Assembly (NCBI RefSeq): GCF_000426685.1
Contig: NZ_AUFV01000001.1
Coordinates: forward strand, 434,001 to 498,000
Direction: 5' to 3'
DNA: 64,000 nucleotides
Source: Solimonas flava DSM 18980
GTDB lineage: Bacteria > Pseudomonadota > Gammaproteobacteria > Nevskiales > Nevskiaceae
Below, piece by piece: positions 1 to 64,000 of the stretch. The translations under genes were made by a program, and so were the position numbers. Positions within the stretch are counted from its first letter, which is position 1; every line of letters begins with the position of its first letter. The notes under the pieces were generated by a model. It made no database searches. It was given only the letters and a program-made list of their open reading frames with translations, and was not told the DNA's origin.

Positions 1-2
1 GC

Positions 3-740
3 GGCCGCGGCAGCGATGTCGCGCGCGAAGCCGGAGCGCTGGTACTGCTCGACGACGATTTCGGCACCCTGGTCTCGGCGGTCCGTCAGGGCCGGCGCAT
101 CTACGACAATCTGCGCAAGGCGATGGCCTACATCCTCGCCGTGCACGTGCCGATCGCCGGTCTGTCCCTGCTGCCGCTGCTGTTCGGCTGGCCGCTGATC
201 CTGACGCCGATCCACATCGTGTTCCTCGAACTGCTGATCGACCCGGTCTGCTCGATCGTGTTCGAGGCCGAGCCCGAGGAACCCGGGCTGATGCGGCGGC
301 CGCCGCGCGATCCGCAGGAGCCGCTGATCTCGCACCGCGTGCTCGGCTGGGCGCTGCTGCAGGGGCTGTGCGCCTTCGCCTGCGTCACCGCGCTGTATCT
401 CTACGGGCTGCACATCGGTCTGTCGGACGGCGCGCGCCACGCCCTCGCCTTCACCGGCCTGGTCATGACCAACGTCGCGCTGATCTTCGCCAACCGCAGC
501 TTCTCGGTCGCCGCGATCGGCACGCTCGGGCGGCACAATCGCGCGCTGTGGCGCGTACTGGGCGCGGCGCTGACGATCCTGCTGCTGGCGCTGTTCGTGC
601 CGCCGCTGCGCCGGCTGTTCGGCTTCGAACTGCCGGAACTGCCGCTGCTGCTGCTGGCGCCGGCGGCCAGCCTGACGATGCTCGCGCTGCTCGACCTCGC
701 CAAGCGCGCGATCGCGCCGCTACGCCGCGCGGTCGCGTGA
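3..740 (+). CDS. Cation-translocating P-type ATPase, C-terminal part (cut by window start)
   Basis: The frame is open from base 3 and ends at TGA 738-740, so only the last ~245 residues are present. It begins with GSDVAREAGALVLLDDDFG, the end of the P-type ATPase hinge/catalytic domain, followed by RIYDNLRKAMAYILAVHVP and about six hydrophobic segments (LTPIHIVFLELLIDPVCSIVFEAEP), typical of the Cation_ATPase_C domain of type II (Ca2+/H+-like) pumps. It would export cations across the inner membrane at the cost of ATP. The phosphorylation site lies upstream of the window, so the ion cannot be inferred. Its 3' end overlaps the convergent flavodoxin gene by 21 nt. Confidence 0.88.
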   Translation, partial: GRGSDVAREAGALVLLDDDFGTLVSAVRQGRRIYDNLRKAMAYILAVHVPIAGLSLLPLLFGWPLILTPIHIVFLELLIDPVCSIVFEAEPEEPGLMRRPPRDPQEPLISHRVLGWALLQGLCAFACVTALYLYGLHIGLSDGARHALAFTGLVMTNVALIFANRSFSVAAIGTLGRHNRALWRVLGAALTILLLALFVPPLRRLFGFELPELPLLLLAPAASLTMLALLDLAKRAIAPLRRAVA

Positions 741-1244
741 CGGCCCGGCGGCCGGCGCCGGTGCCGCCGGAGCGGCGGCGGGCTGCAGCGCCGTCACGAA
801 CGCGTCGAGCGCCACGGCGCCGCCTTCGTCGATCTGGCGCACCGTCATCATCAGCGTGGCGTCCGGCTCGCGATCGCAGAGACTGGCCATGTCGGCCAGG
901 GTCTGCGCGCCCGAGTGGGCGCAGCTGCAGAAGAACGCAACGTGGCGCAGCTCGTCGGCATGCCGCGTCAGATAGCTGCGCACCGGGCCGGCGACATGAT
1001 CGGCCCACACCGGACCGCCGACGATGACGCGGGCGTAGCCCAGCGGCGGCTGGGTGGGCGCGGTGATCGGCGGTTCGCGCCCGAGCAGCGCGTCATAGAG
1101 GCAGCGCGCCAGACCCAGCAGGCCGCGGTGCGGATGCAGCTCGTGAATTTCGTCGAGGTCGGCGTCGAGCCGCGCGGCGAGCCGCTGCGCCAGACGGCGC
1201 GTATGGCCGCTACGCGAATAGAACACCACGAGATTGTCTTTCAT
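720..1244 (-). CDS. Flavodoxin-like protein
   Basis: The product is about 174 aa. It starts MKDNLVVFYSRSGHTRRLA, which is the FMN phosphate-binding loop of flavodoxins (S-R-S-G-H-T), and continues with the GGPVWADHVAGPVRSYL and FFCSCAHSGAQT segments of the flavodoxin fold. It probably carries electrons or acts as an FMN-dependent quinone reductase in the cytoplasm. An open frame extends further upstream, but the ATG at 1244 is where family similarity begins. A good FNR-type box lies 77 nt upstream (1322-1335), so low-oxygen induction is likely. The C-terminal tail is Ala/Pro-rich and overlaps the end of the convergent ATPase gene. Confidence 0.82.
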   Translation of the reverse strand: MKDNLVVFYSRSGHTRRLAQRLAARLDADLDEIHELHPHRGLLGLARCLYDALLGREPPITAPTQPPLGYARVIVGGPVWADHVAGPVRSYLTRHADELRHVAFFCSCAHSGAQTLADMASLCDREPDATLMMTVRQIDEGGAVALDAFVTALQPAAAPAAPAPAAGPSRDRAA

Positions 1245-1321
1245 GACGGCTCCGGGCTGACTCAACCGTATGCACGGCAGACGGCATGGGCCGAGCCTGC
1301 CGCGGCAACGGCCGGGCAGCA

Positions 1322-1335
1322 TTGACCGCCGTCAA
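1322..1335 (-). promoter_or_regulatory. FNR/ANR-type box upstream of flavodoxin
   Basis: TTGACCGCCGTCAA is a perfect inverted repeat of TTGAC around four bases, the form bound by FNR/ANR/FixK proteins (TTGAY-N4-RTCAA). It lies 77 nt before the flavodoxin ATG and just beyond the 3' end of the rhomboid gene. The same 14-mer recurs upstream of ccoN. Confidence 0.65.
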
Positions 1336-1357
1336 TCGGTGCCGCCGGCGCCCGCGT

Positions 1358-1939
1358 TCAGCGCCAGACCTGGCGCCGCCGCCAGCGCAGGCCGAGGACG
1401 AGACCGCCGAGCAGGCCGCCGAGATGGGCGAAGTGCGCGACACCGTTCATCGTGCCGGTGACGCCGGCATAGAGTTCGAACAGCGCATACAGCAGCACGA
1501 ACAGCGGCGCCGGCAGCGGCAGCGGCGGAAAGATCAGCAGGATCACGCGGCGCGGGAAGAAGATCGCGAACGCGGTCAGCACGCCGAACAGGCCGCCGGA
1601 CGCGCCGACCGTCGGCTGCGGATCGGCGCTGACCATGCCGAACGCCAGCTGTGTGAGGCTCGCCGTCAGCACGCTGGTCAGGAACAGCACGAGGAAGCGG
1701 CCGCTGCCGGTCTGGCCCTCGACGTCGCGGCCGAACATCCACAGGCCGAACATGTTGGTCGCCAGATGCGCGATGCTGCCGTGCAGGAATGCGCAGCTGA
1801 CCAGCTGCCACGGCGCGAAGCCCTGCCCGAGCGGCCACAGCGCGAAGCTGCGCAGCAGCGGATCGCCAGCGACCATCTCCAGGCCGAAGACGAGAATGTT
1901 GACGATCAGCAGCGTGTAGGTGACGGGAGCCTTGTTCAT
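1358..1939 (-). CDS. Rhomboid-family intramembrane serine protease
   Basis: The protein is 193 aa with six hydrophobic segments. It has the rhomboid signature: an N-terminal helix (TYTLLIVNILVFGLEM), the HLATNMFGLWMFG segment, the catalytic serine motif GASGGLFG and the catalytic histidine in AHFAHLGGLLGG. Rhomboids cleave transmembrane substrates within the inner membrane; the substrate here is unknown. It sits 51 nt downstream of nikR on the same strand, so it may be co-transcribed, but no functional link to nickel is evident. Confidence 0.9.
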   Translation of the reverse strand: MNKAPVTYTLLIVNILVFGLEMVAGDPLLRSFALWPLGQGFAPWQLVSCAFLHGSIAHLATNMFGLWMFGRDVEGQTGSGRFLVLFLTSVLTASLTQLAFGMVSADPQPTVGASGGLFGVLTAFAIFFPRRVILLIFPPLPLPAPLFVLLYALFELYAGVTGTMNGVAHFAHLGGLLGGLVLGLRWRRRQVWR

Positions 1940-1990
1940 GCGGTCATCGCTTCTCGGGGGCGGCCGCGCGGGCCGGGGCGTGCTGCGCCA

Positions 1991-2464
1991 CTAGCTGCTC
2001 GGCAGGTAATGCGTGTGGCTGTCGCCGGCGCCGTGCGCGTGCGCATGGCCGCCCGGCGACTGGCGCTCGACGGTGACGAGCTTGAAGTTGCCGTGACGGA
2101 TGCCGGGTTCGGCGATGAGCTGCTCGGCGAAGCGGCGCACGGCGGCGGTCGGCCCGCGCAGGATCGCGCATTCGACGCAGTGATCGTGGTCGAGGTGCGC
2201 ATGCATCGTCGACACGACGATGTCGTGGTGCTCGTGCTGCAGGCGCACGACGCGCTTCGACAGCTCGCGCTCGTGATGGTTGTAGAGATAGCTGAGCGTG
2301 GCGACGCAGTAGGCGCCGGCATCCTCCTCGAGCCGCGAACGTTCGAGCTCCTGGCGCAGCAGGTCGCGGACCGCTTCCGAGCGGTTGCGGTAGCCGCGCC
2401 GCGCCATCAGTTCGTCGAAGGCATCGGCGAGCTTGGTTTCGAGGGAGATCGTGAAGCGTTCCAT
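1991..2464 (-). CDS. nikR: Nickel-responsive regulator NikR
   Basis: The product is about 157 aa. An N-terminal ribbon-helix-helix (MERFTISLETKLADAFDEL, then RGYRNRSEAVRDLLR) is followed by an ACT-like metal domain. By alignment with E. coli NikR, the nickel ligands H76, H87, H89 and C95 correspond to H77, H88, H90 and C96 here (QHEHHD and MHAHLDHDHC). The C-terminal tail is His-rich (GGHAHAHGAGDSHTH), an extra that may bind metal. It follows the NiCoT permease and TonB receptor genes, so it most likely represses nickel uptake when nickel is plentiful. The ATG at 2464 is chosen because the ribbon starts there, although the frame is open upstream. Confidence 0.93.
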   Translation of the reverse strand: MERFTISLETKLADAFDELMARRGYRNRSEAVRDLLRQELERSRLEEDAGAYCVATLSYLYNHHERELSKRVVRLQHEHHDIVVSTMHAHLDHDHCVECAILRGPTAAVRRFAEQLIAEPGIRHGNFKLVTVERQSPGGHAHAHGAGDSHTHYLPSS

Positions 2465-2561
2465 GGCGGGGCTCGGGCGGTGGCCGGTCGTCGCGGCGCG
2501 CTGGCGGCGGCGACGATCGTCGTGGCGCATTGTAGCCACGCCGGGCCGCATCGCGTGCGCT

Positions 2562-3632
2562 TCAGCGCAGCGGCTCGCAGGCGGCGCCGGCGGCGGCCTG
2601 CATCGCGCCGGTCTGCTTCCATAGCGCCGCCGACAGGCCCCAGCCGAGCAGGAACAGGCCGGCGATCGCGTAGCCGAGCCGGCCGAAATCGATGCCGGCG
2701 ACGAAGCCGGCCCACGCGCCGCGCAGCGACAGCAGTTCGACGGCGACCTGCAGCAGCTCGATGCTGCCGATCAGCAGCGCGGCGGCGATCGACAGCGCGG
2801 TCGTGGTCAGGTTGTAGTAGATGCGGCGCAGCGGATGGACGAGCGCCCAGTGGTAGGCGCGGCACATCAGCACGCCGTCGCTCGTGTCGACCGCCGTCAT
2901 GCCGGCCGCGAACAGCAGCGGCAGCGCCAGTACCGCCGGCGCCGGCAGCTCGCCGGCGATGGCGCCGGCCGTCATCGCCAGCAGCGCGATCTCGGCCGCG
3001 GTGTCGAGCCCGAGCCCGAACAGCAAGCCGAGCGGATACATCTGCCAGCTGCGATCGACGCCGCCGCGCAGGCCGCCGCCGAGCAGCCGGCCGACGAAGC
3101 CGCGGCGCGCCAGCACACGCTCGAGATGATCGTGGCGATGCCGGCCGCGGCGCGCGTGCCGCCAGACATCGAGCAGTTCGAGCAGCACCAGCAGGTTGAG
3201 CACGCCGATCAGCCACAGGAAGGCGCCGGAGATGCCGGCGCCGATCAGATGGCCGGCGTGCTCCCAGTCCGGCAGCCGCGTGCGGACCAGGCCGGCGGCG
3301 AACGCCACGGCCAGTGCCAGCAGGAACACCACGCTCGAATGCCCCAGCGAGAAATAAAAACCGACGCCGAGCGGACTGCGGCCGCGTTGCAGCAGATAGC
3401 GCACGGTATCGTCGACGGCGGCGATGTGATCGGCGCCAAAACCGTGGCGCAGGCCGATCGCGTAGGCCGCGAAGCCGAGGCCGACCAGCGCCGGATAGCG
3501 CGCCGCATAGGCCAGATACAGACCCCAGCCGAGCCCGTGCAGCAGCGCGATCACGCCGTAGTACGCGGCGAGTTCGCGGCGCTCGCCGCGCGTCCAGCGT
3601 CGCCGCGGCGGTCCGGACTCGCCTGCATGCAT
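2562..3632 (-). CDS. NiCoT-family nickel/cobalt permease (HoxN/NixA-like)
   Basis: The protein is 356 aa with about eight hydrophobic segments. The key NiCoT signature in the second segment is present as RHGFGADHIAAVDDTVR, and the second motif reads FYFSLGHSSVVF. A third conserved stretch is LGLLFGLGLDTAAEIALL. The family takes up Ni2+ and/or Co2+ across the inner membrane using the ion gradient. It lies between a TonB-dependent receptor gene (31 nt upstream) and nikR (97 nt downstream), which makes nickel the more likely substrate. Confidence 0.93.
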   Translation of the reverse strand: MHAGESGPPRRRWTRGERRELAAYYGVIALLHGLGWGLYLAYAARYPALVGLGFAAYAIGLRHGFGADHIAAVDDTVRYLLQRGRSPLGVGFYFSLGHSSVVFLLALAVAFAAGLVRTRLPDWEHAGHLIGAGISGAFLWLIGVLNLLVLLELLDVWRHARRGRHRHDHLERVLARRGFVGRLLGGGLRGGVDRSWQMYPLGLLFGLGLDTAAEIALLAMTAGAIAGELPAPAVLALPLLFAAGMTAVDTSDGVLMCRAYHWALVHPLRRIYYNLTTTALSIAAALLIGSIELLQVAVELLSLRGAWAGFVAGIDFGRLGYAIAGLFLLGWGLSAALWKQTGAMQAAAGAACEPLR

Positions 3633-3648
3633 CGGCGTCGCGCCTAGG

Positions 3649-3662
3649 GCCTGTTAACAGGC
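3649..3662. repeat. 14-bp perfect palindrome between receptor and permease genes
   Basis: GCCTGTTAACAGGC is a perfect palindrome in the 31-nt gap between the TonB receptor stop and the permease start, flanked by CTAGG and GCTAG. The same half (AGGGCCTGT / AACAGGC) bounds the larger palindromic element at 44325-44635, so it may be a minimal or collapsed copy. It has no T-run and is not a clear terminator. Confidence 0.45.
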
Positions 3663-3663
3663 G

Positions 3664-5736
3664 CTAGAAGTACATCCGCAGCGAGGCGCGCAGCTGGCGC
3701 GGCTCGACCGGATGCAGGTGGATATCGTCGACGCCCTCGCTCTCGCCCGGCAGGCGCGAAGCGTAGTAGTAGGTGATGTCGGCGTCCCTGGCGTCGAGCG
3801 CGTTGTAGAGGTCGAGCGCGACGCGCCAGACGCTGCGCTCGTAGTACGCGCCGAGGTTGACGATGGTGGTCGGATCGGACTCGACCGAACCGTCTTCGAT
3901 CAGCGGCGCCCGACCGAGATAGCGCAGCCGCGCGGTACCTTTGAAGCCGTAGCCGAAGTCGACGACCGCACCGGCGCCGAGCACGGTCTTGACCGCGTTC
4001 GGCACCTCATCCTCGGCCTTGGGCACATCGCGGAAGCGCGCGTCGGTATAGGCCGCCGACAGGTCCAGCGTCAGCCAGGCCAGCGGCTGCCAGAAGCCGG
4101 CGAACTCGGTGCCGTAGCGGCGCGAGGCCGCATTCGGTTCGGTGGTACCGCCGTCGCCCGAGTAGACCAGCTCCGAACCCAGGTCGAGCCAGAAGCCGAC
4201 CAGGCTCAGGTTCAGCGGGCCGGCGCCGTAGCGCAAACCAAGCTCGGCGCCGCGCGCGCGCACCAGCACGTCGACGCGCTCGGCGGCGGACGCCGGATCG
4301 CGCGGATCGACGCGGATCGACGCGCCGCGCACGTCGTTGGAATGGAAGCCCTCGCCGTAGTTGGCGTACAGCTCGGTGTGCGCGCCGGTGCGCCAGGCCA
4401 GCGCCAGCTTCGGCGAGATCATCGCGTCCGTGCCGCTGCCGCTGTTGAGCGGCTGCGTGCGCGCGTCGACGTCGTAGTCGTAGACGTCGCCGCGCAGGCC
4501 GACGACGGCGCGCACGCTCGGCGTCAGGTGCGTCTCGAGCTCGGCGTAGGCGCCGACGCTGAGTTCGTCGACGGAATCCTCGCGCACCGTGTCGATGCGC
4601 CGTCCGGCAACGGTCTGGTAGAGACCGACCTTGCCGATATCGTCGTAGCGCAGCTCGCCGCCGGCGCGCAGCCGCGCCGGCCGGCCGGCGAGGTCCAGAT
4701 CCCAGCCCTGCGCCAGCGCGCCGCCGAAGATCGAGCGCTCGTCCTTCTGCTCGAACTCGTCGCCGTTGACCGGATCCTCGAGGTAATACGTGAAGTTGGA
4801 GACCAGGCTCAGCTCGTAGTGCAGCGCGTAGAGGTTGAGCGCGGTGTCGCCGAACTGCATCTGGCTCGACAGCGCCAGACGCGAGGTCTCGCCGCCGAGA
4901 GACGGATCGATATAGCCGTAGCGCGGGATCAGTCCCGAGCGCAGCGCGCGCAGCGGCACCTGATCGGTCGAATCCCACTGGTTGTCGTAGGCGCTGAGTG
5001 CGAGGTTCCAGTAGCGCTCGCCGTCTTGGCGGCTGTACTTGAGCAGGCCGTTGTACTTGCGCAGATGCTCGTCGAGCACCCAGGGACCATCGACGCGCGC
5101 CGCCTCGGCACCGGCCAGCAGCGTGCCGCCGCCGAGCGCGAGACTGCCGGCGGCCAGACCGCGGTAGTGGCCGTACTCGCCGACCGTGGCCTCGGCGAAG
5201 CTGCGCGGCAGCGCGTCGTAAGTTCTGAAGCGCGCGGTGCCGGCCGCGCTGAAGTCGCCGGCGTCGGCAAAGTACGGACCCTTGCGGTACTCGACCTTCT
5301 CGACCAGTTCTGGAATCAGGAAATTGAGATCGGTGTAGCCCTGGCCGTGGCCGTGCGTGCGCAGGTTGGCCGGCACGCCGTCGATGAAGCTCGCGAAGTC
5401 GGTGCCGTGGTCGAGATTGAAGCCGCGCAGGAAGTACTGGTTGGCCTTGCCCTCGCCGGAGTGCTGGGTCGCGATCATGCCGGGAATCACTTCGAGCAGT
5501 TCGCCGGCGCGCGAGATCGGACGGTCCTGGAAGTCGGCGTAGCCGACCACGCCCTGCGAGCCGGACTGCGCCGTGCCGACGAGATCGAAGGCGCGGCCCC
5601 AGACCGTGATCTCGGCCGGCGGCGCGTCGGCGGCAGCCGTCTCGGCCCGGGCCGGAACAACGCTGCCCGCCCCCGCCGCCGCCAGCGCCAGTGCCACGGC
5701 GGTCGGGCGTGAAGGAAACGGGCGCTTGCGGTTCAT
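3664..5736 (-). CDS. TonB-dependent outer membrane receptor, probably for nickel
   Basis: The protein is 690 aa. A signal peptide (MNRKRPFPSRPTAVALALA..., cut after ...ARAETAAA) precedes a plug domain (GVVGYADFQDRPISRAGELL, then YFLRGFNLDHGTDFASFIDG) and a beta-barrel that ends in an aromatic residue (LRASLRMYF), as outer membrane proteins do. It would import a metal complex using TonB energy. The gene is upstream of a NiCoT permease and nikR on the same strand, and a 16-bp palindrome lies 39 nt before its start, so nickel is the best guess. No TonB or ExbB/D gene is present in the window. Confidence 0.9.
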   Translation of the reverse strand: MNRKRPFPSRPTAVALALAAAGAGSVVPARAETAAADAPPAEITVWGRAFDLVGTAQSGSQGVVGYADFQDRPISRAGELLEVIPGMIATQHSGEGKANQYFLRGFNLDHGTDFASFIDGVPANLRTHGHGQGYTDLNFLIPELVEKVEYRKGPYFADAGDFSAAGTARFRTYDALPRSFAEATVGEYGHYRGLAAGSLALGGGTLLAGAEAARVDGPWVLDEHLRKYNGLLKYSRQDGERYWNLALSAYDNQWDSTDQVPLRALRSGLIPRYGYIDPSLGGETSRLALSSQMQFGDTALNLYALHYELSLVSNFTYYLEDPVNGDEFEQKDERSIFGGALAQGWDLDLAGRPARLRAGGELRYDDIGKVGLYQTVAGRRIDTVREDSVDELSVGAYAELETHLTPSVRAVVGLRGDVYDYDVDARTQPLNSGSGTDAMISPKLALAWRTGAHTELYANYGEGFHSNDVRGASIRVDPRDPASAAERVDVLVRARGAELGLRYGAGPLNLSLVGFWLDLGSELVYSGDGGTTEPNAASRRYGTEFAGFWQPLAWLTLDLSAAYTDARFRDVPKAEDEVPNAVKTVLGAGAVVDFGYGFKGTARLRYLGRAPLIEDGSVESDPTTIVNLGAYYERSVWRVALDLYNALDARDADITYYYASRLPGESEGVDDIHLHPVEPRQLRASLRMYF

Positions 5737-5775
5737 CGTCGGCTCCTGAAACGGACGGCAGGGCTGTTATTCGAT

Positions 5776-5791
5776 ATTACGAATTCGTAAT
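5776..5791 (-). promoter_or_regulatory. Candidate NikR operator
   Basis: ATTACGAATTCGTAAT is a perfect 16-bp palindrome in a short AT-rich stretch 39 nt upstream of the TonB receptor ATG. A palindromic operator in front of a nickel uptake operon that encodes its own NikR is the obvious reading. It is not the GTATGA-N16-TCATAC operator of E. coli, though GTATGA occurs beside it at 5794. Assignment is by position only. Confidence 0.5.
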
Positions 5792-5958
5792 TGGTATGAC
5801 GATGGGGCGTACGCACACTGGTCAAAGCGCGCCGGATCGGCGATGCGCACCGCCGCCCGGCACGACCCTCGTCGCAGCCGAGCATAGGGGGCCCGGCGCG
5901 GCGCCGGCCAATGAATAGCGGCGCGGCATCCATGCCTGGGGGTTATGCCGAGCCGACG

Positions 5959-5972
5959 CTGACGCCGGTCAA
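5959..5972 (+). promoter_or_regulatory. FNR-type box (one mismatch) upstream of zinc-ribbon gene
   Basis: CTGACGCCGGTCAA matches TTGAC-N4-GTCAA with one mismatch and lies 74 nt before the ATG at 6047, the same range as the other boxes in the window. Confidence 0.45.
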
Positions 5973-6046
5973 GGCCGCGTTCGGCGCGGCACGCCATGCT
6001 GCCGGCCTATCGCCCGGACCCGGGCCGTCAGAGGAAGAGACGCGTC

Positions 6047-6256
6047 ATGGATACGCCGCCCGCCAGCAAGCTGCTGATCCTGCCCTGCCCGTACTGCGGC
6101 ACCGAGGTGCACATCCAGGAAGCCGACTGGCGCGACGGCGCCGGCGTCCACTGCGCGCACTGCAACAACGATGCGGTGCTGCAGTGCGAATGGATCGGCC
6201 ACGGCAGCCATCCGCGCTGGGAACTGGTCGAGGACGGCGACGCCGACGAACCGTAA
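6047..6256 (+). CDS. Small zinc-ribbon protein, function unknown
   Basis: The product is 69 aa with two CxxC pairs (CPYCGTEVHIQEADW and CAHCNNDAVLQC), the layout of a four-Cys zinc ribbon, and an acidic tail. The ATG at 6047 follows GAGGAAGAG at a normal distance; an earlier in-frame ATG has no such site. I do not recognise a named family. Its position behind an FNR-like box and ahead of BON and DksA-like genes suggests a minor role in the low-oxygen or stress response. Confidence 0.75.
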   Translation: MDTPPASKLLILPCPYCGTEVHIQEADWRDGAGVHCAHCNNDAVLQCEWIGHGSHPRWELVEDGDADEP

Positions 6257-6310
6257 GGTCTGCCAACGAACCTTGGCCGCGTCCGGGCAAGGGCCCTCAC
6301 CCCGCCGACC

Positions 6311-6324
6311 ATGACGCGCATCAA
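6311..6324 (+). promoter_or_regulatory. FNR-type box upstream of BON-domain gene
   Basis: ATGACGCGCATCAA matches TTGAY-N4-RTCAA with one mismatch and lies 58 nt before the ATG at 6383. Confidence 0.5.
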
Positions 6325-6382
6325 TGCCACCGGGGCGCGGCGGCGCGACGATTCACGCTGGCCTGGTTCCCGAATTTTCGTC

Positions 6383-7027
6383 ATGCACCCGCTCGATCAG
6401 GATTTGCAGCGCCGGGTCACGACGGCCCTGGCGCAGGAAGCAGCGCTCGACGTCGCCCACATCGGCGTCGCCGTGCGGCAGGGCGTCGTCACCCTCAGCG
6501 GCCACGTCAGCAGCGCCGCACAGCGCGGCCTGGCCGAACAACTCGCGCGCAAGGTGCCCGGCATCCGCGCAGTCGCCGAGCATCTCGAGATTCGCGCCGC
6601 CGACGTCGCCAAGACCGCCGACGACGAGATCGCCGATCGCGCGGTGCGCATCCTGTCCTGGGATCTCGGCCTGCCGCCGGGCTTTGTGCAGGTCACCGTC
6701 AGCCGCGGCGTCGTCGAACTCGACGGCGCCGTCGACAGCGAATACGAGCGCCGCCAGGCCGAGCACGATATCCGCCGGCTGCACGGCGTGCGCGACGTCT
6801 GCAACCGCATCCGCCTGCGCGACTGGCGCGACATGCTGGCCGAGGCCACCGTCGGCGTGCCGGTCGAGCGCCGCCAGATGCGGGTCTACGCCGATGGCGA
6901 CGGCACGGTCGTCCTCGAAGGACGCGTGCGCTCGCAGCAGGAACGCCTCGACGCCGAGGCGGCCGTGCGCGCGGCGCCCGGCGTGCTGCGCGTGGAAAAC
7001 CGTCTCGTCGTCGAACCCCAGGCCTGA
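6383..7027 (+). CDS. BON-domain protein with three BON repeats
   Basis: The product is about 214 aa with three consecutive BON domains, each showing the hydrophobic-Gly core: VAVRQGVVTLSGHVSSAAQ, VTVSRGVVELDGAVDSEYE and DGTVVLEGRVRSQQE. There is no signal peptide with the ATG at 6383, so it is probably cytoplasmic, unlike OsmY. BON domains bind membranes or ligands; triple-BON cytoplasmic proteins are common in stress clusters. An FNR-type box lies 58 nt upstream and the next gene (DksA-like) follows after 18 nt, suggesting an operon. Confidence 0.85.
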   Translation: MHPLDQDLQRRVTTALAQEAALDVAHIGVAVRQGVVTLSGHVSSAAQRGLAEQLARKVPGIRAVAEHLEIRAADVAKTADDEIADRAVRILSWDLGLPPGFVQVTVSRGVVELDGAVDSEYERRQAEHDIRRLHGVRDVCNRIRLRDWRDMLAEATVGVPVERRQMRVYADGDGTVVLEGRVRSQQERLDAEAAVRAAPGVLRVENRLVVEPQA

Positions 7028-7045
7028 AGCCCCGAGGAGGCTGCC

Positions 7046-7339
7046 ATGAACCCTGCCGAGCGCAATGACCGCCACCTGCAACTCGAATATCTGGCGGCGC
7101 TGCTGCGCCGGCGCCTGCAGCGCATGCGGCAGAACGGCGCGACGCCGACCGATCCGCAGTTCGCGCGCATCGCCGCCGCGACCGACGCCAAGCTGCGTCA
7201 GGTCGAGCACGCGCTACATCTGCTGAACCGCGGCTGCGGCGACTGCTGCGAGGACTGCGGCCAGCCGCTGCCGGCGGCGCGCCTGACACAGACGCCGCAG
7301 CTGACGCTCTGCGACGACTGCGCGATGGCCACCGCCTGA
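7046..7339 (+). CDS. Short TraR/DksA-type zinc finger protein
   Basis: The product is 97 aa, much shorter than DksA (~150 aa). An N-terminal helical part (LQLEYLAALLRRRLQRM) is followed by a helix with the register of DksA proteins (IDAAL-like KLRQVEHALHLLNRG) and a C4 zinc finger (CCEDCGQPLPAARLTQTPQ then LCDDC). Such proteins bind the RNA polymerase secondary channel and tune transcription. The coiled-coil tip acids of DksA are not evident, so its activity is uncertain. A strong GAGGAGG ribosome-binding site precedes the ATG. It lies between the BON gene and a P-type ATPase gene. Confidence 0.82.
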   Translation: MNPAERNDRHLQLEYLAALLRRRLQRMRQNGATPTDPQFARIAAATDAKLRQVEHALHLLNRGCGDCCEDCGQPLPAARLTQTPQLTLCDDCAMATA

Positions 7340-7355
7340 ACCCAGCCCCGCCACC

Positions 7356-9992
7356 GTGACCTCATGGCTGCGCTGGCGGTCGCGCTACGCCCCGTCCCCG
7401 GCATCCGCGCCGCCGGTCGAAGCGCGCGTCGGCCCCTACTGGAGCTTCGATTCCGCCGCCCTGCAGGCCCGCCTCGGCAGCGGTCCGCACGGATTGTCCG
7501 CCGACGAGGCGCAGCGCCGCCTGCGTGAACGTCCGCCGCAGCGCGTCGCCCAGTTGCGCAGTTTTCCCGCCACCTTCGCCGCGCAGTTCCGCAGCCCGCT
7601 GCAGCTGATCCTGGTGCTCGGCGCCGCCGCCGCGCTGCTCGGCGCCGACTGGCTCAACGCCGCGATCGTGATGGCGATCGCGCTGCTCAGCAGCCTGATC
7701 GGCGCGCTCGACGAGCACAAGGCCTCGCGCGCCGTCGCCCGCCTGCAGAGCCGCGTCGCCGTACGCGCCTCGGTGCTGCGCGACGGCGCCTGCCGCGAGA
7801 TCCCGGCCGACACCGTGGTGCCCGGCGACGTGGTCCTGCTGTCGGCCGGCAGCCTGGTGCCGGGCGACGGCGTGCTGCTCGAATGCCAGGACCTGTTCGT
7901 CGGCGAGGCGGCGCTGACCGGCGAGACCTTCGCCGCCGAGAAAGCGCTGGCGCCGGTGCCGGCGATCAGCGCGCTGCCGTCGCGCCGCAACTGCGTGTTC
8001 GCCGGCACCTCGGTCCGCAGCGGCGTCGGCCGCGCCTTGATCGTCGCCACCGGCGCCGAAACCGAGTTCGGCCGTATCGCCCACACCTTGCAGCTGCGCG
8101 CGCCCGAGACGGAATTCGAGCGCGGCCTGCGCCATTTCGGCCAGCTGCTGATCCGCGTGATGATCCTGCTGCTGCTGGCGGTGCTGGCGATCAACGCCCT
8201 GCACCACCGGCCGAGCTTCGACTCGCTGCTGTTCGCGATCGCACTCGCGGTCGGCCTGTCGCCGGAACTGCTGCCGGCGATCGTCGCCATCACGCTCGCG
8301 CATGGCGCGCGGCGCATGGCGACGCGCGGCGTCATCGTCCGCCACCCGAACGCGATCGAGAACCTCGGCGCCATGGACGTGCTCTGCGTCGACAAGACCG
8401 GCACGCTGACGCGCGGCGTGGTGATGATCGACGCCGCAGTCGACGCCGAGGGCCGCGACGACGAACGCGTGCTGCAGCTGGCGCGCCTCAACGCGGCGCT
8501 GCAGGCCGGCCTGCGCAACCCGATCGACGAAGCGCTGCTGGCCGGCGCGCCGGCGCCCGGCGAGGCGCTCAAGCTCGACGAGATTCCGTACGATTTCGTG
8601 CGCAAACGCCTCAGCGTGGTGATCCGCGAACGACCCGGCGAGGCGCCGCTGATGATCACCAAGGGCGCCGTGCCCGGCGTGCTCGCAGCCTGTACGCAGC
8701 TCGAACTCGGGACCGGCACCGTCGAACTCGACGCGGCACGGCGCGAGGCGCTGCAGCAGCGCTTCGAGGCCTGGGGCGCGCAGGGCTTTCGCGTGCTCGC
8801 GGTGGCGCAGCGCACCCTGCCCGAGCAGGCGCGTTACGGGCGCGAGGACGAGAACGCGCTGGCGCTGTGCGGTTTTCTGCTGCTGTTCGATCCGCCGGAG
8901 CCCGGCATCGACGCGACGCTGCGCCGGCTCGCCGGCCTCGGCGTGGCGGCCAAGCTGATCACCGGCGACAGTCTCGCCGTGGCGCGCCACGTCGCGCAGG
9001 CGGTCGGGCTTGATCCCGAGCGCGTCATCAGCGGCGCCGAGCTGAGCCAGACGCGCGACGAGGCACTTTGGCAACTCGCGCCGCGCACCAGCGTGTTCGC
9101 CGAGGTCGATCCCGGCCAGAAGGAACGCATCATCCGCGCCCTGCAGCGCAGCGGCCATGTCGTCGGCTTCCTCGGCGACGGCATCAACGACGCTCCGGCG
9201 CTGTACGCCGCCGACGTCGGCATCTCGGTCGATACCGCCGCCGACGTCGCCCGCGAAGCGGCCGACTTCGTGATGCTCGAACACGGTCTCGATGTCGTCT
9301 GCGAAGGCATCGAGGAAGGCCGTCGCACCTTTGCCAACACCCTCAAGTACATCTTCGTCACGACCAGCGCCAACTTCGGCAACATGCTCAGCATGGCGGT
9401 GGCGACGACCTTCCTGCCGTTCCTGCCGCTGCTCGCCAAGCAGATCCTGCTCAACAATTTCCTGTCCGACATTCCGGCGATGGGCCTGGCCGGCGACCGC
9501 GTCGACGACAGCTGGCAGCGCACGCCGCACCGCTGGGATCTGCGCCTGGTCAAGCGCGTGATGGTGCGCCTCGGCGTGCTCAGCACCCTGTTCGACCTGC
9601 TGACCTTCGCGGTGCTGCTCGGCATCGCGCACGGCGATCCGGAACAGTTCCGCACCGCCTGGTTCATCGAGTCGCTGCTGACCGAGCTGCTGATCATCTT
9701 CGTGCTGCGCACGCGCGCGCCGTTCTATCGCAGCCGGCCGGCGCCGGCGCTGCTGTGGGGCTCGGTCGCGATCGCGGCACTCGGCATCGGTCTGCCGTAC
9801 GTGCCGCTGATCGCGCGCGGCTTCGGCTTCGAGCCGCTGCCGCTGGCGCTGCTGGCGACGATGGTGGCGATCTCGCTGTCGTTCGCGCTGGTCTCCGAGC
9901 GCCTGAAGCGCGTGCTCTACGAGCCGCCCGGCATGCCGCCGCCCTCGCATGACCTGGATCAATGGCCGGCGCCGGCGCCCGTGAAAAGCTAG
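7356..9992 (+). CDS. Magnesium-translocating (MgtA-like) P-type ATPase
   Basis: The protein is 878 aa. It has an N-terminal cation ATPase domain, the actuator motif GEAALTGETF, the phosphorylation site DKTGTLTRG, the hinge GDGINDAPAL and a C-terminal transmembrane domain. The fourth-segment motif VGLSPELLPAIV and the stretch NLGAMDVLCVDKTG are characteristic of type IIIB MgtA/MgtB pumps, as is the ILLNNFLSDIPAMG region. It would move Mg2+ (or a similar cation) across the inner membrane. The start is GTG, 16 nt after the DksA-like gene, implying co-transcription. Substrate is inferred from subfamily motifs only. Confidence 0.87.
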   Translation: MTSWLRWRSRYAPSPASAPPVEARVGPYWSFDSAALQARLGSGPHGLSADEAQRRLRERPPQRVAQLRSFPATFAAQFRSPLQLILVLGAAAALLGADWLNAAIVMAIALLSSLIGALDEHKASRAVARLQSRVAVRASVLRDGACREIPADTVVPGDVVLLSAGSLVPGDGVLLECQDLFVGEAALTGETFAAEKALAPVPAISALPSRRNCVFAGTSVRSGVGRALIVATGAETEFGRIAHTLQLRAPETEFERGLRHFGQLLIRVMILLLLAVLAINALHHRPSFDSLLFAIALAVGLSPELLPAIVAITLAHGARRMATRGVIVRHPNAIENLGAMDVLCVDKTGTLTRGVVMIDAAVDAEGRDDERVLQLARLNAALQAGLRNPIDEALLAGAPAPGEALKLDEIPYDFVRKRLSVVIRERPGEAPLMITKGAVPGVLAACTQLELGTGTVELDAARREALQQRFEAWGAQGFRVLAVAQRTLPEQARYGREDENALALCGFLLLFDPPEPGIDATLRRLAGLGVAAKLITGDSLAVARHVAQAVGLDPERVISGAELSQTRDEALWQLAPRTSVFAEVDPGQKERIIRALQRSGHVVGFLGDGINDAPALYAADVGISVDTAADVAREAADFVMLEHGLDVVCEGIEEGRRTFANTLKYIFVTTSANFGNMLSMAVATTFLPFLPLLAKQILLNNFLSDIPAMGLAGDRVDDSWQRTPHRWDLRLVKRVMVRLGVLSTLFDLLTFAVLLGIAHGDPEQFRTAWFIESLLTELLIIFVLRTRAPFYRSRPAPALLWGSVAIAALGIGLPYVPLIARGFGFEPLPLALLATMVAISLSFALVSERLKRVLYEPPGMPPPSHDLDQWPAPAPVKS
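9949..9962 (+). promoter_or_regulatory. FNR-type box upstream of nitroreductase
   Basis: ATGACCTGGATCAA matches TTGAY-N4-RTCAA with one mismatch. It sits inside the 3' end of the ATPase coding sequence, 57 nt before the nitroreductase ATG, matching the spacing of the intergenic boxes. Confidence 0.48.
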
Positions 9993-10019
9993 CCGCTCCA
10001 CGAGAACGGCAGAATCCGC

Positions 10020-10604
10020 ATGGATGTCATGAAGGCGATTTATCACCGGCGCGCAGTCCGCCGCTACACCGACCAGGAAGTGACGCGGGAGCTGGTCGAG
10101 AACCTGATCGGCGACGCCGTGCAGGCGCCGAGCGCTTTCAATGCGCAGCCCTGGTCGTTTGCGGCGAGCACCGATGCCGCGCTGCTGCGCCATATCGCCG
10201 CGCAGGTGCGCCGCCATCTGGTCGAGACCGCCGGCGCCGATTCGCAGCTGCTGCGCCTGATGCCCGAACTGCTCGACGAAAGCTTCGACGTGTTCTACGG
10301 CGCGCCGGCGCTGATCGTGATTTGCGCGACCGAGGACGGCGAATGGATCGCCGAGGAATGCGGCATGGCGGCGCAGAACCTGATGCTCGCCGCCTGCGTG
10401 CAGAAGCTCGGCAGCTGCTGCATCGGTCTGGCGCGTGACTGGCTCGAACAGCCGGACAGCAAGCAGTTGCTCGGCATCCCGGCCGACTACCGCCCGGTGC
10501 TGCCGATCATCGTCGGTCATCCATACGGCGAACAGCGCGCGACGATGCCGCGCCGCGCGCCGGACATTCACTGGATGCCGTCGCGGCCGGACGCCGGCGC
10601 CTGA
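10020..10604 (+). CDS. Nitroreductase-family FMN oxidoreductase
   Basis: The product is 194 aa. It opens with the family hallmark MKAIYHRRAVRRYTDQEV (the R-R-S/A-x-R-x-Y motif that contacts FMN phosphate) and has APSAFNAQPWSF and the C-terminal GHPYGEQRA segment. It would reduce a nitro compound, quinone or enone with NAD(P)H in the cytoplasm; the true substrate is unknown. An FNR-type box 57 nt upstream suggests induction when oxygen is low. It is convergent with the K+ channel gene 22 nt downstream. Confidence 0.9.
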   Translation: MDVMKAIYHRRAVRRYTDQEVTRELVENLIGDAVQAPSAFNAQPWSFAASTDAALLRHIAAQVRRHLVETAGADSQLLRLMPELLDESFDVFYGAPALIVICATEDGEWIAEECGMAAQNLMLAACVQKLGSCCIGLARDWLEQPDSKQLLGIPADYRPVLPIIVGHPYGEQRATMPRRAPDIHWMPSRPDAGA

Positions 10605-10626
10605 CACGCCGGACGCCGCGCCGCGC

Positions 10627-11088
10627 TCAGGGGCGCCAGTAGCGCTGCATTTCGAGATAGGTGTACGAGGCCGACCAGGTCAGCAGCACGAAACCTGTCA
10701 GCGCCTCGCTGCCGAGGACCAGGCGCAGCGGCCCGCGCGGTGCGAGATCGCCGTAGCCGACCGTGGTGTAGGTCGTCGTCGACAGGTAGACCGCATCGAG
10801 CAGGCGCACCGGCTCGGCGCCGCCGATCGTGCCGAGTGCCGGGAAGTACGTGAGTCCGTGGATGGCGATGCCGAACAGCCAGATCTCGGCGATGTGCAGG
10901 CCGATGATGCAGAAAATCAGCAGCAGCACGCGCGAGCGCCCGGCCAGACGCAGATGCGGCATCCACGCGTTGAGCCGCGCCAGGCCTTCGTAATGCATGC
11001 CAACCGCGGCCAGCACCAGACCGACCGTCGCCAGCACCGCGAGCCAGTGTTCGGGCGAGACGGCGGCGCTGAAGATATCGGGTGTCAT
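10627..11088 (-). CDS. Two-pore-helix type potassium channel protein
   Basis: The product is 153 aa from ATG 11088 (an in-frame TTG five codons earlier is possible). It has hydrophobic segments near residues 10-30 and 50-75, then a pore helix with the selectivity filter TTTYTTVGYGDL, then a last membrane segment (LTGFVLLTWSASYTYLEM). This is an Ion_trans_2-type K+ channel without a visible cytoplasmic ligand-binding domain. The FNR-type box at 11149-11162 lies 60 nt upstream of its start, the typical distance in this window. Confidence 0.86.
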   Translation of the reverse strand: MTPDIFSAAVSPEHWLAVLATVGLVLAAVGMHYEGLARLNAWMPHLRLAGRSRVLLLIFCIIGLHIAEIWLFGIAIHGLTYFPALGTIGGAEPVRLLDAVYLSTTTYTTVGYGDLAPRGPLRLVLGSEALTGFVLLTWSASYTYLEMQRYWRP

Positions 11089-11148
11089 GCGGATCGTAGG
11101 CAAACCGGGCAGGCGGAACGGGACGGCGTCGCAGGCTATACCGCGGCC

Positions 11149-11162
11149 TTGACGGTCATCAA
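11149..11162. promoter_or_regulatory. FNR-type box between K+ channel and glucan phosphorylase genes
   Basis: TTGACGGTCATCAA matches TTGAY-N4-RTCAA exactly. It lies 60 nt from the channel start and only 24 nt from the first possible phosphorylase start, so the channel is the better candidate target; control of both genes is possible. Confidence 0.58.
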
Positions 11163-11186
11163 GGCAAGGCGCGGCGCCGGACCGCT

Positions 11187-13688
11187 ATGCTGCACGCCAT
11201 GATCGATCTGCCCGCCCCGCTGTCGGCGCTCGATGCGCTCGCCCGCGACCTGCGCTGGACCTGGAACCACGCCGGCGATGCGATGTGGGCGATGGTCGAC
11301 GCCGAGCTGTGGCGCCGCACGCAAAGCCCGTGGACGGTGCTGGAAAATCTGAGCCCGGAGCGCGCCGCGACGCTGGCGGCGGACGCCGGCTTTCTGGCGA
11401 CGCTCGCCGAGGTCGTCGCCGAACACCAGCAATATCTCGAATCGCCGGGCGCTTTCGCGCGCCGCGCCGACGCCGAGCACCTGAAGGGCATCGCCTTCTT
11501 CAGCATGGAGTTCGGCCTCAGCGAATCACTGCCGATCTACGCCGGCGGCCTCGGCATCCTCGCCGGCGATTATCTGAAGGCCGCCAGCGACCTCGGCGTG
11601 CCGGCGGTCGGCATCGGCCTGCTCTACGCGCAGGGCTATCTGCGCCAGTCGATCGACCGCGAGCACCGGCAGCGCGAGACGTATCCGTACAACGACCCGG
11701 CCAGCCTGCCGGTGCAGCGCACGCACGGCATCGACGGCGCGCCGCTGACCCTGCGCCTGCCGCTGCCCGGCCGGACGCTGCATGTGCGCGTCTGGGAAGC
11801 GCGCGTCGGACGCGTGCGTCTGTACCTGCTCGACAGCAACGACCCGGCCAACAGCGACACCGATCGCGGCATCACCTCGCGCCTGTACGGCGACGGCGCC
11901 GAGACGCGCCTGCTGCAGCAGCTGGTGCTCGGCATCTGCGGCTGGTCGCTGGTCGAGACGCTCGGCCTGCCGATCGACTTCTGCCATATCAACGAGGGCC
12001 ACGCCGCGTTCGCGGTGCTGGAACGCGCGCGCCGCTTCATGCGGCGCAACGGTACCGCCTTCATCGACGCGCTGTGGGCCACACGGCCGGCCAATCTGTT
12101 CACCACGCACACCTCGGTCAGCGCCGCCTTCGACGCCTTTGATCCGTCGCTGCTGCGCCAGTACTCGATCCTGGTCGAACAGCAGTTCGGTGAGTCGGTC
12201 GAGACCTTGCTGGCGCTCGGCCAGCGTCATGCCGGCGATCCGGACGCACGCTTCGAGCCGGCCTGTCTGGCGCTGCGCGGCTGCGGCAGCGTCAACGGCG
12301 TCAGCCGCCTGCACGGCCGCGTCAGCCGCCGCCTGTTCGCCGAGCTGTATCCGCGCTGGCCGATCGACGAGGTGCCGGTCGGGCACGTCACCAACGGCGT
12401 GCACGTACCGACCTGGGATTCGCGCTGGGCCGACGAGATGTGGACGCGGACCTGCGGCAAGGAGCGCTGGTGCGCCGGGATCGAGGCGCTGCCCGACGCG
12501 GTCGCCGCGGTCGACGACGCCAGCCTGTGGTCGCTGGCGGCGCAACGCCGCAGCGAACTGGTCGAGCGCGTGCGCACGCGGCTGGCCGCGCAGCTGACGC
12601 AGCGCGGCGCGACGCCGGAGCAGATCGACGCGGCCGCCCTGGTGCTCGACGCCAACGTGCTGACGATCGGTTTCGCGCGCCGTTTCACCGGCTACAAGCG
12701 CCCGGATCTGCTGCTCGGCGACGGCGAACGCCTGCGCCGCCTGCTGCTCGATCCGCAGCGGCCGGTGCAGCTGCTGCTCGCCGGCCTGGCGCACCCGAAC
12801 GATCTCGAAGCCAAGGACATGATCCGGCGCTGGGTCGACTTCGCCAACGAGCCGGCGGTGCGCGGCCACGTGGTCTTTCTCGAAAACTACGACATCGGCC
12901 TCGCCCAGGATCTCGTGCAGGGCGTCGATCTCTGGCTCAACACGCCGGTGCGCGGCCGCGAGGCCTGCGGCACCAGCGGCATGAAGGTGCTCGCCAACGG
13001 CGGCCTCAATCTGTCGACGCTCGACGGCTGGTGGGACGAAGCCTATGCCGAGGACGTCGGCTGGGTGATCGGCGACAGTGTCGAAACCCGCGACGACGCC
13101 GGCGATGCCGCGCAGCTGTACGCCGTGCTCGAGGAGGACGTGGTCCCGGCCTTCTACACGCGCGACGCCAGCGGCCTGCCGCGCGACTGGGTACGGCGCA
13201 TGCGGCACAGCATGTCGCAGCTGACGCCGCGCTACAGCAGCAACCGCATGCTGCTGGAGTATGTCGAGGACTATTACCGGCCGGGCGCCGACCTCGCCCG
13301 CCGCCGCGGCGCCGACGGCGCCGGCGCCGCGCATGCGTTGCGCGTCTGGCATGAGCAGCTCGCCCGGCTCTGGCCGCAGATCCATTTCGGCGCGCCGCAG
13401 GCCCTCGGCGACGGTGCGGCGCGGCGGATGCGCGTCGCCGTCTATCTCGGCGACGTGCCGGCCGGCGACGTGCGCGTCGAGCTCTATGCCGACGCCGACG
13501 GCGCGCATGCACCCGAGCACATCGTCATGAGCCGCGGCGAGGCCGTGGTCGGCGCGCACAACGGCTATTTCTACGAAGCCGCGCTGCCGGGCCCGCGGCC
13601 GGCGGCGCACTACACGCCGCGCGCCGTCGCCCAGCATGGCCAGGATCTGCTGCCCTCGGAAGTCGGCCTGATCGCCTGGCAGCGCTGA
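11187..13688 (+). CDS. glgP: Alpha-glucan phosphorylase
   Basis: The protein is 833 aa. It follows the GlgP/MalP fold of the type with an N-terminal DUF3417 region (LRWTWNHAGDAMWAMVDAEL), then FFSMEFGLSESLPIYAGGLG, the conserved NEGHAAF segment, RFTGYKRPDLLL, and the pyridoxal phosphate lysine region GTSGMKVLANGGLNLSTLDG. It releases glucose-1-phosphate from glycogen or maltodextrin. ATG 11187 and ATG 11199 are both possible starts and neither has a clear ribosome-binding site. With ManC, PMM/PGM and PEP synthase downstream it fits a sugar-phosphate and storage carbon block. Confidence 0.93.
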   Translation: MLHAMIDLPAPLSALDALARDLRWTWNHAGDAMWAMVDAELWRRTQSPWTVLENLSPERAATLAADAGFLATLAEVVAEHQQYLESPGAFARRADAEHLKGIAFFSMEFGLSESLPIYAGGLGILAGDYLKAASDLGVPAVGIGLLYAQGYLRQSIDREHRQRETYPYNDPASLPVQRTHGIDGAPLTLRLPLPGRTLHVRVWEARVGRVRLYLLDSNDPANSDTDRGITSRLYGDGAETRLLQQLVLGICGWSLVETLGLPIDFCHINEGHAAFAVLERARRFMRRNGTAFIDALWATRPANLFTTHTSVSAAFDAFDPSLLRQYSILVEQQFGESVETLLALGQRHAGDPDARFEPACLALRGCGSVNGVSRLHGRVSRRLFAELYPRWPIDEVPVGHVTNGVHVPTWDSRWADEMWTRTCGKERWCAGIEALPDAVAAVDDASLWSLAAQRRSELVERVRTRLAAQLTQRGATPEQIDAAALVLDANVLTIGFARRFTGYKRPDLLLGDGERLRRLLLDPQRPVQLLLAGLAHPNDLEAKDMIRRWVDFANEPAVRGHVVFLENYDIGLAQDLVQGVDLWLNTPVRGREACGTSGMKVLANGGLNLSTLDGWWDEAYAEDVGWVIGDSVETRDDAGDAAQLYAVLEEDVVPAFYTRDASGLPRDWVRRMRHSMSQLTPRYSSNRMLLEYVEDYYRPGADLARRRGADGAGAAHALRVWHEQLARLWPQIHFGAPQALGDGAARRMRVAVYLGDVPAGDVRVELYADADGAHAPEHIVMSRGEAVVGAHNGYFYEAALPGPRPAAHYTPRAVAQHGQDLLPSEVGLIAWQR

Positions 13689-13796
13689 GCGTCCGGCGCG
13701 GCCACGCCATCGGTGTGGTATCGAACAGTCGGTGCCTTGCCCTTCGTCGATGCTGGCATCGGCCGGATCCGCGGCCCGCTTGCAGACAGACCGCTC

Positions 13797-15290
13797 ATGA
13801 AAAATCCGCCAAGACTGAGCCGCTCGACGCGCACCAAGGCGATCGTGCCGGTCGTCCTCTGCGGCGGCAGCGGCACGCGCCTGTGGCCGCTGTCGCGCGA
13901 GCAGCATCCGAAACAGTTCCTATCGCTGCTCGGCGAGCACAGTCTGTTCCAGGACACCGTGCGGCGCACGACGCAGGTCGGCCACGTGCTCGGGCCGGTG
14001 GTCGTCGGCGCCGCCGCGCAGCGCTTCATGCTTGCCGAGCAGCTGCGCGAGATACAGATCGACGACGCCGTATTGCTGCTGGAACCCGAAGCGCGCAATA
14101 CCGCGCCGGCGGTCGCCGCCGCCGTGCATTTCGTCGCCGAGGCCTTCGGCCCGGAGGCGCTGGTGTTCGTGATGGCCGCCGACCACGCGATCGCCGATAC
14201 GCCCGCCTTCGTGGCGGCGGCGGCGGCCGCCGCCGAAGCCGCCGAGCAGGGCCATATCGTCACCTTCGGCATCAAGCCGACACGGCCGGAAACCGGCTAC
14301 GGCTACGTCAGGGTGCGCGACGGCGCGGTCCCCGGTGCCGGCGGCGCGTATGCGGTCGACGGCTTCGTCGAGAAACCGTCGCTCGAACGCGCCCGGCAGT
14401 TCGTCGAACAGGGCGACCATTACTGGAACGGCGGCCTGTTCCTGTTCCGCGCCGGGCGCTTCCTGTCCGAGCTGCGCCGCTTCGAGCCGGAAACCCATCT
14501 GCGCGCCCGCGAGGCGCTGGAGCGCGCGCACCGCGAGGCCGGCGCGATCAGCCTCGACCCCGAGCCGTGGCGCGCCTGCCGCAACGAATCGATCGACTAC
14601 GCGGTGATGGAAAAGACCGATCGCCTGGCGCTGGTGCCGCTCGATGCCGGCTGGGACGACGTCGGCTCGTGGAGCTTCCTCGAGCGCCTGCCGGCCAGCG
14701 ATGAAAGCGACAATCACGCGCAGGGCGATGTGTTGCTGGAAGACGCGCACCGCAATCTCGTGCATTCGAGCGGCCGGCTCGTCGCGCTGGTCGGCGTCGA
14801 CGATCACGTCGTCGTCGAAACCGGCGACGCGGTGCTGGTGATGGCGAAGAACCGCAGCCAGGACGTCAAGAAAATCGTGCAGTCGCTCAAGCAGCGCCGG
14901 CGCGTCGAAGCCGAGCAGCACCGGCGCGTCTACCGGCCCTGGGGCCACTACGAAACGATCGCCGGCGGCGAGCGCTTCCAGGTCAAGCGCATCGTCGTCA
15001 AACCGGGCGCGCAGCTGTCGCTGCAGATGCATTTCCATCGCGCCGAGCACTGGGTCGTCGTCAAGGGCACGGCGCGCGTCAGCTGCGGCGACAAGAGCTT
15101 CATCGTCTCCGAGGACCAGTCGACCTACATCCCGCTCGGCAACACGCACCGTCTCGAGAATCCCGGCAAGGTGCCGCTCGAACTGATCGAGGTGCAGACC
15201 GGCTGCTATCTGGGCGAGGACGACATCGTGCGGCTCAGCGACAGCTACGGCCGCGTCGAGCCGGCGGCGGCGCCGCCGCATGGAGCCTGA
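13797..15290 (+). CDS. manC: Mannose-1-phosphate guanylyltransferase / mannose-6-phosphate isomerase
   Basis: The protein is about 497 aa, the usual length of the bifunctional enzyme. The N-terminal nucleotidyltransferase domain shows the signature VVLCGGSGTRLWPLSRE and EKPSLERARQFV; the C-terminal cupin domain (RPWGHYETIAGGERFQVKRI, then LQMHFHRAEHWVVVKG) carries isomerase metal ligands. Together they make mannose-6-P and GDP-mannose for exopolysaccharide or LPS. The ATG at 13797 is chosen over an upstream GTG because the conserved region starts soon after. Its end overlaps the next gene by 11 nt, so the two are translationally linked. Confidence 0.95.
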   Translation: MKNPPRLSRSTRTKAIVPVVLCGGSGTRLWPLSREQHPKQFLSLLGEHSLFQDTVRRTTQVGHVLGPVVVGAAAQRFMLAEQLREIQIDDAVLLLEPEARNTAPAVAAAVHFVAEAFGPEALVFVMAADHAIADTPAFVAAAAAAAEAAEQGHIVTFGIKPTRPETGYGYVRVRDGAVPGAGGAYAVDGFVEKPSLERARQFVEQGDHYWNGGLFLFRAGRFLSELRRFEPETHLRAREALERAHREAGAISLDPEPWRACRNESIDYAVMEKTDRLALVPLDAGWDDVGSWSFLERLPASDESDNHAQGDVLLEDAHRNLVHSSGRLVALVGVDDHVVVETGDAVLVMAKNRSQDVKKIVQSLKQRRRVEAEQHRRVYRPWGHYETIAGGERFQVKRIVVKPGAQLSLQMHFHRAEHWVVVKGTARVSCGDKSFIVSEDQSTYIPLGNTHRLENPGKVPLELIEVQTGCYLGEDDIVRLSDSYGRVEPAAAPPHGA

Positions 15291-16695
15291 GAGCGTGGCC
15301 ATCGTCCCGGCATCACCGGCCGGCGCGCCGGCGACGGCCGACGCGGCGCTGGCCTGCTTCAAGGCCTATGACATCCGCGGCCGCGTGCCGGACGAGCTCG
15401 ACGCCACGCTCGCCTACCGCCTCGGGCTCGCCTACGCGCGGCGTTTCACGCCGCGGACCGTGGCGCTCGGCCGCGACGTGCGGCATTCCAGTCCGATGCT
15501 GCAGGATGCGCTGGCGCTCGGGCTCGAGCACGGCGGCGCGCACGTGCTCGACCTCGGCCTGTGCGGCACCGAGGAGGTCTACTTCGCGGCGTTCCAGCCC
15601 GGCGTCGACGGCGGCATCATGGTCACCGCCTCGCACAATCCGATCGAGTACAACGGACTCAAGCTGGTGCGTGGCGGCGCCCGGCCGATCTCCGGCGACT
15701 CGGGCCTGCGCGAGCTGGAAGCCGAAGTGCGCCGCTCGCGCGCCACCCCGTACGGGCGGCCGCGCAGCGAACGGCATTCGTTCCGCGCGGCCTACGTCGC
15801 CCATCTGCTCGGCTACCTGCAGCGCGACACCCTCAAGCCGCTGAAGATCGCCGTGAATCCCGGCAACGGCGGTGCCGGACTCGTGGTCGACGCGCTGGCG
15901 CCGCAGCTGCCGTTCGCGATCGAGCGCCTGTACGCCGAGCCCGACGGCGATTTTCCGCACGGCATTCCCAACCCGCTGCTGCCGCAGAACCGCACCGCGA
16001 CCGCCGACTTCGTGCGTGCGACCGGCGCCGATTTCGGCGTCGCCTGGGACGGCGACTTCGACCGCTGCTTCCTGTTCGACGAGCACGGCACGTTCATCGA
16101 GGGCTATTACATCGTCGGTCTGCTCGCCGCGGCGATGCTGCGCCGGCATCCCGGCGCGAAGATCATCCACGACCCGCGTCTGACCTGGAACACGATCGAC
16201 ATCGTCCGCGGCGCCGGCGGCGTGCCGGTGCAGAGCAAGACCGGCCATGCGTTCATCAAGGAACGCATGCGCGCCGAGAACGCCGTCTACGGCGGCGAGA
16301 TGAGCGCGCACCACTACTTCCGCGACTTCGCCTACTGCGACAACGGCACGATCCCGTGGCTGCTGGTCGCCCAGCTCGTCAGCCAGACCGGGCTGCCGCT
16401 GTCGCAGCTGGTCGGCGAGCGCATGAAGATGTTCCCGGCCAGCGGCGAGATCAACCGCAAGGTCGCCGACATCGGCGCGACGCTGGCCGCGATCGAGGCG
16501 CGCTATGCGCCGGACGCGAGCAGCGTCGAGCACGTCGACGGCGTGTCGGTCGCGTTCGCCGACTGGCGCTTCAACCTGCGCGGCTCGAACACCGAGCCGG
16601 TGCTGCGCCTCAACGTCGAGTCGCGCGGCGACGCCGCGCTGATGTGTGAACGCACGCACGAACTGCTGGCGCTGATCGGCGGCGAGCCGGCCTGA
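15280..16695 (+). CDS. Phosphomannomutase/phosphoglucomutase
   Basis: The protein is 471 aa. It has the catalytic phosphoserine loop VTASHNPIEYNGLKLV, the metal-binding loop DGDFDRCFLFDEHG, the sugar-recognition GGEMSAHHYFRDF and the phosphate-binding C-terminal stretch RGSNTEPVLRLNVES. This is the AlgC/ManB type that interconverts hexose-6-P and hexose-1-P for both mannose and glucose. The ATG overlaps the manC stop by 11 nt. It links glycogen breakdown (glgP upstream) to GDP-mannose and glycolysis. Confidence 0.95.
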   Translation: MEPESVAIVPASPAGAPATADAALACFKAYDIRGRVPDELDATLAYRLGLAYARRFTPRTVALGRDVRHSSPMLQDALALGLEHGGAHVLDLGLCGTEEVYFAAFQPGVDGGIMVTASHNPIEYNGLKLVRGGARPISGDSGLRELEAEVRRSRATPYGRPRSERHSFRAAYVAHLLGYLQRDTLKPLKIAVNPGNGGAGLVVDALAPQLPFAIERLYAEPDGDFPHGIPNPLLPQNRTATADFVRATGADFGVAWDGDFDRCFLFDEHGTFIEGYYIVGLLAAAMLRRHPGAKIIHDPRLTWNTIDIVRGAGGVPVQSKTGHAFIKERMRAENAVYGGEMSAHHYFRDFAYCDNGTIPWLLVAQLVSQTGLPLSQLVGERMKMFPASGEINRKVADIGATLAAIEARYAPDASSVEHVDGVSVAFADWRFNLRGSNTEPVLRLNVESRGDAALMCERTHELLALIGGEPA

Positions 16696-16707
16696 GGCCG
16701 TGGCCGA

Positions 16708-16721
16708 TTGACGATCGTCAA
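16708..16721 (+). promoter_or_regulatory. FNR-type box upstream of ppsA
   Basis: TTGACGATCGTCAA is a perfect 14-bp palindrome fitting TTGAY-N4-RTCAA. It lies 12 nt after the PMM/PGM stop and 115 nt before the ppsA ATG, farther than the other boxes, so the leader is longer or an upstream site is used. Confidence 0.58.
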
Positions 16722-16836
16722 TGCCGCCCTGGCCCTGCGGGCGGAAGCTGGCCCGGACCATGGCGGCACGGCCGTCATGTCTTCCCCCCCAGCACCGTCC
16801 GGCCCTCGCCGCCGACGGCACCGTCGCGAGGTCGTC

Positions 16837-19245
16837 ATGCAAAATTCGTCCCCCTATGCCGTTTCGTTCGAGAATGCCGGCGGCGTCGCTTCGGTCGGCG
16901 GCAAGAATGCCTCGCTCGGCGAGCTGATCCGCACGCTCGGCGACGCCGGCATCCGCGTGCCGGCCGGCTTCGCGACGACTGCCGACGCCTACCGGCGCTT
17001 CGTCGCCGACAATCAGCTCGACCGCACGATCGACGCCGCACTCGGCGACTGGCATGCCGGGCGCGTGACGCTGGCCGCCGCCGGCACCCGCATCCGCAAC
17101 GCCTTTCTCGAAGCGCACTGGCCGGCCGAGATCGAACTGGCGATCCGCGAGGCCTACATGGTGCTCTGCGCACGCAGCGGCAAGGACAGCGCGGCCGTCG
17201 CCGTGCGTTCGAGCGCGACCGCCGAGGATCTGCCGAATGCCAGCTTCGCCGGACAGCAGGAGACCTTTCTCAACGTCACCGGCACCGGCGCGCTGCTCGA
17301 TGCCTGCCGTCGCTGCTACGCCTCGCTGTTCACCGACCGCGCGATCGCCTACCGCCACGAACGCGGCTTCGACTCCGCCAAGATCGCGCTGTCGATCGGC
17401 GTGCAGCAGATGGTGCGTTCCGATCTCGGCAGCTCCGGCGTGATGTTCACGCTCGATACCGAGAGCGGCTTCGACAAGGTCGTGCTGATCAATGCCGCCT
17501 GGGGTCTCGGCGAGACCGTCGTGCAGGGCCTCGTCGACCCGGACGAATACATGGTCTTCAAGCCGCTGCTCGGCGATGCGCGCTACGTGCCGATCATCGA
17601 GCGCAAGCGCGGCGAGAAGGAAGTGAAGATGATCTTCAGCGCCGATGCCGGCGGCGGCACGCACAGCGTGGCGACCAGTGCCGAGGAGCGCCAGGCGCGC
17701 GTGCTCGACGACGAGGCGATCCAGCAGCTCGCCCGCTGGGGCTGCGCGATCGAAAAACACTACGGCGTGCCGATGGATATCGAATGGGCGCGCGACGGCG
17801 AAACCGGCGAGCTGTTCATCGTCCAGGCGCGCCCGGAAACGGTGCACACGCAGCGCGACGCCCTGACGATGAAGTCCTACCGCCTGCAGGCGCCCGGCAA
17901 GCGCCTGCTCGAAGGGCTGGCGATCGGCGAAGCGGCGGTCTGCGGCGCGGCGGTGCGCGTCAGCAACCCGCACGAGGTCGAGAAGTTCCCGGACGGCGCC
18001 GTGCTGGTCGCCGAAAACACCGACCCGGACTGGGTGCCGATCATGCGCAAGGCGGCGGCGATCGTCACCGACCACGGCGGCCGCACCTCGCACGCGGCGA
18101 TCGTCAGCCGCGAACTCGGCGTGCCGGCGCTGATCGGCACCGGCAAGGCGACGCAGGTGCTGCGCGACGGCCAGATGGTCACCGTCGCCTGCTCCGAAGG
18201 CGAAGTCGGCCACGTCTACGACGGCAAGGCCGAAGTCATCGTCGAGGAGCACTCGCTGCGCAACCTGCCGGCGACGCACACGCGCCTGATGCTGAATCTC
18301 GCCAACCCGGACGCCGCGTTCCGCTGGTGGCGGCTGCCGGCCGACGGCGTCGGCCTGGCGCGCATGGAATTCGTCATCAGCAACGCAATCAAGATCCATC
18401 CGATGGCCCTGCTCCATCCGGAACGCATCAGCGATCCGGAGGCGCGCGCGCAGATCGAGCGCCTGACCGCCGGCTATAGCGACAAGGCCGAGTACTTCGT
18501 CGAGCGCCTGGCGACCGGCCTCGCGCGCCTGGCGGCCGTGGTGCATCCGAAGCCCTGCGTGATCCGCCTGTCCGACTTCAAGACCAACGAGTACGCCGAT
18601 CTGATCGGCGGCGCCGACTTCGAGCCGCACGAGGAAAACCCGATGCTCGGCTTCCGCGGCGCCTCGCGCTACTACTCGCCGCGCTATCGCGACGGCTTCG
18701 CGCTGGAATGCCGCGCGATCAAGCGCCTGCGCGAAACCATGGGTTTCGACAATGTCATCATCATGGTGCCGTTCTGCCGCACGCTCGGCGAGGCCGATCG
18801 CGTGCTCGAGGTGCTCGCCGAAAACGGCCTGCGCCGCGGCGAGTTCGGCCTGAAGATCTACGTGATGTGCGAAATTCCGTCGAACGTAATCCTCGCCGAG
18901 AAGTTCGCGCGGCGCTTCGACGGCTTCTCGATCGGCAGCAACGACCTCACGCAGCTGACGCTCGGCGTCGACCGCGACTCGGCGGAACTGGCGGACCTGT
19001 TCGACGAAAGCGATCCGGCGGTGCGCGCGCTGATCGAGACCGTGATCGAGCGCGCCCACCGCGCCGGCGCCAGCGTCGGCATCTGCGGCGAGGCGCCGAG
19101 CGCGCATCCGGCGTTCGCGCAGTTCCTGGTCCAGGCCGATATCGACTCGATTTCGGTGAACCCGTCGAGCTTCCTTGCGGTCAAGAGCAATATCGCTTCG
19201 ACCGAAGTGCAGCCCTCGGGCAAGGAACTCCGCCATGCCAGTTGA
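16837..19245 (+). CDS. ppsA: Phosphoenolpyruvate synthase
   Basis: The protein is about 802 aa, the usual PpsA length. The N-terminal ATP-binding domain contains VGGKNASLGELIR and VRSSATAEDLPNASFAGQQE; the phosphohistidine domain has the catalytic motif GGRTSHAAIVSRELGVPALI; the C-terminal PEP-binding domain has GSNDLTQLTLGVDRDS and VGICGEAPS. It converts pyruvate plus ATP to PEP, feeding gluconeogenesis. The ATG at 16837 is where similarity begins, although the frame is open 130 nt upstream. Its end overlaps the wax ester synthase gene by 11 nt. Confidence 0.95.
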   Translation: MQNSSPYAVSFENAGGVASVGGKNASLGELIRTLGDAGIRVPAGFATTADAYRRFVADNQLDRTIDAALGDWHAGRVTLAAAGTRIRNAFLEAHWPAEIELAIREAYMVLCARSGKDSAAVAVRSSATAEDLPNASFAGQQETFLNVTGTGALLDACRRCYASLFTDRAIAYRHERGFDSAKIALSIGVQQMVRSDLGSSGVMFTLDTESGFDKVVLINAAWGLGETVVQGLVDPDEYMVFKPLLGDARYVPIIERKRGEKEVKMIFSADAGGGTHSVATSAEERQARVLDDEAIQQLARWGCAIEKHYGVPMDIEWARDGETGELFIVQARPETVHTQRDALTMKSYRLQAPGKRLLEGLAIGEAAVCGAAVRVSNPHEVEKFPDGAVLVAENTDPDWVPIMRKAAAIVTDHGGRTSHAAIVSRELGVPALIGTGKATQVLRDGQMVTVACSEGEVGHVYDGKAEVIVEEHSLRNLPATHTRLMLNLANPDAAFRWWRLPADGVGLARMEFVISNAIKIHPMALLHPERISDPEARAQIERLTAGYSDKAEYFVERLATGLARLAAVVHPKPCVIRLSDFKTNEYADLIGGADFEPHEENPMLGFRGASRYYSPRYRDGFALECRAIKRLRETMGFDNVIIMVPFCRTLGEADRVLEVLAENGLRRGEFGLKIYVMCEIPSNVILAEKFARRFDGFSIGSNDLTQLTLGVDRDSAELADLFDESDPAVRALIETVIERAHRAGASVGICGEAPSAHPAFAQFLVQADIDSISVNPSSFLAVKSNIASTEVQPSGKELRHAS

Positions 19246-20674
19246 TGAAATCAATCCCGTAAGCGAGCTGTGGCCGTCCGAGGCGATGCCCTCGGTCGAC
19301 CGCGCCTGGCTCGAGATGGACATGGACAAGAGTCCGATGGTCATCTCGGCGGTGCTCGACCTCGAAGGCGTCAGCGACCTCGAAGTCCTGCAGCGCGAAA
19401 TCCTCGCCCGGCTGATGCGCCATCCGCGCTTCGCCCAGCAGATCGACGACTCGCGCCGTCCCTCGGCGTGGCGCCGTGCGCGCGACTTCGAGCCGGCGCA
19501 ACACATCGGCATCCGCCATGTCACCGAGCACGAGCTGCCGGCGGCGGTCGCCGACGAAATGCGCCGCGGACTCGACCGCGAGCGCCCGCTGTGGCACGTC
19601 ACCCTGTTCCCGGTCGGCGAGCATCGTGTCACCGTGCTGTTCCGCGCCCATCACGCGATGGGCGACGGCGTCGGCTTCATCCAGCTGCTGCTGGGCCTGC
19701 ATGACGACGTCGAGGCGCCGCCACCGCCGCTGCCGGCCCTGCCGCGACGCGGCCCGCTGGCGCCGCTGATCGAGCGCCTGCAGGACGTCGACGCCTCGCT
19801 GCTGCGCCTGCGCGGCTTTCTCGCGCGCAGCGGCGAGGACCCGCTCGGCCTGCTGTCGCAGACCGTTTCGCTCGGCCGCGACGCCGCCACGCTGCTGGCG
19901 CTGCTGGCGCGCGGCGGCGAACGTCCGCATCAGTTCAGCGCACCGCTGTCCGGCCACCGCGCGGTGGCCTGGAGCCACGAACTGCCGACCACCGCGGCGA
20001 TCAAGCGGGCCGCGCACGCGCTCGGCTGCACGCACAACGATCTGATGCTGACGGCGCTGGCCGGCGCCTTCGCGCACTATCTGCATGCCGAATGCCGCGA
20101 AGACATCGCGCCCGAGCAGGAACTGCGCATCGCCATCCCGATCAACCTGCGCAAGTGCTCGGACGCGATGCTCAGCAATCGCTTCGGCCTTGGCCTGCTC
20201 GACCTGCCGGTCGGCATCAGCAACCCGCACAAGCGCCTCGCCGTCGTCGTCGAGCGCACGCGCCGCCTCAAGAACTCGCGCGAGGCGCACGCCGTCTTCA
20301 TCGGCCTGGCGGTCGCCGGCGAGCTGCCGGGCCGCATCGAGCGCAATCTGGTCGGCCTGATCGCGCGCAAAGCCTGTGCCGTGGTCTCCAATCTGCCGGG
20401 GCCGGAGCAAAGCCTGCACTTCGCCGGCGCGCGCATCGCCAACATCGTGTTCTGGCCGCCGCAGAGCGGCGGCATCGGCATCGGCGTCAGCCTGCTCAGC
20501 TACGCCGGGCGCAGCACGCTGGGCATCTCCTCGGACGTCGCCGTGCTACGATCGCCGCGCGCCTTGCTCGACGCCTTTGTCGAAGAGCTCGAAGCGCTGC
20601 TCCATGACGCGGCGCCGGCAACGCGCACGAACCGAACCACGACCCGGCCCCGCGCCCGCCGCGCCAAGGCCTGA
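19235..20674 (+). CDS. Wax ester synthase/diacylglycerol acyltransferase (WS/DGAT)
   Basis: The product is about 479 aa. The catalytic motif HHxxxDG is present as HHAMGDGVGF, and the family motifs LLTALAGAF-like (NDLMLTALAGAFAHYL), INLRK and SNLPGPEQSL are visible. WS/DGAT enzymes make wax esters or triacylglycerol from acyl-CoA as storage lipid, at the inner membrane face. An AAGGAA site precedes the ATG, which overlaps the ppsA stop, so both are one operon behind an FNR-type box. Storage lipid synthesis under low oxygen would fit. Confidence 0.9.
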   Translation: MPVDEINPVSELWPSEAMPSVDRAWLEMDMDKSPMVISAVLDLEGVSDLEVLQREILARLMRHPRFAQQIDDSRRPSAWRRARDFEPAQHIGIRHVTEHELPAAVADEMRRGLDRERPLWHVTLFPVGEHRVTVLFRAHHAMGDGVGFIQLLLGLHDDVEAPPPPLPALPRRGPLAPLIERLQDVDASLLRLRGFLARSGEDPLGLLSQTVSLGRDAATLLALLARGGERPHQFSAPLSGHRAVAWSHELPTTAAIKRAAHALGCTHNDLMLTALAGAFAHYLHAECREDIAPEQELRIAIPINLRKCSDAMLSNRFGLGLLDLPVGISNPHKRLAVVVERTRRLKNSREAHAVFIGLAVAGELPGRIERNLVGLIARKACAVVSNLPGPEQSLHFAGARIANIVFWPPQSGGIGIGVSLLSYAGRSTLGISSDVAVLRSPRALLDAFVEELEALLHDAAPATRTNRTTTRPRARRAKA

Positions 20675-20719
20675 TGGAGCGCGCATGGATGCCAGTACGA
20701 GTGCGGGGCCTGCCCGCCG

Positions 20720-21955
20720 GTGAGCGATGCCACTTCGATCGGCGTGTCGCTGCTGATCGGCCTTCTGATCGGAATCGAGCGCGGCTGGCATGAGCGCGAC
20801 GCCGGCGACGGTCAGCGCATCGCCGGCATCCGCACCTTCTCCCTGATCGGCCTGTTCGGCGGCGTCTGCGCCGCGTTCGGCGACGGCGCGCCGTTCGTGC
20901 TCGGCGCCGGCCTGCTCGGTCTGGCCGGGGTCCTGGCCTTCGCCCAGCACGGCTATCCGGAGCGCCGCGACCACGGCATCACCACGCTGATTGCCGCGCT
21001 GCTGACGTACGGACTCGGCGCCCTCGCCGTGCACGGCGAGCCAGCGATCGCCGGCGGCGCGGCGGTGCTGACGACCGCGCTGCTCGGCCTCAAGCAGCCG
21101 ATCCACCAGCTGCTGCAGCGCCTGCAGGCCACCGAGCTGCTGGCCGCACTGCAGCTGCTGCTGCTCGCCGTGGTCATCATGCCCTTGCTGCCCAAGCACG
21201 CGCTCGATCCCTGGCGGCTCGTCAGCCCGTACGAGTTCGCCAGTCTGGTGCTGCTGCTGGCGCTGCTGTCGTTCGCCGGCTACGTCGCGGTGCGCCTGTT
21301 CGGCTGGCGCCTCGGGGCGCTGATGAGCGGCGCCGCCGGCGGCCTGGTGTCGTCGACCGCGGTCATCGTCAACTGGGCCCCGCTGCTGCGCGAGGGCGCT
21401 GCCTCGCAGCGCGCGGCGAGCGGCGCGATGCTCGCCGCCTGCGGCGTGATGCCGATGCGCGTGCTGGTGCTCGGCTCGCTGATCGCTCCGGTGCTGGCGC
21501 CGCACCTGATCGGGCCGGCACTGCTGATGACGCTGGTCCTGCTGCCGTTCATCCTGCTGCGTCTGCCGCCGGCCGGTGCGGTCGCCGAATCCCGGCTGCC
21601 GCTGCGCAATCCGATGAGCCTGTGGAGCGCGGCGCGCTTTGCGGTGCTGCTGGTGATCGTGATGATCGCCGTCGAGCTGGCGCGCCGGCATTTCGGCGCG
21701 CCAGGCCCGCTCTACGCCGCCGCGGTCGGCGGCCTCGCCGATGTCGACGCGGTCACGCTGACGCTGGCGCGGCTGGTCGCGGCCGGCAGCGACGGCCGCA
21801 TCGCCACGACCGGCATGGTGCTGGCGATGCTGGTCAACAACGTCGTCAAGGCGACGATGGCCGGCGTGCTCGGCGGCCGGCCGGCGTGGCGACAGGTCGC
21901 CGCGCCCCTGATGTTGAGCAATCTGGCCGGCGGCCTGGCCCTGTTTCTGGTCTGA
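20720..21955 (+). CDS. MgtC/SapB N-terminal plus DUF4010 membrane protein
   Basis: The protein is 411 aa from GTG 20720 with about 11-12 hydrophobic segments. The first ~130 residues match the MgtC/SapB region (SIGVSLLIGLLIGIERGWHE and GIRTFSLIGLFGGVCAAFG), and the rest matches DUF4010 (RLGALMSGAAGGLVSSTAVI, then ADVDAVTLTLARL). Its activity is unknown; MgtC proteins influence ATP synthase and magnesium stress. It follows the WS/DGAT gene by 45 nt on the same strand. Confidence 0.85.
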   Translation: MSDATSIGVSLLIGLLIGIERGWHERDAGDGQRIAGIRTFSLIGLFGGVCAAFGDGAPFVLGAGLLGLAGVLAFAQHGYPERRDHGITTLIAALLTYGLGALAVHGEPAIAGGAAVLTTALLGLKQPIHQLLQRLQATELLAALQLLLLAVVIMPLLPKHALDPWRLVSPYEFASLVLLLALLSFAGYVAVRLFGWRLGALMSGAAGGLVSSTAVIVNWAPLLREGAASQRAASGAMLAACGVMPMRVLVLGSLIAPVLAPHLIGPALLMTLVLLPFILLRLPPAGAVAESRLPLRNPMSLWSAARFAVLLVIVMIAVELARRHFGAPGPLYAAAVGGLADVDAVTLTLARLVAAGSDGRIATTGMVLAMLVNNVVKATMAGVLGGRPAWRQVAAPLMLSNLAGGLALFLV

Positions 21956-21964
21956 TCCGCAATC

Positions 21965-22000
21965 GACTACGTAGTTTCCGCAGGCCGACTACGCGGAAAT
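21965..22000 (+). promoter_or_regulatory. Candidate FixJ-binding region upstream of the FNR-type gene
   Basis: Two copies of CGACTACG occur 22 bp apart (21964-21971 and 21986-21993). The first forms the palindrome ACTACGTAGT (21966-21975) directly followed by TTTCCGC, which is inverted as GCGGAAA at 21993-21999. The TACGTAGTTTCC arrangement resembles the FixJ sites described in rhizobial fixK promoters (recalled, not searched). With fixLJ adjacent, control of this regulator by FixJ is plausible. Confidence 0.5.
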
Positions 22001-22063
22001 CCGAATGGGCGGCCTTGGTGCGCTTCCTTACAGTACCTCCACGTTCAAGCGGGGGTACACACC

Positions 22064-22831
22064 ATGTCGACGCAGAGCCAGTGCAACACCGAAGTCTCCG
22101 AACCGTGCCGCAGCTGCATGCGCCAGGGCGCCTGCCTCGGCGCCGTGGTCCAGGAAGCGGCATCGTCGACCTGCGTGACGGTCGTCACGCTGCAGCGCGG
22201 GCAGAGCCTGCACCGCGTCGGCGATCCGGCCAACGCCATCTATGTGGTGCAGTCCGGGGCCTTGAAGTCGCGCCGCAACTCGGTGCAGGGCGAGGAGGAA
22301 ATCGTCGCTTTCCGCCTGCCGGGCGACACCCTCGGCCTCGATGATTTCGGCCAGATGCAGCGCGGCACCGAAGCCGTCGCGCTGTGCCCGACCCGCGTCT
22401 GCCGCATGCCGCTCGACGTGCTGCAGAGCGAAGTGCATCTGTCCTCGGCCGTCGCGGAGCGCCTGTTCAACGACCTCGGCCAGGAATTCGAACGTCTGCA
22501 CGAGCGTCTGCAGAACGAGCGCCGCTCGGCGCAGTCGCGCATCGCCAGCTTCCTGCTCGCGCAGCTGCAGCGCCGCCGCCGCCTGTTCGGCGCGCAGATC
22601 GACCGCTTCACGCTGCCGATGACCCGCGTCGACCTCGGCCGCTTCCTCGGGCTGGCGACCGAAACCGTGTCGCGCATGTTCACGCGCCTGCAGCTCGATG
22701 GCGTGATCGCCTGCGACGGCAACAGCGTGCAGGTGCTCGATACCGAGGCGCTGCAGCAGCAGGCCGGCGAGCAATCCTCCGCGGCCGCGCCGGTTGCCCG
22801 CGCGCGGCCGACCCTGGCCCGCGCCGCCTGA
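22064..22831 (+). CDS. FNR/ANR-type oxygen-responsive transcription regulator
   Basis: The protein is 255 aa of the CRP/FNR family. Cysteines C15, C18 and C24 (CRSCMRQGAC) plus C113 (TRVCRMP) match the four [4Fe-4S] ligands of E. coli FNR, so it probably senses O2 directly. The cAMP-like barrel spans about 35-120, and the HTH (LPMTRVDLGRFLGLATETVS) keeps the E-x-x-S-R recognition residues (E200, S203, R204) that read TTGAT half-sites. It should bind the many TTGAY-N4-RTCAA boxes in this window. GGGGG precedes the ATG. The tail is 15-20 residues longer than usual. It converges on fixJ. Confidence 0.92.
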   Translation: MSTQSQCNTEVSEPCRSCMRQGACLGAVVQEAASSTCVTVVTLQRGQSLHRVGDPANAIYVVQSGALKSRRNSVQGEEEIVAFRLPGDTLGLDDFGQMQRGTEAVALCPTRVCRMPLDVLQSEVHLSSAVAERLFNDLGQEFERLHERLQNERRSAQSRIASFLLAQLQRRRRLFGAQIDRFTLPMTRVDLGRFLGLATETVSRMFTRLQLDGVIACDGNSVQVLDTEALQQQAGEQSSAAAPVARARPTLARAA

Positions 22832-22852
22832 GGCGGCCGGGCCCGGGCGCTC

Positions 22853-23464
22853 TCAGGCCGGACTGCGCAGGTTCAGCAGCATCTGCACCAGCGGCCCGAG
22901 CGCCCGTGCGTCCATCTTCTGCATGATGTGGGCGCGATGCAGTTCGACGGTCCGCTCGGAAACACCGAGTTCGAGGGCGATGACCTTGTTGGCGTGGCCA
23001 TCGACGAGACGCTGGGCGATTTCGCGTTCGCGCGGCGTCAGCGTCGCGTAGCGGGTCTCGATCTCGGAGCGCTGCTGGTTGGAGACCGCCTGCTTCTCGT
23101 CATTGTCGAGCGCACGGCGCACGCGGGTCAGCAGATCCTCGTCGTGAAAAGGTTTCTGCAGGAAATCGAAGGCGCCGGCGCGCATCGCCTCGACCGCCAT
23201 CGGCACATCGCCATGGCCGGTCATGAAAATGACCGGCAGGCGGCTGCCGCGCTCCTTGAGCAGGCGCTGCACATCGAGCCCGCTCATGCGCGGCATGCGC
23301 ACGTCGAGCAGCAGGCAGCCGCGCCACGAGGATTGCCATTCGGCGAGGAACCGGGCCGGGTCGTTGAAGCCGCGGCTCGGCAGACGCACGCTTTTGAGGA
23401 GCAGGACTACGCTGTCGCAGACCGCTTCCTCGTCGTCGACGATGTAGACCAGCGCCTCGCTCAT
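22853..23464 (-). CDS. fixJ: FixJ-type two-component response regulator
   Basis: The protein is 203 aa, the normal FixJ length. The receiver domain has the acidic pocket (VYIVDDEEAV), phospho-Asp in CLLLDVRMPRMSGLDV and the switch lysine in FLQKPFHDEDLL. The C-terminal LuxR-type HTH reads LTPREREIAQRLVDGHANKV then ELGVSERTVELHRAHIMQKM. It lies 18 nt downstream of fixL and would be phosphorylated by it. The likely target is the neighbouring FNR-type gene, whose upstream region has FixJ-like repeats. Confidence 0.9.
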   Translation of the reverse strand: MSEALVYIVDDEEAVCDSVVLLLKSVRLPSRGFNDPARFLAEWQSSWRGCLLLDVRMPRMSGLDVQRLLKERGSRLPVIFMTGHGDVPMAVEAMRAGAFDFLQKPFHDEDLLTRVRRALDNDEKQAVSNQQRSEIETRYATLTPREREIAQRLVDGHANKVIALELGVSERTVELHRAHIMQKMDARALGPLVQMLLNLRSPA

Positions 23465-23482
23465 GCTTCCCTCCCGTGGTGT

Positions 23483-25009
23483 TCAGTCGGCGATCGGCAG
23501 GCGCAGCACGAAGGTCGCGCCCGCGTTCTCGTTGACGTAGTAGCTTAGCTCGCCGCCGTGCGCGCGCGCGATCGACTGGCAGATCGACAGGCCGAGCCCC
23601 ATGCCCTGCGGCTTGGTCGTATAGAACGGCTCGAACAGGTGGGCAGCCGCCTCGGCGCTGATGCCGGGCCCGCCGTCGACGACGCGAATCTCGACGAACA
23701 TGCCAGCCAGCGCCGCGGTGACGATGTCGATGCGGTCGCTGGTGCGGACGCCGCCCATCGCCTCGAGCGCGTTGCGGACCAGATTGAGCAGCACCTGCTG
23801 GATCTGCACGGCGTCGCCGTGCACGTCCGGAACATCAGGATCCAGATGCGCGCGCAGGCGCACGCCGGCCTGACGGGTGTCGAACTCGACCAGCGGCAGC
23901 ACGCCGTGCACGAGCTGGTTGACGTCGAGCCGCTCGCGCTGTTCCTCCTGGCGTCGCGTCAGCGCACGCAGGCCGCGGATCACCTGGCCGGCACGCTCGG
24001 CCTGGGCCGCGATCTTCTCGAGCGGCTCGAACAGATCTTCCGGCGTCGCCTGCCCGGATTGCAGCAGGCGGCGGCAGGCGCTCGCGTAGTTGGCGATCGC
24101 GGTCAGCGGCTGGTTCACCTCGTGGGCGATGCCGCTGACCATCTCGCCGAGCTGGCCGACGCGGCTGGCGTGCATCAGGCGCACGCGCAGCGCTTCGGCT
24201 TCGCGGTTGGCGGCGAGCACGGCGCTGCGGTCGACGATCTCGCTGATGATCAGTTCCGGCGTGCCGTCCTCGCCGGCCACGGCCGCGCTGTAGTGCAGCG
24301 CCTGCAGCTCCGAACCGTCGTGGCGACGGTAGCGGAACTCCTGGCGGAACTCGCCCTCGCCGTTCTGCAGGCGCTCGAAGGCGTCGAGCAGGCGCGGCCG
24401 GTCCTCCGGATGGACGAAATCCGAGTGCCGCATGCCGATCAGCGCCTCGACCGAGGCGCCGAACAGCTCGGCGCAGGCCCGGTTCGCGCGCAGGACGTGA
24501 CCGGCGAGATCGGTGGTCATCATCGCCGTCGGCGCGTAATCGAAGATCAGGCGCAATTCCTCGCCGGTCTGGCGCAGCATCGCCTCCTGGTGCTTGCGCT
24601 CGGTGATGTCGCGCAGGATGCCGACGTAGCCGCGCACGCCGCCGGTGACGAACTCGCCGACCGATAGATCGATCGGGAACGTAGTGCCGTCCTTGCGCAA
24701 CGCGACGACCTCGCGGCCGATGCCGATGATGCGGCGCTCGCCGGTGTGCGCGTAGCGATCGATGTAGGCGTCATGCTCGCCGCGATACGGCTGCGGCATC
24801 AGCATGCTGACATTGCGTCCGTGCACCTCGGCCGCGGCGTAGCCGAACAGCATCTCGGCGGAGCGGTTGAAGGCGATGATGTGGCCGGCGGCGTCGATCA
24901 GCATGATCGCGTCGACGGCGGCATCAAGCAGGGCACGCAGCGGATCGTCGGCGATCGGCGGCTGGTTGGCCATGGGCGGGGGCACGGTGAACAGGCGGTA
25001 GGCAGCCAT
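23483..25009 (-). CDS. fixL: FixL-type haem PAS sensor histidine kinase
   Basis: The product is about 508 aa: PAS 1 (ADDPLRALLDAAVDAIMLID...), PAS 2 (LIFDYAPTAMMTTDLAGHVL...), then HisKA (GIAHEVNQPLTAIANYASA, H is the phosphorylated residue) and HATPase_c (LNLVRNALEAM, VDGGPGISAEA, GMGLGLSICQSI). PAS 1 contains EHDAYIDRY and RRIIGIGREVVALRKDGTTF, which match the haem-binding PAS of rhizobial FixL including the likely haem histidine and the GIGR arginine; O2 sensing is therefore likely. The start is uncertain: ATGs at 25018, 25009 and 24973 are in frame; PAS 1 follows closely after the last. Confidence 0.87.
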   Translation of the reverse strand: MAAYRLFTVPPPMANQPPIADDPLRALLDAAVDAIMLIDAAGHIIAFNRSAEMLFGYAAAEVHGRNVSMLMPQPYRGEHDAYIDRYAHTGERRIIGIGREVVALRKDGTTFPIDLSVGEFVTGGVRGYVGILRDITERKHQEAMLRQTGEELRLIFDYAPTAMMTTDLAGHVLRANRACAELFGASVEALIGMRHSDFVHPEDRPRLLDAFERLQNGEGEFRQEFRYRRHDGSELQALHYSAAVAGEDGTPELIISEIVDRSAVLAANREAEALRVRLMHASRVGQLGEMVSGIAHEVNQPLTAIANYASACRRLLQSGQATPEDLFEPLEKIAAQAERAGQVIRGLRALTRRQEEQRERLDVNQLVHGVLPLVEFDTRQAGVRLRAHLDPDVPDVHGDAVQIQQVLLNLVRNALEAMGGVRTSDRIDIVTAALAGMFVEIRVVDGGPGISAEAAAHLFEPFYTTKPQGMGLGLSICQSIARAHGGELSYYVNENAGATFVLRLPIAD

Positions 25010-25045
25010 CTTACTCATCCGCCGGATCGCCGGCAGCCAGGAAAT

Positions 25046-25069
25046 GAAAAACGGGGGTTCAAACCCCTC
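25046..25069 (-). terminator. Intrinsic terminator at the end of the thioredoxin gene
   Basis: On the minus strand GGGGTTTGAACCCC forms a hairpin followed by CGTTTTT. The hairpin includes the thioredoxin stop codon, so it probably ends or attenuates the long cco-to-trx transcript before fixL. Confidence 0.6.
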
Positions 25070-25499
25070 TTCTGGCGACCGCCGCTTGGCGGTCGAGCCA
25101 GTCGAGCAGCGCTTCGAGCCGCATCGTGCCGCTGATGCGCCCGACTTCGCGGCCGCCCGCGTAATAGACCAGCGTCGGCAGGTTGGCGATGTCCTCGCGC
25201 GCCGCGATCGCCTCCTCCTCGTCGACGTTGCAGGTCGCAAAACCCAGATCGCGGCGATAGGACGCAGCGTCGGCGAAGATCGGCCCCATCACCGAGCACG
25301 GGCCGCACCAGGGCGCCCAGAAATGCACGACCGTCGGCCTTTCCGCTTCGCCGAGGCGCAGGTCGAAGTCTTCGGCGCTCAGCGCCTGCACGGCCGGCGG
25401 CAGCAATTCGCCGCAATTCGCGCAGGTGCCGCCGTTGCGCCCCGGGTCCGCACACCCGCACTGGGGACAGCGCACGAGGCCGTGAATGAAATCGCTCAC
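25059..25499 (-). CDS. Thioredoxin 2-type protein with N-terminal zinc ribbon
   Basis: The product is about 146 aa from GTG 25499. An N-terminal zinc ribbon (CPQCGCADPGRNGGTCANCG) precedes a thioredoxin domain with the active site HFWAPWCGPCSVMGPIF and the cis-Pro loop IANLPTLVYYAGG. This is the TrxC layout, a cytoplasmic disulfide reductase. The GTG overlaps the stop of the TauE/SafE-like gene by four bases, so both are co-translated. A hairpin terminator covers its own stop. Confidence 0.88.
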   Translation of the reverse strand: MSDFIHGLVRCPQCGCADPGRNGGTCANCGELLPPAVQALSAEDFDLRLGEAERPTVVHFWAPWCGPCSVMGPIFADAASYRRDLGFATCNVDEEEAIAAREDIANLPTLVYYAGGREVGRISGTMRLEALLDWLDRQAAVARRGV

Positions 25500-26134
25500 G
25501 GCAGACACCACAGCCCGCCGTGGAAAGCCGGCATCGCGGCGGAGGCGGCGAAGCCGGTCACGCCGACCAGGATCATCAGGCCACCGGCGAGGCGCGGCGC
25601 CTGCTGCAGGCGCCCCATCCCGGCGAAGGCCCAGCCGCTGGCGGCGAGCAAGGGGCTGCTGCCGGCCGCGAACGCGGCGAGCAATGCCGCACCGAGCCAG
25701 GACGAGCCGCTGAAGGCGACGGCGGACAACGCGAAGTACAAGGTCGCACAGGGCATCAGCGCCCACAGCAGCCCGCGGCCGAAGCGGCGCCAGGGGCCGG
25801 CGTCGGTGCGCGGCACGCAGCAGGCCGGGACCCGCCGCCTGAGCTGGCGCCAGCCGAGGGCGACCAGCGCGACCGCCGCAATCAGTTGCAGGCTCAGACC
25901 CAGGCCGGTCGGCGGCAACAGCCGCGTCAGCAGCGCACCGCCGGCGCCGGCGGCGGCGCCGAGCAGCGCGTAGCCGACGATGCGGCCGGCATGCAGCGGC
26001 AACAGCTCAAGCAGCAACGGACGGCGTCCATCGCGCGGCAGGTGCAGTTGCTGGACCGCGCCGCACATCAGGCTGCAGTGCGGAGACGTGGCGAGCCCGG
26101 CAACGAACATGGCCGGAACGGCCAATTCGAACAT
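25496..26134 (-). CDS. TauE/SafE (UreH/DsbD_2-like) family membrane protein
   Basis: The product is about 212 aa from ATG 26134. It has six hydrophobic segments, starting MFELAVPAMFVAGLATSPHC, with conserved cysteines and the second family motif GLLWALMPCATLYFALSAVA. Proteins of this small family often sit beside cbb3 oxidase genes and are linked to copper or thiol handling during oxidase assembly (association, not proof). Neighbours are the short DksA-like gene (1 nt upstream) and the thioredoxin gene (4-nt overlap). Confidence 0.82.
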   Translation of the reverse strand: MFELAVPAMFVAGLATSPHCSLMCGAVQQLHLPRDGRRPLLLELLPLHAGRIVGYALLGAAAGAGGALLTRLLPPTGLGLSLQLIAAVALVALGWRQLRRRVPACCVPRTDAGPWRRFGRGLLWALMPCATLYFALSAVAFSGSSWLGAALLAAFAAGSSPLLAASGWAFAGMGRLQQAPRLAGGLMILVGVTGFAASAAMPAFHGGLWCLP

Positions 26135-26135
26135 T

Positions 26136-26477
26136 TCAGCGCTCGTCCGCGCAGGCGCTGCAGCGTGTCGCCTCCGGCAACTTGCTGTGTCGTGCGGCAC
26201 CGATCGGCTGGCCGCAGCGCTCGCATTCGTCCCACAGGCCGGCGTCGGCGCGGCTCAGGGCATGATCGATCTGGCGGATCGCGGTGCGCGTGCGATGCGC
26301 CAGCGCGTCGACCACCTCGTCGTTCTCGGTTTCGGCCGCTTGCTCGGCAAAATCCGCCGACAGCGGCGCGGCGACGCGCTGCTGGTCGTTCTCAAGCCGC
26401 TTCAGCTGCTCGGCGTACTGCTCGCGGCGGCGCTGCAGTCCGGCACGTACCTCGGGGGGCATGGTCCTGTTGGTCAT
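26136..26477 (-). CDS. TraR/DksA-family zinc finger protein (second copy)
   Basis: The product is 113 aa. A helical N-terminal part (EVRAGLQRRREQYAEQLKRL) leads to the DksA-like helix (RTAIRQIDHALSRADAGLWD) and a C4 zinc finger (CERCGQPIGAARHSKLPEA then RCSAC). It may bind the RNA polymerase secondary channel. It lies directly downstream of ccoS and upstream of the TauE-like gene, with an FNR-type site 49 nt before its ATG. It is not a close duplicate of the protein at 7046-7339. Confidence 0.85.
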   Translation of the reverse strand: MTNRTMPPEVRAGLQRRREQYAEQLKRLENDQQRVAAPLSADFAEQAAETENDEVVDALAHRTRTAIRQIDHALSRADAGLWDECERCGQPIGAARHSKLPEATRCSACADER

Positions 26478-26526
26478 CGAAAACTCCGTTTGTGCGGAGT
26501 ATCGTCGCGAACACCCCCCTTTCGCC

Positions 26527-26540
26527 TTGATCTGCGTCAG
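26527..26540 (-). promoter_or_regulatory. FNR-type box upstream of second DksA-like gene
   Basis: TTGATCTGCGTCAG matches TTGAY-N4-RTCAA with one mismatch, overlaps the end of ccoS and lies 49 nt before the ATG at 26477. Confidence 0.42.
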
Positions 26541-26680
26541 CGCGGTTCGTCGTCCGGCATCCTCTCGGCGACGCTGTCGAGATCCTCGTACTGGCCGCTG
26601 CGGATCGCCCAGACCAGCAGGCCGCCGGCGGCCGCCATCAGCACGACCCCGAGCGGGATCAGCAGGAACAGGATTTGCAT
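26537..26680 (-). CDS. ccoS: cbb3 oxidase assembly protein CcoS
   Basis: The product is 47 aa with one membrane helix (MQILFLLIPLGVVLMAAAGG) followed by the CcoS-typical WAIRSGQYEDLDSVAERM. CcoS is needed for cofactor insertion into cbb3 oxidase. The ATG overlaps the ccoI stop by four bases. Confidence 0.9.
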   Translation of the reverse strand: MQILFLLIPLGVVLMAAAGGLLVWAIRSGQYEDLDSVAERMPDDEPR

Positions 26681-28878
26681 CAGTTCGTCTCCCCGCGCCG
26701 CGGCAGACGCAGCGCGTTCAGCACCACGATCAGCGACGACGCCGACATGCCGAGCGCCGCCATCCACGGCGCCAGCGCTCCGGCCATCGCCAGCGGCAGC
26801 ACCGCGACGTTGTAGAGCAGCGCCCAGCCGATGTTCTGCTGCACGCGGCGGCGGATGTCGCGCGCCAGCGTCGGCGCCCCGGCCAGCGCCCGCAGCGATT
26901 CGTCGACCAGCAGCAGATCGGCGCGCGCCTGGGCGAGCGCGGCCCCCTGCGGCATCGCGCAGGCGACGTCGGCGCCGGCCAGCAGCGGCGCGTCGTTGAT
27001 GCCGTCACCGACGGCCATCACCACCCGGCCCTGCGCCTGCAGCTGGCGGACATGCTCCAGCTTGTCCTCGGGGCGCATGCGGGCGTGGACTTCGGTGATG
27101 CCGACGAGACGCGCCAGGGCCTGCGCCGGCGCCTCGGCGTCGCCGGTCAGCAGGCGCACGTCGATGCCTTGCCGGCGCAGCGCGGCGACCGCGGCGGCGG
27201 CTTCCGGGCGCGGCGGCGCCTGCAGCGCGAAGCGCGCCAGCGTCTGCTGCTCGTCGCGCAGCGCCAGCAGTGTCGCCGCCGCCTCGCCGGCGCCGGCCGA
27301 CAGGCCGTCGGCGGCGCCGATCCAGTAGCGGCGGCCCTCGACCAGACCGGCGACGCCGCGGCCCGGCGCGCTGCGCACTTCGCGTGCCGGCAGATTCTGC
27401 TCGTAGCGGCGGAACGCCTGCGCGAGCGGATGGGTCAGCTCGCGCTCCAGCGCCGCGGCGATCGCCAAGCAGCGCTCGGCGGTTTCCGTACCGAGCACTT
27501 CGACGTGTTCGACGACCGGCTGCGAACGCGTCAGCGTACCGGTCTTGTCGAACACCACGGTATCGACATCGGCGAGGCGGCCGAGGCTGCGCGGCCGCGC
27601 GACCAGCACGCCGCGCCGCGCCAGCTGGCCGCTGCCGGCGGCGAAGGCCAGCGGGCCGGCCAGCGACAGCGCGCACGGACAGCTCGCCACCAGCACCGCC
27701 AGCGCTGCCGACAGCGCATGCTCATGGTCGTGCGACCACCAGGCCCAGGCGGTGCCGGCGGCGAGCATCAGAATCAGCAGCGAGAATACGCCGGCGAAAC
27801 GGTCGAGCACCTGCTGGAACGGCGGACGCTCGCGCTCGGCACGCTGCAGCACCGCGGTGATCTGCGCCAGCCAGGTCTGGCTGCCGAGCGCCTCGGCCCG
27901 CAGACGCAGCGGCGCGGCGCCGACATTGACGCTGCCGGCGAGCAGGCGTTCGTTGCGGCGGTGCAGAACCGGCTTGGCCTCGCCGCTGAGCAGGGCCTCG
28001 TCGAGCTCGGCCGCCAGATCGAGCAGCGCGCCGTCGACCGGCACCGCCTCCCCGGGCGCAACCTTGAGCACATCGCCGAGCACGACCTGCGCCAGCGGCA
28101 CGGTCTGCTCGCCGCTCTCGCCGACCCGCGTCGCCGTCAGCTTGCGCATGCCGACCAGCCGGCGCAGGTGGCCGGCCGCCCTGGCGCGGGAGCGGCCTTC
28201 GAGAAAGCGGGCGCCGGACAGCAGCATCACGAACATCGTCGCCGAGTCGAAGTACAGCTCGCCACTGCCCGCCAGCACGCGCCAGGCCGAAACCAGGTAA
28301 GCGACGACGATCGACACCGCGATCGGCACATCCATGTCGACGCGGCGTGCGCGCAAGGCCCGCGCCGCGCCGGCCAGGAACGGCCAGCCGCCGTAAATCA
28401 CGCACGGCGTCGCGAACAGCCACTGCGTCCAGCGCAGCAATTGCAGCACCGACGGATCGATGCCGGCCGCATCGCTGCCGTAGGTCGGCCAGGCCAGCAT
28501 CATCACCTGCATCGAGCACAGCACGGCGACGCCGATGCGGGCCAGCTGCTCGCGCGCACCGCGGCGGTCGCCGTTGATCCGTACGTCCTGGGCCAGGACG
28601 CGCGGCGTATAGCCCTCGCCGTCAAGCAGCGCCAGGATCGACGACAGCGGCTCGATCTCCGGCGCGAAGCGGAACTGCACCGTGCGCCCGGCCAGATTGA
28701 CCTGCACCTGGCTGGCATGCGGCGCGAGCAGACGCTCGACGCGCGCGACGCAGGCGCCGCAATGCATGCCGTCCAGGCCGAGCAGCACCTCGCGCTGACC
28801 GGCGCCGGCCGGTGCGCTGATGCTGTCGCGCATCTCGGGACGGTCATAAACCTGCCACTGCAGGGCGCTCGCGCTCAT
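26680..28878 (-). CDS. ccoI: Copper-translocating P-type ATPase CcoI (FixI)
   Basis: The protein is 732 aa. An N-terminal metal-binding domain carries GMHCGAC; the sixth membrane helix has the CPC motif (ASCPCALSLAGPLAF); DKTGTLTRSQ is the phosphorylation site and GDGINDAPLLAGADV the hinge. CcoI/CtpA moves Cu across the inner membrane for the haem-copper centre of cbb3 oxidase rather than for copper efflux. It lies between ccoG and ccoS, the standard place. Confidence 0.94.
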   Translation of the reverse strand: MSASALQWQVYDRPEMRDSISAPAGAGQREVLLGLDGMHCGACVARVERLLAPHASQVQVNLAGRTVQFRFAPEIEPLSSILALLDGEGYTPRVLAQDVRINGDRRGAREQLARIGVAVLCSMQVMMLAWPTYGSDAAGIDPSVLQLLRWTQWLFATPCVIYGGWPFLAGAARALRARRVDMDVPIAVSIVVAYLVSAWRVLAGSGELYFDSATMFVMLLSGARFLEGRSRARAAGHLRRLVGMRKLTATRVGESGEQTVPLAQVVLGDVLKVAPGEAVPVDGALLDLAAELDEALLSGEAKPVLHRRNERLLAGSVNVGAAPLRLRAEALGSQTWLAQITAVLQRAERERPPFQQVLDRFAGVFSLLILMLAAGTAWAWWSHDHEHALSAALAVLVASCPCALSLAGPLAFAAGSGQLARRGVLVARPRSLGRLADVDTVVFDKTGTLTRSQPVVEHVEVLGTETAERCLAIAAALERELTHPLAQAFRRYEQNLPAREVRSAPGRGVAGLVEGRRYWIGAADGLSAGAGEAAATLLALRDEQQTLARFALQAPPRPEAAAAVAALRRQGIDVRLLTGDAEAPAQALARLVGITEVHARMRPEDKLEHVRQLQAQGRVVMAVGDGINDAPLLAGADVACAMPQGAALAQARADLLLVDESLRALAGAPTLARDIRRRVQQNIGWALLYNVAVLPLAMAGALAPWMAALGMSASSLIVVLNALRLPRRGETN

Positions 28879-28915
28879 GCGGAAGATTCCGGTGACTTCG
28901 GGTTGCGGTCGTCGT

Positions 28916-29098
28916 TCAGCGCGGATTGACGATCGGCCCGTGCGTTTCGGGCAGCGGCGTGAAGCCGCCCTCGAAAGCCAGCGTCATCGTCACCGCCCCG
29001 GCGATCAGCACCGCCGCCGGCAGCAGGAACAGCAACGCGAATTCGAGACCGTAGTGCGAGCCGCGGCGCGGCGTGGTGACGGCGTTGGGCGTGTCCAT
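28916..29098 (-). CDS. 60-aa single-pass membrane protein in the place of CcoH
   Basis: The product is 60 aa with one helix (EFALLFLLPAAVLIAGAVTM) and the short tail TLAFEGGFTPLPETHGPIVN. The helix and following TLAFEGG resemble the N-terminal helix of FixH/CcoH, but the ~110-residue periplasmic domain of normal CcoH is absent. The start at 29098 is chosen because AAGAGG lies 7 nt before it; an ATG six codons upstream is possible. It sits between ccoG and ccoI exactly where ccoH is expected. Whether it replaces CcoH is inference. Confidence 0.68.
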   Translation of the reverse strand: MDTPNAVTTPRRGSHYGLEFALLFLLPAAVLIAGAVTMTLAFEGGFTPLPETHGPIVNPR

Positions 29099-29117
29099 CG
29101 CGATACCTCTTTTCATT

Positions 29118-30620
29118 TCAGTGGTGACGGGATTCCCCGCCCTCGTGTTCCTCGGCGTCCTCGTCGTGATCGCGGCCGTCGGAGAGGAAGGTGGCGACGC
29201 GTTCGCGCCGCGACTGCTTGGCGTCGTCGGCGGTGACGACGAAATGCAGCTTGGCGACCGTCGGGTGCGCGCCGTGCGCCCGCGCCGTGACCGTCGCCGA
29301 GACGTGCTCGCCCGGCGCGGCGCTCAGGCTGTCAGGCTCCAGCTCGACGTCGCCGCCGTCGTCGAAACGCGCCAGCACGCTGTAGTGGCGCGTATGCGTG
29401 TCCTTGTTCGAGATCTTCACCGCGTAGACGTTCTCGATGCGGCCGTCGACCAGCTCGCGGTACAGCTGCTTGCGATCGCGCACGACGTCGAGATCGAACG
29501 GGCTGCGTGTGAAGATCAGCCAGGCGGTCGCCGCCAGCACCGCCATCCAGACCAGTCCGTACCCGATCATGCGGCCGCGGAAGATATGGAAGCCGCCGCC
29601 GGTATCGTGGCGGGCACTGCTGTAGCGGATCAGGTTGCGCGGCTTGCCGACCTGATCCATGACCTCGTTGCAGGCGTCGATGCAGGCCGCGCAGGCGATG
29701 CACTCGTACTGCAGGCCGTTGCGGATATCGATGCCGACCGGACAGGCCTGCACGCACATCGAGCAGTCGATGCAATCGCCCTGCTTGAGCGGCGCGAGCT
29801 CCACCTCGTTCTCGGAACGCTCGCCGGCGAGCACCGCGGCCGCGGTCGGCGCGCGCTGCTGCATCAGCTTCTTGAAGATGCCCTTGCGCGGCTCGCCGCG
29901 TTTCTCATCGTAGGCGATGATCAGCGTGTCGCGATCGAACATCGCGCTCTGGAAGCGGGCGTACGGGCACATGTACTTGCAGACCTGCTCGCGCAGGAAG
30001 CCGGCGTTGCCCCAGGTCGCAAAGCCGTAGAACAGCACCCAGAACAGCGACCAGCCGCCGAGCGTGAAATGCGCGGCATCGGCGAACAGCTCGCGTGCGG
30101 GCACGAAATACGCGACGAAGCTCAGGCCGGTGTAGAGCCCGAACAGCGCCCAGGCCAGATGCTTGGCCCCCTTGCGCAGAATCTTCTGCGCATGCCACGG
30201 CCCGCGGTCGAGCTTCATGCGCGCATGGCGGTCGCCCTCGATCGCGCGCTCGATCCACAGGAAGGCCTCGGTCCACACCGTCTGCGGGCAGGCATAGCCG
30301 CACCACAGGCGGCCGGCCAGTGTAGTGAAGAAGAACAGCGTCAGCGCCGCCGCCAGCAACAGCGCCGACAACAGGTAGAAGTCCTGCGGCACGATGGTCA
30401 GGCCGAAGACGTGAAAGCGCCGCGCCGGCAGGTCGAACAGCACCAGCGGCGTCTCGCCGATACGGACCCACGGCAGCCCGTAGAACAGGCCGAGCAACAC
30501 CAGCACCGTGGCGACGCGCAGACGCGCGAACAGGCCGCGCACGTCGCGCGGATAGACCTTGCCCGACGACTGGTACATCAGGACCGGCTGTTCCTTCACC
30601 TGCTGCTCACCGTGTGCCAC
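29118..30620 (-). CDS. ccoG: cbb3 oxidase maturation factor CcoG (FixG, ferredoxin-type)
   Basis: The protein is 500 aa from GTG 30620, with GGGGGG upstream. It has five hydrophobic segments, the LWCGYACPQTVWTEAF and KYMCPYARFQSAM motifs, and a [4Fe-4S] pair reading CIDCSMCVQACPVGIDI and CIACAACIDACNEV. The C-terminal periplasmic Ig-like FixG domain (ENVYAVKISNKDTHTRHYSV) is present, with an unusual His/Glu-rich tail (HDEDAEEHEGGESRHH). CcoG reduces copper for CcoI. Its start overlaps the preceding small gene by 14 nt. Confidence 0.93.
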   Translation of the reverse strand: MAHGEQQVKEQPVLMYQSSGKVYPRDVRGLFARLRVATVLVLLGLFYGLPWVRIGETPLVLFDLPARRFHVFGLTIVPQDFYLLSALLLAAALTLFFFTTLAGRLWCGYACPQTVWTEAFLWIERAIEGDRHARMKLDRGPWHAQKILRKGAKHLAWALFGLYTGLSFVAYFVPARELFADAAHFTLGGWSLFWVLFYGFATWGNAGFLREQVCKYMCPYARFQSAMFDRDTLIIAYDEKRGEPRKGIFKKLMQQRAPTAAAVLAGERSENEVELAPLKQGDCIDCSMCVQACPVGIDIRNGLQYECIACAACIDACNEVMDQVGKPRNLIRYSSARHDTGGGFHIFRGRMIGYGLVWMAVLAATAWLIFTRSPFDLDVVRDRKQLYRELVDGRIENVYAVKISNKDTHTRHYSVLARFDDGGDVELEPDSLSAAPGEHVSATVTARAHGAHPTVAKLHFVVTADDAKQSRRERVATFLSDGRDHDEDAEEHEGGESRHH

Positions 30621-30918
30621 GTTGATCCCCCCGCTCGACCGGCGTCGCCAGTACCGCGGCGATCAGTGCCGGGACCACCGCCAGCAGCCACAGCACTGCA
30701 AAGCCGATCGCCACGCGCGCCGGCGTCTTCAGCGGCAGCCAGCCCTCGGCCGGCAGCAGCAGCAGCGTGATCAGCGACACGCTGGCGCCGAGGAACGACG
30801 CCCACAGCACCGCGCTGATCTGCTGGAATTCGCGCCGGCCGCCGAGCGCCCGGCGACGGGCACCGGCGACGATCGCCGGTGCCTCGTCTTCCGCGTGGAG
30901 ATCGGGCTCGTCGTTCAC
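30607..30918 (-). CDS. Small two-helix membrane protein in cco operon, unknown
   Basis: The product is 103 aa from GTG 30918. After a charged N-terminus it has two hydrophobic helices (FQQISAVLWASFLGASVSLI and ARVAIGFAVLWLLAVVPALI) and a basic tail. I do not recognise the family. It overlaps the ccoP stop (GTGA) and the ccoG start, so it is translated as part of the cbb3 operon. A role in oxidase assembly or as an extra subunit is only inferred from position. Confidence 0.68.
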   Translation of the reverse strand: MNDEPDLHAEDEAPAIVAGARRRALGGRREFQQISAVLWASFLGASVSLITLLLLPAEGWLPLKTPARVAIGFAVLWLLAVVPALIAAVLATPVERGDQRGTR

Positions 30919-31805
30919 GGCTTGGCGTCCGTCTGCGACAGGCTGTAGACGTAGGCGGCGACCACGCGAATCTCGTCCGGCGTGAGAATCTTCTCGTGCG
31001 CCGGCATCTGGCTGTGGCGGCCGAACAGGATCGTCTCGCGGATGCGCTCGCGCGTGCCGCCGTGCAGCCAGATGTCGTCGGTCAGGTTCGGCGCGCCGAG
31101 CAGAGGGTTGCCGTGGCCGTCGGGACCGTGACAGGCCGCGCAGGTGATCGCGAACTGCTTCTGGGCACGCTCGCGCACCGCCGGATCGAGCTTCGGGTCG
31201 TTCCAATGGCTGACGTAGCGCACCAGCGCATCGACCGTCGCCGCATCGATTGCACCGTTGAACGGCGGCATCGTGCCGCCGCGGCCGTTGGTGATCGACG
31301 CCACGATCGCTTCGGGCGTGCCGCCGTACAGCCAGTCCTTGTCGGACAGGTTCGGGAAGCCCAGCGCACCGTGCGCGTCGGCGCCGTGGCAGCCGGCACA
31401 GTTGTTGAGGAACACGCCGCGGCCCAGCGCCACCGCCTTCTGATCAGCGGCCAGCGCCGCCACGTCGAGATCGTGGAACGCGGCGAACTGCCGGTCGCGC
31501 TGCGCGTGGTAGGCGTCGAGATCCCCCTGCATCTGCTTCTGCGAGGACCAGCCGAGCCGGCCGGCGAAGTTGCCGAGACCCGGATAGAAGATCAGGTACG
31601 CGGCGCCGAAGATGACCGTGATCAGGAACAGGTTCAGCCACCAGCGCGGCAAGGGATTGTTGTACTCGCGCAGGTCGTCGTCCCAGACGTGGCCGGTATC
31701 GGCCGAGCCCTGCTTGCCGCGCGCGTTGGCGAGCAGCAGCCACAGCGCGCCGACCATCATGGCCACCGTGATGCCGATGACCACCCAGTGCCAGAATCCG
31801 CTCAT
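30915..31805 (-). CDS. ccoP: cbb3 oxidase subunit III, dihaem cytochrome c CcoP
   Basis: The protein is 296 aa with two N-terminal membrane helices (WVVIGITVAMMVGALWLLLA and LPRWWLNLFLITVIFGAAYL), then two cytochrome c domains with haem motifs CAGCHG and CAACHG and downstream methionine ligands (GGTMPPF and HSQMPAH). It passes electrons to CcoO/CcoN on the periplasmic side. The ATG overlaps the ccoQ stop by four bases. Confidence 0.95.
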   Translation of the reverse strand: MSGFWHWVVIGITVAMMVGALWLLLANARGKQGSADTGHVWDDDLREYNNPLPRWWLNLFLITVIFGAAYLIFYPGLGNFAGRLGWSSQKQMQGDLDAYHAQRDRQFAAFHDLDVAALAADQKAVALGRGVFLNNCAGCHGADAHGALGFPNLSDKDWLYGGTPEAIVASITNGRGGTMPPFNGAIDAATVDALVRYVSHWNDPKLDPAVRERAQKQFAITCAACHGPDGHGNPLLGAPNLTDDIWLHGGTRERIRETILFGRHSQMPAHEKILTPDEIRVVAAYVYSLSQTDAKP

Positions 31806-31987
31806 GACCGACCTCCGTTCTGCCGGCCGCGGCAGCAGTGGCTCGATTCGACGCCGAGCGGCACGTCATCCTTGAGCGGCAGTTCCGCCGCCTCTTCGAA
31901 ACGGGCGCGGTTGTGCGCCGAGTAAGCCCAGGCGGTAATGCCGAGGAAGGCCAGCAATAGCGTGGCAGTGACCAGACCGCTGATCAT
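31802..31987 (-). CDS. ccoQ: cbb3 oxidase small subunit CcoQ (FixQ)
   Basis: The product is 61 aa with one membrane helix (GLVTATLLLAFLGITAWAYS) followed by RARFEEAAELPLKDD, the usual CcoQ pattern. It stabilises the complex. It overlaps both neighbours by four bases. The Cys-Cys tail (SSHCCRGRQNGG) is unusual. Confidence 0.92.
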   Translation of the reverse strand: MISGLVTATLLLAFLGITAWAYSAHNRARFEEAAELPLKDDVPLGVESSHCCRGRQNGGRS

Positions 31988-32619
31988 GAGGCGTCTCCGG
32001 TGGACGCAGGCGCGGCGGCCGGGGCGACCGGCGCGCGCAGCGACTGCAGGAAGGCGATGAGGGCGTCGAGCTTGGTCTTGCCGGCGACCGCTTCCGGCGC
32101 CGAGGCGATGTCAGCCTCGCTGAACGGCACGCCGACGCGCGACAGCGCGCGCATCTCGGCCTGCACGTCCTCGGCGTCGAGCGCCTGCTCGGCGAGCCAC
32201 GGGTAGCCGGGCATGTTCGACTCCGGCACGACGTCGCGCGGGTTCAGCAGATGGATGCGGTGCCAGTCGTCGGAGTAGCGACCGCCGACGCGCGAAAGGT
32301 CCGGGCCGGTGCGCTTGCTGCCCCACTGGAACGGATGGTCCCAGATCGACTCGGAGGCCTGGCCGGCCGGGCCGTAACGCAGCACTTCCTCGGCCAGCGA
32401 GCGCACCATCTGCGAGTGGCAGTTGTAGCAGCCTTCGCGAATGTAGACGTCGCGGCCCGCGACTTCGAGCGGCGTGCGCGTCTTCATGCCCGGCGCCGGC
32501 TGCATCTTCGCCTGCTCGGCCATCAGCGGCACGATCTCGACGAAGCCGCCGAAGCTGATCGCGACGGCCGTCAGTATGGCCAGCCAGCCGACGCTCTTCT
32601 CAATCTTTTCGTGGTTCAT
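31984..32619 (-). CDS. ccoO: cbb3 oxidase subunit II, cytochrome c CcoO
   Basis: The protein is 211 aa with an N-terminal anchor ([20 protein letters not shown]) and the haem c motif [10 protein letters not shown] typical of CcoO, plus SNMPGYPWL as the axial methionine region. It overlaps ccoN by four bases. Confidence 0.95.
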
Positions 32620-34049
32620 GCGCGGGCCTCCGCCGCCGCAACGGCCTGGGGTTCAGAAGCGGGACCGATGGTCTTCCAGACATTCCAGACCATCACCAAC
32701 ATGCCGGTCAGATAGATCGCGCCGCCGGCCAGGCGCATCGCGTAGAACGGATAGGTGGCCTTGAGGCTTTCGATGAAGCTGTAGGTCAGCGAACCGTCAG
32801 CTTCGGTGGCGCGCCACATCAGGCCTTGCATGACGCCGGCGATCCACATCGCGACGATGTAGAGCACGGTGCCGATCGTCGCCAGCCAGAAATGCAGGTT
32901 GATGGCCGGCACGCTGTACATCGCCGGCTTGTTCCAGAGCTTGGGAATCAGCGCGTAGATCGAACCGAAAGTGATCATCGCGACCCAGCCGAGCGCACCG
33001 GAGTGCACGTGGCCGATCGTCCAGTCGGTGTAGTGCGACAGCGCGTTGACCGTCTTGATCGACATCATCGGACCTTCGAAGGTCGACATGCCGTAGAACG
33101 ACAGCGAGACGATCAGGAACTTGAGGATCGGATCGTCGCGCAGCTTATGCCAGGCGCCCGACAGCGTCATGATGCCGTTGATCATGCCGCCCCAGGACGG
33201 CGCCAGCAGGATCAGCGAGAACACCATGCCCAGCGACTGCGCCCAGTCCGGCAGCGCCGTGTACATCAGGTGATGCGGGCCGGCCCACATGTAGACGCTG
33301 ATCAGCGCCCAGAAGTGCACGACCGAGAGCCGGTAGCTGTAGATCGGCCGGCCGGCCTGCTTCGGCACGAAGTAGTACATCATGCCGAGGAAGCCGGCAG
33401 TCAGGAAGAATCCGACCGCGTTGTGGCCATACCACCACTGCACCATCGCGTCGACCGCACCGCCGTAGAGCGAGTAGGACTTGGTCAGCGAGATCGGAAT
33501 GGCGGCGCTGTTGACGATATGCAGCACCGCGACGGCGATGATGAACGAGCCGTAGAACCAGTTGGCAACGTAGATGTGGCTGACGGTGCGCTTGGCGATC
33601 GTGCCGAAGAAGACCACCGCATACGCGACCCAGACGACCGCGATGAGCAGATCGATCGGCCATTCGAGCTCGGCGTATTCCTTGCCCTGTGTCATGCCCA
33701 GCGGCAGCGTGATGGCCGCAGCCAGAATCACCACCTGCCAGCCCCAGAACGTGAACGCGGCGAGCTTGGGCAGGAACAGCGGCGCGCGGCAGGTCCGCTG
33801 CACGACCCAGTACGAGGTCGCGAACAAACCCGAGCCACCGAACGCGAAGATCACCGCGTTGGTGTGCAGGGGGCGCAGGTGGCTGTAGGTCAGCCAGGGG
33901 ACATCCATGTTCAGCGCCGGCCACAGCAGTTCGGCGGCGATGAACACGCCGACCGTCATGCCGACCAGGCCCCAGACCACGGTCATGATGCTGAATTGCC
34001 GCACGACTCTGTCGTGGTAGTGCGGTACGGCGACATCGCTTGTGCTCAT
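32616..34049 (-). CDS. ccoN: cbb3 oxidase catalytic subunit CcoN
   Basis: The protein is about 477 aa with twelve hydrophobic segments. Haem/copper histidine regions are visible, e.g. [54 protein letters not shown] and [20 protein letters not shown]. It reduces O2 to water with high affinity at the inner membrane. The ATG at 34049 is chosen because similarity begins there; a perfect FNR-type box lies 65 nt upstream, as for cbb3 operons in many proteobacteria. First gene of a leftward run that continues to ccoS. Confidence 0.96.
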
Positions 34050-34114
34050 CGGAAGGCTCTCGGACTCGCGGGTGTTTGCGGCAGGGAGTGTCGGAGCGGA
34101 CCTCGACTGCGGCA

Positions 34115-34128
34115 TTGACCGCCGTCAA
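34115..34128 (-). promoter_or_regulatory. FNR/ANR box of the cbb3 operon
   Basis: TTGACCGCCGTCAA is a perfect inverted repeat 65 nt before the ccoN ATG. It is identical to the 14-mer in front of the flavodoxin gene (1322-1335). Confidence 0.7.
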
Positions 34129-34146
34129 GTCGCTCCGGCACCGGAA

Positions 34147-35535
34147 TCAAATCGCGGCCGAATGTCGCGCCGCCGGCATGGCCGGGGCGTAACGATCGAA
34201 CACGCGGGCGATATTGCGGACCAGCGGACGGCCGCGCGGCGTGACGAGCAGGCGCTCGCCGTCGATTCGGACCAGACCGTCGTCGGCAAGCGCGCGCAGC
34301 GCATCGCGCGCAGCGTGGAAATGGCTCCAGAAGGTGACGCCGTGGCGGGCGCCGAGCGCAGCGCCATCGACTTCGCCGGCGCACATGATCCGGTCGATCA
34401 CATCGCGTCGCAGCAGATCCTCGGCATCCAGGCGCAGCCCGCGCCGCACCGGCAGCTGGCCGGCATCGACGCACTGCAGATAGTCGTCGAGCCGCTTGGC
34501 GTTCTGCGCATAGCAATCGGCGATGCGGCTGATCGCGCTCATGCCGATGCCGATCAGTTCGGCGCCGGCGTGCGTCGAATAGCCCTGGAAATTGCGATGC
34601 AGGCTGCCCTGCTCCAGCGCCTGCGCCAGATCGTCGCCCGGCCGCGCGAAGTGATCCATGCCGATGCGCCGATAACCGGCGGCGGTGAACGCCTCGACCG
34701 CCGTGCGCAGCAGTTCGAGGCGCGTGCCCGCGTCCGGCAGCTCGTCGCGATGGATCTGCCGCTGCGCCGGGAACATCTGCGGCATGTGCGCGTAGGCGTA
34801 GACCGCAATGCGGTCGGGCTGCAGCCCGGCGACCTGAGCGAGCGTCTTCTCGAACGAAGCCGGCGTCTGTCGCGGCAGGCCATAGATCAGGTCGATCGCG
34901 ATCGAACGGATGCCGGCGGCGCGCGCCGCCTCGACGGCCGCCGCGGTCAGCGCCAGCGGCTGCTCGCGATTGATCGCCTGCTGCACCGCCGGATCGAGAT
35001 CCTGTACGCCGAAGCTGACGCGGTTGAAGCCGAGCTCGGCGAGCGCGCGCAGGCGACCGGCGTCGACGGTGCGCGGATCGATCTCCAGCGAATACTCACG
35101 CTCGGCGTCCGCGACGAAGCCGAACTGGCGTTCGAGCGAGGACATCAGGTGCGCGAACTGGCGTTCGTCGAACTCGGTCGGCGTGCCGCCGCCGAAATGC
35201 AGCTGGCGTATGCCGCGACCCTGCCCGTCCCACAGCGCGCCCCACAGGCGGATTTCGTCGGCGAGACGATCGGCGTAGCGCTCGACCACTTCGCGCTGGC
35301 GATTGATGACGCGCGTGCACGCGCAATAGAAGCAGGGACTGGTGCAGAACGGCACGTGCAGGTAGATCGACGGCGCCGAGCCCGGCGGTACGCGTTCGAT
35401 CGCCGCACGCAGCGCGTCGATGCCGAAGCCTTCGTCGAACTGCAGCGCGGTCGGATAGGAGGTATAGCGCGGCACCGAACCGCCGTAGCGGCGGATCAGG
35501 TCGGCATCGAAATCGGTATTGTCGCGAGAAGCCAT
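34147..35535 (-). CDS. hemN: Oxygen-independent coproporphyrinogen III dehydrogenase (HemN)
   Basis: The protein is about 462 aa. The radical SAM cluster motif CxxxCxxC is present as FCTSPCFYCACT, followed by GGGTPTEFDE (SAM binding) and the HemN C-terminal domain. The N-terminus RRYGGSVPRYTSYPTALQF is the HemN substrate-binding motif, so this is true HemN rather than HemW. It makes protoporphyrinogen for haem when O2 is scarce. An FNR-type box lies 55 nt upstream. It lies directly upstream of, and parallel to, the cbb3 operon that needs the haem. Confidence 0.95.
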   Translation of the reverse strand: MASRDNTDFDADLIRRYGGSVPRYTSYPTALQFDEGFGIDALRAAIERVPPGSAPSIYLHVPFCTSPCFYCACTRVINRQREVVERYADRLADEIRLWGALWDGQGRGIRQLHFGGGTPTEFDERQFAHLMSSLERQFGFVADAEREYSLEIDPRTVDAGRLRALAELGFNRVSFGVQDLDPAVQQAINREQPLALTAAAVEAARAAGIRSIAIDLIYGLPRQTPASFEKTLAQVAGLQPDRIAVYAYAHMPQMFPAQRQIHRDELPDAGTRLELLRTAVEAFTAAGYRRIGMDHFARPGDDLAQALEQGSLHRNFQGYSTHAGAELIGIGMSAISRIADCYAQNAKRLDDYLQCVDAGQLPVRRGLRLDAEDLLRRDVIDRIMCAGEVDGAALGARHGVTFWSHFHAARDALRALADDGLVRIDGERLLVTPRGRPLVRNIARVFDRYAPAMPAARHSAAI

Positions 35536-35590
35536 GGCGTGCACCGAGAAGGGGGCGGCGCGATTCTGGGAAGCGGGGCATGCGTCCGCC

Positions 35591-35604
35591 TTGATCCGGA
35601 TCAG
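35591..35604 (-). promoter_or_regulatory. FNR-type box upstream of hemN
   Basis: TTGATCCGGATCAG matches TTGAT-N4-ATCAA with one mismatch and lies 55 nt before the hemN ATG. Confidence 0.62.
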
Positions 35605-35622
35605 GGTTTGGCCGCAGCACCG

Positions 35623-35636
35623 ATGATCCGCGTCAA
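35623..35636 (+). promoter_or_regulatory. FNR-type box upstream of ompW
   Basis: ATGATCCGCGTCAA matches TTGAY-N4-RTCAA with one mismatch and lies 59 nt before the ompW ATG. It is separated by 18 nt from the hemN box, so the divergent pair each has its own site. Confidence 0.58.
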
Positions 35637-35695
35637 TGTTGGGTTTTCGCCGTGCGCCGACACTGCGCTCCGTATTCACCCACCGGAGCATCACG

Positions 35696-36301
35696 ATGAA
35701 AAAGACCCTCCTCCCGATCGCTGCAGGCCTCGCTGTGCTTTCGTACTCGGCGCTGGCGCCGGCGTACGAGAGTGGTGACTGGGTCGCACGCGTCGGCACG
35801 CATTACATCGATCCGAAGAGCGACAACAACGACACCGTGGACGTCAAGGGCGCGCTCGGCCTGACCGGCAGCGTTTCGTACTTCATTGCCCCGCAGTTCG
35901 CCGCCGAATTGCTGCTGGCGGCACCGTACAAGCACGACATCGAACTCAAGGACGGCACCGAGGTCGGCAGCACGCGCCACCTGCCGCCGACGCTGTCGCT
36001 CGTGTGGTATCCGCAGCTCGACCAGACCTGGCATCCGTTCATCGGCGCCGGCCTGAACTACACGACCTTCTTCGACGAGAAGACCAAGGGTCCGCTGGCC
36101 GGCACCAAGCTCAAGCTCGATGACTCGTTCGGCATCGCCGCGGTCGTCGGCCTGCAGGTCGATTTCACGCCGCAGTGGAGCGTCGTCGTCGACGCCCGCT
36201 ACTTCGACATCGACACCAAGGCCAAGGTCGACGGCACGTCGGTCGGCACGGTCGAAATCGATCCGTTCGGCTACGGCGTCAGCGTCGGCTATCGCTTCTA
36301 A
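35696..36301 (+). CDS. ompW: OmpW-family outer membrane protein
   Basis: The protein is about 201 aa with a signal peptide (MKKTLLPIAAGLAVLSYSAL, cut after APA). It has the eight-strand barrel pattern of OmpW (YESGDWVARVGTHYIDP, LAAPYKHDIEL, PTLSLVWYPQ, IGAGLNYTTFF) and ends GYGVSVGYRF with the C-terminal Phe. OmpW forms a small hydrophobic channel and is FNR-induced in several proteobacteria; here an FNR-type box is 59 nt upstream. Divergent from hemN. Confidence 0.92.
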   Translation: MKKTLLPIAAGLAVLSYSALAPAYESGDWVARVGTHYIDPKSDNNDTVDVKGALGLTGSVSYFIAPQFAAELLLAAPYKHDIELKDGTEVGSTRHLPPTLSLVWYPQLDQTWHPFIGAGLNYTTFFDEKTKGPLAGTKLKLDDSFGIAAVVGLQVDFTPQWSVVVDARYFDIDTKAKVDGTSVGTVEIDPFGYGVSVGYRF

Positions 36302-36321
36302 GGGGGACGGCGCGGGCGGCC

Positions 36322-36335
36322 ATGACATCGGTCAA
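36322..36335 (+). promoter_or_regulatory. FNR-type box downstream of ompW, in front of a candidate sRNA
   Basis: ATGACATCGGTCAA matches TTGAC-N4-GTCAA with one mismatch. It lies inside the loop of a 9-bp inverted repeat (GCGGGCGGC at 36312-36320 and GCCGCCCGC at 36339-36347). No coding gene starts downstream on the plus strand. Confidence 0.48.
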
Positions 36336-36369
36336 TGCGCCGCCCGCACCTTTAGAACAAGATTTTCCA

Positions 36370-36498
36370 ACCGAGCACCCACGGCGCCCAGGCCGCAAGA
36401 CGGCCTCCGAGATCCAGCATCCGGGCCTGCCGTAGCGTGATCGAACCGAGCCCTCCTCTGGCTGGCGTACCGATGGCGGACGCCGGCCATCTTTTTTT
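36370..36498 (+). ncRNA. Candidate FNR-controlled small RNA with anti-Shine-Dalgarno loop
   Basis: If the box at 36322-36335 acts from the usual -41.5, transcription starts near 36370. The following 129 nt encode no plausible protein but hold three hairpins: AGGCCG-CAAGA-CGGCCT (36390-36406), AGCC-CTCCTCT-GGCT (36449-36463) and the terminator stem with its T-run (36472-36498). The exposed CUCCUCU loop is complementary to Shine-Dalgarno sequences, as in several known proteobacterial sRNAs. The start is inferred; the -10 region (around TAGAACAAGAT) is weak. Could alternatively be the 3' UTR of ompW. Confidence 0.5.
36472..36498 (+). terminator. Intrinsic terminator (ompW 3' end or candidate sRNA)
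   Basis: GATGGC, loop GGACGCCG, GCCATC, then seven T. This is the cleanest plus-strand intrinsic terminator in the window, 170 nt after the ompW stop. Confidence 0.75.
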
Positions 36499-36556
36499 GT
36501 GCGGCCTTCTCCGGCGGCGAATCTGCCGGACCGTCGGCGCGCAGCGCCAGCGGAAC

Positions 36557-38707
36557 CTACCGGCGGTCTTCGATGCAGTGAATCGTCGCGGCCAGTTCGT
36601 CGAGCGGCACGGCCGGCGAATACAGAAAGCCCTGACCTTCCTGGCAGCCCAGCTCGCGCAACACCTGTGCCTGCTCCTCGGTCTCGATCCCTTCCGCGAC
36701 GACGTCGACGCTCATGTGTCGACCCATGGCGATGATCGCCGCGGTGACCGCCGCGTGCCGCACGCCGGCCGCCATCTCGTGCACGAACATGCGATCGATC
36801 TTCAAGCGGTCGAGCGGAAAGCGGGTGACCTGCGCCAGGCTCGAATAGCCGGTGCCGAAATCGTCGATCGCCACGCGCACGCCGAGTTCGTGCAGATCCA
36901 TGATGGCATGCGCGATGTCGTCGTCGACGAACGCGCTTTCGGTGATTTCGAGTTCCAGGCGCTCCGGATCGAAGTTGTTGTCGGCCAGCGCGTCGCTGAC
37001 GATCTCGACCATGTTCGACTCGCGCAGCTGGCGCGGCGAGAGGTTGATGCTCAGGCGCAGCCCCGGCACGCGACCGAGATCGAGCTGGCTGATTTCGCGA
37101 CAGGCGGTGCGCAGCACCCATTCACCGATCGGTGCGATCAGGCCGGTCTGTTCGGCGACCGGGATGAAATGCGCCGGCGAAGTCGTAATGCCGTTCATGC
37201 ACGGCCAGCGCAGCAGCGCTTCGACGCCGGTGACCCGACCCGAGCGCAGATCGACCTGCGGCTGATAGGCGACGCAGAATTCGTTGCGGCCCATCGCCTG
37301 CCGCATGGCGTGCTCGATGCGCCAGCGTTCGCTGGCGGCGTCGGCCATCTTGTGGCTGAACGGCATGAAGCGTCCGCGCCCGGCCTCCTTGGCCGCGTAC
37401 ATCGCGGTGTCGGCATTTTTGATCAGATCGTCGACGGTGAGCGCGTCGTCCGGATACAGGCAGATGCCGATGCTCGGTGAAATCTCGACCGTGTGCCCGT
37501 CGAGCTGCAGCGGCTTGCACAGCTCGCGCACGATCTTGCGCGCGACGAGCTGCGCGATGATCGGACGCCGCATGCCGGCGAGCACGACGACGAACTCGTC
37601 GCCGCCCATGCGCGCCACCATGTCGTTGATGCGCACACAGCTGCGCAGGCGCGTCGCCACCAGGCCGAGCAGCTTGTCGCCCATGTAATGCCCGAGCGAA
37701 TCGTTGACGCGCTTGAAGTTGTCGAGGTCGATCAGCAGCACGCCGACCTGGCCGCCCTCGCGCTCGACGGCGCCGATCGCGGCGGCGAGGCGTTCATGCA
37801 GCACCAGACGGTTCGGCAGGCCGGTCAGCGCGTCCTGCTCGGCGATGATGCGCATGTGCTCTTCATAGCGCTTGCGCTCGCTGAGGTCGTAGAGGATGGC
37901 GATGTAGCCGAACAGCATGCCGCTGCGATTGCGCAGCCCGGAGATCGCCAGGTGGATCGGCACGCGCGTACCGTCGGAGCAGCGCCAGACGTATTCGCGC
38001 ATCTCGCCGTTGCCGAACGGGATCTCGCCGCGCCGGCCACGCGCGTGGCCCGGCTCGGCGTTCTCGTCCAGCTCGATGAGCTGGATCGCCGAATCCGGCT
38101 GGTCGCGCACGACGATCGGCAGGCGATGCCCGAGCAGCTCGGCCTTGCGCAGGCGCAGCACCCGCTCGGCCGACGGACTGAATTCGAGGACGCGGCCGTC
38201 GATGTCGGTGGCGATGATCGGGAACGCCGCCGAGTCGATGATCGACTGCGCCAGCGCCGACGCTTCCTCGGCCCGCCGCCGTTCCGCATGACGCTCGCTG
38301 GCGTCGAAAATCGAGGCCAGCACCATGACTTCGCTGCCGGAGCGCAGGACGTCGAGCCCGACCTCGATCGGCAAACGACTGCCATCCTTGCGCACGCCGA
38401 ACAGTTCGCGACCGGCGCCCATCTCGCGGGTGCCGGGGCTGCGCATGAAGCGCGCGCGGTCGGTCGCGTGCGCGGCACGCTTGTCCTCCGGCACCAGCCT
38501 GTCGATCGACAGGCCGCGAAGCTCGGCCGCGTCATAGCCGAACAGGCGCGCGGCGCGATGGTTGGCGAGTTCGATACCACCATCTGCATTGACCAGCATC
38601 ACCGCGTTCGGCATGCCGTCGAGCACCGCGCCCAGCCATCCGGCACTGCGCGCCGCCGCGATATCCCGGGAGCGTTCCGCCGCAGAGGAGTGTTCGTCGT
38701 TCGACAT
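36557..38707 (-). CDS. PAS-PAS-GGDEF-EAL cyclic-di-GMP signalling protein
   Basis: The protein is 716 aa. PAS 1 (LDGMPNAVMLVNADGGIELA), PAS 2 (SIIDSAAFPIIATDIDGRVL) with a PAC stretch, GGDEF domain with intact MARMGGDEFVVVLAG, and EAL domain with GVEALLRWP, INLSPRQLRE, ELEITESAFVDD and IDDFGTGYSSL. Both active sites look complete, so it may make or break c-di-GMP depending on the signal. There is no membrane segment, so it senses a cytoplasmic cue. An FNR-type site lies 105 nt upstream, hinting at oxygen-linked control. Confidence 0.92.
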   Translation of the reverse strand: MSNDEHSSAAERSRDIAAARSAGWLGAVLDGMPNAVMLVNADGGIELANHRAARLFGYDAAELRGLSIDRLVPEDKRAAHATDRARFMRSPGTREMGAGRELFGVRKDGSRLPIEVGLDVLRSGSEVMVLASIFDASERHAERRRAEEASALAQSIIDSAAFPIIATDIDGRVLEFSPSAERVLRLRKAELLGHRLPIVVRDQPDSAIQLIELDENAEPGHARGRRGEIPFGNGEMREYVWRCSDGTRVPIHLAISGLRNRSGMLFGYIAILYDLSERKRYEEHMRIIAEQDALTGLPNRLVLHERLAAAIGAVEREGGQVGVLLIDLDNFKRVNDSLGHYMGDKLLGLVATRLRSCVRINDMVARMGGDEFVVVLAGMRRPIIAQLVARKIVRELCKPLQLDGHTVEISPSIGICLYPDDALTVDDLIKNADTAMYAAKEAGRGRFMPFSHKMADAASERWRIEHAMRQAMGRNEFCVAYQPQVDLRSGRVTGVEALLRWPCMNGITTSPAHFIPVAEQTGLIAPIGEWVLRTACREISQLDLGRVPGLRLSINLSPRQLRESNMVEIVSDALADNNFDPERLELEITESAFVDDDIAHAIMDLHELGVRVAIDDFGTGYSSLAQVTRFPLDRLKIDRMFVHEMAAGVRHAAVTAAIIAMGRHMSVDVVAEGIETEEQAQVLRELGCQEGQGFLYSPAVPLDELAATIHCIEDRR

Positions 38708-39014
38708 GCTGAGGCCCGGAAAACGGTGCTACCGGTTGATGATCGCGCACGACGCGACGTTTCGTATCGGGGCAGTAGAGGTGAAGCGCGGCACTACGCC
38801 CATGATCTGCATCAAGCCGCCGGGCTTGCCTCGGCGACCAGAACCCGCGCCCACAGCTTAACGCGCTGCCCCGCCCGTCTGCGGCTGTCAACTCGGGCCG
38901 CTGCCACCGCCTGTCGGCAAAGCCTTCGTGACACGCCGATTCCAATAGCGTTGCAGATGCACTTCTCCTACGATAGCCAGGCCCGTATCGGGTTTTCATC
39001 GAGGAGAGTGTTGG
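38708..39014. other. 307-bp divergent intergenic region
   Basis: It separates the leftward GGDEF/EAL gene from the rightward SWIB gene. It contains an FNR-like site (38813-38826), a small CCCG-TAT-CGGG hairpin followed by TTTT (38982-38996) in the SWIB leader, and a GAGGAG ribosome-binding site just before 39015. No coding region is supported. Confidence 0.55.
38813..38826 (-). promoter_or_regulatory. FNR-type box upstream of GGDEF/EAL gene
   Basis: ATGATCTGCATCAA matches TTGAT-N4-ATCAA with one mismatch, 105 nt before the GGDEF/EAL start and 188 nt before the SWIB gene. Confidence 0.45.
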
Positions 39015-39419
39015 ATGGCGACTGCGAAGAAGAAGTCTGCGGCGAAGAAGGCCCCGGCCAAGAAGGTCGTGAAGAAGGCGGCGGCGAAGAAGGCCCCGGC
39101 CAAGAAGGTGGTGAAGAAGGTGGCGGCGAAGAAGGCCCCGGCCAAGAAGGCGGTGAAGAAGGCCAAGCGCAAGCCGAGCGCCGCCCTCATGAAGCCGATG
39201 ACGCCGAGCCCGATGCTCGCCGAGATCGTCGGCGCCAAGCCGCAGCCGCGCGGCCAGATCACCAAGAACCTCTGGGCTTACATCAAGAAGAACGGCCTGC
39301 AGGACAAGGTCAACAAGCGGCAGATCAACGCCGACGAGAAGCTGAAGAAGATCTTCGGCGGCAAGTCCAGCGTCAGCATGTTCGAGATGACCGCCCTGGT
39401 CAGCAAGCACATCAGCTGA
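39015..39419 (+). CDS. SWIB/MDM2-domain protein with lysine-rich histone-like tail
   Basis: The product is 134 aa. Residues ~1-55 are a Lys/Ala/Pro tail made of three repeats of AAKKAPAKKVVKK type, resembling histone H1. Residues ~58-134 form a SWIB domain (PSPMLAEIVGAKPQPRGQIT, then LWAYIKKNGLQDKVNKRQIN and MFEMTALVSKHIS). It probably binds DNA and affects nucleoid structure. SWIB proteins of this kind occur in Chlamydiae and some proteobacteria. GAGGAGAG lies just before the ATG. Confidence 0.9.
   Translation: MATAKKKSAAKKAPAKKVVKKAAAKKAPAKKVVKKVAAKKAPAKKAVKKAKRKPSAALMKPMTPSPMLAEIVGAKPQPRGQITKNLWAYIKKNGLQDKVNKRQINADEKLKKIFGGKSSVSMFEMTALVSKHIS
39039..39161 (+). repeat. In-frame tandem repeat in SWIB gene tail
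   Basis: Three near-identical in-frame units of 39, 42 and 42 nt each contain GGCGAAGAAGGCCCCGGCCA and encode the AAKKAPAKK tail. Copy number may vary between strains by slippage. Confidence 0.8.
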
Positions 39420-39520
39420 GGCCACTCAGGCAGGAAGCCGCGACGCAGGCATCGGGCTTGTGTCGCGCTCCCGGCCGTCATCCGAGGGCGGGAGGCTCTC
39501 CTGCCCCGGTTTTGCGGGAT

Positions 39521-39540
39521 ATGCCTGCCCGCGCAGGCAT
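39521..39540. repeat. REP-like extragenic palindrome
   Basis: ATGCCTGC-CCGC-GCAGGCAT is a perfect 8-bp stem, followed by CTGGATGCC, between the SWIB gene and tRNA-Leu. It resembles the dispersed palindromes of Xanthomonadales-type genomes and may also act as a bidirectional 3' end. Confidence 0.5.
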
Positions 39541-39587
39541 CTGGATGCCGACGTTGTCGGCAGGGTGATTCGTCGGCGGCGCAGAGC

Positions 39588-39674
39588 TGGTGCCCGAGGC
39601 CGGACTCGAACCGGCATGACCGCGAGGCCGGGGGATTTTAAGTCCCCTGCGTCTACCGATTTCGCCACTCGGGC
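39588..39674 (-). tRNA. leuZ: tRNA-Leu (anticodon UAA)
   Basis: Read on the minus strand, the acceptor GCCCGAG pairs with CTCGGGC; the anticodon arm GGGGA-CTTAAAA-TCCCC gives UAA; a long variable arm (class II) and T-arm GGTTCGAGTCC follow, with an encoded CCA. Confidence 0.96.
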
Positions 39675-39686
39675 AAAGAATTAAAG

Positions 39687-39760
39687 TGGAGGCTAGGGTC
39701 GGAATTGAACCGGCGTACGCGGATTTGCAGTCCGCTGCATGACCACTCTGCCACCTAGCC
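39687..39760 (-). tRNA. cysT: tRNA-Cys (anticodon GCA)
   Basis: On the minus strand the acceptor GGCTAGG pairs with CCTAGCC; the anticodon loop reads CTGCAAA (GCA); T-arm GGTTCAATTCC; CCA encoded. It lies 12 nt upstream of tRNA-Leu, so both are on one transcript. Confidence 0.96.
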
Positions 39761-39781
39761 CCATGGTCGTGAAGGGCCGAG

Positions 39782-39811
39782 ATTGTAACGGCCCAGCGAC
39801 TCGACTAACAA
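39782..39811 (-). promoter_or_regulatory. Candidate promoter for tRNA-Cys/tRNA-Leu
   Basis: On the minus strand TTGTTA (39806-39811) and TACAAT (39782-39787) are separated by 18 nt, 21 nt before tRNA-Cys. It begins within the T-run of the terminator after tRNA-Gly, so the two downstream tRNAs can be transcribed separately. Confidence 0.5.
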
Positions 39812-39840
39812 AAAACCCCGTGGTCTGCACCGCCGGGGTT
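39806..39840 (-). terminator. Intrinsic terminator after tRNA-Gly
   Basis: On the minus strand AACCCCG ... CGGGGTT (39814-39840) is followed by TTTTTTG. It ends the pgsA/tRNA-Gly transcript before tRNA-Cys. Confidence 0.7.
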
Positions 39841-39848
39841 ATTCGATT

Positions 39849-39924
39849 TGGAGCGGGAAACGAGGCTCGAACTCGCGACCTCAACCTTGGCAAGGTTGCG
39901 CTCTACCAACTGAGCTATTCCCGC
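39849..39924 (-). tRNA. glyW: tRNA-Gly (anticodon GCC)
   Basis: On the minus strand the acceptor GCGGGAA pairs with TTCCCGC; D-arm AGCTCAGTTGGTAGAGC; anticodon stem-loop CAACCTTGCCAAGGTTG gives GCC; T-arm GAGTTCGAGCCTC; CCA encoded. It is 82 nt downstream of pgsA. Confidence 0.96.
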
Positions 39925-40006
39925 ATCGAGGACGCGTATTTTAGAGACCGGACGACCTAAGTCAAGCATTTTATTAGGTCATTTTTTCGTCAATTGATGC
40001 GAAGGG

Positions 40007-40585
40007 CTATTCGCCGCTCTCCCGCATCATCGGCCAGGCGGCGCGCAGGTAGATCACCATGCTCCAGATCGTCAGTGCGGCGGCCACGAACAGCAGCCAG
40101 TAGCCGAGCTCGTACCAGGCGATGCCGAAGGTGCGCGTCTGCCAGATCATCATGCCGATCGCGGTCATCTGCACCGCGGTCTTCCACTTGCCAACCCAGC
40201 TGACCGCGACACTGGTGCGCGCGCCGAGCTCCGCCATCCACTCGCGCAGCGCCGAGATCGTGATCTCGCGGCCGATGATGATGGCGACCAGCACGCCGAG
40301 CAGATCGGCGGGACTGTTCTGCACGTAGGCGTCGCGCAGCAGCATCACCAGGCAGACGGCGACCAGCAGCTTGTCGGCGACCGGATCGAGGAAGGCGCCG
40401 AACTTGGTGGTCTGCTTCCAGCGTCGGGCCAGATAGCCGTCGAGCCAGTCGGTGATCGCGGCGGCGGCGTAGAGCACGGTGGCGACCTGCCGGGCGTGCG
40501 CCCACGGGACATAGAACAGGCCCAGCACGACCGGGATCACGGCGACGCGCAGCATCGTCAGGACCAGAGGCAGATTGAGACGCAC
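40007..40585 (-). CDS. pgsA: CDP-diacylglycerol--glycerol-3-phosphate 3-phosphatidyltransferase
   Basis: The protein is 192 aa with four or five membrane segments and the CDP-alcohol phosphotransferase motif D-G-x2-A-R-x8-G-x3-D-x3-D (DGYLARRWKQTTKFGAFLDP then VADK). It makes phosphatidylglycerol phosphate, the first step to phosphatidylglycerol and cardiolipin. It lies 48 nt downstream of uvrC. Confidence 0.95.
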   Translation of the reverse strand: MRLNLPLVLTMLRVAVIPVVLGLFYVPWAHARQVATVLYAAAAITDWLDGYLARRWKQTTKFGAFLDPVADKLLVAVCLVMLLRDAYVQNSPADLLGVLVAIIIGREITISALREWMAELGARTSVAVSWVGKWKTAVQMTAIGMMIWQTRTFGIAWYELGYWLLFVAAALTIWSMVIYLRAAWPMMRESGE

Positions 40586-40633
40586 CGTTTGCTTCCTTCG
40601 CCGCGGCAGGCAAGTCAGCCGCGATAGTAACGA

Positions 40634-42445
40634 TCAGTGGAAGTGAGCGTAAACCCGCTCGGCCAGCGTGCGCGACACGCCGTCGACGCGCGCCAGATCG
40701 TCGACCGACGCGCGCTTGAGCTGGGCGAGTCCGCCGAAGGCCTTCAGCAGCGCGCGCCGCCGCGCCGGGCCGAGGCCTTCGATCGCCTCCAGCCCGGAGC
40801 TGACGCGCGCCTTGTCGCGACGGCCGCGATGGCCGGTGATCGCGAAGCGATGCGCCTCGTCGCGGATGCGCTGGATCAGGTGCAGCGCCGGCGAGTCCGG
40901 CGGCAGCGTCAGGCCGTGCTCGCGCTCGGGCAGGAGCAGTTCCTCCAGGCCCGGCCGCCGGGTCGGTCCCTTGGCGATCGCCACCACGCGCTGATCGCCG
41001 ATCTCCAGCTCGTCGAGCGCTTCGAGCGCGGCATTGAGCTGGCCCTGGCCGCCGTCGATGAACAGCACGTCCGGCGCCTGCCCCTCGCCGTTCTTGAGCC
41101 GCGCGAAGCGGCGCTGCACGGCCTGCTTGATCGCCGCGTAATCGTCGCCGGGCGTGACGCCGTCGATGTTGAACTTGCGGTAGGCGCTCTTCAGCGGCCC
41201 TTCCTCGTTGAATACCACGCAGGACGCCACCGCCTTCTCGCCCATGGTGTGCGAGATGTCGAAGCACTCCAGGCGACGCGGCGGCGCGTCGAGTTCGAGC
41301 GCGCGCTGCAGCTCGATCAGACGCTGATCCATGCTCGCCGCCTCGACGAGACGCGTCGACAGCGCCTGCGCAGCGGTATTCAGCGCCATCTCCAGCAGGC
41401 GACGCTTGGTGCCGCGCTGCGGCTGGCCGATCGAAACCTTGCGTCCGGCCCGCCGCCCGAGCACTTCTTCGAGCAGTTCCTGCTCGTCGACCGCATGGCT
41501 GACGAGGATTTCCGGAGGCGCCGGCTGTTCGAGGTAGTGCTGGCTGATGAAGCTCTCGAGCAGTTCCCCCGGCGGCGTATGCGCGGCGTGGCGCGGGAAA
41601 TGACTGCGATGGCCGAGGTTGACGCCATCGCGCACGCTCATCACCACCACGCAGCTCGACGACGCATGCTCGGCGACGACGACCAGATCGAGATCATCGG
41701 CGCCGCCGCTGATGACGCGGCTTTCGCGCACGCGCTTGAGGGCGGCGATCTGATCGCGCAGGCGTGCCGCCAGTTCGAAATCGAGTCGGTCGGCAGCGTT
41801 CTGCATGCCGACCGCGAGTTCGCCGGCCAGCTCGTCGGCCTTGCCTTCGAGCAGGCGCTCGGCCTTGTGCAGTTCGCCGGCGTAATCGGCCTCGCCGATC
41901 AGGCCGACGCAGGGCGCCGAGCAGCGCTTGATCTGGTGCTGCAGGCACGGCCGGTCGCGGTGCGCGAAGAAGCTGTCGCGGCAGGGGCGCAGCTGGAACA
42001 GCTTCTGCAGCGTGTTGAGCGTCTCGCGCACGGCGCTGGCCGACGGGAACGGGCCGAAATAGCGGTCGTGCCCGGTCTTGGCGCCGCGGTAATAGCTGAT
42101 CCGCGGATAGCGATGCGCCGAGAAGCGCACGTACGGATAGCTCTTGTCGTCGCGGTACATGACGTTGTACCGCGGCCCGAACTCCTTGATGAGGTTGGCT
42201 TCGAGCAGCAGCGCCTCGTCCTCGGTCCGCGTCACCGTGACCTCGACGCGGCGGATCTGCGACACCATGGACTCGATGCGCGGATTGCCGCTGGCGCGCA
42301 GGAAATAGGTGCCGACGCGCTTCTTGAGGTTGCGCGCCTTGCCGACGTACAGCAGCTCGTCGCCGGCGCCGAACATGCGGTACACGCCGGGCTGCGTCGT
42401 CAGCTGCTGGAGGAAACTGCGGTGGTCGAAACGATCGTTGGACAT
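40634..42445 (-). CDS. uvrC: Excinuclease ABC subunit C
   Basis: The protein is about 603 aa. An N-terminal GIY-YIG nuclease (PGVYRMFGAGDELLYVGKAR), a UVR domain (LEGKADELAGELAVGMQNAA), the RNase H-like C-terminal nuclease (ECFDISHTMGEKAVASCVVF, DVLFIDGGQGQLNAALE) and a C-terminal helix-hairpin-helix (LGPARRRALLKAFGGLAQLK) are all present. It makes both incisions in nucleotide excision repair. Start 42445 fits the family; an in-frame ATG at 42472 lies upstream of a strong hairpin, and the only GAGGG candidate ribosome-binding site is inside that hairpin. Confidence 0.95.
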   Translation of the reverse strand: MSNDRFDHRSFLQQLTTQPGVYRMFGAGDELLYVGKARNLKKRVGTYFLRASGNPRIESMVSQIRRVEVTVTRTEDEALLLEANLIKEFGPRYNVMYRDDKSYPYVRFSAHRYPRISYYRGAKTGHDRYFGPFPSASAVRETLNTLQKLFQLRPCRDSFFAHRDRPCLQHQIKRCSAPCVGLIGEADYAGELHKAERLLEGKADELAGELAVGMQNAADRLDFELAARLRDQIAALKRVRESRVISGGADDLDLVVVAEHASSSCVVVMSVRDGVNLGHRSHFPRHAAHTPPGELLESFISQHYLEQPAPPEILVSHAVDEQELLEEVLGRRAGRKVSIGQPQRGTKRRLLEMALNTAAQALSTRLVEAASMDQRLIELQRALELDAPPRRLECFDISHTMGEKAVASCVVFNEEGPLKSAYRKFNIDGVTPGDDYAAIKQAVQRRFARLKNGEGQAPDVLFIDGGQGQLNAALEALDELEIGDQRVVAIAKGPTRRPGLEELLLPEREHGLTLPPDSPALHLIQRIRDEAHRFAITGHRGRRDKARVSSGLEAIEGLGPARRRALLKAFGGLAQLKRASVDDLARVDGVSRTLAERVYAHFH

Positions 42446-42449
42446 GAAA

Positions 42450-42469
42450 ACGGCGCCCTCGGGCGCCGT
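42450..42469 (-). terminator. Terminator-like hairpin directly before uvrC
   Basis: On the minus strand ACGGCGCCC-GA-GGGCGCCGT is followed by TTTC and then the uvrC ATG. It can attenuate read-through from the gacA-like gene and also hide the GAGGG site for uvrC translation. Confidence 0.5.
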
Positions 42470-42495
42470 CATGGTACTGGAGCGCCGCGCCCGGT

Positions 42496-43152
42496 TTAAG
42501 CGGAGGGCTCCGCCTTGTCCTCGAGCAAGCCATAACGCATCGCCATGCGCGTCAGCTCGACGTCGTTGGAGACGTTGAGCTTCTCGAACAGCCGGTAGCG
42601 ATAGGTGCTGACGGTCTTCGGCGACAAATGCAGGCGATCCGAGATCTCCTGCGTCGAATAGCCCTTGGTCACCATCAGCATGACCTGGGTCTCGCGCTGC
42701 GAGAGCTGGTCGAACGGCGACGCCCCGCCCGGCCCCTTGACCAGGCTGGCGGCGAGGTTGCCGGCGACGTCGGCGGCCACGTAGTGCCCGCCGCTGTGCA
42801 CACGGCGGATCGCGGCGACCACTTCCTCGGCCGCCGAGTCCTTGCTGATGTAGCCGGCGGCGCCGGCCGCCAGCATGCGGCTCGGATACGGCTCCTCAAG
42901 ATGCATCGACACCACGATTACCTTGATCGCGGCATTGCGCTGGATCATGCGCCGGGTCGCTTCGAGGCCGCCGATGCCCGGCATGTTGATATCCATGAGC
43001 ACCACGTCCGGCGCCTGATTGCGCACCAGCTCGAGGGCCTCCTCCCCGCTGCTCGCCTCGGCGATCACCTCCATGTCGGCGGTTTCCTGCAGCACTCGGC
43101 GCAGGCCCGCTCGCACCAGACGGTGATCGTCGACCAGCATGATTCGAATCAT
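42496..43152 (-). CDS. gacA: GacA/UvrY-type response regulator
   Basis: The product is about 218 aa. The receiver domain (MIRIMLVDDHRLVRAGLRRV, phospho-Asp in VVLMDINMPGIGG, Lys in GAAGYISKDSA) is followed by a LuxR-type HTH (LSQRETQVMLMVTKGYSTQE then LHLSPKTVSTYRYRLFEKLN). Adjacency to uvrC is the gammaproteobacterial hallmark of GacA/UvrY, which is activated by a GacS/BarA kinase and drives RsmY/CsrB-type sRNAs. GGGAGGGG precedes the paired ATGs; the second (43152) is preferred for spacing. Confidence 0.9.
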   Translation of the reverse strand: MIRIMLVDDHRLVRAGLRRVLQETADMEVIAEASSGEEALELVRNQAPDVVLMDINMPGIGGLEATRRMIQRNAAIKVIVVSMHLEEPYPSRMLAAGAAGYISKDSAAEEVVAAIRRVHSGGHYVAADVAGNLAASLVKGPGGASPFDQLSQRETQVMLMVTKGYSTQEISDRLHLSPKTVSTYRYRLFEKLNVSNDVELTRMAMRYGLLEDKAEPSA

Positions 43153-43229
43153 CATCCCCTCCCAGAATGACATCCATGATAGAACGAATCGGACAACTCT
43201 CAACCTGAATGCCGCACAAGCCTCGCGGC

Positions 43230-43256
43230 AAAAACGGAAGGCCCGCAGCGCGGGCC
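43230..43256 (-). terminator. Intrinsic terminator after SRPBCC gene
   Basis: On the minus strand GGCCCGC-GCT-GCGGGCC is followed by TTCCGTTTTT, 24 nt beyond the stop at 43280. Confidence 0.7.
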
Positions 43257-43279
43257 GGCATCGCGACCGCAGGGGCGGC

Positions 43280-44311
43280 CTACTGCACCGGCCAGACGAT
43301 CTCCATCTGGCGCCGTTCGGCCGCCGTCGACGCCGGATCGCTCAGATAGCGCTCCCAGGCATCGCCGTGATCGGCGAGCCCGGCGGCCTGCTTGAATGCC
43401 TGCAGCGCCGCATAGGCCGGGCCGATCCGGTCGTACGCTCCGACGACGCGCTGCCGCAGCGCCGGGCCGGCGTAGCCCTGCACGAATCGGACCATTTCGT
43501 CGCCCGCCGCGGCCGGCGCGGCGGCGACCGGCAACGCCGCGTCGAAGCGCCAGTCGCGCGTCGCTTCATCGAAGCGACGGGTGATCGCCAGCGGCGGACC
43601 GACGACCTCGATCTGCTTTGCCGCCAGCGCGGCACGCAGGCGCGCATAGGCGGCGGCCAGCGCCGCCCGCACCGCCTCGTCGCTCGAACCCCGAACCTCG
43701 CCCGAAACCAGCGCCAGCGTCTGCGCCGGCACCTCGACCAGCGCAATCGTCGCCAGCGGATCGGCGCCGACGTCGGGCAGTGCGTCGACCATCGTCCTGA
43801 TCCGCTGCAGGCCCTGCTCGTAATCGGCGCCGACCCAGTCGTCGAGCTTCAGCGCCAGATAGCGGCCGAACAGGTCACCGTTGAGGTGGCTGTCGTAGCT
43901 CCAGGTGATACGGGCGCCGTCGCCGTCCGGCGCGATCGTCAGCGTCGACTCGCTGTCACTGCCAAAGCCCCCGAACACCAGCCGGCTGCGGATCTCGCGG
44001 TACGGCACCGCGGCGACGATGTCCTGGCTGCCGTGACCGACACTCGGGTGCTCGCTGCTCCAGCTGAGTTTGGCGCCGACGCCCCAGAGCGGCCCTTCGG
44101 CTGTGTACTGCGTGTTCGGATCGAGACCGGCCCATGGCGACCATTGCTGGAAGCGCCTGAAACTGTTCAGCGCCACGTAGGCCGTCGCGGGGCGGGCACG
44201 CACGGCGATCGAGCGCTCCAGATGCACGGTATCGGGTAGCGCCAGACCGATCGCGACGACGGCGATCACGGCGGCGAGCGTCGCCAGCACCAGGAACTTG
44301 AGCAGCCGCAT
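43280..44311 (-). CDS. SRPBCC (polyketide cyclase-like) plus GyrI-like domain protein
   Basis: The protein is 343 aa. An N-terminal membrane anchor or signal (LLKFLVLATLAAVIAVVAIG) is followed by an SRPBCC domain (VHLERSIAVRARPATAYVAL, FRRFQQWSPWAGLDPNTQYT, ITWSYDSHLNGDLFGRYLAL) and a C-terminal GyrI/effector-binding-like region (VEVPAQTLALVSGEVRGSSD, VGPPLAITRRFDEATRDWRF). Such proteins bind small hydrophobic ligands; the ligand is unknown. It is flanked by a terminator and a large palindromic element, so it appears monocistronic. Confidence 0.82.
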   Translation of the reverse strand: MRLLKFLVLATLAAVIAVVAIGLALPDTVHLERSIAVRARPATAYVALNSFRRFQQWSPWAGLDPNTQYTAEGPLWGVGAKLSWSSEHPSVGHGSQDIVAAVPYREIRSRLVFGGFGSDSESTLTIAPDGDGARITWSYDSHLNGDLFGRYLALKLDDWVGADYEQGLQRIRTMVDALPDVGADPLATIALVEVPAQTLALVSGEVRGSSDEAVRAALAAAYARLRAALAAKQIEVVGPPLAITRRFDEATRDWRFDAALPVAAAPAAAGDEMVRFVQGYAGPALRQRVVGAYDRIGPAYAALQAFKQAAGLADHGDAWERYLSDPASTAAERRQMEIVWPVQ

Positions 44312-44324
44312 GTATCCCTCCTAG

Positions 44325-44635
44325 GGCCTGTCGACGCCGATAGCGTCGCTGTCGTGACGCCCGGCGAGCCGCCAGGCTCCGGGTCCCCGGCCAAGAAAAA
44401 GGCGCGGGCCGCGCACCCGGGCGATACCCAGGCAGCGGCCTGCCGCGCCGCGCGGCGGTTCGCCAGACGGCGCCTCGAAGGAACCGGCTCCCCTCAATTG
44501 ATTTTGCCGCATCGCAGGCCGTTCGCTTCGCGAACGGCCTGGTCGCTCGTGTACATCCAGTGCATGTCGCTTCTTGTTCCTTGCGCTGCGGCAAAACGGA
44601 CTCGGCCGCAGCGACGCCATTCGCGCTAACAGGCC
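44325..44635. repeat. 311-bp nested palindromic element (MITE-like)
   Basis: The ends are inverted (GGCCTGT at 44325-44331; ACAGGCC at 44629-44635). Inside are GCGTCGCTG/CAGCGACGC (44343-44351, 44609-44617), TTTTGCCGCA/TGCGGCAAAA (44502-44511, 44587-44596) and a 12-bp hairpin CAGGCCGTTCGC-TTC-GCGAACGGCCTG (44515-44541). There is no transposase. It may be a miniature mobile element or a structured extragenic repeat. The end sequence recurs as the palindrome at 3649-3662. Confidence 0.55.
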
Positions 44636-44750
44636 TCGGGTGCGTCGCCGGCGGTGACGGCGCGCAGATGCTACCACCGGCGCCGCGACGCACCGTCGAC
44701 CGTCCGCGTGCGAAATCTCCGCTTCGTATCGTTCGTGTCGGCCGGAAACA

Positions 44751-44777
44751 GAAAGGGCCGCACGAGGCGGCCCTTTC
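44751..44777 (-). terminator. Intrinsic terminator of isocitrate lyase
   Basis: On the minus strand GAAAGGGCCGC-CTCGT-GCGGCCCTTTC is followed by TGTTTCC. An 11-bp perfect stem. Confidence 0.75.
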
Positions 44778-44853
44778 CGGGTTTCAGCACGAACACTGAC
44801 AGCGTCAGGGTTTCACACGTTCGGCGTGGGATTCCTCGACGCCGCCCGCTTCG

Positions 44854-46161
<1,308 letters not shown>

Positions 46162-46274
46162 TTGCAACATTCCTCACGGGGTGAAAGAAACGGATTCCGT
46201 AAGCCCTGTACGGACTCCCGACGGAGGTTTCAGTCACGGCGTCGGTGAGCGCGGCGGACCTATTGGGGGCCGGG

Positions 46275-46280
46275 ATTATA
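46275..46280 (-). promoter_or_regulatory. -10 element (TATAAT) of a likely aceA promoter
   Basis: On the minus strand a perfect TATAAT occurs about 115 nt before the aceA start. The hexamer at the -35 distance (ATGCAA) is poor, suggesting an activated promoter. Confidence 0.45.
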
Positions 46281-46319
46281 GCGATCAGGTTTTGGCATTG
46301 CATATCCGCCGGATCAGCA

Positions 46320-46682
46320 TCACGGTGTCTGGCCGGCCACTGCATTTCCCACTGTCGCGGAATCGAGACGCTCGCGATCGAGCGCCTGCAGTTCTTCCGG
46401 GCTCAGGCGGCCGTCGCCGTCGCGGTCGATCGCGTCGAAGCGCTGCAGCAGCACCCGCGGCAGTCCGGAGCCCGCCAGTTCCTCGCGCGACAGGCCGCGG
46501 TCGCCGTCGCGGTCGGCGGCGCGGAACTGCGCCTCGCGCTTGCGGGCCAGCTGCTCACGCCGCGCCTCCAGGGCCTGGCGGCGCGGCGCGTCGGCGCCCG
46601 GGGCCGGCTCGCCCGCCTGCGACGAGCCGCACGCCAGCGCGGCAGCGAGAACTGGCAAAATGAACGGCAGACGTCGGCACAT
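46320..46682 (-). CDS. EF-hand lipoprotein
   Basis: The product is about 120 aa. A signal peptide with a lipobox-like LAAALACGSS suggests lipidation at Cys19. Two EF-hand loops follow: DRDGDRGLSREEL and DRDGDGRLSPEEL, with the D-x-D-x-D/N-G-x-(x)-x-E pattern, so it probably binds Ca2+ in the periplasm or outer membrane. It is divergent from the ABC transporter operon with 40 nt between starts. Confidence 0.8.
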   Translation of the reverse strand: MCRRLPFILPVLAAALACGSSQAGEPAPGADAPRRQALEARREQLARKREAQFRAADRDGDRGLSREELAGSGLPRVLLQRFDAIDRDGDGRLSPEELQALDRERLDSATVGNAVAGQTP

Positions 46683-46722
46683 CGTGATCAGACCGGCGAA
46701 CGAAAACGAACTGAATTGTCCG

Positions 46723-47511
46723 ATGCCGCCCGCCGCGCCGCCAGCGCCGCCGGCGGCCTGTCGCCCGGACCCCAGCGCCGAACCTTCGAACGTGATCCAC
46801 GCCCGTGGCCTGACCAAGCTGTACCGCGGCGCCGAACAGCCGGCGCTGGCCGGCATCGACTTCGACGTCGCCGCCGGCAGCGTATTCGGCCTGCTCGGCC
46901 CGAACGGCGCCGGCAAGACCACGCTGATGTCGCTGCTGACCGGCATCCAGCGCGCGGACGCCGGACGGCTGACGGTCGCCGGCGCCGAGCTGCCGGCGCA
47001 GATCGACGCGCTGCGCCCGCTGCTCGGCTTCGCGCCGCAGGAGCTGGCCTTCTATCCGGCGCTGAGCGTCGACGAGAACCTGCGGCTGTTCGCGAAGCTG
47101 ACACCCGGCGCCGATGCCGCCAGCCGCGCGGCGGCGATCGCCACCGCCGACCTCGGCGCACACCTGCGCAGGCGCGCCGAGACGCTGTCGGGCGGCCTGA
47201 AGCGGCGCCTGAACTTCGCGATCGCCCTGCTCGGCCGGCCGCGCCTGCTGCTGCTCGACGAGCCGACCGCCGGCGTCGACCCGCAGTCGCGCAACTTCCT
47301 GCTCGAGCGCATCGCCGCGCTGCGCGCCAGCGGCGTGACCGTCCTCTACAGCTCGCATTACCTGGAGGAGATCGAGCGCATCTGCGACGCCGCGCTGCTG
47401 CTCGACCGCGGCCGCGTCGTCATGCACGGCGACATCGCCACGCTGCGCGGCGCGCACGCGCGCATCGAGGACGCCTTCCTGCAGCTCACCGAACGGACGC
47501 TGCGCGACTGA
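46723..47511 (+). CDS. ABC transporter ATP-binding protein (ABC-2 exporter type)
   Basis: The product is about 262 aa with an Ala/Pro-rich N-terminal lead. Walker A (LLGPNGAGKTTLM), Q-loop (GFAPQELAFYP), signature (LSGGLKRRLNFAIALL), Walker B (LLLLDEPTAGVDPQ) and H-loop (SSHYLEEIE) are all intact. It pairs with the permease that starts two bases after its stop. As first gene of an operon with an ACP and ketosynthases it probably exports the product of that cluster. Confidence 0.92.
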   Translation: MPPAAPPAPPAACRPDPSAEPSNVIHARGLTKLYRGAEQPALAGIDFDVAAGSVFGLLGPNGAGKTTLMSLLTGIQRADAGRLTVAGAELPAQIDALRPLLGFAPQELAFYPALSVDENLRLFAKLTPGADAASRAAAIATADLGAHLRRRAETLSGGLKRRLNFAIALLGRPRLLLLDEPTAGVDPQSRNFLLERIAALRASGVTVLYSSHYLEEIERICDAALLLDRGRVVMHGDIATLRGAHARIEDAFLQLTERTLRD

Positions 47512-47513
47512 CG

Positions 47514-48713
47514 ATGAACGCCCTGCTCGCCCTGTCGCTGAAGGAACTGCGTCTGCTGGCGCGCGACTGGCACGGCCTCGCCGTGCTGTTCGCCGTGCCG
47601 GTGCTGTTCATCCTGCTGCTGTCGCTGGCACTGCGCGATGCCTTCGATCCGGCCGCCAGCGCGCGTCTGCGCCTGCAGCTCGTCGACCAGGATCGCGGCG
47701 CGCTGGCGCGCCAGTTCGCCGCCGAGCTGAAGGCACTGCCCGGCGTCGAGTTCGACGCGCAGGCGCCGGTGCGCGTCACCGTACTGCCCGGCTTCTCCGA
47801 ACTGCTGGCGACGCGCGCCGACCTCGCCGCCGAACTGATCGCCGGCCAGGCCGAACCGGCCCTGCTGCAGATCGACTACGCCGCCAGCACGCTGCCGCAG
47901 ACGCGCGGACTCGCCGCCCTGAACGTGCGCGGCGCGCTGCTGCAGGTGCAGAGCGATTACCTGTTCCGCGAGGTGCTCGGCTACCCCGAAGCGCGCCGCG
48001 CCGAGCTACGCTTCCTCGGCGATCCGCGGCGGCTGCCGATCACCGAGGCCTTCCGCGACGGCGCCGGCCGCACGGTGGCGGCGCCGACCGCCGTGCAGCA
48101 GAACGTGCCGGGCTGGCTGATCTTCGCGATGTTCTTCGCGGTGATTCCGCTGGCCACCAGCTTCGTCGTCGAGCGCAGCCAGGGCAGCCTGCTGCGCCTG
48201 CGCGTGCTCGGCGTTCCGGCCGGCACGCTGCTGCTGTCCAAGGCGCTGCCGTACTACTGCGTCAATCTGCTGCAAATGCTGGTAATGCTGGCCGTCGGCA
48301 TCTGGCTGGTGCCGGCGCTCGGCGGCGACCGTCTCGATCCCGGCCACAGCGCGCTCGGCCTGTGGCTGCTCGGCAGCGCGACCAGCCTCGCCGCGATCGG
48401 CCTGGCGCTGTGCGTCGCGGTCACCGTGCGCACGACTCTGCAGGCGACGATCGCCGGCGGCGCGATCAGCCTGCTGCTCGCCGCGCTCGGCGGCGTGATG
48501 GTGCCCAAGCTGGTGATGCCGCCGGCGATGCAGACCCTGACCCAGCTGTCGCCGATGGCCTGGAGCCTCGATGGCTTCTCGCGCCTGCTCGTCGCCGGCG
48601 GCGGCGTGCACGACATCCTGCCGGCCGGCGGCGCGCTGCTGGCCTTCGCCGCGGCGACGCTCGCGCTCGCCGCGCTGCTCTACCGCCACACCGTGCAATC
48701 CCACCCTGGTTGA
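47514..48713 (+). CDS. ABC-2 type permease
   Basis: The protein is 399 aa. One N-terminal membrane helix (WHGLAVLFAVPVLFILLLSL), a large extracytoplasmic domain (~residues 45-190) and five more helices in the C-terminal half form the ABC2_membrane_3 layout (VPGWLIFAMFFAVIPLATSF, LLRLRVLGVPAGTLLLSKAL). It starts two bases after its ATPase gene and ends four bases before the ACP gene. Confidence 0.9.
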   Translation: MNALLALSLKELRLLARDWHGLAVLFAVPVLFILLLSLALRDAFDPAASARLRLQLVDQDRGALARQFAAELKALPGVEFDAQAPVRVTVLPGFSELLATRADLAAELIAGQAEPALLQIDYAASTLPQTRGLAALNVRGALLQVQSDYLFREVLGYPEARRAELRFLGDPRRLPITEAFRDGAGRTVAAPTAVQQNVPGWLIFAMFFAVIPLATSFVVERSQGSLLRLRVLGVPAGTLLLSKALPYYCVNLLQMLVMLAVGIWLVPALGGDRLDPGHSALGLWLLGSATSLAAIGLALCVAVTVRTTLQATIAGGAISLLLAALGGVMVPKLVMPPAMQTLTQLSPMAWSLDGFSRLLVAGGGVHDILPAGGALLAFAAATLALAALLYRHTVQSHPG

Positions 48714-48717
48714 TCCC

Positions 48718-48984
48718 ATGAAAGGCTCGCAAGACGCGGCGCTGAAGCTGCGCCTCAAGCAACTGATCGTTCGCGAAACGGACAAGGCCGTCGATCCGGC
48801 GACGGTGCCCGACGACCAGCCGCTGTTCGGGCCGAAGTCGGCGCTGGAACTCGACTCGGTCGACGGCCTGCAGATCTCGATGGCGCTGCAAGTCGAGTTC
48901 GGCCTGCGCGTCGAGGACCCCAAGCAGATGCGTCGCCTGCTCGCCGACGTCAACACGCTCGCCGACCACCTGCAGCCGCAATGA
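48718..48984 (+). CDS. Acyl carrier protein
   Basis: The product is 88 aa. The phosphopantetheine attachment site is LELDSVDGLQ with Ser47. It is more basic at the N-terminus than housekeeping AcpP and ends in a VNTLADHL helix. It lies inside a biosynthetic operon, so it is a dedicated carrier. Its stop overlaps the ketosynthase start by four bases. Confidence 0.9.
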   Translation: MKGSQDAALKLRLKQLIVRETDKAVDPATVPDDQPLFGPKSALELDSVDGLQISMALQVEFGLRVEDPKQMRRLLADVNTLADHLQPQ

Positions 48985-50096
48985 CGCGCGCGGTCTATCT
49001 GCGCGGCGCGCAGGCGCATTGCGCCGCCGGCGATGACGCCGCCGCGATCGCCGCCGCCTGCCGCGCCGACGCGCCGACGCCGGCCGACGTGCGCTTCCGC
49101 AGCCTCGGCAGCGAAATCACGCTGCCGTACTTCCGCGCCGCCGGCGTCGAGGCTGCGACGCCCGCTCTCGCCGCGCGGGCGCTCGGTGACGCCGATCGCG
49201 GCACACCGCGCCTCGGTCTCTACTTCGGCAGTTCCTCGGCCGGCATCGCCGCGCACGAGCGCGCCTACGTCGAGGCGCGCGCCGCCGGCCGCGACGATTT
49301 TCCGATCCGCTCGCCCGACCAGAGCCGCAGCGCGCGCCGCCTGCATGGCGCGCTCGGCCTGCGCGGGCCGTACTACACCCTGAGCACGGCCTGCTCGAGC
49401 GCCGCCAACGCCCTGCTCTACGCCGGCTTTGCGCTGCGCGACGGGGCACTCGACGAGGCGCTCGCGGTCGGCGTCGAGGAGGAGAACCAGGTTTCACAGC
49501 AGGGCTTCTTCAGCATGATGCTGGCGACGCGCGCGCGCAGCCGGCCGTTCGACGCGCGCCGCGACGGCATCGTGCTCGGCGAATGCGCTGCGGCGCTGCG
49601 CCTGTCGGCGACGCGCGGCACGGCGCGCTGGCAGCTGCTCGGCGGCGCCAGCCTCTGCGACGTCTCGCACCCGACCAATCCGTCGCCGCAGCGCATCGCC
49701 GACACCATCGCCGCCGCCCTGACCGACGCCGGCGTCGCGTCGCGCGAGGTCGCCGCGGTCAAGGCGCACGGCACCGGCACGCGCGCCAACGACCTCGCCG
49801 AAGCGCTCGGCCTGCGCCAGGTGTTCGGCGACGCGGTGCCGCCCTTCACCTCGCTCAAGCCGGTGTTCGGACACACGCTCGGCGCCTGCGGCGCGCTCGA
49901 GACCGCCGCCTTCGTCGCCTGCCTCGAACGCGGCTTCGTGCCGGCCACGGCCGGCTTCGAGGAAGAGGACGACGAATTCGGCATCGCGCCGCTGCGCGCG
50001 CCGGCGCCCTGGCGCGGCGGCATCGTCCTGCTCAATTATTTCGGCTTCGGCGGCAACAACTGCTCGCTGCTGCTGCGCGAGCTGCCGCCATGCTGA
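48981..50096 (+). CDS. Beta-ketoacyl-ACP synthase (KAS I/II type)
   Basis: The protein is 371 aa, shorter than FabF. The catalytic triad is intact: C138 in TLSTACSSAANAL, His in VKAHGTGTRANDLAEA and His in KPVFGHTLGACGALE. It elongates an acyl chain on an ACP. It overlaps the ACP gene upstream and the Cys-less ketosynthase-like gene downstream, which suggests a KAS-alpha/KAS-beta pair. Confidence 0.92.
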   Translation: MTRAVYLRGAQAHCAAGDDAAAIAAACRADAPTPADVRFRSLGSEITLPYFRAAGVEAATPALAARALGDADRGTPRLGLYFGSSSAGIAAHERAYVEARAAGRDDFPIRSPDQSRSARRLHGALGLRGPYYTLSTACSSAANALLYAGFALRDGALDEALAVGVEEENQVSQQGFFSMMLATRARSRPFDARRDGIVLGECAAALRLSATRGTARWQLLGGASLCDVSHPTNPSPQRIADTIAAALTDAGVASREVAAVKAHGTGTRANDLAEALGLRQVFGDAVPPFTSLKPVFGHTLGACGALETAAFVACLERGFVPATAGFEEEDDEFGIAPLRAPAPWRGGIVLLNYFGFGGNNCSLLLRELPPC

Positions 50097-50938
50097 ACAT
50101 CGCCGGGTTCGGACGCCATGTCGGCACGCTCGGTACCGCGCCGGACGATTTGCGGGCGCAGCTGCAGGCGCTCGGCGTCAGCGTGCGCCGCGTCAACCGT
50201 TTCATCGAGCTGGCCCTGCTCGGCGCGCTGCGCTGCCGCGAGCGCAGCGGCGACATCGGCACCGACGCGGCGCTGTACGTGGCGGCCGAGACGCCGATGC
50301 TCAACGACTGCGTCAAGGCGCTGCGCTCGACGATCGCCGAGCAGCGGCCGCCGACGCCGTTCGAGTTCATGAACATCTCCGGCAACATGGCCGGCTTCTA
50401 CATTGCCCAGCAACTCGGCATCGGCGGTCCGCAGCTCGCCGTCGCGCGCCGCCACGGCGGCCTCGAAGCCGGCATCGAACTGCTCGGCATCGGCCATCGC
50501 AGCCACCGCCGCGCGCTGCTCGGCTGCGTCGACGAAGGCGTCTGGCCGCTCGACGAGCAGCGCGACCGCCTCGGCCTTGCGGCCGACACGCCGCTGCACG
50601 AAAGCAGCCACTGGTTCCACATCGACGCCGACTGCGCGGCGCCGCTCGCGCGTGTCGCGGCGCTGCTGCCGCAGGCCGATTACGGCGCGATCGAGACCTG
50701 CCTGCGCGCGCTGCCCGGCGGCACGCGCCTCGCCCTGCACCCGCGGCTGGAGCGCGACGCGCCGCCGCTGCCGGCGACGCTCGAACGATTGCCCGGCCAC
50801 GGCCTGCACGGCCAGGGCGCCTGCGCCGAGGCGCTGTACCGCTATCTGGACAGCGGCGCGCCGGCGCCGTGGTGCCATCTGAGCCGCGGCGAGGACGGCC
50901 TGTGGTATCTGCTGCACGTGCAGCCGGGCGCAGGCTGA
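50090..50938 (+). CDS. Ketosynthase-like protein lacking the active-site cysteine
   Basis: The protein is 282 aa. It shows the thiolase-fold pattern of a KAS N-terminal half (AALYVAAETPMLNDCVKALR, FEFMNISGNMAGFYIAQQLG), but the catalytic Cys is replaced (NISGNMAG where active enzymes have TACSSA) and the C-terminal His motifs are absent. This resembles chain length factors or inactive KAS partners. Its ATG overlaps the KAS stop. A heterodimer with the preceding KAS is inferred. Confidence 0.72.
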   Translation: MLNIAGFGRHVGTLGTAPDDLRAQLQALGVSVRRVNRFIELALLGALRCRERSGDIGTDAALYVAAETPMLNDCVKALRSTIAEQRPPTPFEFMNISGNMAGFYIAQQLGIGGPQLAVARRHGGLEAGIELLGIGHRSHRRALLGCVDEGVWPLDEQRDRLGLAADTPLHESSHWFHIDADCAAPLARVAALLPQADYGAIETCLRALPGGTRLALHPRLERDAPPLPATLERLPGHGLHGQGACAEALYRYLDSGAPAPWCHLSRGEDGLWYLLHVQPGAG

Positions 50939-50954
50939 AGCGCGGGGCCGGAAG

Positions 50955-51968
50955 CTACGCGGCGCGCGCCTTCGACCAGGCCTTGAGCGCCTCGTAGTTG
51001 GCGCGCTCCTGGGCGGCGCACTCGCGCAGCAGCGCGGCGAGTCGCGCCGGCGTCACGTCCGGCTTCTTGCGCGCGAAATGCGCGCCGGCCAGCGCGAAGC
51101 GGCGCCAGGCGTCGCCGCAGTCCGTCATGCGCTGTGCGGCAGCGCGCAGCGCCGGCTCGTCGAGCCGCTCACCGGCTTCCTGCAGGAAGGCCGCGTACAT
51201 GAAACGGAAGCCGCCGCCGCCGGTGCCGATCTCCTCCTGCATGCGGATCACGTTGCCGACGAACAGACGCTGCCAGCGCAGGTCCGGGTTCTTGCGCGCG
51301 AGCGTCTCGATGCGCCGCGCAAGGGCTTCGATCGCACGCACGCCGACGTACGGAACCGGCGTGTGCAGCATCATCTTCCAGGTCTTGCCGATCGCGCGCT
51401 GCGTCGCCGCGCGCAGATCGAACTGCGCCGGCAGCGCCTGCGGGAAGTACAGCAGCCCCTTCGGCGCGAAGGTGCCGCGCGCGTAGCGCGCCTTGCGCAG
51501 GTCGGCGGCGGCGCAGCGCTGCGGCTGGTCGAACACCGGATCGCTGATCAGGTAGTCGTCGCCGTCCTTGCCGTAGACGATCAGGTTGTGCGCGTTGAAG
51601 TGGAAGCGCATTTCCGGCGGGAAGTACGGCAGCCAGTAGACCGAGGCCTGCAGGCCGACCGGACGGCCGCCGGCGAGCTCGGCGTCGAGCGCCGCCATCG
51701 CCGCGTCGGGATCGCCGAAGCGCTGCTTGCGCATCGTCAGGCCGAGCGCCTTGCGCAGGCCGCCGTAGACGCTGCCCGGCGGCATCCGGTAGGCGGTGAT
51801 CGGAAAGCCGCCGACCTTGACGAACGGGAAGTGGAAGAAGGTCAGCGAGGCCGACAGGCCGAGCGCCATCGGCTCGCTGAGTTCGACGCCGTAGTGGCGC
51901 AGCAGGCTGCTGGTCACGCCGGTCTCGCAGTGACCGGCATGGCGATGCTCGAAGTTCTCGACTTTCAC
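50955..51968 (-). CDS. BtrH-like acyltransferase (BtrH_N plus DUF4872)
   Basis: The protein is about 337 aa from GTG 51968. The N-terminal papain-like domain has the Cys in HAGHCETGVTSSLLRHYG (C14) and the His/Asp pair in FNAHNLIVYGKDGDDYLISD; the C-terminal helical region matches DUF4872 (FVGNVIRMQEEIGTGGGGFR). BtrH moves an acyl group from an ACP to an amine in butirosin synthesis; here it could release the product from the cluster's ACP. It is the last gene of the leftward operon, 16 nt from the convergent one. Confidence 0.83.
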   Translation of the reverse strand: MKVENFEHRHAGHCETGVTSSLLRHYGVELSEPMALGLSASLTFFHFPFVKVGGFPITAYRMPPGSVYGGLRKALGLTMRKQRFGDPDAAMAALDAELAGGRPVGLQASVYWLPYFPPEMRFHFNAHNLIVYGKDGDDYLISDPVFDQPQRCAAADLRKARYARGTFAPKGLLYFPQALPAQFDLRAATQRAIGKTWKMMLHTPVPYVGVRAIEALARRIETLARKNPDLRWQRLFVGNVIRMQEEIGTGGGGFRFMYAAFLQEAGERLDEPALRAAAQRMTDCGDAWRRFALAGAHFARKKPDVTPARLAALLRECAAQERANYEALKAWSKARAA

Positions 51969-52360
51969 GGCAGTTTCTTGAGTTCGTCGACGCCCAGGCC
52001 GAGCGCGTCGGCGTAGGCCTGCAGGCGGCGCGCGCGCAGGCGCGCGAAGACCTGCGGCTGCAGCGCGCGGCGCACGCCGCAGCGCCAGAAGCCGGTGCTC
52101 TGCGCCAGCGTCGGCAGATCCATGCGGCGGGCGTACATGTGGTATTCGAGCGGCGAGCACTCGCCGCGCCGCGCGCGTTGCAGCGCTGCCTGCGCGAGCC
52201 GCTCGAACTCGGCGATCGCATCGCCGGTGACGGTCGCCTCGACCTGCCAGCCGCTCGAGGCCACGGCCTCGTAGTGACCGTTGCGGTCCAGCGCATAGAC
52301 CGCCTTGCGCTGCTCACCGTAGTACGGCAGACCGTCCTGCGGTACCTCGTCGCGCTTCAC
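51965..52360 (-). CDS. Unknown 131-aa protein in the biosynthetic operon
   Basis: The product is 131 aa from GTG 52360. The N-terminal part has several aromatic residues (DGLPYYGEQRKAVYALDRNG, SSGWQVEATVTGDAIAEFER); the C-terminal part looks helical (LPTLAQSTGFWRCGVRRALQ, LQAYADALGLGVDELKKLP). I recognise no named family. GTGA overlaps join it to the KAS III gene upstream and the BtrH-like gene downstream, so it is very likely translated and part of the pathway. Confidence 0.72.
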   Translation of the reverse strand: MKRDEVPQDGLPYYGEQRKAVYALDRNGHYEAVASSGWQVEATVTGDAIAEFERLAQAALQRARRGECSPLEYHMYARRMDLPTLAQSTGFWRCGVRRALQPQVFARLRARRLQAYADALGLGVDELKKLP

Positions 52361-53535
52361 GGACCGACCACCGTCAAGGCGACGAAGGCGATCGAGAAGC
52401 GACCGCTCTCCGGCACGTAGCAGAGAATGCGCTGGCCGGGCTGCAGGGTCTGCGAGCGCATCAGGTCGTCCAGCAGCAGGTACATCGACGCCGAGCCGAC
52501 GTTGCCGCGATAGCGCAGGTTGGTAAACCAGCGCGAGCGCGGAATCTTCCAGTCGTCCGGCATCACTTCCCACATCACGTCGGCGAAGTGCGCCGACGAA
52601 TAATGCGGCACGTACCAGTCGACCTCGTCGGCGCGCAGGCCACGGCGCTCGATCATCGCCTCGAAAGCGCGCCGCGAGCTGATGCGGATGCCGTCCTCGA
52701 GCAGGCGCACATCCTGCTTCAGCGACAGCAGCGAACGGTCGGCGACGGCCTGCATCGAGCCGAGCTCGCGCCAGCCCATCAGGCGGCCCTCGGCCGTCTT
52801 CTCGGCACCGGCGTACATGCAGGTCGGCAGTTCGTGCGCGTATGACCACTGGTCGATCCAGTCGATGCGCAGCGACAGTCCGTCGGTGCGCGCGCGGTCT
52901 TCCAGCAGCATCGCGCCGGCGCCGTCCGACAGCATCCAGCGCAGGAAGTCCTTCTCGAAGGCGATGACCGGCTTCTTCTCGAGCGCGGCGACGCGCGCCT
53001 CGTTCTCCGCCTCGAAGTTCCAGGCGCGCATGAAGGTTGAAGCCGTCTCCGAGCCGGTGGCGACGGCATTGCTCGTCAGTCCGGCCAGCACCGACATGTA
53101 GGCGTACTTCAGCGACATCACGCCGGAGACGCAGATGCCGGCGGTCGCAACGACCTCGCAGGGATGGCTGCCGAGTTCGCCATGCACCATCACGCCATGA
53201 TTCGGCGCGATCTGATCGGGCGTGCTCGTGCCGCAGGCCAGCAGCTCGATGTCGTCGATCTCGAAGCCGTCGCCGGCCAGATCGCGGACCGCCTCGGCGG
53301 TCAGCTGCGCGTTGCTGTGCGTCTGGCATCCGGATTCCGGATCGAACACGTAATGCCGCGTCTGAATGCCGTTGCTGCGCAGCACCAGCGCGCGGGCTCG
53401 CGACGGCCTGCCGCCAACCTGACCGAGCACCGCCTCCATGCGGTCGTTGTCGACCGGGGCGTTTGGCAGGGCGGTGCCGATGCGCGTGATGAAGACTCCG
53501 GCCGGGCCGGACTTTTCCGAAGAACGAGCGGTCAT
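52357..53535 (-). CDS. KAS III-type ketosynthase, DarB-like
   Basis: The protein is 392 aa. The triad is complete: C135 in VATAGICVSGVMSLKYA, His in VDWYVPHYSSAHF and Asn in RYRGNVGSASMYLLLDD. The N-terminal stretch PVDNDRMEAVLGQVGGRPSR and NGIQTRHYVFD matches DarB/StlD-like enzymes that form dialkylresorcinols and cyclohexanediones (recalled similarity). It probably joins two acyl chains rather than priming fatty acid synthesis. It follows the DarA-like gene by 5 nt. Confidence 0.86.
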   Translation of the reverse strand: MTARSSEKSGPAGVFITRIGTALPNAPVDNDRMEAVLGQVGGRPSRARALVLRSNGIQTRHYVFDPESGCQTHSNAQLTAEAVRDLAGDGFEIDDIELLACGTSTPDQIAPNHGVMVHGELGSHPCEVVATAGICVSGVMSLKYAYMSVLAGLTSNAVATGSETASTFMRAWNFEAENEARVAALEKKPVIAFEKDFLRWMLSDGAGAMLLEDRARTDGLSLRIDWIDQWSYAHELPTCMYAGAEKTAEGRLMGWRELGSMQAVADRSLLSLKQDVRLLEDGIRISSRRAFEAMIERRGLRADEVDWYVPHYSSAHFADVMWEVMPDDWKIPRSRWFTNLRYRGNVGSASMYLLLDDLMRSQTLQPGQRILCYVPESGRFSIAFVALTVVGP

Positions 53536-53540
53536 TAACC

Positions 53541-54476
53541 TCAACACCCCAGCGATTCCGTCCCCGACCCCGACGGTTGTTCGAAATAGGCTTTCTGCGC
53601 GCGCAGGCGCCGCGCCGTCAGCGGCCGCAGCGCGGCACGCAGCAGCATCGTGACCGGCACGACGGTGACGATCATCGTGATCAGGAAAGCGGCGTACACG
53701 AGCAGCACCGGGCGCCGTCGCCAGGAGCCTTGCGGGCCGATCGCGCGAATCAGGCGCCCCCAGATCTGGAAGCTGCGCCGGCCGATGCGTTCGCTCGGCA
53801 GCAGGCGCACATCGGCATTGACGGCGCCGAGCCCGCGCAGCACCGGCGCGCGGCCGTCGAGGCGGCCGTCGCGCAGCGCGGCGGCGAGCGCGACGCCGAA
53901 GCGTGCGGCGCCGGCGATCTGCGCGTCGCCGAGGCCCGCCGCCGGCAGCCCCCAGAACGCGTCGCGACGGCCACTGAGCATCCAGCGCGGCGTGGTGATG
54001 AAGGTCGCGAAGCTGGGACCGGCGTCGGTCAGCACGATGTTGTCGGACAGCCGCGCGCCGGCGGCGGCGAGCATGTCCTTGACGCACTCCTGCGCGAGCA
54101 GCCACATGTTGCGGCAGCCGATCAGCGTCACCACCGGCGTATCGCGCAGCAGGCGCCGCCCCTGCTCGGAGCGCAGGAACGCGGTCACCGGCGGCGCCGG
54201 CGACAGGAACCAGACGGTGTACGCCAGGATCACGAGGTCGTAGCGCGCGTCGGCGGCGATCGGCAGCGGCTGCAGCTCCGGCGGATCCAGATGGACCGCC
54301 TCCGGAAACTGATCGAAGAAGCGGAAGAACGGCCACGGAAACGGATACGGCTCGCGCGGCTGCAGCGCGCAGCGGTCGACGGCGATGCCGGCCGCGCTCA
54401 GCGGCGCGCACACCGATTCGGCCAGCCGGCGCAATTGGCCGGTCTGCGAGTAGTAGACCAACAGAACGCGTTTCAT
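53541..54476 (-). CDS. Flavodoxin-fold protein, DarA-like (dialkylresorcinol family)
   Basis: The protein is about 311 aa. The N-terminal flavodoxin loop is MKRVLLVYYSQTGQLRRLAE, with VILAYTVWFLSPAPPV and LIGCRNMWLLAQECVKDML later; a membrane helix lies near the end (VLLVYAAFLITMIVTVVPVT). The family is usually annotated as dialkylresorcinol condensing enzyme and partners with DarB-like KAS III, which is the next gene. It may perform the aromatisation or reduction step. GGAAGGGGA precedes the ATG at 54476. Confidence 0.75.
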   Translation of the reverse strand: MKRVLLVYYSQTGQLRRLAESVCAPLSAAGIAVDRCALQPREPYPFPWPFFRFFDQFPEAVHLDPPELQPLPIAADARYDLVILAYTVWFLSPAPPVTAFLRSEQGRRLLRDTPVVTLIGCRNMWLLAQECVKDMLAAAGARLSDNIVLTDAGPSFATFITTPRWMLSGRRDAFWGLPAAGLGDAQIAGAARFGVALAAALRDGRLDGRAPVLRGLGAVNADVRLLPSERIGRRSFQIWGRLIRAIGPQGSWRRRPVLLVYAAFLITMIVTVVPVTMLLRAALRPLTARRLRAQKAYFEQPSGSGTESLGC

Positions 54477-54513
54477 TCCCCTTCCCGCCCGCATTCCCCG
54501 CACCCAAACGACA

Positions 54514-54534
54514 AGGGCGCGGTTTACGCGCCCT
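54514..54534. terminator. Hairpin between MATE and DarA-like genes
   Basis: AGGGCGCG-GTTTA-CGCGCCCT is a perfect 8-bp stem, 37 nt upstream of the DarA-like start and beyond the end of the leftward MATE gene. It has no T-run, so it is a weak terminator or a leader structure. Confidence 0.4.
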
Positions 54535-54725
54535 GGTCTCAAATATCGGCTGCGAGTGTAATCAGAATGTCATCGCCGCACGCTGCGCGCCGGCGCCGGA
54601 ATGCGACGCCCGGCACATGTTGCACGGCAGGCGGCTCAGCCGGAGCGGCAGACTATAGCCATGCGCTTCCGCGGCCCGCAACGCAAAATGCCGCACTGTC
54701 AGGCATCCGACAGAATGTGGTGTCC

Positions 54726-56090
54726 TCAGGCCAGCGAGGTCCGCTCCAGCGGCGCCAGCTGGCGGTGCAGCTGGCCGCGCAGCAGCAACAGATTGAGCCC
54801 GAGCTGCAGCAGCGCCCCGGCGATCGACAGTGCCCACAGCCAGACCGGCGCGAAGTCGGCGCGCGACGACAGCAGCAGGCCGGCCGCGACGATGAAGCCG
54901 AAGCGCAGGACCGTGCCGAACAGCGAGGGCAGCGTGTTGCCGAAGCCCGCAAACACGCCGCCGCAGGCCATCACCACGCCCATCGCCAGCAGGTTCCACG
55001 AAATCCAGCGCAGGAACTCGGCACCGTAGCGAATCACCTCGGGATCGGGGGAGAACGGCCGGATCAGCGCATCCGGCGCCAGATGGAAGGCCACGCAGAA
55101 CAGGCCGACGGCGGTCAGATTCAGCTTGAGCGCGTCGACGAAGACCTGCCGCACGCGGCCCGGGCGGCCGGCGCCGAAATTCTGGCCGACGATCGCCGCG
55201 GTCGCGAAGCTGATCGCCATCGCCGGCATCATGCCGAACTGCAGCACGCGCATGCCGATGCCGAACGCTGCCTGCGGCGCGGCGCCGAAGCGCTGCAGCA
55301 TGGCCATGATGAAGCCGAAGTAGAACGCCAGCAGCGCGAGCTCGAGTCCGGACGGCAGCCCGATGCGGACGATGCGCCGCCAGAGCGTCGGATGCGGCCG
55401 CCAGGCCGTTGCGCGGCGATCGAGGAAGCGGTTCTGGCGCAGGACGTGAATCAGCAGGCCGCTCAGACCGGCCAGCACCGAAAGCAGGGTCGCGAGCGCC
55501 GCCCCGGCGACACCGAGCGGCCGGCCGGTGCCCCAGCCGAAGATCAGCACCGGCGCCAGCACGATATTGAGCAGCACCGTGCCGAGCTGGGCGAGCGAAG
55601 CCGTGCGCACGTCGCCGACGCCGCGCAATGCGGCCGACAGCACGAACATCGGAATCTGCAGCGCCATCGCCGGAATGAACGGCACGAGGAACTCGCGCGT
55701 CAGGCGTGCCGCCTCGGCGCTGCCGGCGAGTCGGTCGCTGTACGGGCCGTACAGGGCCAGCGCGACGGCGAGAAAGACCAGCGCCAGCAGCGCCGACAGC
55801 AGCTGCGACTGCGTGAACAGACGCCGCGCCTCGTCGAAATCCTTGCGGCCCGCGGCCTGCGCGACCAGCGCCGTGGCACCGACCGACAGCGTCTGCGCCA
55901 CGGCCATCAGCGCCATCATCAGATTGCTGCCGAGCGCGACCGCAGCGACCGCGTCACGGCCGAGGCGGCCGACCCAGAAGATGTCGATCAGGCCGTACGC
56001 CGTCTGCACCAGCATCGTCAGCAGCATGAAGCCGCTCATCCGCAGCAGGTGGCCGCGGACGGAGCCGCCGGTCAGATCGCGCGCCGCCAT
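54726..56090 (-). CDS. MATE-family multidrug efflux transporter
   Basis: The protein is 454 aa with twelve membrane segments in two related halves. Family patterns include MLVQTAYGLIDIFWVGRLGR near the N-terminus and ATAAIVGQNFGAGRPGRVRQ in the second half. It exports organic cations or drugs using Na+ or H+. It lies upstream of the biosynthetic operon on the same strand, 249 nt away, and could help export, but a direct link is not shown. Confidence 0.92.
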   Translation of the reverse strand: MAARDLTGGSVRGHLLRMSGFMLLTMLVQTAYGLIDIFWVGRLGRDAVAAVALGSNLMMALMAVAQTLSVGATALVAQAAGRKDFDEARRLFTQSQLLSALLALVFLAVALALYGPYSDRLAGSAEAARLTREFLVPFIPAMALQIPMFVLSAALRGVGDVRTASLAQLGTVLLNIVLAPVLIFGWGTGRPLGVAGAALATLLSVLAGLSGLLIHVLRQNRFLDRRATAWRPHPTLWRRIVRIGLPSGLELALLAFYFGFIMAMLQRFGAAPQAAFGIGMRVLQFGMMPAMAISFATAAIVGQNFGAGRPGRVRQVFVDALKLNLTAVGLFCVAFHLAPDALIRPFSPDPEVIRYGAEFLRWISWNLLAMGVVMACGGVFAGFGNTLPSLFGTVLRFGFIVAAGLLLSSRADFAPVWLWALSIAGALLQLGLNLLLLRGQLHRQLAPLERTSLA

Positions 56091-56218
56091 GGGAACTTCC
56101 CGGAAAAAGGTCGCGTAGCGTGCCCGTCACGGCGACGGGCAGCAAGCGGCCGCGGCACGAAGGCCGCGGCCGAAATATTCCCGCTGGCGTCCCGGCCGTG
56201 GCCGGAACGGCGGACCGC

Positions 56219-56707
56219 TCAGGCCTTTTCGTGAATCGGCGCGTCGGCGACGACGATGCCGTCGGCATCGGCGTACAGCCACTGGCCCGGCTTGAAGGTC
56301 ACGCCGGCGAAGGTCACGACGCGGTTGCGGTGGCCGGTGTGCAGACCCTTCTCCGACTTGCGCGGATGGGTACCGAGCGCCTTGATGCCGATTTCCTGTT
56401 CGGCCAGTTCCTCGGAATCACGGACGAAGCCGTTGACGACGATGCCGGCCCAGCCGTTGTCGACGCCGAGCTGGCCGAGGTTGCCGCCGACCAGCGCGCA
56501 GCGCGCCGAGCCGCCGCCGTCGACCACCAGCACCTGACCGTTGCCGCGCTCTTCGAGCAGCGCGCGCACCATCGTGTTGTCCTCGAACACCTTCAGCGTG
56601 ACGACGGGGCCATGGAAGGCCGACACGCCGCCGAAATCGCCGAACACCGGATCGGCGACCTGCGCCTCGGGATGGGCATCGGAAAGATCGGTCGTCGCAA
56701 AGCTCAT
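56219..56707 (-). CDS. rraA: RraA-family protein (ribonuclease E regulator / HMG aldolase fold)
   Basis: The protein is 162 aa, the typical RraA length. The fold signature [37 protein letters not shown] and [20 protein letters not shown] are conserved. It either inhibits RNase E or acts as a 4-hydroxy-4-methyl-2-oxoglutarate aldolase; the two cannot be told apart by eye. It lies 3 nt from dsbB. Confidence 0.9.
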
Positions 56708-56710
56708 GCA

Positions 56711-57220
56711 TTATCTCCTTTCAAGCGTCCTTGCCAGAACGGGCAGCAACAGGGAATACAGCGTCAGGCCGATGAAGCTGATGAGGACCCAGCCGGGCAG
56801 CGCGATGCCGAGCCACTGCGCGTCGATCTTGGCGCAGTTGCCGTCGCCGCGCAGCACGGTCATCACCACTTCGTTGACCGGCATCATCTCCATCAGATAG
56901 TCGAGCGTCGGCCCGCAGGCCGGCACCTGATCCGGCGGCAGGCTCTGCAGCCAGACGTGGCGCCAGGCGATGCCGATGCCGACGAGCGACGCCAGCGCCG
57001 CGAGCCCGGCGTAGACCCGGCGCCCCCAGTCGCGGGGACCATGGATCGCCGCGATCAGGAAGATCGCGCCGACCACCGCCATCGCCACGCGCTGGAAGAT
57101 GCAGAACGGGCACGGCTCGTAGCCGAGCGTGTTCTGCAGATAGACGATCGCGAACGCGAGCGCACCGTAGCAGGCCACGAAGCCGAGCAGGCACAGCAGG
57201 CGGAAGTTCAGGCGCATCAT
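56711..57220 (-). CDS. dsbB: Disulfide bond formation protein B
   Basis: The protein is 169 aa with four membrane helices. The first redox pair is YEPCPFCIFQR (CxxC) and the second pair is PACGPTLDY with NCAKIDAQW. It reoxidises DsbA and passes electrons to quinone. It lies between the class I fumarase and rraA genes on the same strand. Confidence 0.93.
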   Translation of the reverse strand: MMRLNFRLLCLLGFVACYGALAFAIVYLQNTLGYEPCPFCIFQRVAMAVVGAIFLIAAIHGPRDWGRRVYAGLAALASLVGIGIAWRHVWLQSLPPDQVPACGPTLDYLMEMMPVNEVVMTVLRGDGNCAKIDAQWLGIALPGWVLISFIGLTLYSLLLPVLARTLERR

Positions 57221-57243
57221 CAGGCTCCGTGGCGGCGCCGCGC

Positions 57244-58776
57244 TCAGGCGAGCGCGACCGGGATCGTGCCGATCTTGCCGGCGATCTTCTGCTGCCAGAG
57301 CCTGGGGCCGGTCTCGTGCACCGAAGTGCCCTGCGCGTCGACCGCGACCGTCACCGGCATGTCCTGGACCTCGAACTCGTAGATCGCTTCCATGCCGAGA
57401 TCCTCGAAGCCGACGACCTTGGCCGCCTTGATCGCCTTGGCGACCAGATACGCGGCGCCGCCGACCGCCATCAGATACGCGCTCCGGTGCTTCTTGATCG
57501 ACTCGATCGCGACCGGACCGCGCTCGGACTTGCCGATCATCGCGATCAGGCCGGTCTGGCCGAGCATCATTTCGGTGAACTTGTCCATGCGCGTCGCCGT
57601 GGTCGGGCCGGCCGGGCCGACGACTTCATCGCGCACCGGATCGACCGGGCCGACGTAATAGATCACGCGGTTGGTGAAATCGACCGGCAGCTTCTCGCCG
57701 CGGGCCAGCATGTCCTGGATGCGCTTGTGCGCGGCGTCGCGGCCGGTCAGCATGCGGCCGTTCAGCAGCAGCGTCTGGCCCGGCTTCCAGCTGGCGACTT
57801 CTTCGCGGGTCAGCGTGTCGAGATTGACGCGCGTCGCCGTCTGCGTGTTCGCCTGCCAGGTCACCTTCGGCCAGTCCTCGAGCTTCGGCGTCGGCAGATG
57901 CGCCGGCCCCGAGCCGTCGAGATGGAAGTGCACGTGACGCGTCGCCGCGCAGTTCGGGATCATCGCCACCGGCAGGTTCGCCGCGTGCGTCGGGTAGTCG
58001 AGCACCTTGACGTCGACGACCGTGGTCAGGCCGCCGAGGCCCTGCGCGCCGATGCCGAGATTATTGACCTTCTCGTACAGTTCGAGGCGCAGTTCCTCGG
58101 CCCGGTTCTTCGGTCCCCGGCTCTTGATCTCGTGGATGTCGACCGGCGCCATCAGCGATTCCTTGGCCAGCAGCATCGCCTTCTCCGGCGTGCCGCCGAT
58201 GCCGATGCCGAGAATGCCCGGCGGGCACCAGCCGGCGCCCATCGTCGGCACCGTCTTCAGCACCCAGTCGACGATCGAGTCGGACGGGTTGAGCATCGCC
58301 ATCTTCGACTTGGCTTCCGAGCCGCCGCCCTTGGCGGCGCAGATCACCTCGACGTGGTCGCCCGGCACGATCTCGTAGTGGATCACCGCCGGCGTGTTGT
58401 CGCGGGTGTTGCTGCGCTTGCCGGCCGGATCGGCCAGCACCGAGGCGCGCAGCTTGTTGATCGGATCGTTGTAGGCGCGGCGCACGCCTTCGTTGACCAT
58501 CTCGGTCACCGACAGCGTCGCGTCCCAGCGCGCGTTCATGCCGACCTTGAGGAACACGGTGGCGATGCCGGTGTCCTGGCAGATCGGACGATGGCCTTCG
58601 GCGCTCATCCGCGAGTTGGTCAGGATCTGCGCGATCGCGTCCTTCGCCGCCGGATTCTCCTCACGCTCCCAGGCTTCGCCGAGCGCCTTCACGTAGTCGA
58701 GCGGATGGTAGTAGCTGATGTACTGGAAGGCGTCGGCAATCGACTGGATGAAGTCTTCCTGGCGAATCGTGGACAT
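57244..58776 (-). CDS. Fumarate hydratase, class I (iron-sulfur)
   Basis: The protein is about 510 aa. The N-terminal fumarase domain has cluster-type cysteines (GHRPICQDTGIATVF, AGWCPPGILGIGIGG, IPNCAATRH) and the C-terminal domain carries GPAGPTTATRMDKFTEMML. It interconverts fumarate and malate and is O2-labile. ATG 58776 is chosen; the frame is open 130 nt further but without similarity. It fits with isocitrate lyase and the low-oxygen genes as central metabolism. Confidence 0.94.
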   Translation of the reverse strand: MSTIRQEDFIQSIADAFQYISYYHPLDYVKALGEAWEREENPAAKDAIAQILTNSRMSAEGHRPICQDTGIATVFLKVGMNARWDATLSVTEMVNEGVRRAYNDPINKLRASVLADPAGKRSNTRDNTPAVIHYEIVPGDHVEVICAAKGGGSEAKSKMAMLNPSDSIVDWVLKTVPTMGAGWCPPGILGIGIGGTPEKAMLLAKESLMAPVDIHEIKSRGPKNRAEELRLELYEKVNNLGIGAQGLGGLTTVVDVKVLDYPTHAANLPVAMIPNCAATRHVHFHLDGSGPAHLPTPKLEDWPKVTWQANTQTATRVNLDTLTREEVASWKPGQTLLLNGRMLTGRDAAHKRIQDMLARGEKLPVDFTNRVIYYVGPVDPVRDEVVGPAGPTTATRMDKFTEMMLGQTGLIAMIGKSERGPVAIESIKKHRSAYLMAVGGAAYLVAKAIKAAKVVGFEDLGMEAIYEFEVQDMPVTVAVDAQGTSVHETGPRLWQQKIAGKIGTIPVALA

Positions 58777-58986
58777 TGACGGGCTCGGGACTTTTGCGGG
58801 GGCTGAAGCGCTGGGCGCGAATAACGGGAATTTCCGGGCGCGAATGCTAGCGGAAAACGGCAGTCGATGACCGCTCGCCAGCGTCTTGCTGACGCTCCGG
58901 TCATTCAAACGTCATCGTGGGGCCGTAGTTTTGCGGCCGTGCCGCCGTGCCCGCCGGCCTCCTCCCTTCCCCAGACAGAAAACAAT

Positions 58987-60282
58987 ATGTTCAGGAAAAT
59001 CAAAGGCGCCGCCGTCGCAGCCGGCGCAGCGCTGAGCCTGTGCGCCGGGTTCGGCGTGCTCGTCGCCTGCAGCGATGACGACCACGGCAGCCCGATCAAG
59101 ACGCAGCAGGACATCCGGCACGTGTTCGTCATCGTCATGGAAAACAAGAACTACGCCGACACCTTCGACACCAGCACGCAGAATCCGTACATGCGCGACC
59201 TGGCGACCCAGGGCGCGCTGCTGACCGAGTACTACGGCACCGGCCACGTCAGTCTCGACAATTATGTCGCGATGATGAGCGGCCAGCCGTCGACGAAGGA
59301 CACCGAGAGCGACTGCTTCCAGGGCTTCAACGACGCCATCGCCGACGGCTGGGACACCGACAATCCCAAGGTCCTGAAGGTCAAGGACGGCGCCGGCTGC
59401 GTCTACCCGGCCAGCGTCAGGACATTCCCGAACCAGCTCGATGACAAGGGCTACCGCTGGAAGGGCTACATGGGCGACATGGGCAACGACCCGACCCGCG
59501 AAGCGGCGACCTGCGGCCATCCGCAGATCGGCGCGATCGACAATACGCAGGCGGCGCAGGCGCCGACCGCAGACGTGCCGGAAGGCGACCAGTACGCGAC
59601 GCGCCACAATCCCTTCGTCTACTTCCACTCGATCATCGACGATCAGGCGTATTGCGACGCGCACGTCGTCAACCTCGACAGCCAGCTTGAGAACGACCTG
59701 AAGTCGATCGACACGACGCCGAACTTCGTCTTCATCACGCCGAATCTCTGCGACGACGGCCACGACGGCGACGGCACCGGCGCCAAGCCCTGCGTCAACG
59801 GCGACAAGGGCGGTCTCGCCTCGATCGACGCATTCCTGCAGAAGTGGATCCCGATCATCCAAGCCTCGCCCGCCTACCAGAAGGACGGCCTGATCATCAT
59901 CAACTTCGACGAGTCCGCCGACATCCAGCCGGCCGGCACCGGCACGCACAATGGCAAGACGACGGTCATCCTCAATCTGCCCGGCGCTGCCTGCTGCGGC
60001 CAGAAGGTCGGCCCGAACGTGACGCGGCCGGACGACCAGTACCTGCCGGTCAGCGCGACGATGGAATACCAGCTGCACTACGTCGGCGTCGGCGGCGACC
60101 GCACCGGGGCGATCCTGCTGTCGAAGGCGATCAAGCCGGGCACGGTCAGCGACACGCCGTACAACCACTATTCGCTGCTCAGGAGCCTCGAAGACATCTT
60201 CGAGACCGGCGAGTACCTGGGCTACGCCGACGAGGACGGCCTGCAGCCGTTCGGCAAGGACGTATTCACCGCGCTGCCGTAA
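58987..60282 (+). CDS. Secreted phosphoesterase-family lipoprotein
   Basis: The protein is about 431 aa. A signal peptide ends in the lipobox-like LVACSDDD (Cys28). The phosphoesterase (PF04185-like) pattern is seen in RHVFVIVMENKNYADTF, TGHVSLDNYVAMMSGQPS, FVFITPNLCDDGHDGDG and IIINFDESAD, and the end reads YNHYSLLRSLEDIF. It probably hydrolyses phosphate mono- or diesters outside the inner membrane. The next gene follows after 8 nt, so the two are likely co-transcribed. Confidence 0.87.
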   Translation: MFRKIKGAAVAAGAALSLCAGFGVLVACSDDDHGSPIKTQQDIRHVFVIVMENKNYADTFDTSTQNPYMRDLATQGALLTEYYGTGHVSLDNYVAMMSGQPSTKDTESDCFQGFNDAIADGWDTDNPKVLKVKDGAGCVYPASVRTFPNQLDDKGYRWKGYMGDMGNDPTREAATCGHPQIGAIDNTQAAQAPTADVPEGDQYATRHNPFVYFHSIIDDQAYCDAHVVNLDSQLENDLKSIDTTPNFVFITPNLCDDGHDGDGTGAKPCVNGDKGGLASIDAFLQKWIPIIQASPAYQKDGLIIINFDESADIQPAGTGTHNGKTTVILNLPGAACCGQKVGPNVTRPDDQYLPVSATMEYQLHYVGVGGDRTGAILLSKAIKPGTVSDTPYNHYSLLRSLEDIFETGEYLGYADEDGLQPFGKDVFTALP

Positions 60283-60290
60283 AGCCCGCG

Positions 60291-61538
60291 GTGTACACAC
60301 GCGTTCTGGCGGGCGCCGCGGCGGCGCTCTGCCTCGGGCTCGCCGCCTGCGGGCGCGAGCCGGCCGCCCCGGCGTCGGCCGCTGCCGCCTCCGCCCGAAC
60401 CCCGGCGGCGATGGCCGAACTCGGGCGCCTGGCGTTCTTCGATCCGTCACTGTCGGCGTCCGGGCGCCAGTCCTGCGCGAGCTGCCATGATCCCGCACAC
60501 GCCTACGGTCCGCCGAACGCGCTGGCGGTGCAGCGCGGCGGCGCCGACCTGCAAGGCTACGGCACGCGCGCGGTGCCGTCGCTGCGCTACCTGCGGCGCA
60601 CGCCGATCTGGTTCAAGACCTACGTCGGCAATCCGCGCGAACGTCTCACCGACACCGACAACGTGCCGGTCGGCGGCTTCACCTGGGACGGACGCTTCGA
60701 CACGATGGCGGAGCAGGCGGCGTTTCCGCTGCTGGCAGCGAACGAAATGGCCAATGCCGGCGCCGAAGCCGTGGTGCAGAGCCTGTCGCGCAGCGCGTAT
60801 GCCGATCAGTTTCGCAGCGTGTTCGGCGCCGACATCTTTACGCGGCCGGCCGATGCCCTCGCCGCGCTCGGCCAGGCGCTGCAGCGCTTCGAGCTCGACG
60901 ATCCGAGCTTTCAGCCGTACAGCAGCAAGTTCGACGCCGTGCTCGACGGCAAGGCGCGCTTCACCGCGCAGGAACAGCGCGGCTTCGAGCTGTTCCGCGA
61001 TCGCGAGCGCGGCAACTGCGCGGCCTGCCATCCCGTGCAGATGGGCGCGAACGGCGCGCATCCGCTGCTGACCGATTTCAGCTTCGAAGCGCTCGGCGTG
61101 CCGCGCAATCCGGAAATTCCGGCCAACGCCGATCCGGCCTACTACGACCTGGGCCTCTGCGGCCCCGTACGCACCGACCAGCGCCACGAGAAGTCCTGGT
61201 GCGGACTGTTCAAGACGCCGTCGCTGCGCAATGTCGCGACGCGCGGCGCCTTCTTCCACAACGGCCGCTTTCACACGCTCGAGGCGGCGCTGCGCTTCTA
61301 TGTGCAGCGCGACGCGCGGCCGGCGCAGTGGTATCCGCATCCGGACGGCCCGCAGCTCTACGACGACCTGCCGCTGGCGCTGCAGGACAACGTCGACCAC
61401 ATCAATACGCCGCTGACGCAGCGCAAGGGCGACGAGCCGGTATGGAACGCAGCCGAGATCGGCGATGTGCTGGCGTTCCTCGCCACCCTGAGCGACGCCG
61501 ACGCGCAGCCGGTGCCGCCCGCCCCGCAAACGCCGTGA
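60291..61538 (+). CDS. MauG/cytochrome c peroxidase-type dihaem lipoprotein
   Basis: The protein is about 415 aa from GTG 60291. The signal peptide ends in LGLAACGRE (lipobox). Two haem c motifs, CASCHD and CAACHP, and CCP-like stretches (LGRLAFFDPSLSASGRQSCA, WDGRFDTMAEQAAFPLLAAN, TPSLRNVATRGAFFHNGRF) place it in the CCP/MauG family. Role is peroxide reduction or oxidation of a partner protein; the partner may be the phosphoesterase encoded just upstream (inference from adjacency). Confidence 0.88.
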   Translation: MYTRVLAGAAAALCLGLAACGREPAAPASAAAASARTPAAMAELGRLAFFDPSLSASGRQSCASCHDPAHAYGPPNALAVQRGGADLQGYGTRAVPSLRYLRRTPIWFKTYVGNPRERLTDTDNVPVGGFTWDGRFDTMAEQAAFPLLAANEMANAGAEAVVQSLSRSAYADQFRSVFGADIFTRPADALAALGQALQRFELDDPSFQPYSSKFDAVLDGKARFTAQEQRGFELFRDRERGNCAACHPVQMGANGAHPLLTDFSFEALGVPRNPEIPANADPAYYDLGLCGPVRTDQRHEKSWCGLFKTPSLRNVATRGAFFHNGRFHTLEAALRFYVQRDARPAQWYPHPDGPQLYDDLPLALQDNVDHINTPLTQRKGDEPVWNAAEIGDVLAFLATLSDADAQPVPPAPQTP

Positions 61539-61545
61539 ACGAAAA

Positions 61546-61570
61546 AGGCCGGCCTGTTCAGGCCGGCCTT
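61546..61570 (-). terminator. Intrinsic terminator between convergent genes
   Basis: AAGGCCGGCCT-GTTC... pairs with AGGCCGGCCTT: an 11-bp perfect stem, followed on the minus strand by TTTTTC, so it mainly ends the AAA+ gene transcript. Confidence 0.78.
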
Positions 61571-61594
61571 GGTCACGCTCCGCCGTGCTGCGGC

Positions 61595-62917
61595 TTACGC
61601 CACCGCGTAGAGCTGATGGCTGTGGTGGTTGGCCGGCTCCCAGAGCTTGAGACCGGCATCGATCTCCTCAGTCTGGATCAGCGTGTCGCCGCCGCGAATG
61701 CCGTAGTCGACGAAGGCCAACTCCAGCACGCGCACCAGCGCGCGGATGTTGCCGTGCCAGCGGCACTGCTTGATGCGCAGCCACGCTTCCTCGCTGACGC
61801 CCTTGGGCTGCGTCCAGCTCGTGCAGCGGTCCGAGAGCTTGGCCAGCGTGGTCGCGACCACGGCGATCATGTCCTCCTCGCGCTTGTGCAGCTCCGGCAC
61901 CGACAGCGTGGCGGCGCCGATGCGCGTGAACTCGTCGATGTTCACCGAGTTCTGCAGCGTCTCCCAGCTGCGATTGGTCGCGAACACGATCGCGCATTCG
62001 AGCGGCTGCTTGGCGCTGGCGCCGAACGGCAGGTACTGGCCGTTGTCGAAGGCCTCCATCAGCACTTCCATCACCGGACCGGTGATGCCGTGGCTTTCGT
62101 CGATGAAGCAGACGCCGTCGCGCGCGTGCATGAACGCGCCGGTGCGCGCGCCGCTGCCGGCGAAGGCGCCGGACACGTGGCCGCAGAGCAGCGACTTCAC
62201 CGCCGCCTTGTCGCCGGTGTTCTCGGCGGCGAGGTTCACGGACACGAAGCGGCCGCGATTGCGCACCAGGTAGTAGTAGAACGCCAGCGAGGTCTTGCCG
62301 CTGCCGGGACCGCCGAGCAGGTAGGTGCGATGGATGCCGTTCGCCGCGTAGGCGCGGATGCGGGCGACCAGCGCCTGCAGTTCCGGGCTGAACACGTAGA
62401 AATTGCGCATCGGCGAGCCCTCGACTTCGGTCGAGATCGGCATGCGGATCAGGTTGTCTTCGACCACCGGCATCAGGCGCAGCGGCAGCTGGCGGACCGC
62501 GCTCTCGGCGTTCGGCGCCAGCATCAGGCGCACGCCGGCCAGGCGGTTCTCGTTGCCGCGCCGCGTCAGCCATTCGCCGAGCGCGGTCAGCTGCGCGTTG
62601 GTGACGGCGACGATCAGCGTCGTGCTGCGGCCGGCGGCGCGCGCGGCGAGCACGGCGTCGGCGAGACCGTCGAGCAGGCTCGGCGCCAGCAGCAGGCTCA
62701 GCACGAAATCGGCTTCCGGCGGCACCATCTGCGCGCCGAGTTCCGCGGCACTGCACAGCTCGTGATGACGCCCTTCCGGGATCAGCAGCGAGAGATTGCG
62801 CGCCAGCTCGGGATCGCGGGCATGGAAATCCGACGCGTAGATGCGCAGATACGGCTGCGGCTGGCGCTCCAGCGTCGGCGTTGCCGGGCCCGACTTGCGT
62901 GTGCTGATACCGAACAT
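61595..62917 (-). CDS. Sigma54-activator-like AAA+ ATPase with altered GAFTGA loop, no DNA-binding domain
   Basis: The protein is about 440 aa. Residues ~20-165 are an unrecognised N-terminal domain. Residues ~170-405 form an AAA+ domain of the sigma54-activator type: Walker A GGPGSGKTS (202-210), Walker B VCFIDE (269-274), and CRWHGNIRALVRVLELAF near the end. The sigma54-contacting GAFTGA loop reads GAFAGS (250-255). After the AAA+ domain only ~40 residues remain and no Fis-type HTH is seen. It may be a remodelling ATPase that no longer activates sigma54. Candidate start ATG 62917. Confidence 0.78.
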   Translation of the reverse strand: MFGISTRKSGPATPTLERQPQPYLRIYASDFHARDPELARNLSLLIPEGRHHELCSAAELGAQMVPPEADFVLSLLLAPSLLDGLADAVLAARAAGRSTTLIVAVTNAQLTALGEWLTRRGNENRLAGVRLMLAPNAESAVRQLPLRLMPVVEDNLIRMPISTEVEGSPMRNFYVFSPELQALVARIRAYAANGIHRTYLLGGPGSGKTSLAFYYYLVRNRGRFVSVNLAAENTGDKAAVKSLLCGHVSGAFAGSGARTGAFMHARDGVCFIDESHGITGPVMEVLMEAFDNGQYLPFGASAKQPLECAIVFATNRSWETLQNSVNIDEFTRIGAATLSVPELHKREEDMIAVVATTLAKLSDRCTSWTQPKGVSEEAWLRIKQCRWHGNIRALVRVLELAFVDYGIRGGDTLIQTEEIDAGLKLWEPANHHSHQLYAVA

Positions 62918-63113
62918 ATCCGTCCCCTGGACTCGATCGTGGGACGCAGCGTACGAGCCGCATAACGACGGCGCCGGCCGGCACCGATGAAGCGCTGCGC
63001 CCCGCCGACCGACGGCGCCTCGGCCTGGAACCGAAATTGCCTGCGTCGCGCTCGTCGCCCGCCAGGCACCGTTCGTCCCCCGTCGTCCGCGCCTGCGCGG
63101 CGGACGCCGCGGC

Positions 63114-63854
63114 TCAGATGGTGTCCGGGAGCGCGTCCTGGATCGCGCGCGTGCGCGCGTCATCGGCGGCGCCGACCACGGCATAGCCGTAGCCGTCGTG
63201 GAACCACCAGCGCGTCGTCAGCGGCCCGTCGCGGCGCGTGCCGACGCTGGGCTCCGGCTGGCGACGACTCGGCCGCACGTAGAAGCTGATGCGGCGGCCG
63301 TCGGCGGACTCGTAGAAGACCAGCGCCGCCGCGCCTTCCGAGGTCGACAGCAGGCGGCCGCCGAGCAGCGCGAAACCGTAGGTGCCCAGATCCGGCAGTG
63401 CCAGCGGCCGACCGAGCCGGCCGGCGAGCCAGGCCTGCAGATCGGCGCCCTGCCCGGCACGCAGTTCGACCGGCCGCAGACGATCGCTGGCGAACACGCG
63501 GTAGGCCTCGACGGCGTCGGCCATCGGCGCCGGCCGCGCCAGCGCGCCGCGCCCCTGCCAGCCGCCGAGCACGCCGAGCCCGACCGCCAGCAGCCAGGAC
63601 GCACACAGCAAGGCCAGCCGCTGCCGGCGGCGACGCAGGCCGCGGCGAATCACGGCCGGATCGAGCTGCGGCGCAGCCGGCCGCGTGGCGCGGCGCAGCG
63701 CTTCGCCGAGCTGGCGTGCATCTTCGCGCCAGGCGGCGACGCGCGCCGCCAGCGCCGGCTGCGCAGCGAGGCGCGCCTCGAGATCGGCGCACCGCCGGGC
63801 GTCGAGGCGACCGTCGACATAGGCCTGCAGTTCGGTGTCGTCGATGTCGTTCAT
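63114..63854 (-). CDS. Anti-sigma factor (transmembrane)
   Basis: The protein is 246 aa. The cytoplasmic N-terminus (MNDIDDTELQAYVDGRLDAR then CADLEARLAAQPALAARVAA) is the usual anti-sigma layout but lacks the HxxxCxxC zinc motif. One membrane helix (LALLCASWLLAVGLGVLGGW) and a periplasmic domain (FALLGGRLLSTSEGAAALVF, GRRISFYVRPSRRQ) follow. It overlaps the sigma factor gene by four bases (ATGA), so the pair is co-regulated. Confidence 0.9.
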   Translation of the reverse strand: MNDIDDTELQAYVDGRLDARRCADLEARLAAQPALAARVAAWREDARQLGEALRRATRPAAPQLDPAVIRRGLRRRRQRLALLCASWLLAVGLGVLGGWQGRGALARPAPMADAVEAYRVFASDRLRPVELRAGQGADLQAWLAGRLGRPLALPDLGTYGFALLGGRLLSTSEGAAALVFYESADGRRISFYVRPSRRQPEPSVGTRRDGPLTTRWWFHDGYGYAVVGAADDARTRAIQDALPDTI

Positions 63855-64000
63855 TTGACTCTCCGCAGCGCGGGCCGCAGCGGCCCGCCGTCCATCAGCT
63901 CGCGATAGCGCTGCCGTGCGCGTGACAGACGCGACATCACCGTGCCGATCGGCACGCCGAGCGCGTCGGCCGCTTCCTGGTAGGCGAGCCCCTCGACCGC
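63851..64000 (-). CDS. ECF sigma factor, C-terminal part (cut by window end)
   Basis: The last 49 codons are present, ending in TGA at 63851-63853. AVEGLAYQEAADALGVPIGT and VMSRLSRARQRYRELM form sigma region 4 with its HTH. The upstream part lies beyond base 64000. It is regulated by the anti-sigma factor encoded immediately downstream. Confidence 0.9.
   Translation of the reverse strand, partial: AVEGLAYQEAADALGVPIGTVMSRLSRARQRYRELMDGGPLRPALRRVK

Follow-up and report, generated by a model that had tools for sequence, protein, structure and literature searches.

A compact group of nine genes arranged around a DarA/DarB-like enzyme pair raises the question of whether it forms a possible new small biosynthetic cluster, as the first-pass annotation of this DNA had proposed, or belongs to a type of locus that has already been described. 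The window (the whole stretch of Solimonas flava DSM 18980 DNA that was analysed, 64,000 nucleotides long) carries these genes at 46723-54476. Judging from the sequence comparisons presented here, they very probably constitute a dar (dialkylresorcinol, DAR) gene set of the arcuflavin type.

A nine-gene locus with two convergent operons

All nine open reading frames predicted earlier were confirmed, and they form two convergent operons separated by a gap of 16 nt (50939-50954). The forward operon, darF-darI-darC-darJ-darK, spans 46723-50938, the reverse one, darA-darB-darD-darE, runs from 54476 to 50955, and in four cases adjacent genes share 4 to 7 nt. Gene names follow the Azoarcus table (PMC3949708, Table 1); in the NCBIfam nomenclature DarD is called ‘DarG’ and DarE is called ‘DarH’.

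On the forward strand, darF (46723..47511) encodes an ABC exporter ATPase (Pfam ABC_tran, E 9.6e-29), and a motif check found Walker A, LSGG and Walker B all present in its product. This gene may start further downstream, at a GTG at 46792; the ortholog alignment begins at residue 1 in one relative (G007) and at residue 24 in another (G004). It is followed by darI (47514..48713), encoding an ABC-2 permease (Pfam ABC2_membrane_3, E 4e-27), and by darC (48718..48984), whose product is an acyl carrier protein with a D-S-V-D motif starting at residue 46; its matches to Pfam PP-binding (E 0.0065, 17.1 vs 20.8 bits) and to NCBIfam PRK09184 (E 1e-7) both fall below the cut-off. The darJ gene (48981..50096) encodes a beta-ketoacyl-ACP synthase (Pfam Ketoacyl-synt_C, E 8.5e-23) with Cys138 placed within a TACSS motif.

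The last gene of this operon, darK (50090..50938, forward strand), encodes a protein that gave no match in Pfam or NCBIfam. A profile built from 20 DarK rows matched a FabF-type ketosynthase (KS; E 7.9e-6), leaving the catalytic TAC motif unmatched, as well as 6kxd_B (E 4.2e-4). The best PDB match of the DarK structure model (pLDDT 90.9) was chain B of the ishigamide KS/CLF complex (E 9.7e-12, TM-score 0.74 on DarK), a chain which we take to be the chain-length factor. The earlier description of DarK as ‘Cys-less KAS-like’ was thus borne out, and the profile and model matches together sharpen it: according to its modelled structure, DarK is a chain-length-factor-like protein with a ketosynthase fold and without the catalytic Cys.

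On the reverse strand, darA (53541..54476) encodes a putative flavodoxin-like partner of DarB. Its match to Pfam Flavodoxin_1 is weak (E 0.033, below cut-off) and no NCBIfam match was found, so that its assignment leans also on its position beside darB and on conservation, a DarA homologue being present in 72 of the 80 DarE loci that are the best of 569 relatives. The product of darB (52357..53535) is a KAS III of the StlD/DarB family (552 bits vs a cut-off of 450) which aligns over residues 13-390 with the solved ketosynthase StlD (PDB 5gk0, E 1.1e-134); the narrower NCBIfam model NF053539 resorcinol_DarB was not passed (479 vs 550). DarB carries Cys135, His311 and Asn345, to which we presumptively ascribe catalytic roles, as we do to DarJ Cys138 and to the D-S-V-D motif of DarC. 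Next, darD (51965..52360) encodes a small protein with a helical C-terminal part (DarG_fam, 158 bits vs 70), and darE (50955..51968) a BtrH-type acyltransferase (DarH_acyl, 462 bits vs 300). Curated NCBIfam cut-offs were passed by three proteins of the locus, those of the DarB, DarG and DarH families (NF005293, NF053536 and NF053550). Family scans also agree with the gene roles that had been read from the sequence for the ATPase, the permease, the KAS, the BtrH-type protein and the KAS III, and the DarA/DarB assignment fits as well.

A fold search with DarD returned helix-turn-helix-like matches that were all weak, no E-value being as low as 0.001. Its predicted C-terminal helices weakly match Cro/XRE-type proteins, with 3kxa (E 5.7e-3) at the top of the list, which could be chance; most of the first 38 residues of the model have pLDDT below 50. 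As to the flanks, a gene identified by eye as isocitrate lyase (44854-46170) flanks darF and also adjoins the locus in three genomes of the same genus, and darA is preceded upstream by a MATE-family efflux gene (54726-56090) of the same orientation. A MATE homologue stands beside the dar genes in two relatives (G007 and G003) and is absent from the other four regions compared.

A counterpart in Azoarcus and conservation of the nine genes

By the descriptions in Table 1 of PMC3949708, Azoarcus sp. BH72 has a dar locus that contains these nine gene types too (A, B, D, E, F, I, C, J and K); in it, darK, J, C, I, H, G, F, E, D, B and A correspond to azo0283-azo0293 and darE is annotated as a BtrH-like peptidase. 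Two genes of that locus, darG of the prevent-host-death type and darH with a PilT domain, are extra in comparison to the window’s set, and its locus-tag order, taken from a table that gives no strands, is A B D E F (G H) I C J K; the window has two convergent operons. In PMC3949708 the Azoarcus dar locus and physically separate polyene genes are assigned together to arcuflavin, a yellow pigment which, as inferred there from MS, consists of a xanthomonadin-like polyene with an ester-linked DAR, and the Azoarcus DAR proteins are reported to form DAR in E. coli (Fuchs et al. 2013, per PMC3949708). The dar genes thus lie apart from the polyene genes in Azoarcus, as they do in the window’s genome; there are two physically unlinked polyene loci in the former and one was found in the latter. 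Because of this Azoarcus locus (PMC3949708), the reading of the nine genes as a possible new cluster is rejected: a characterised cluster with essentially the same nine genes exists, in which the insertion mutants described hit the polyene genes arcK and arcT and not the dar genes. The locus type has already been described, and the window’s set very probably belongs to it.

A further likeness is to the flexirubin clusters of Chitinophaga pinensis and Flavobacterium johnsoniae, in which darA/darB stand with an aryl-polyene set and the product, according to the part of PMC3992019 available, is a DAR-polyene ester. The flexirubin polyene starts from tyrosine, whereas the polyene cluster of the window’s genome has an FkbO/Hyg5-type chorismatase, like ArcB of Azoarcus. 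Of 22 proteins picked at C3:407274-425474, 20 were scanned with Pfam, and no tyrosine ammonia-lyase was found among these. The flexirubin-specific DarG model of NCBIfam was not passed by DarD (117 vs a cut-off of 170). Convergent dar loci with the same genes and layout as in the window occur in other Gammaproteobacteria, e.g. Solimonas variicoloris, Marinobacter, Rheinheimera and Pseudomonas; some of them have polyene genes in the dar flank, whereas in the window’s genome these are on another contig.

When 40 relatives were searched with DarE, a match was found in six. Five of these six regions (G007, G003, G004, G033 and G026) carry the full set of nine in an unchanged order, and the sixth (G036) holds a distant BtrH-type protein alone (24% identity). 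The recurrence of the nine-gene order in five of six other genomes argues that the layout is not due to chance. A DarE match at 96% is present in Solimonas variicoloris DSM 15731 (NZ_KB907927.1) and likewise in G007. Among plasmids, DarE had matches in 57 records, every one below 60% identity, and DarA in three, all from Streptomyces.

A wider sample, the best 80 loci of 569 relatives, which leans to close relatives, contained homologues of DarD in 79 loci, DarB in 76, DarF in 72, DarI in 70, DarC in 69, DarJ in 65 and DarK in 38, the last being a lower bound since a single query was used and DarK diverges fast. As 28 of these loci are shorter than 18.9 kb, the other 52 were treated as the full-length set. 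Genes A, B, D, E, F, I, C and J are all present in 47 of the 52, and all nine genes in 29. As regards layout, 23 are convergent as in the window, 20 are collinear and 9 are arranged otherwise (two of them divergent), and at least two polyene homologues lie in the flank of 15 of the 52, whatever the layout. The two dar operons travel as one unit; the separate inheritance that the first-pass annotation had named as evidence against its reading is not observed.

Polyene genes elsewhere in the genome and their co-occurrence with DarH

The first-pass annotation had remarked on the absence of ketoreductase, dehydratase and AMP ligase. This holds for the locus; it does not hold for the genome, as a polyene gene set is present at G000:C3:407849-425474, while the window is on contig C1. 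Genes on C3 were chosen by a codon-usage picker. The set encodes two KS, a KS-like protein, a ketoreductase, ApeP-like, ApeI-like and FabA/FabZ-like dehydratases, two acyl carrier proteins, two acyltransferases, an AMP ligase, an FkbO/Hyg5-type chorismatase, a thioesterase, a GT2 glycosyltransferase, a DUF3261 protein, an FAD/halogenase-like protein, an MMPL exporter and LolA. Matches over the cut-off include a KS (NF006618, G000:C3:423027-424226), ApeP (C3:410009-410419), the chorismatase (PF21168, E 4.4e-36) and the AMP-binding domain (E 4.2e-21); the chorismatase is below the NCBIfam FkbO/Hyg5 cut-off (192 vs 325 bits). Most genes of this cluster have a counterpart in the Azoarcus arc lists (PMC3949708, Table 1). 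No methyltransferase was found among the C3 proteins scanned, and since the methyl group of arcuflavin is described as methionine-derived, the product may differ. A literature search for Solimonas with aryl polyene found no report.

Other KS domains of the same genome (G000), outside the window, lie in very long open frames, namely at C1:416574-417398, C4:343694-344512 and C4:351138-351962 in frames of 2678, 1644 and 3141 aa, respectively. These are probably type I PKS.

We then compared the occurrence of DarH (NCBIfam name for the DarE family) with that of the polyene marker ApeP, in counts and tests that ignore shared ancestry. Within the genus, both were found in the same 4 of 11 genomes. 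Among 85 genomes of the order, DarH was over the cut-off in 6 and ApeP in 13, the latter in 6/6 DarH-positive vs 7/79 other genomes. A class sample of 281 genomes had DarH in 15 and ApeP in 28, with ApeP in 10/15 DarH-positive genomes vs 18/266 others (Fisher one-sided p 4e-8, kinship ignored; p 2.7e-7 without the window’s genome). The five DarH-positive genomes without ApeP (G137, G138, G184, G273 and G359) each gave several polyene homologues by tblastn, on the dar contig stretch in G137, G138 and G359 and on another contig in the other two. Polyene genes were thus found in 15/15 DarH-positive genomes of the class, ten by one Pfam marker and five by targeted tblastn, and 18/266 is a lower bound, since tblastn covered those five genomes and not the DarH-negative ones. 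The second marker, DUF3261, was weaker (7/15 vs 13/266). At E 0.001 without cut-offs, DarH was found in 7/85 and 18/281 genomes and ApeP in 15/85 and 33/281.

Free dialkylresorcinols are known as antibiotics or signals in Pseudomonas chlororaphis and Photorhabdus, and the window’s locus might accordingly make such a compound, the polyene being a separate pigment. The order does contain six genomes with DarB and without DarH over the cut-off, four of which lack the ApeP marker, and heterologous expression of darA and darB from C. pinensis yielded DAR (PMC3992019). We nevertheless regard a free product as improbable here: DarH, DarG and the exporter are all present in the window’s locus, free DAR was not detected in Azoarcus extracts in the part of PMC3949708 available, and DarH occurs together with polyene genes. 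Within the order, ApeP is found in 2/6 of the DarB-only genomes vs 6/6 of those with DarH (one-sided p 0.03), which suggests that it is DarH, rather than DarB, that tracks the polyene. Still less probable, and indeed very unlikely, is a new small cluster whose product would be a resorcinol with an amide or ester link, made independently of any polyene, as the lack of ketoreductase, dehydratase and AMP ligase at the locus itself would allow, given that the gene types match the published dar locus (PMC3949708), that a polyene set is present in the same genome and that polyene genes accompany DarH throughout the class sample.

Six short loci of the order with a DarB-type KAS III over the cut-off and DarH not over it (L115-L120, in G036, G044, G043, G018, G041 and G014) form an observation of their own. 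A KAS homologue adjoins the DarB-type gene in all six and a DarA homologue is present in three; these loci may represent another kind of DAR-type cluster within the order.

A predicted route to a DAR-polyene ester

For the arcuflavin-type locus that we favor, a plausible sequence of events can be proposed. By analogy with activities known from other organisms, DarB would condense two fatty-acid-derived acyl chains and DarA would aromatise the ring to a 2,5-dialkylresorcinol, while DarC and the KS/chain-length-factor-like pair DarJ-DarK may supply or carry the acyl substrate. The genes of the C3 cluster point to a chorismate-derived hydroxybenzoate being extended to an aryl polyene. DarE, as a BtrH-type cysteine acyltransferase, might then esterify the resorcinol with the ACP-bound polyene, and DarF-DarI might transport either the DAR or the completed pigment in the direction of the outer membrane, with DarD as a putative small accessory protein. 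The earlier guess of an ester-linked resorcinol fits this predicted product. An amide was also considered and set aside, as no amine-bearing partner gene was seen in the locus.

In DarE, Cys14, His127 and Asp143 are invariant in all six aligned sequences, from which we infer a catalytic triad; a comparison with solved structures by sequence gave nothing meaningful (best E 0.51). Because this BtrH-type protein tracks polyene genes, it is a candidate DAR-polyene ester synthase. A ligase-like protein, FlxW, has been proposed for the joining step in flexirubin (PMC3992019), and the available parts of PMC3949708 and PMC3992019 do not assign a BtrH-like gene to the ester-forming step; NCBIfam already names the DarH family an acyltransferase. 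More tentatively, and a little short of probable in our opinion, DarE would join the polyene to the dialkylresorcinol through an acyl group bound to Cys14, passed from the ACP to the phenol, while DarJ-DarK, as a dedicated KS/chain-length-factor pair, would set the alkyl chain of the resorcinol.

What looked like a novel gene set is thereby recognised as a pigment locus of a kind already known, with its partner locus elsewhere in the genome. To what has been described, modest additions are made, namely the chain-length-factor-like fold predicted for DarK and a BtrH-type enzyme that tracks polyene genes. Through the co-occurrence data, the latter becomes a concrete candidate, open to testing, for the step that forms the ester in DAR-polyene pigments.
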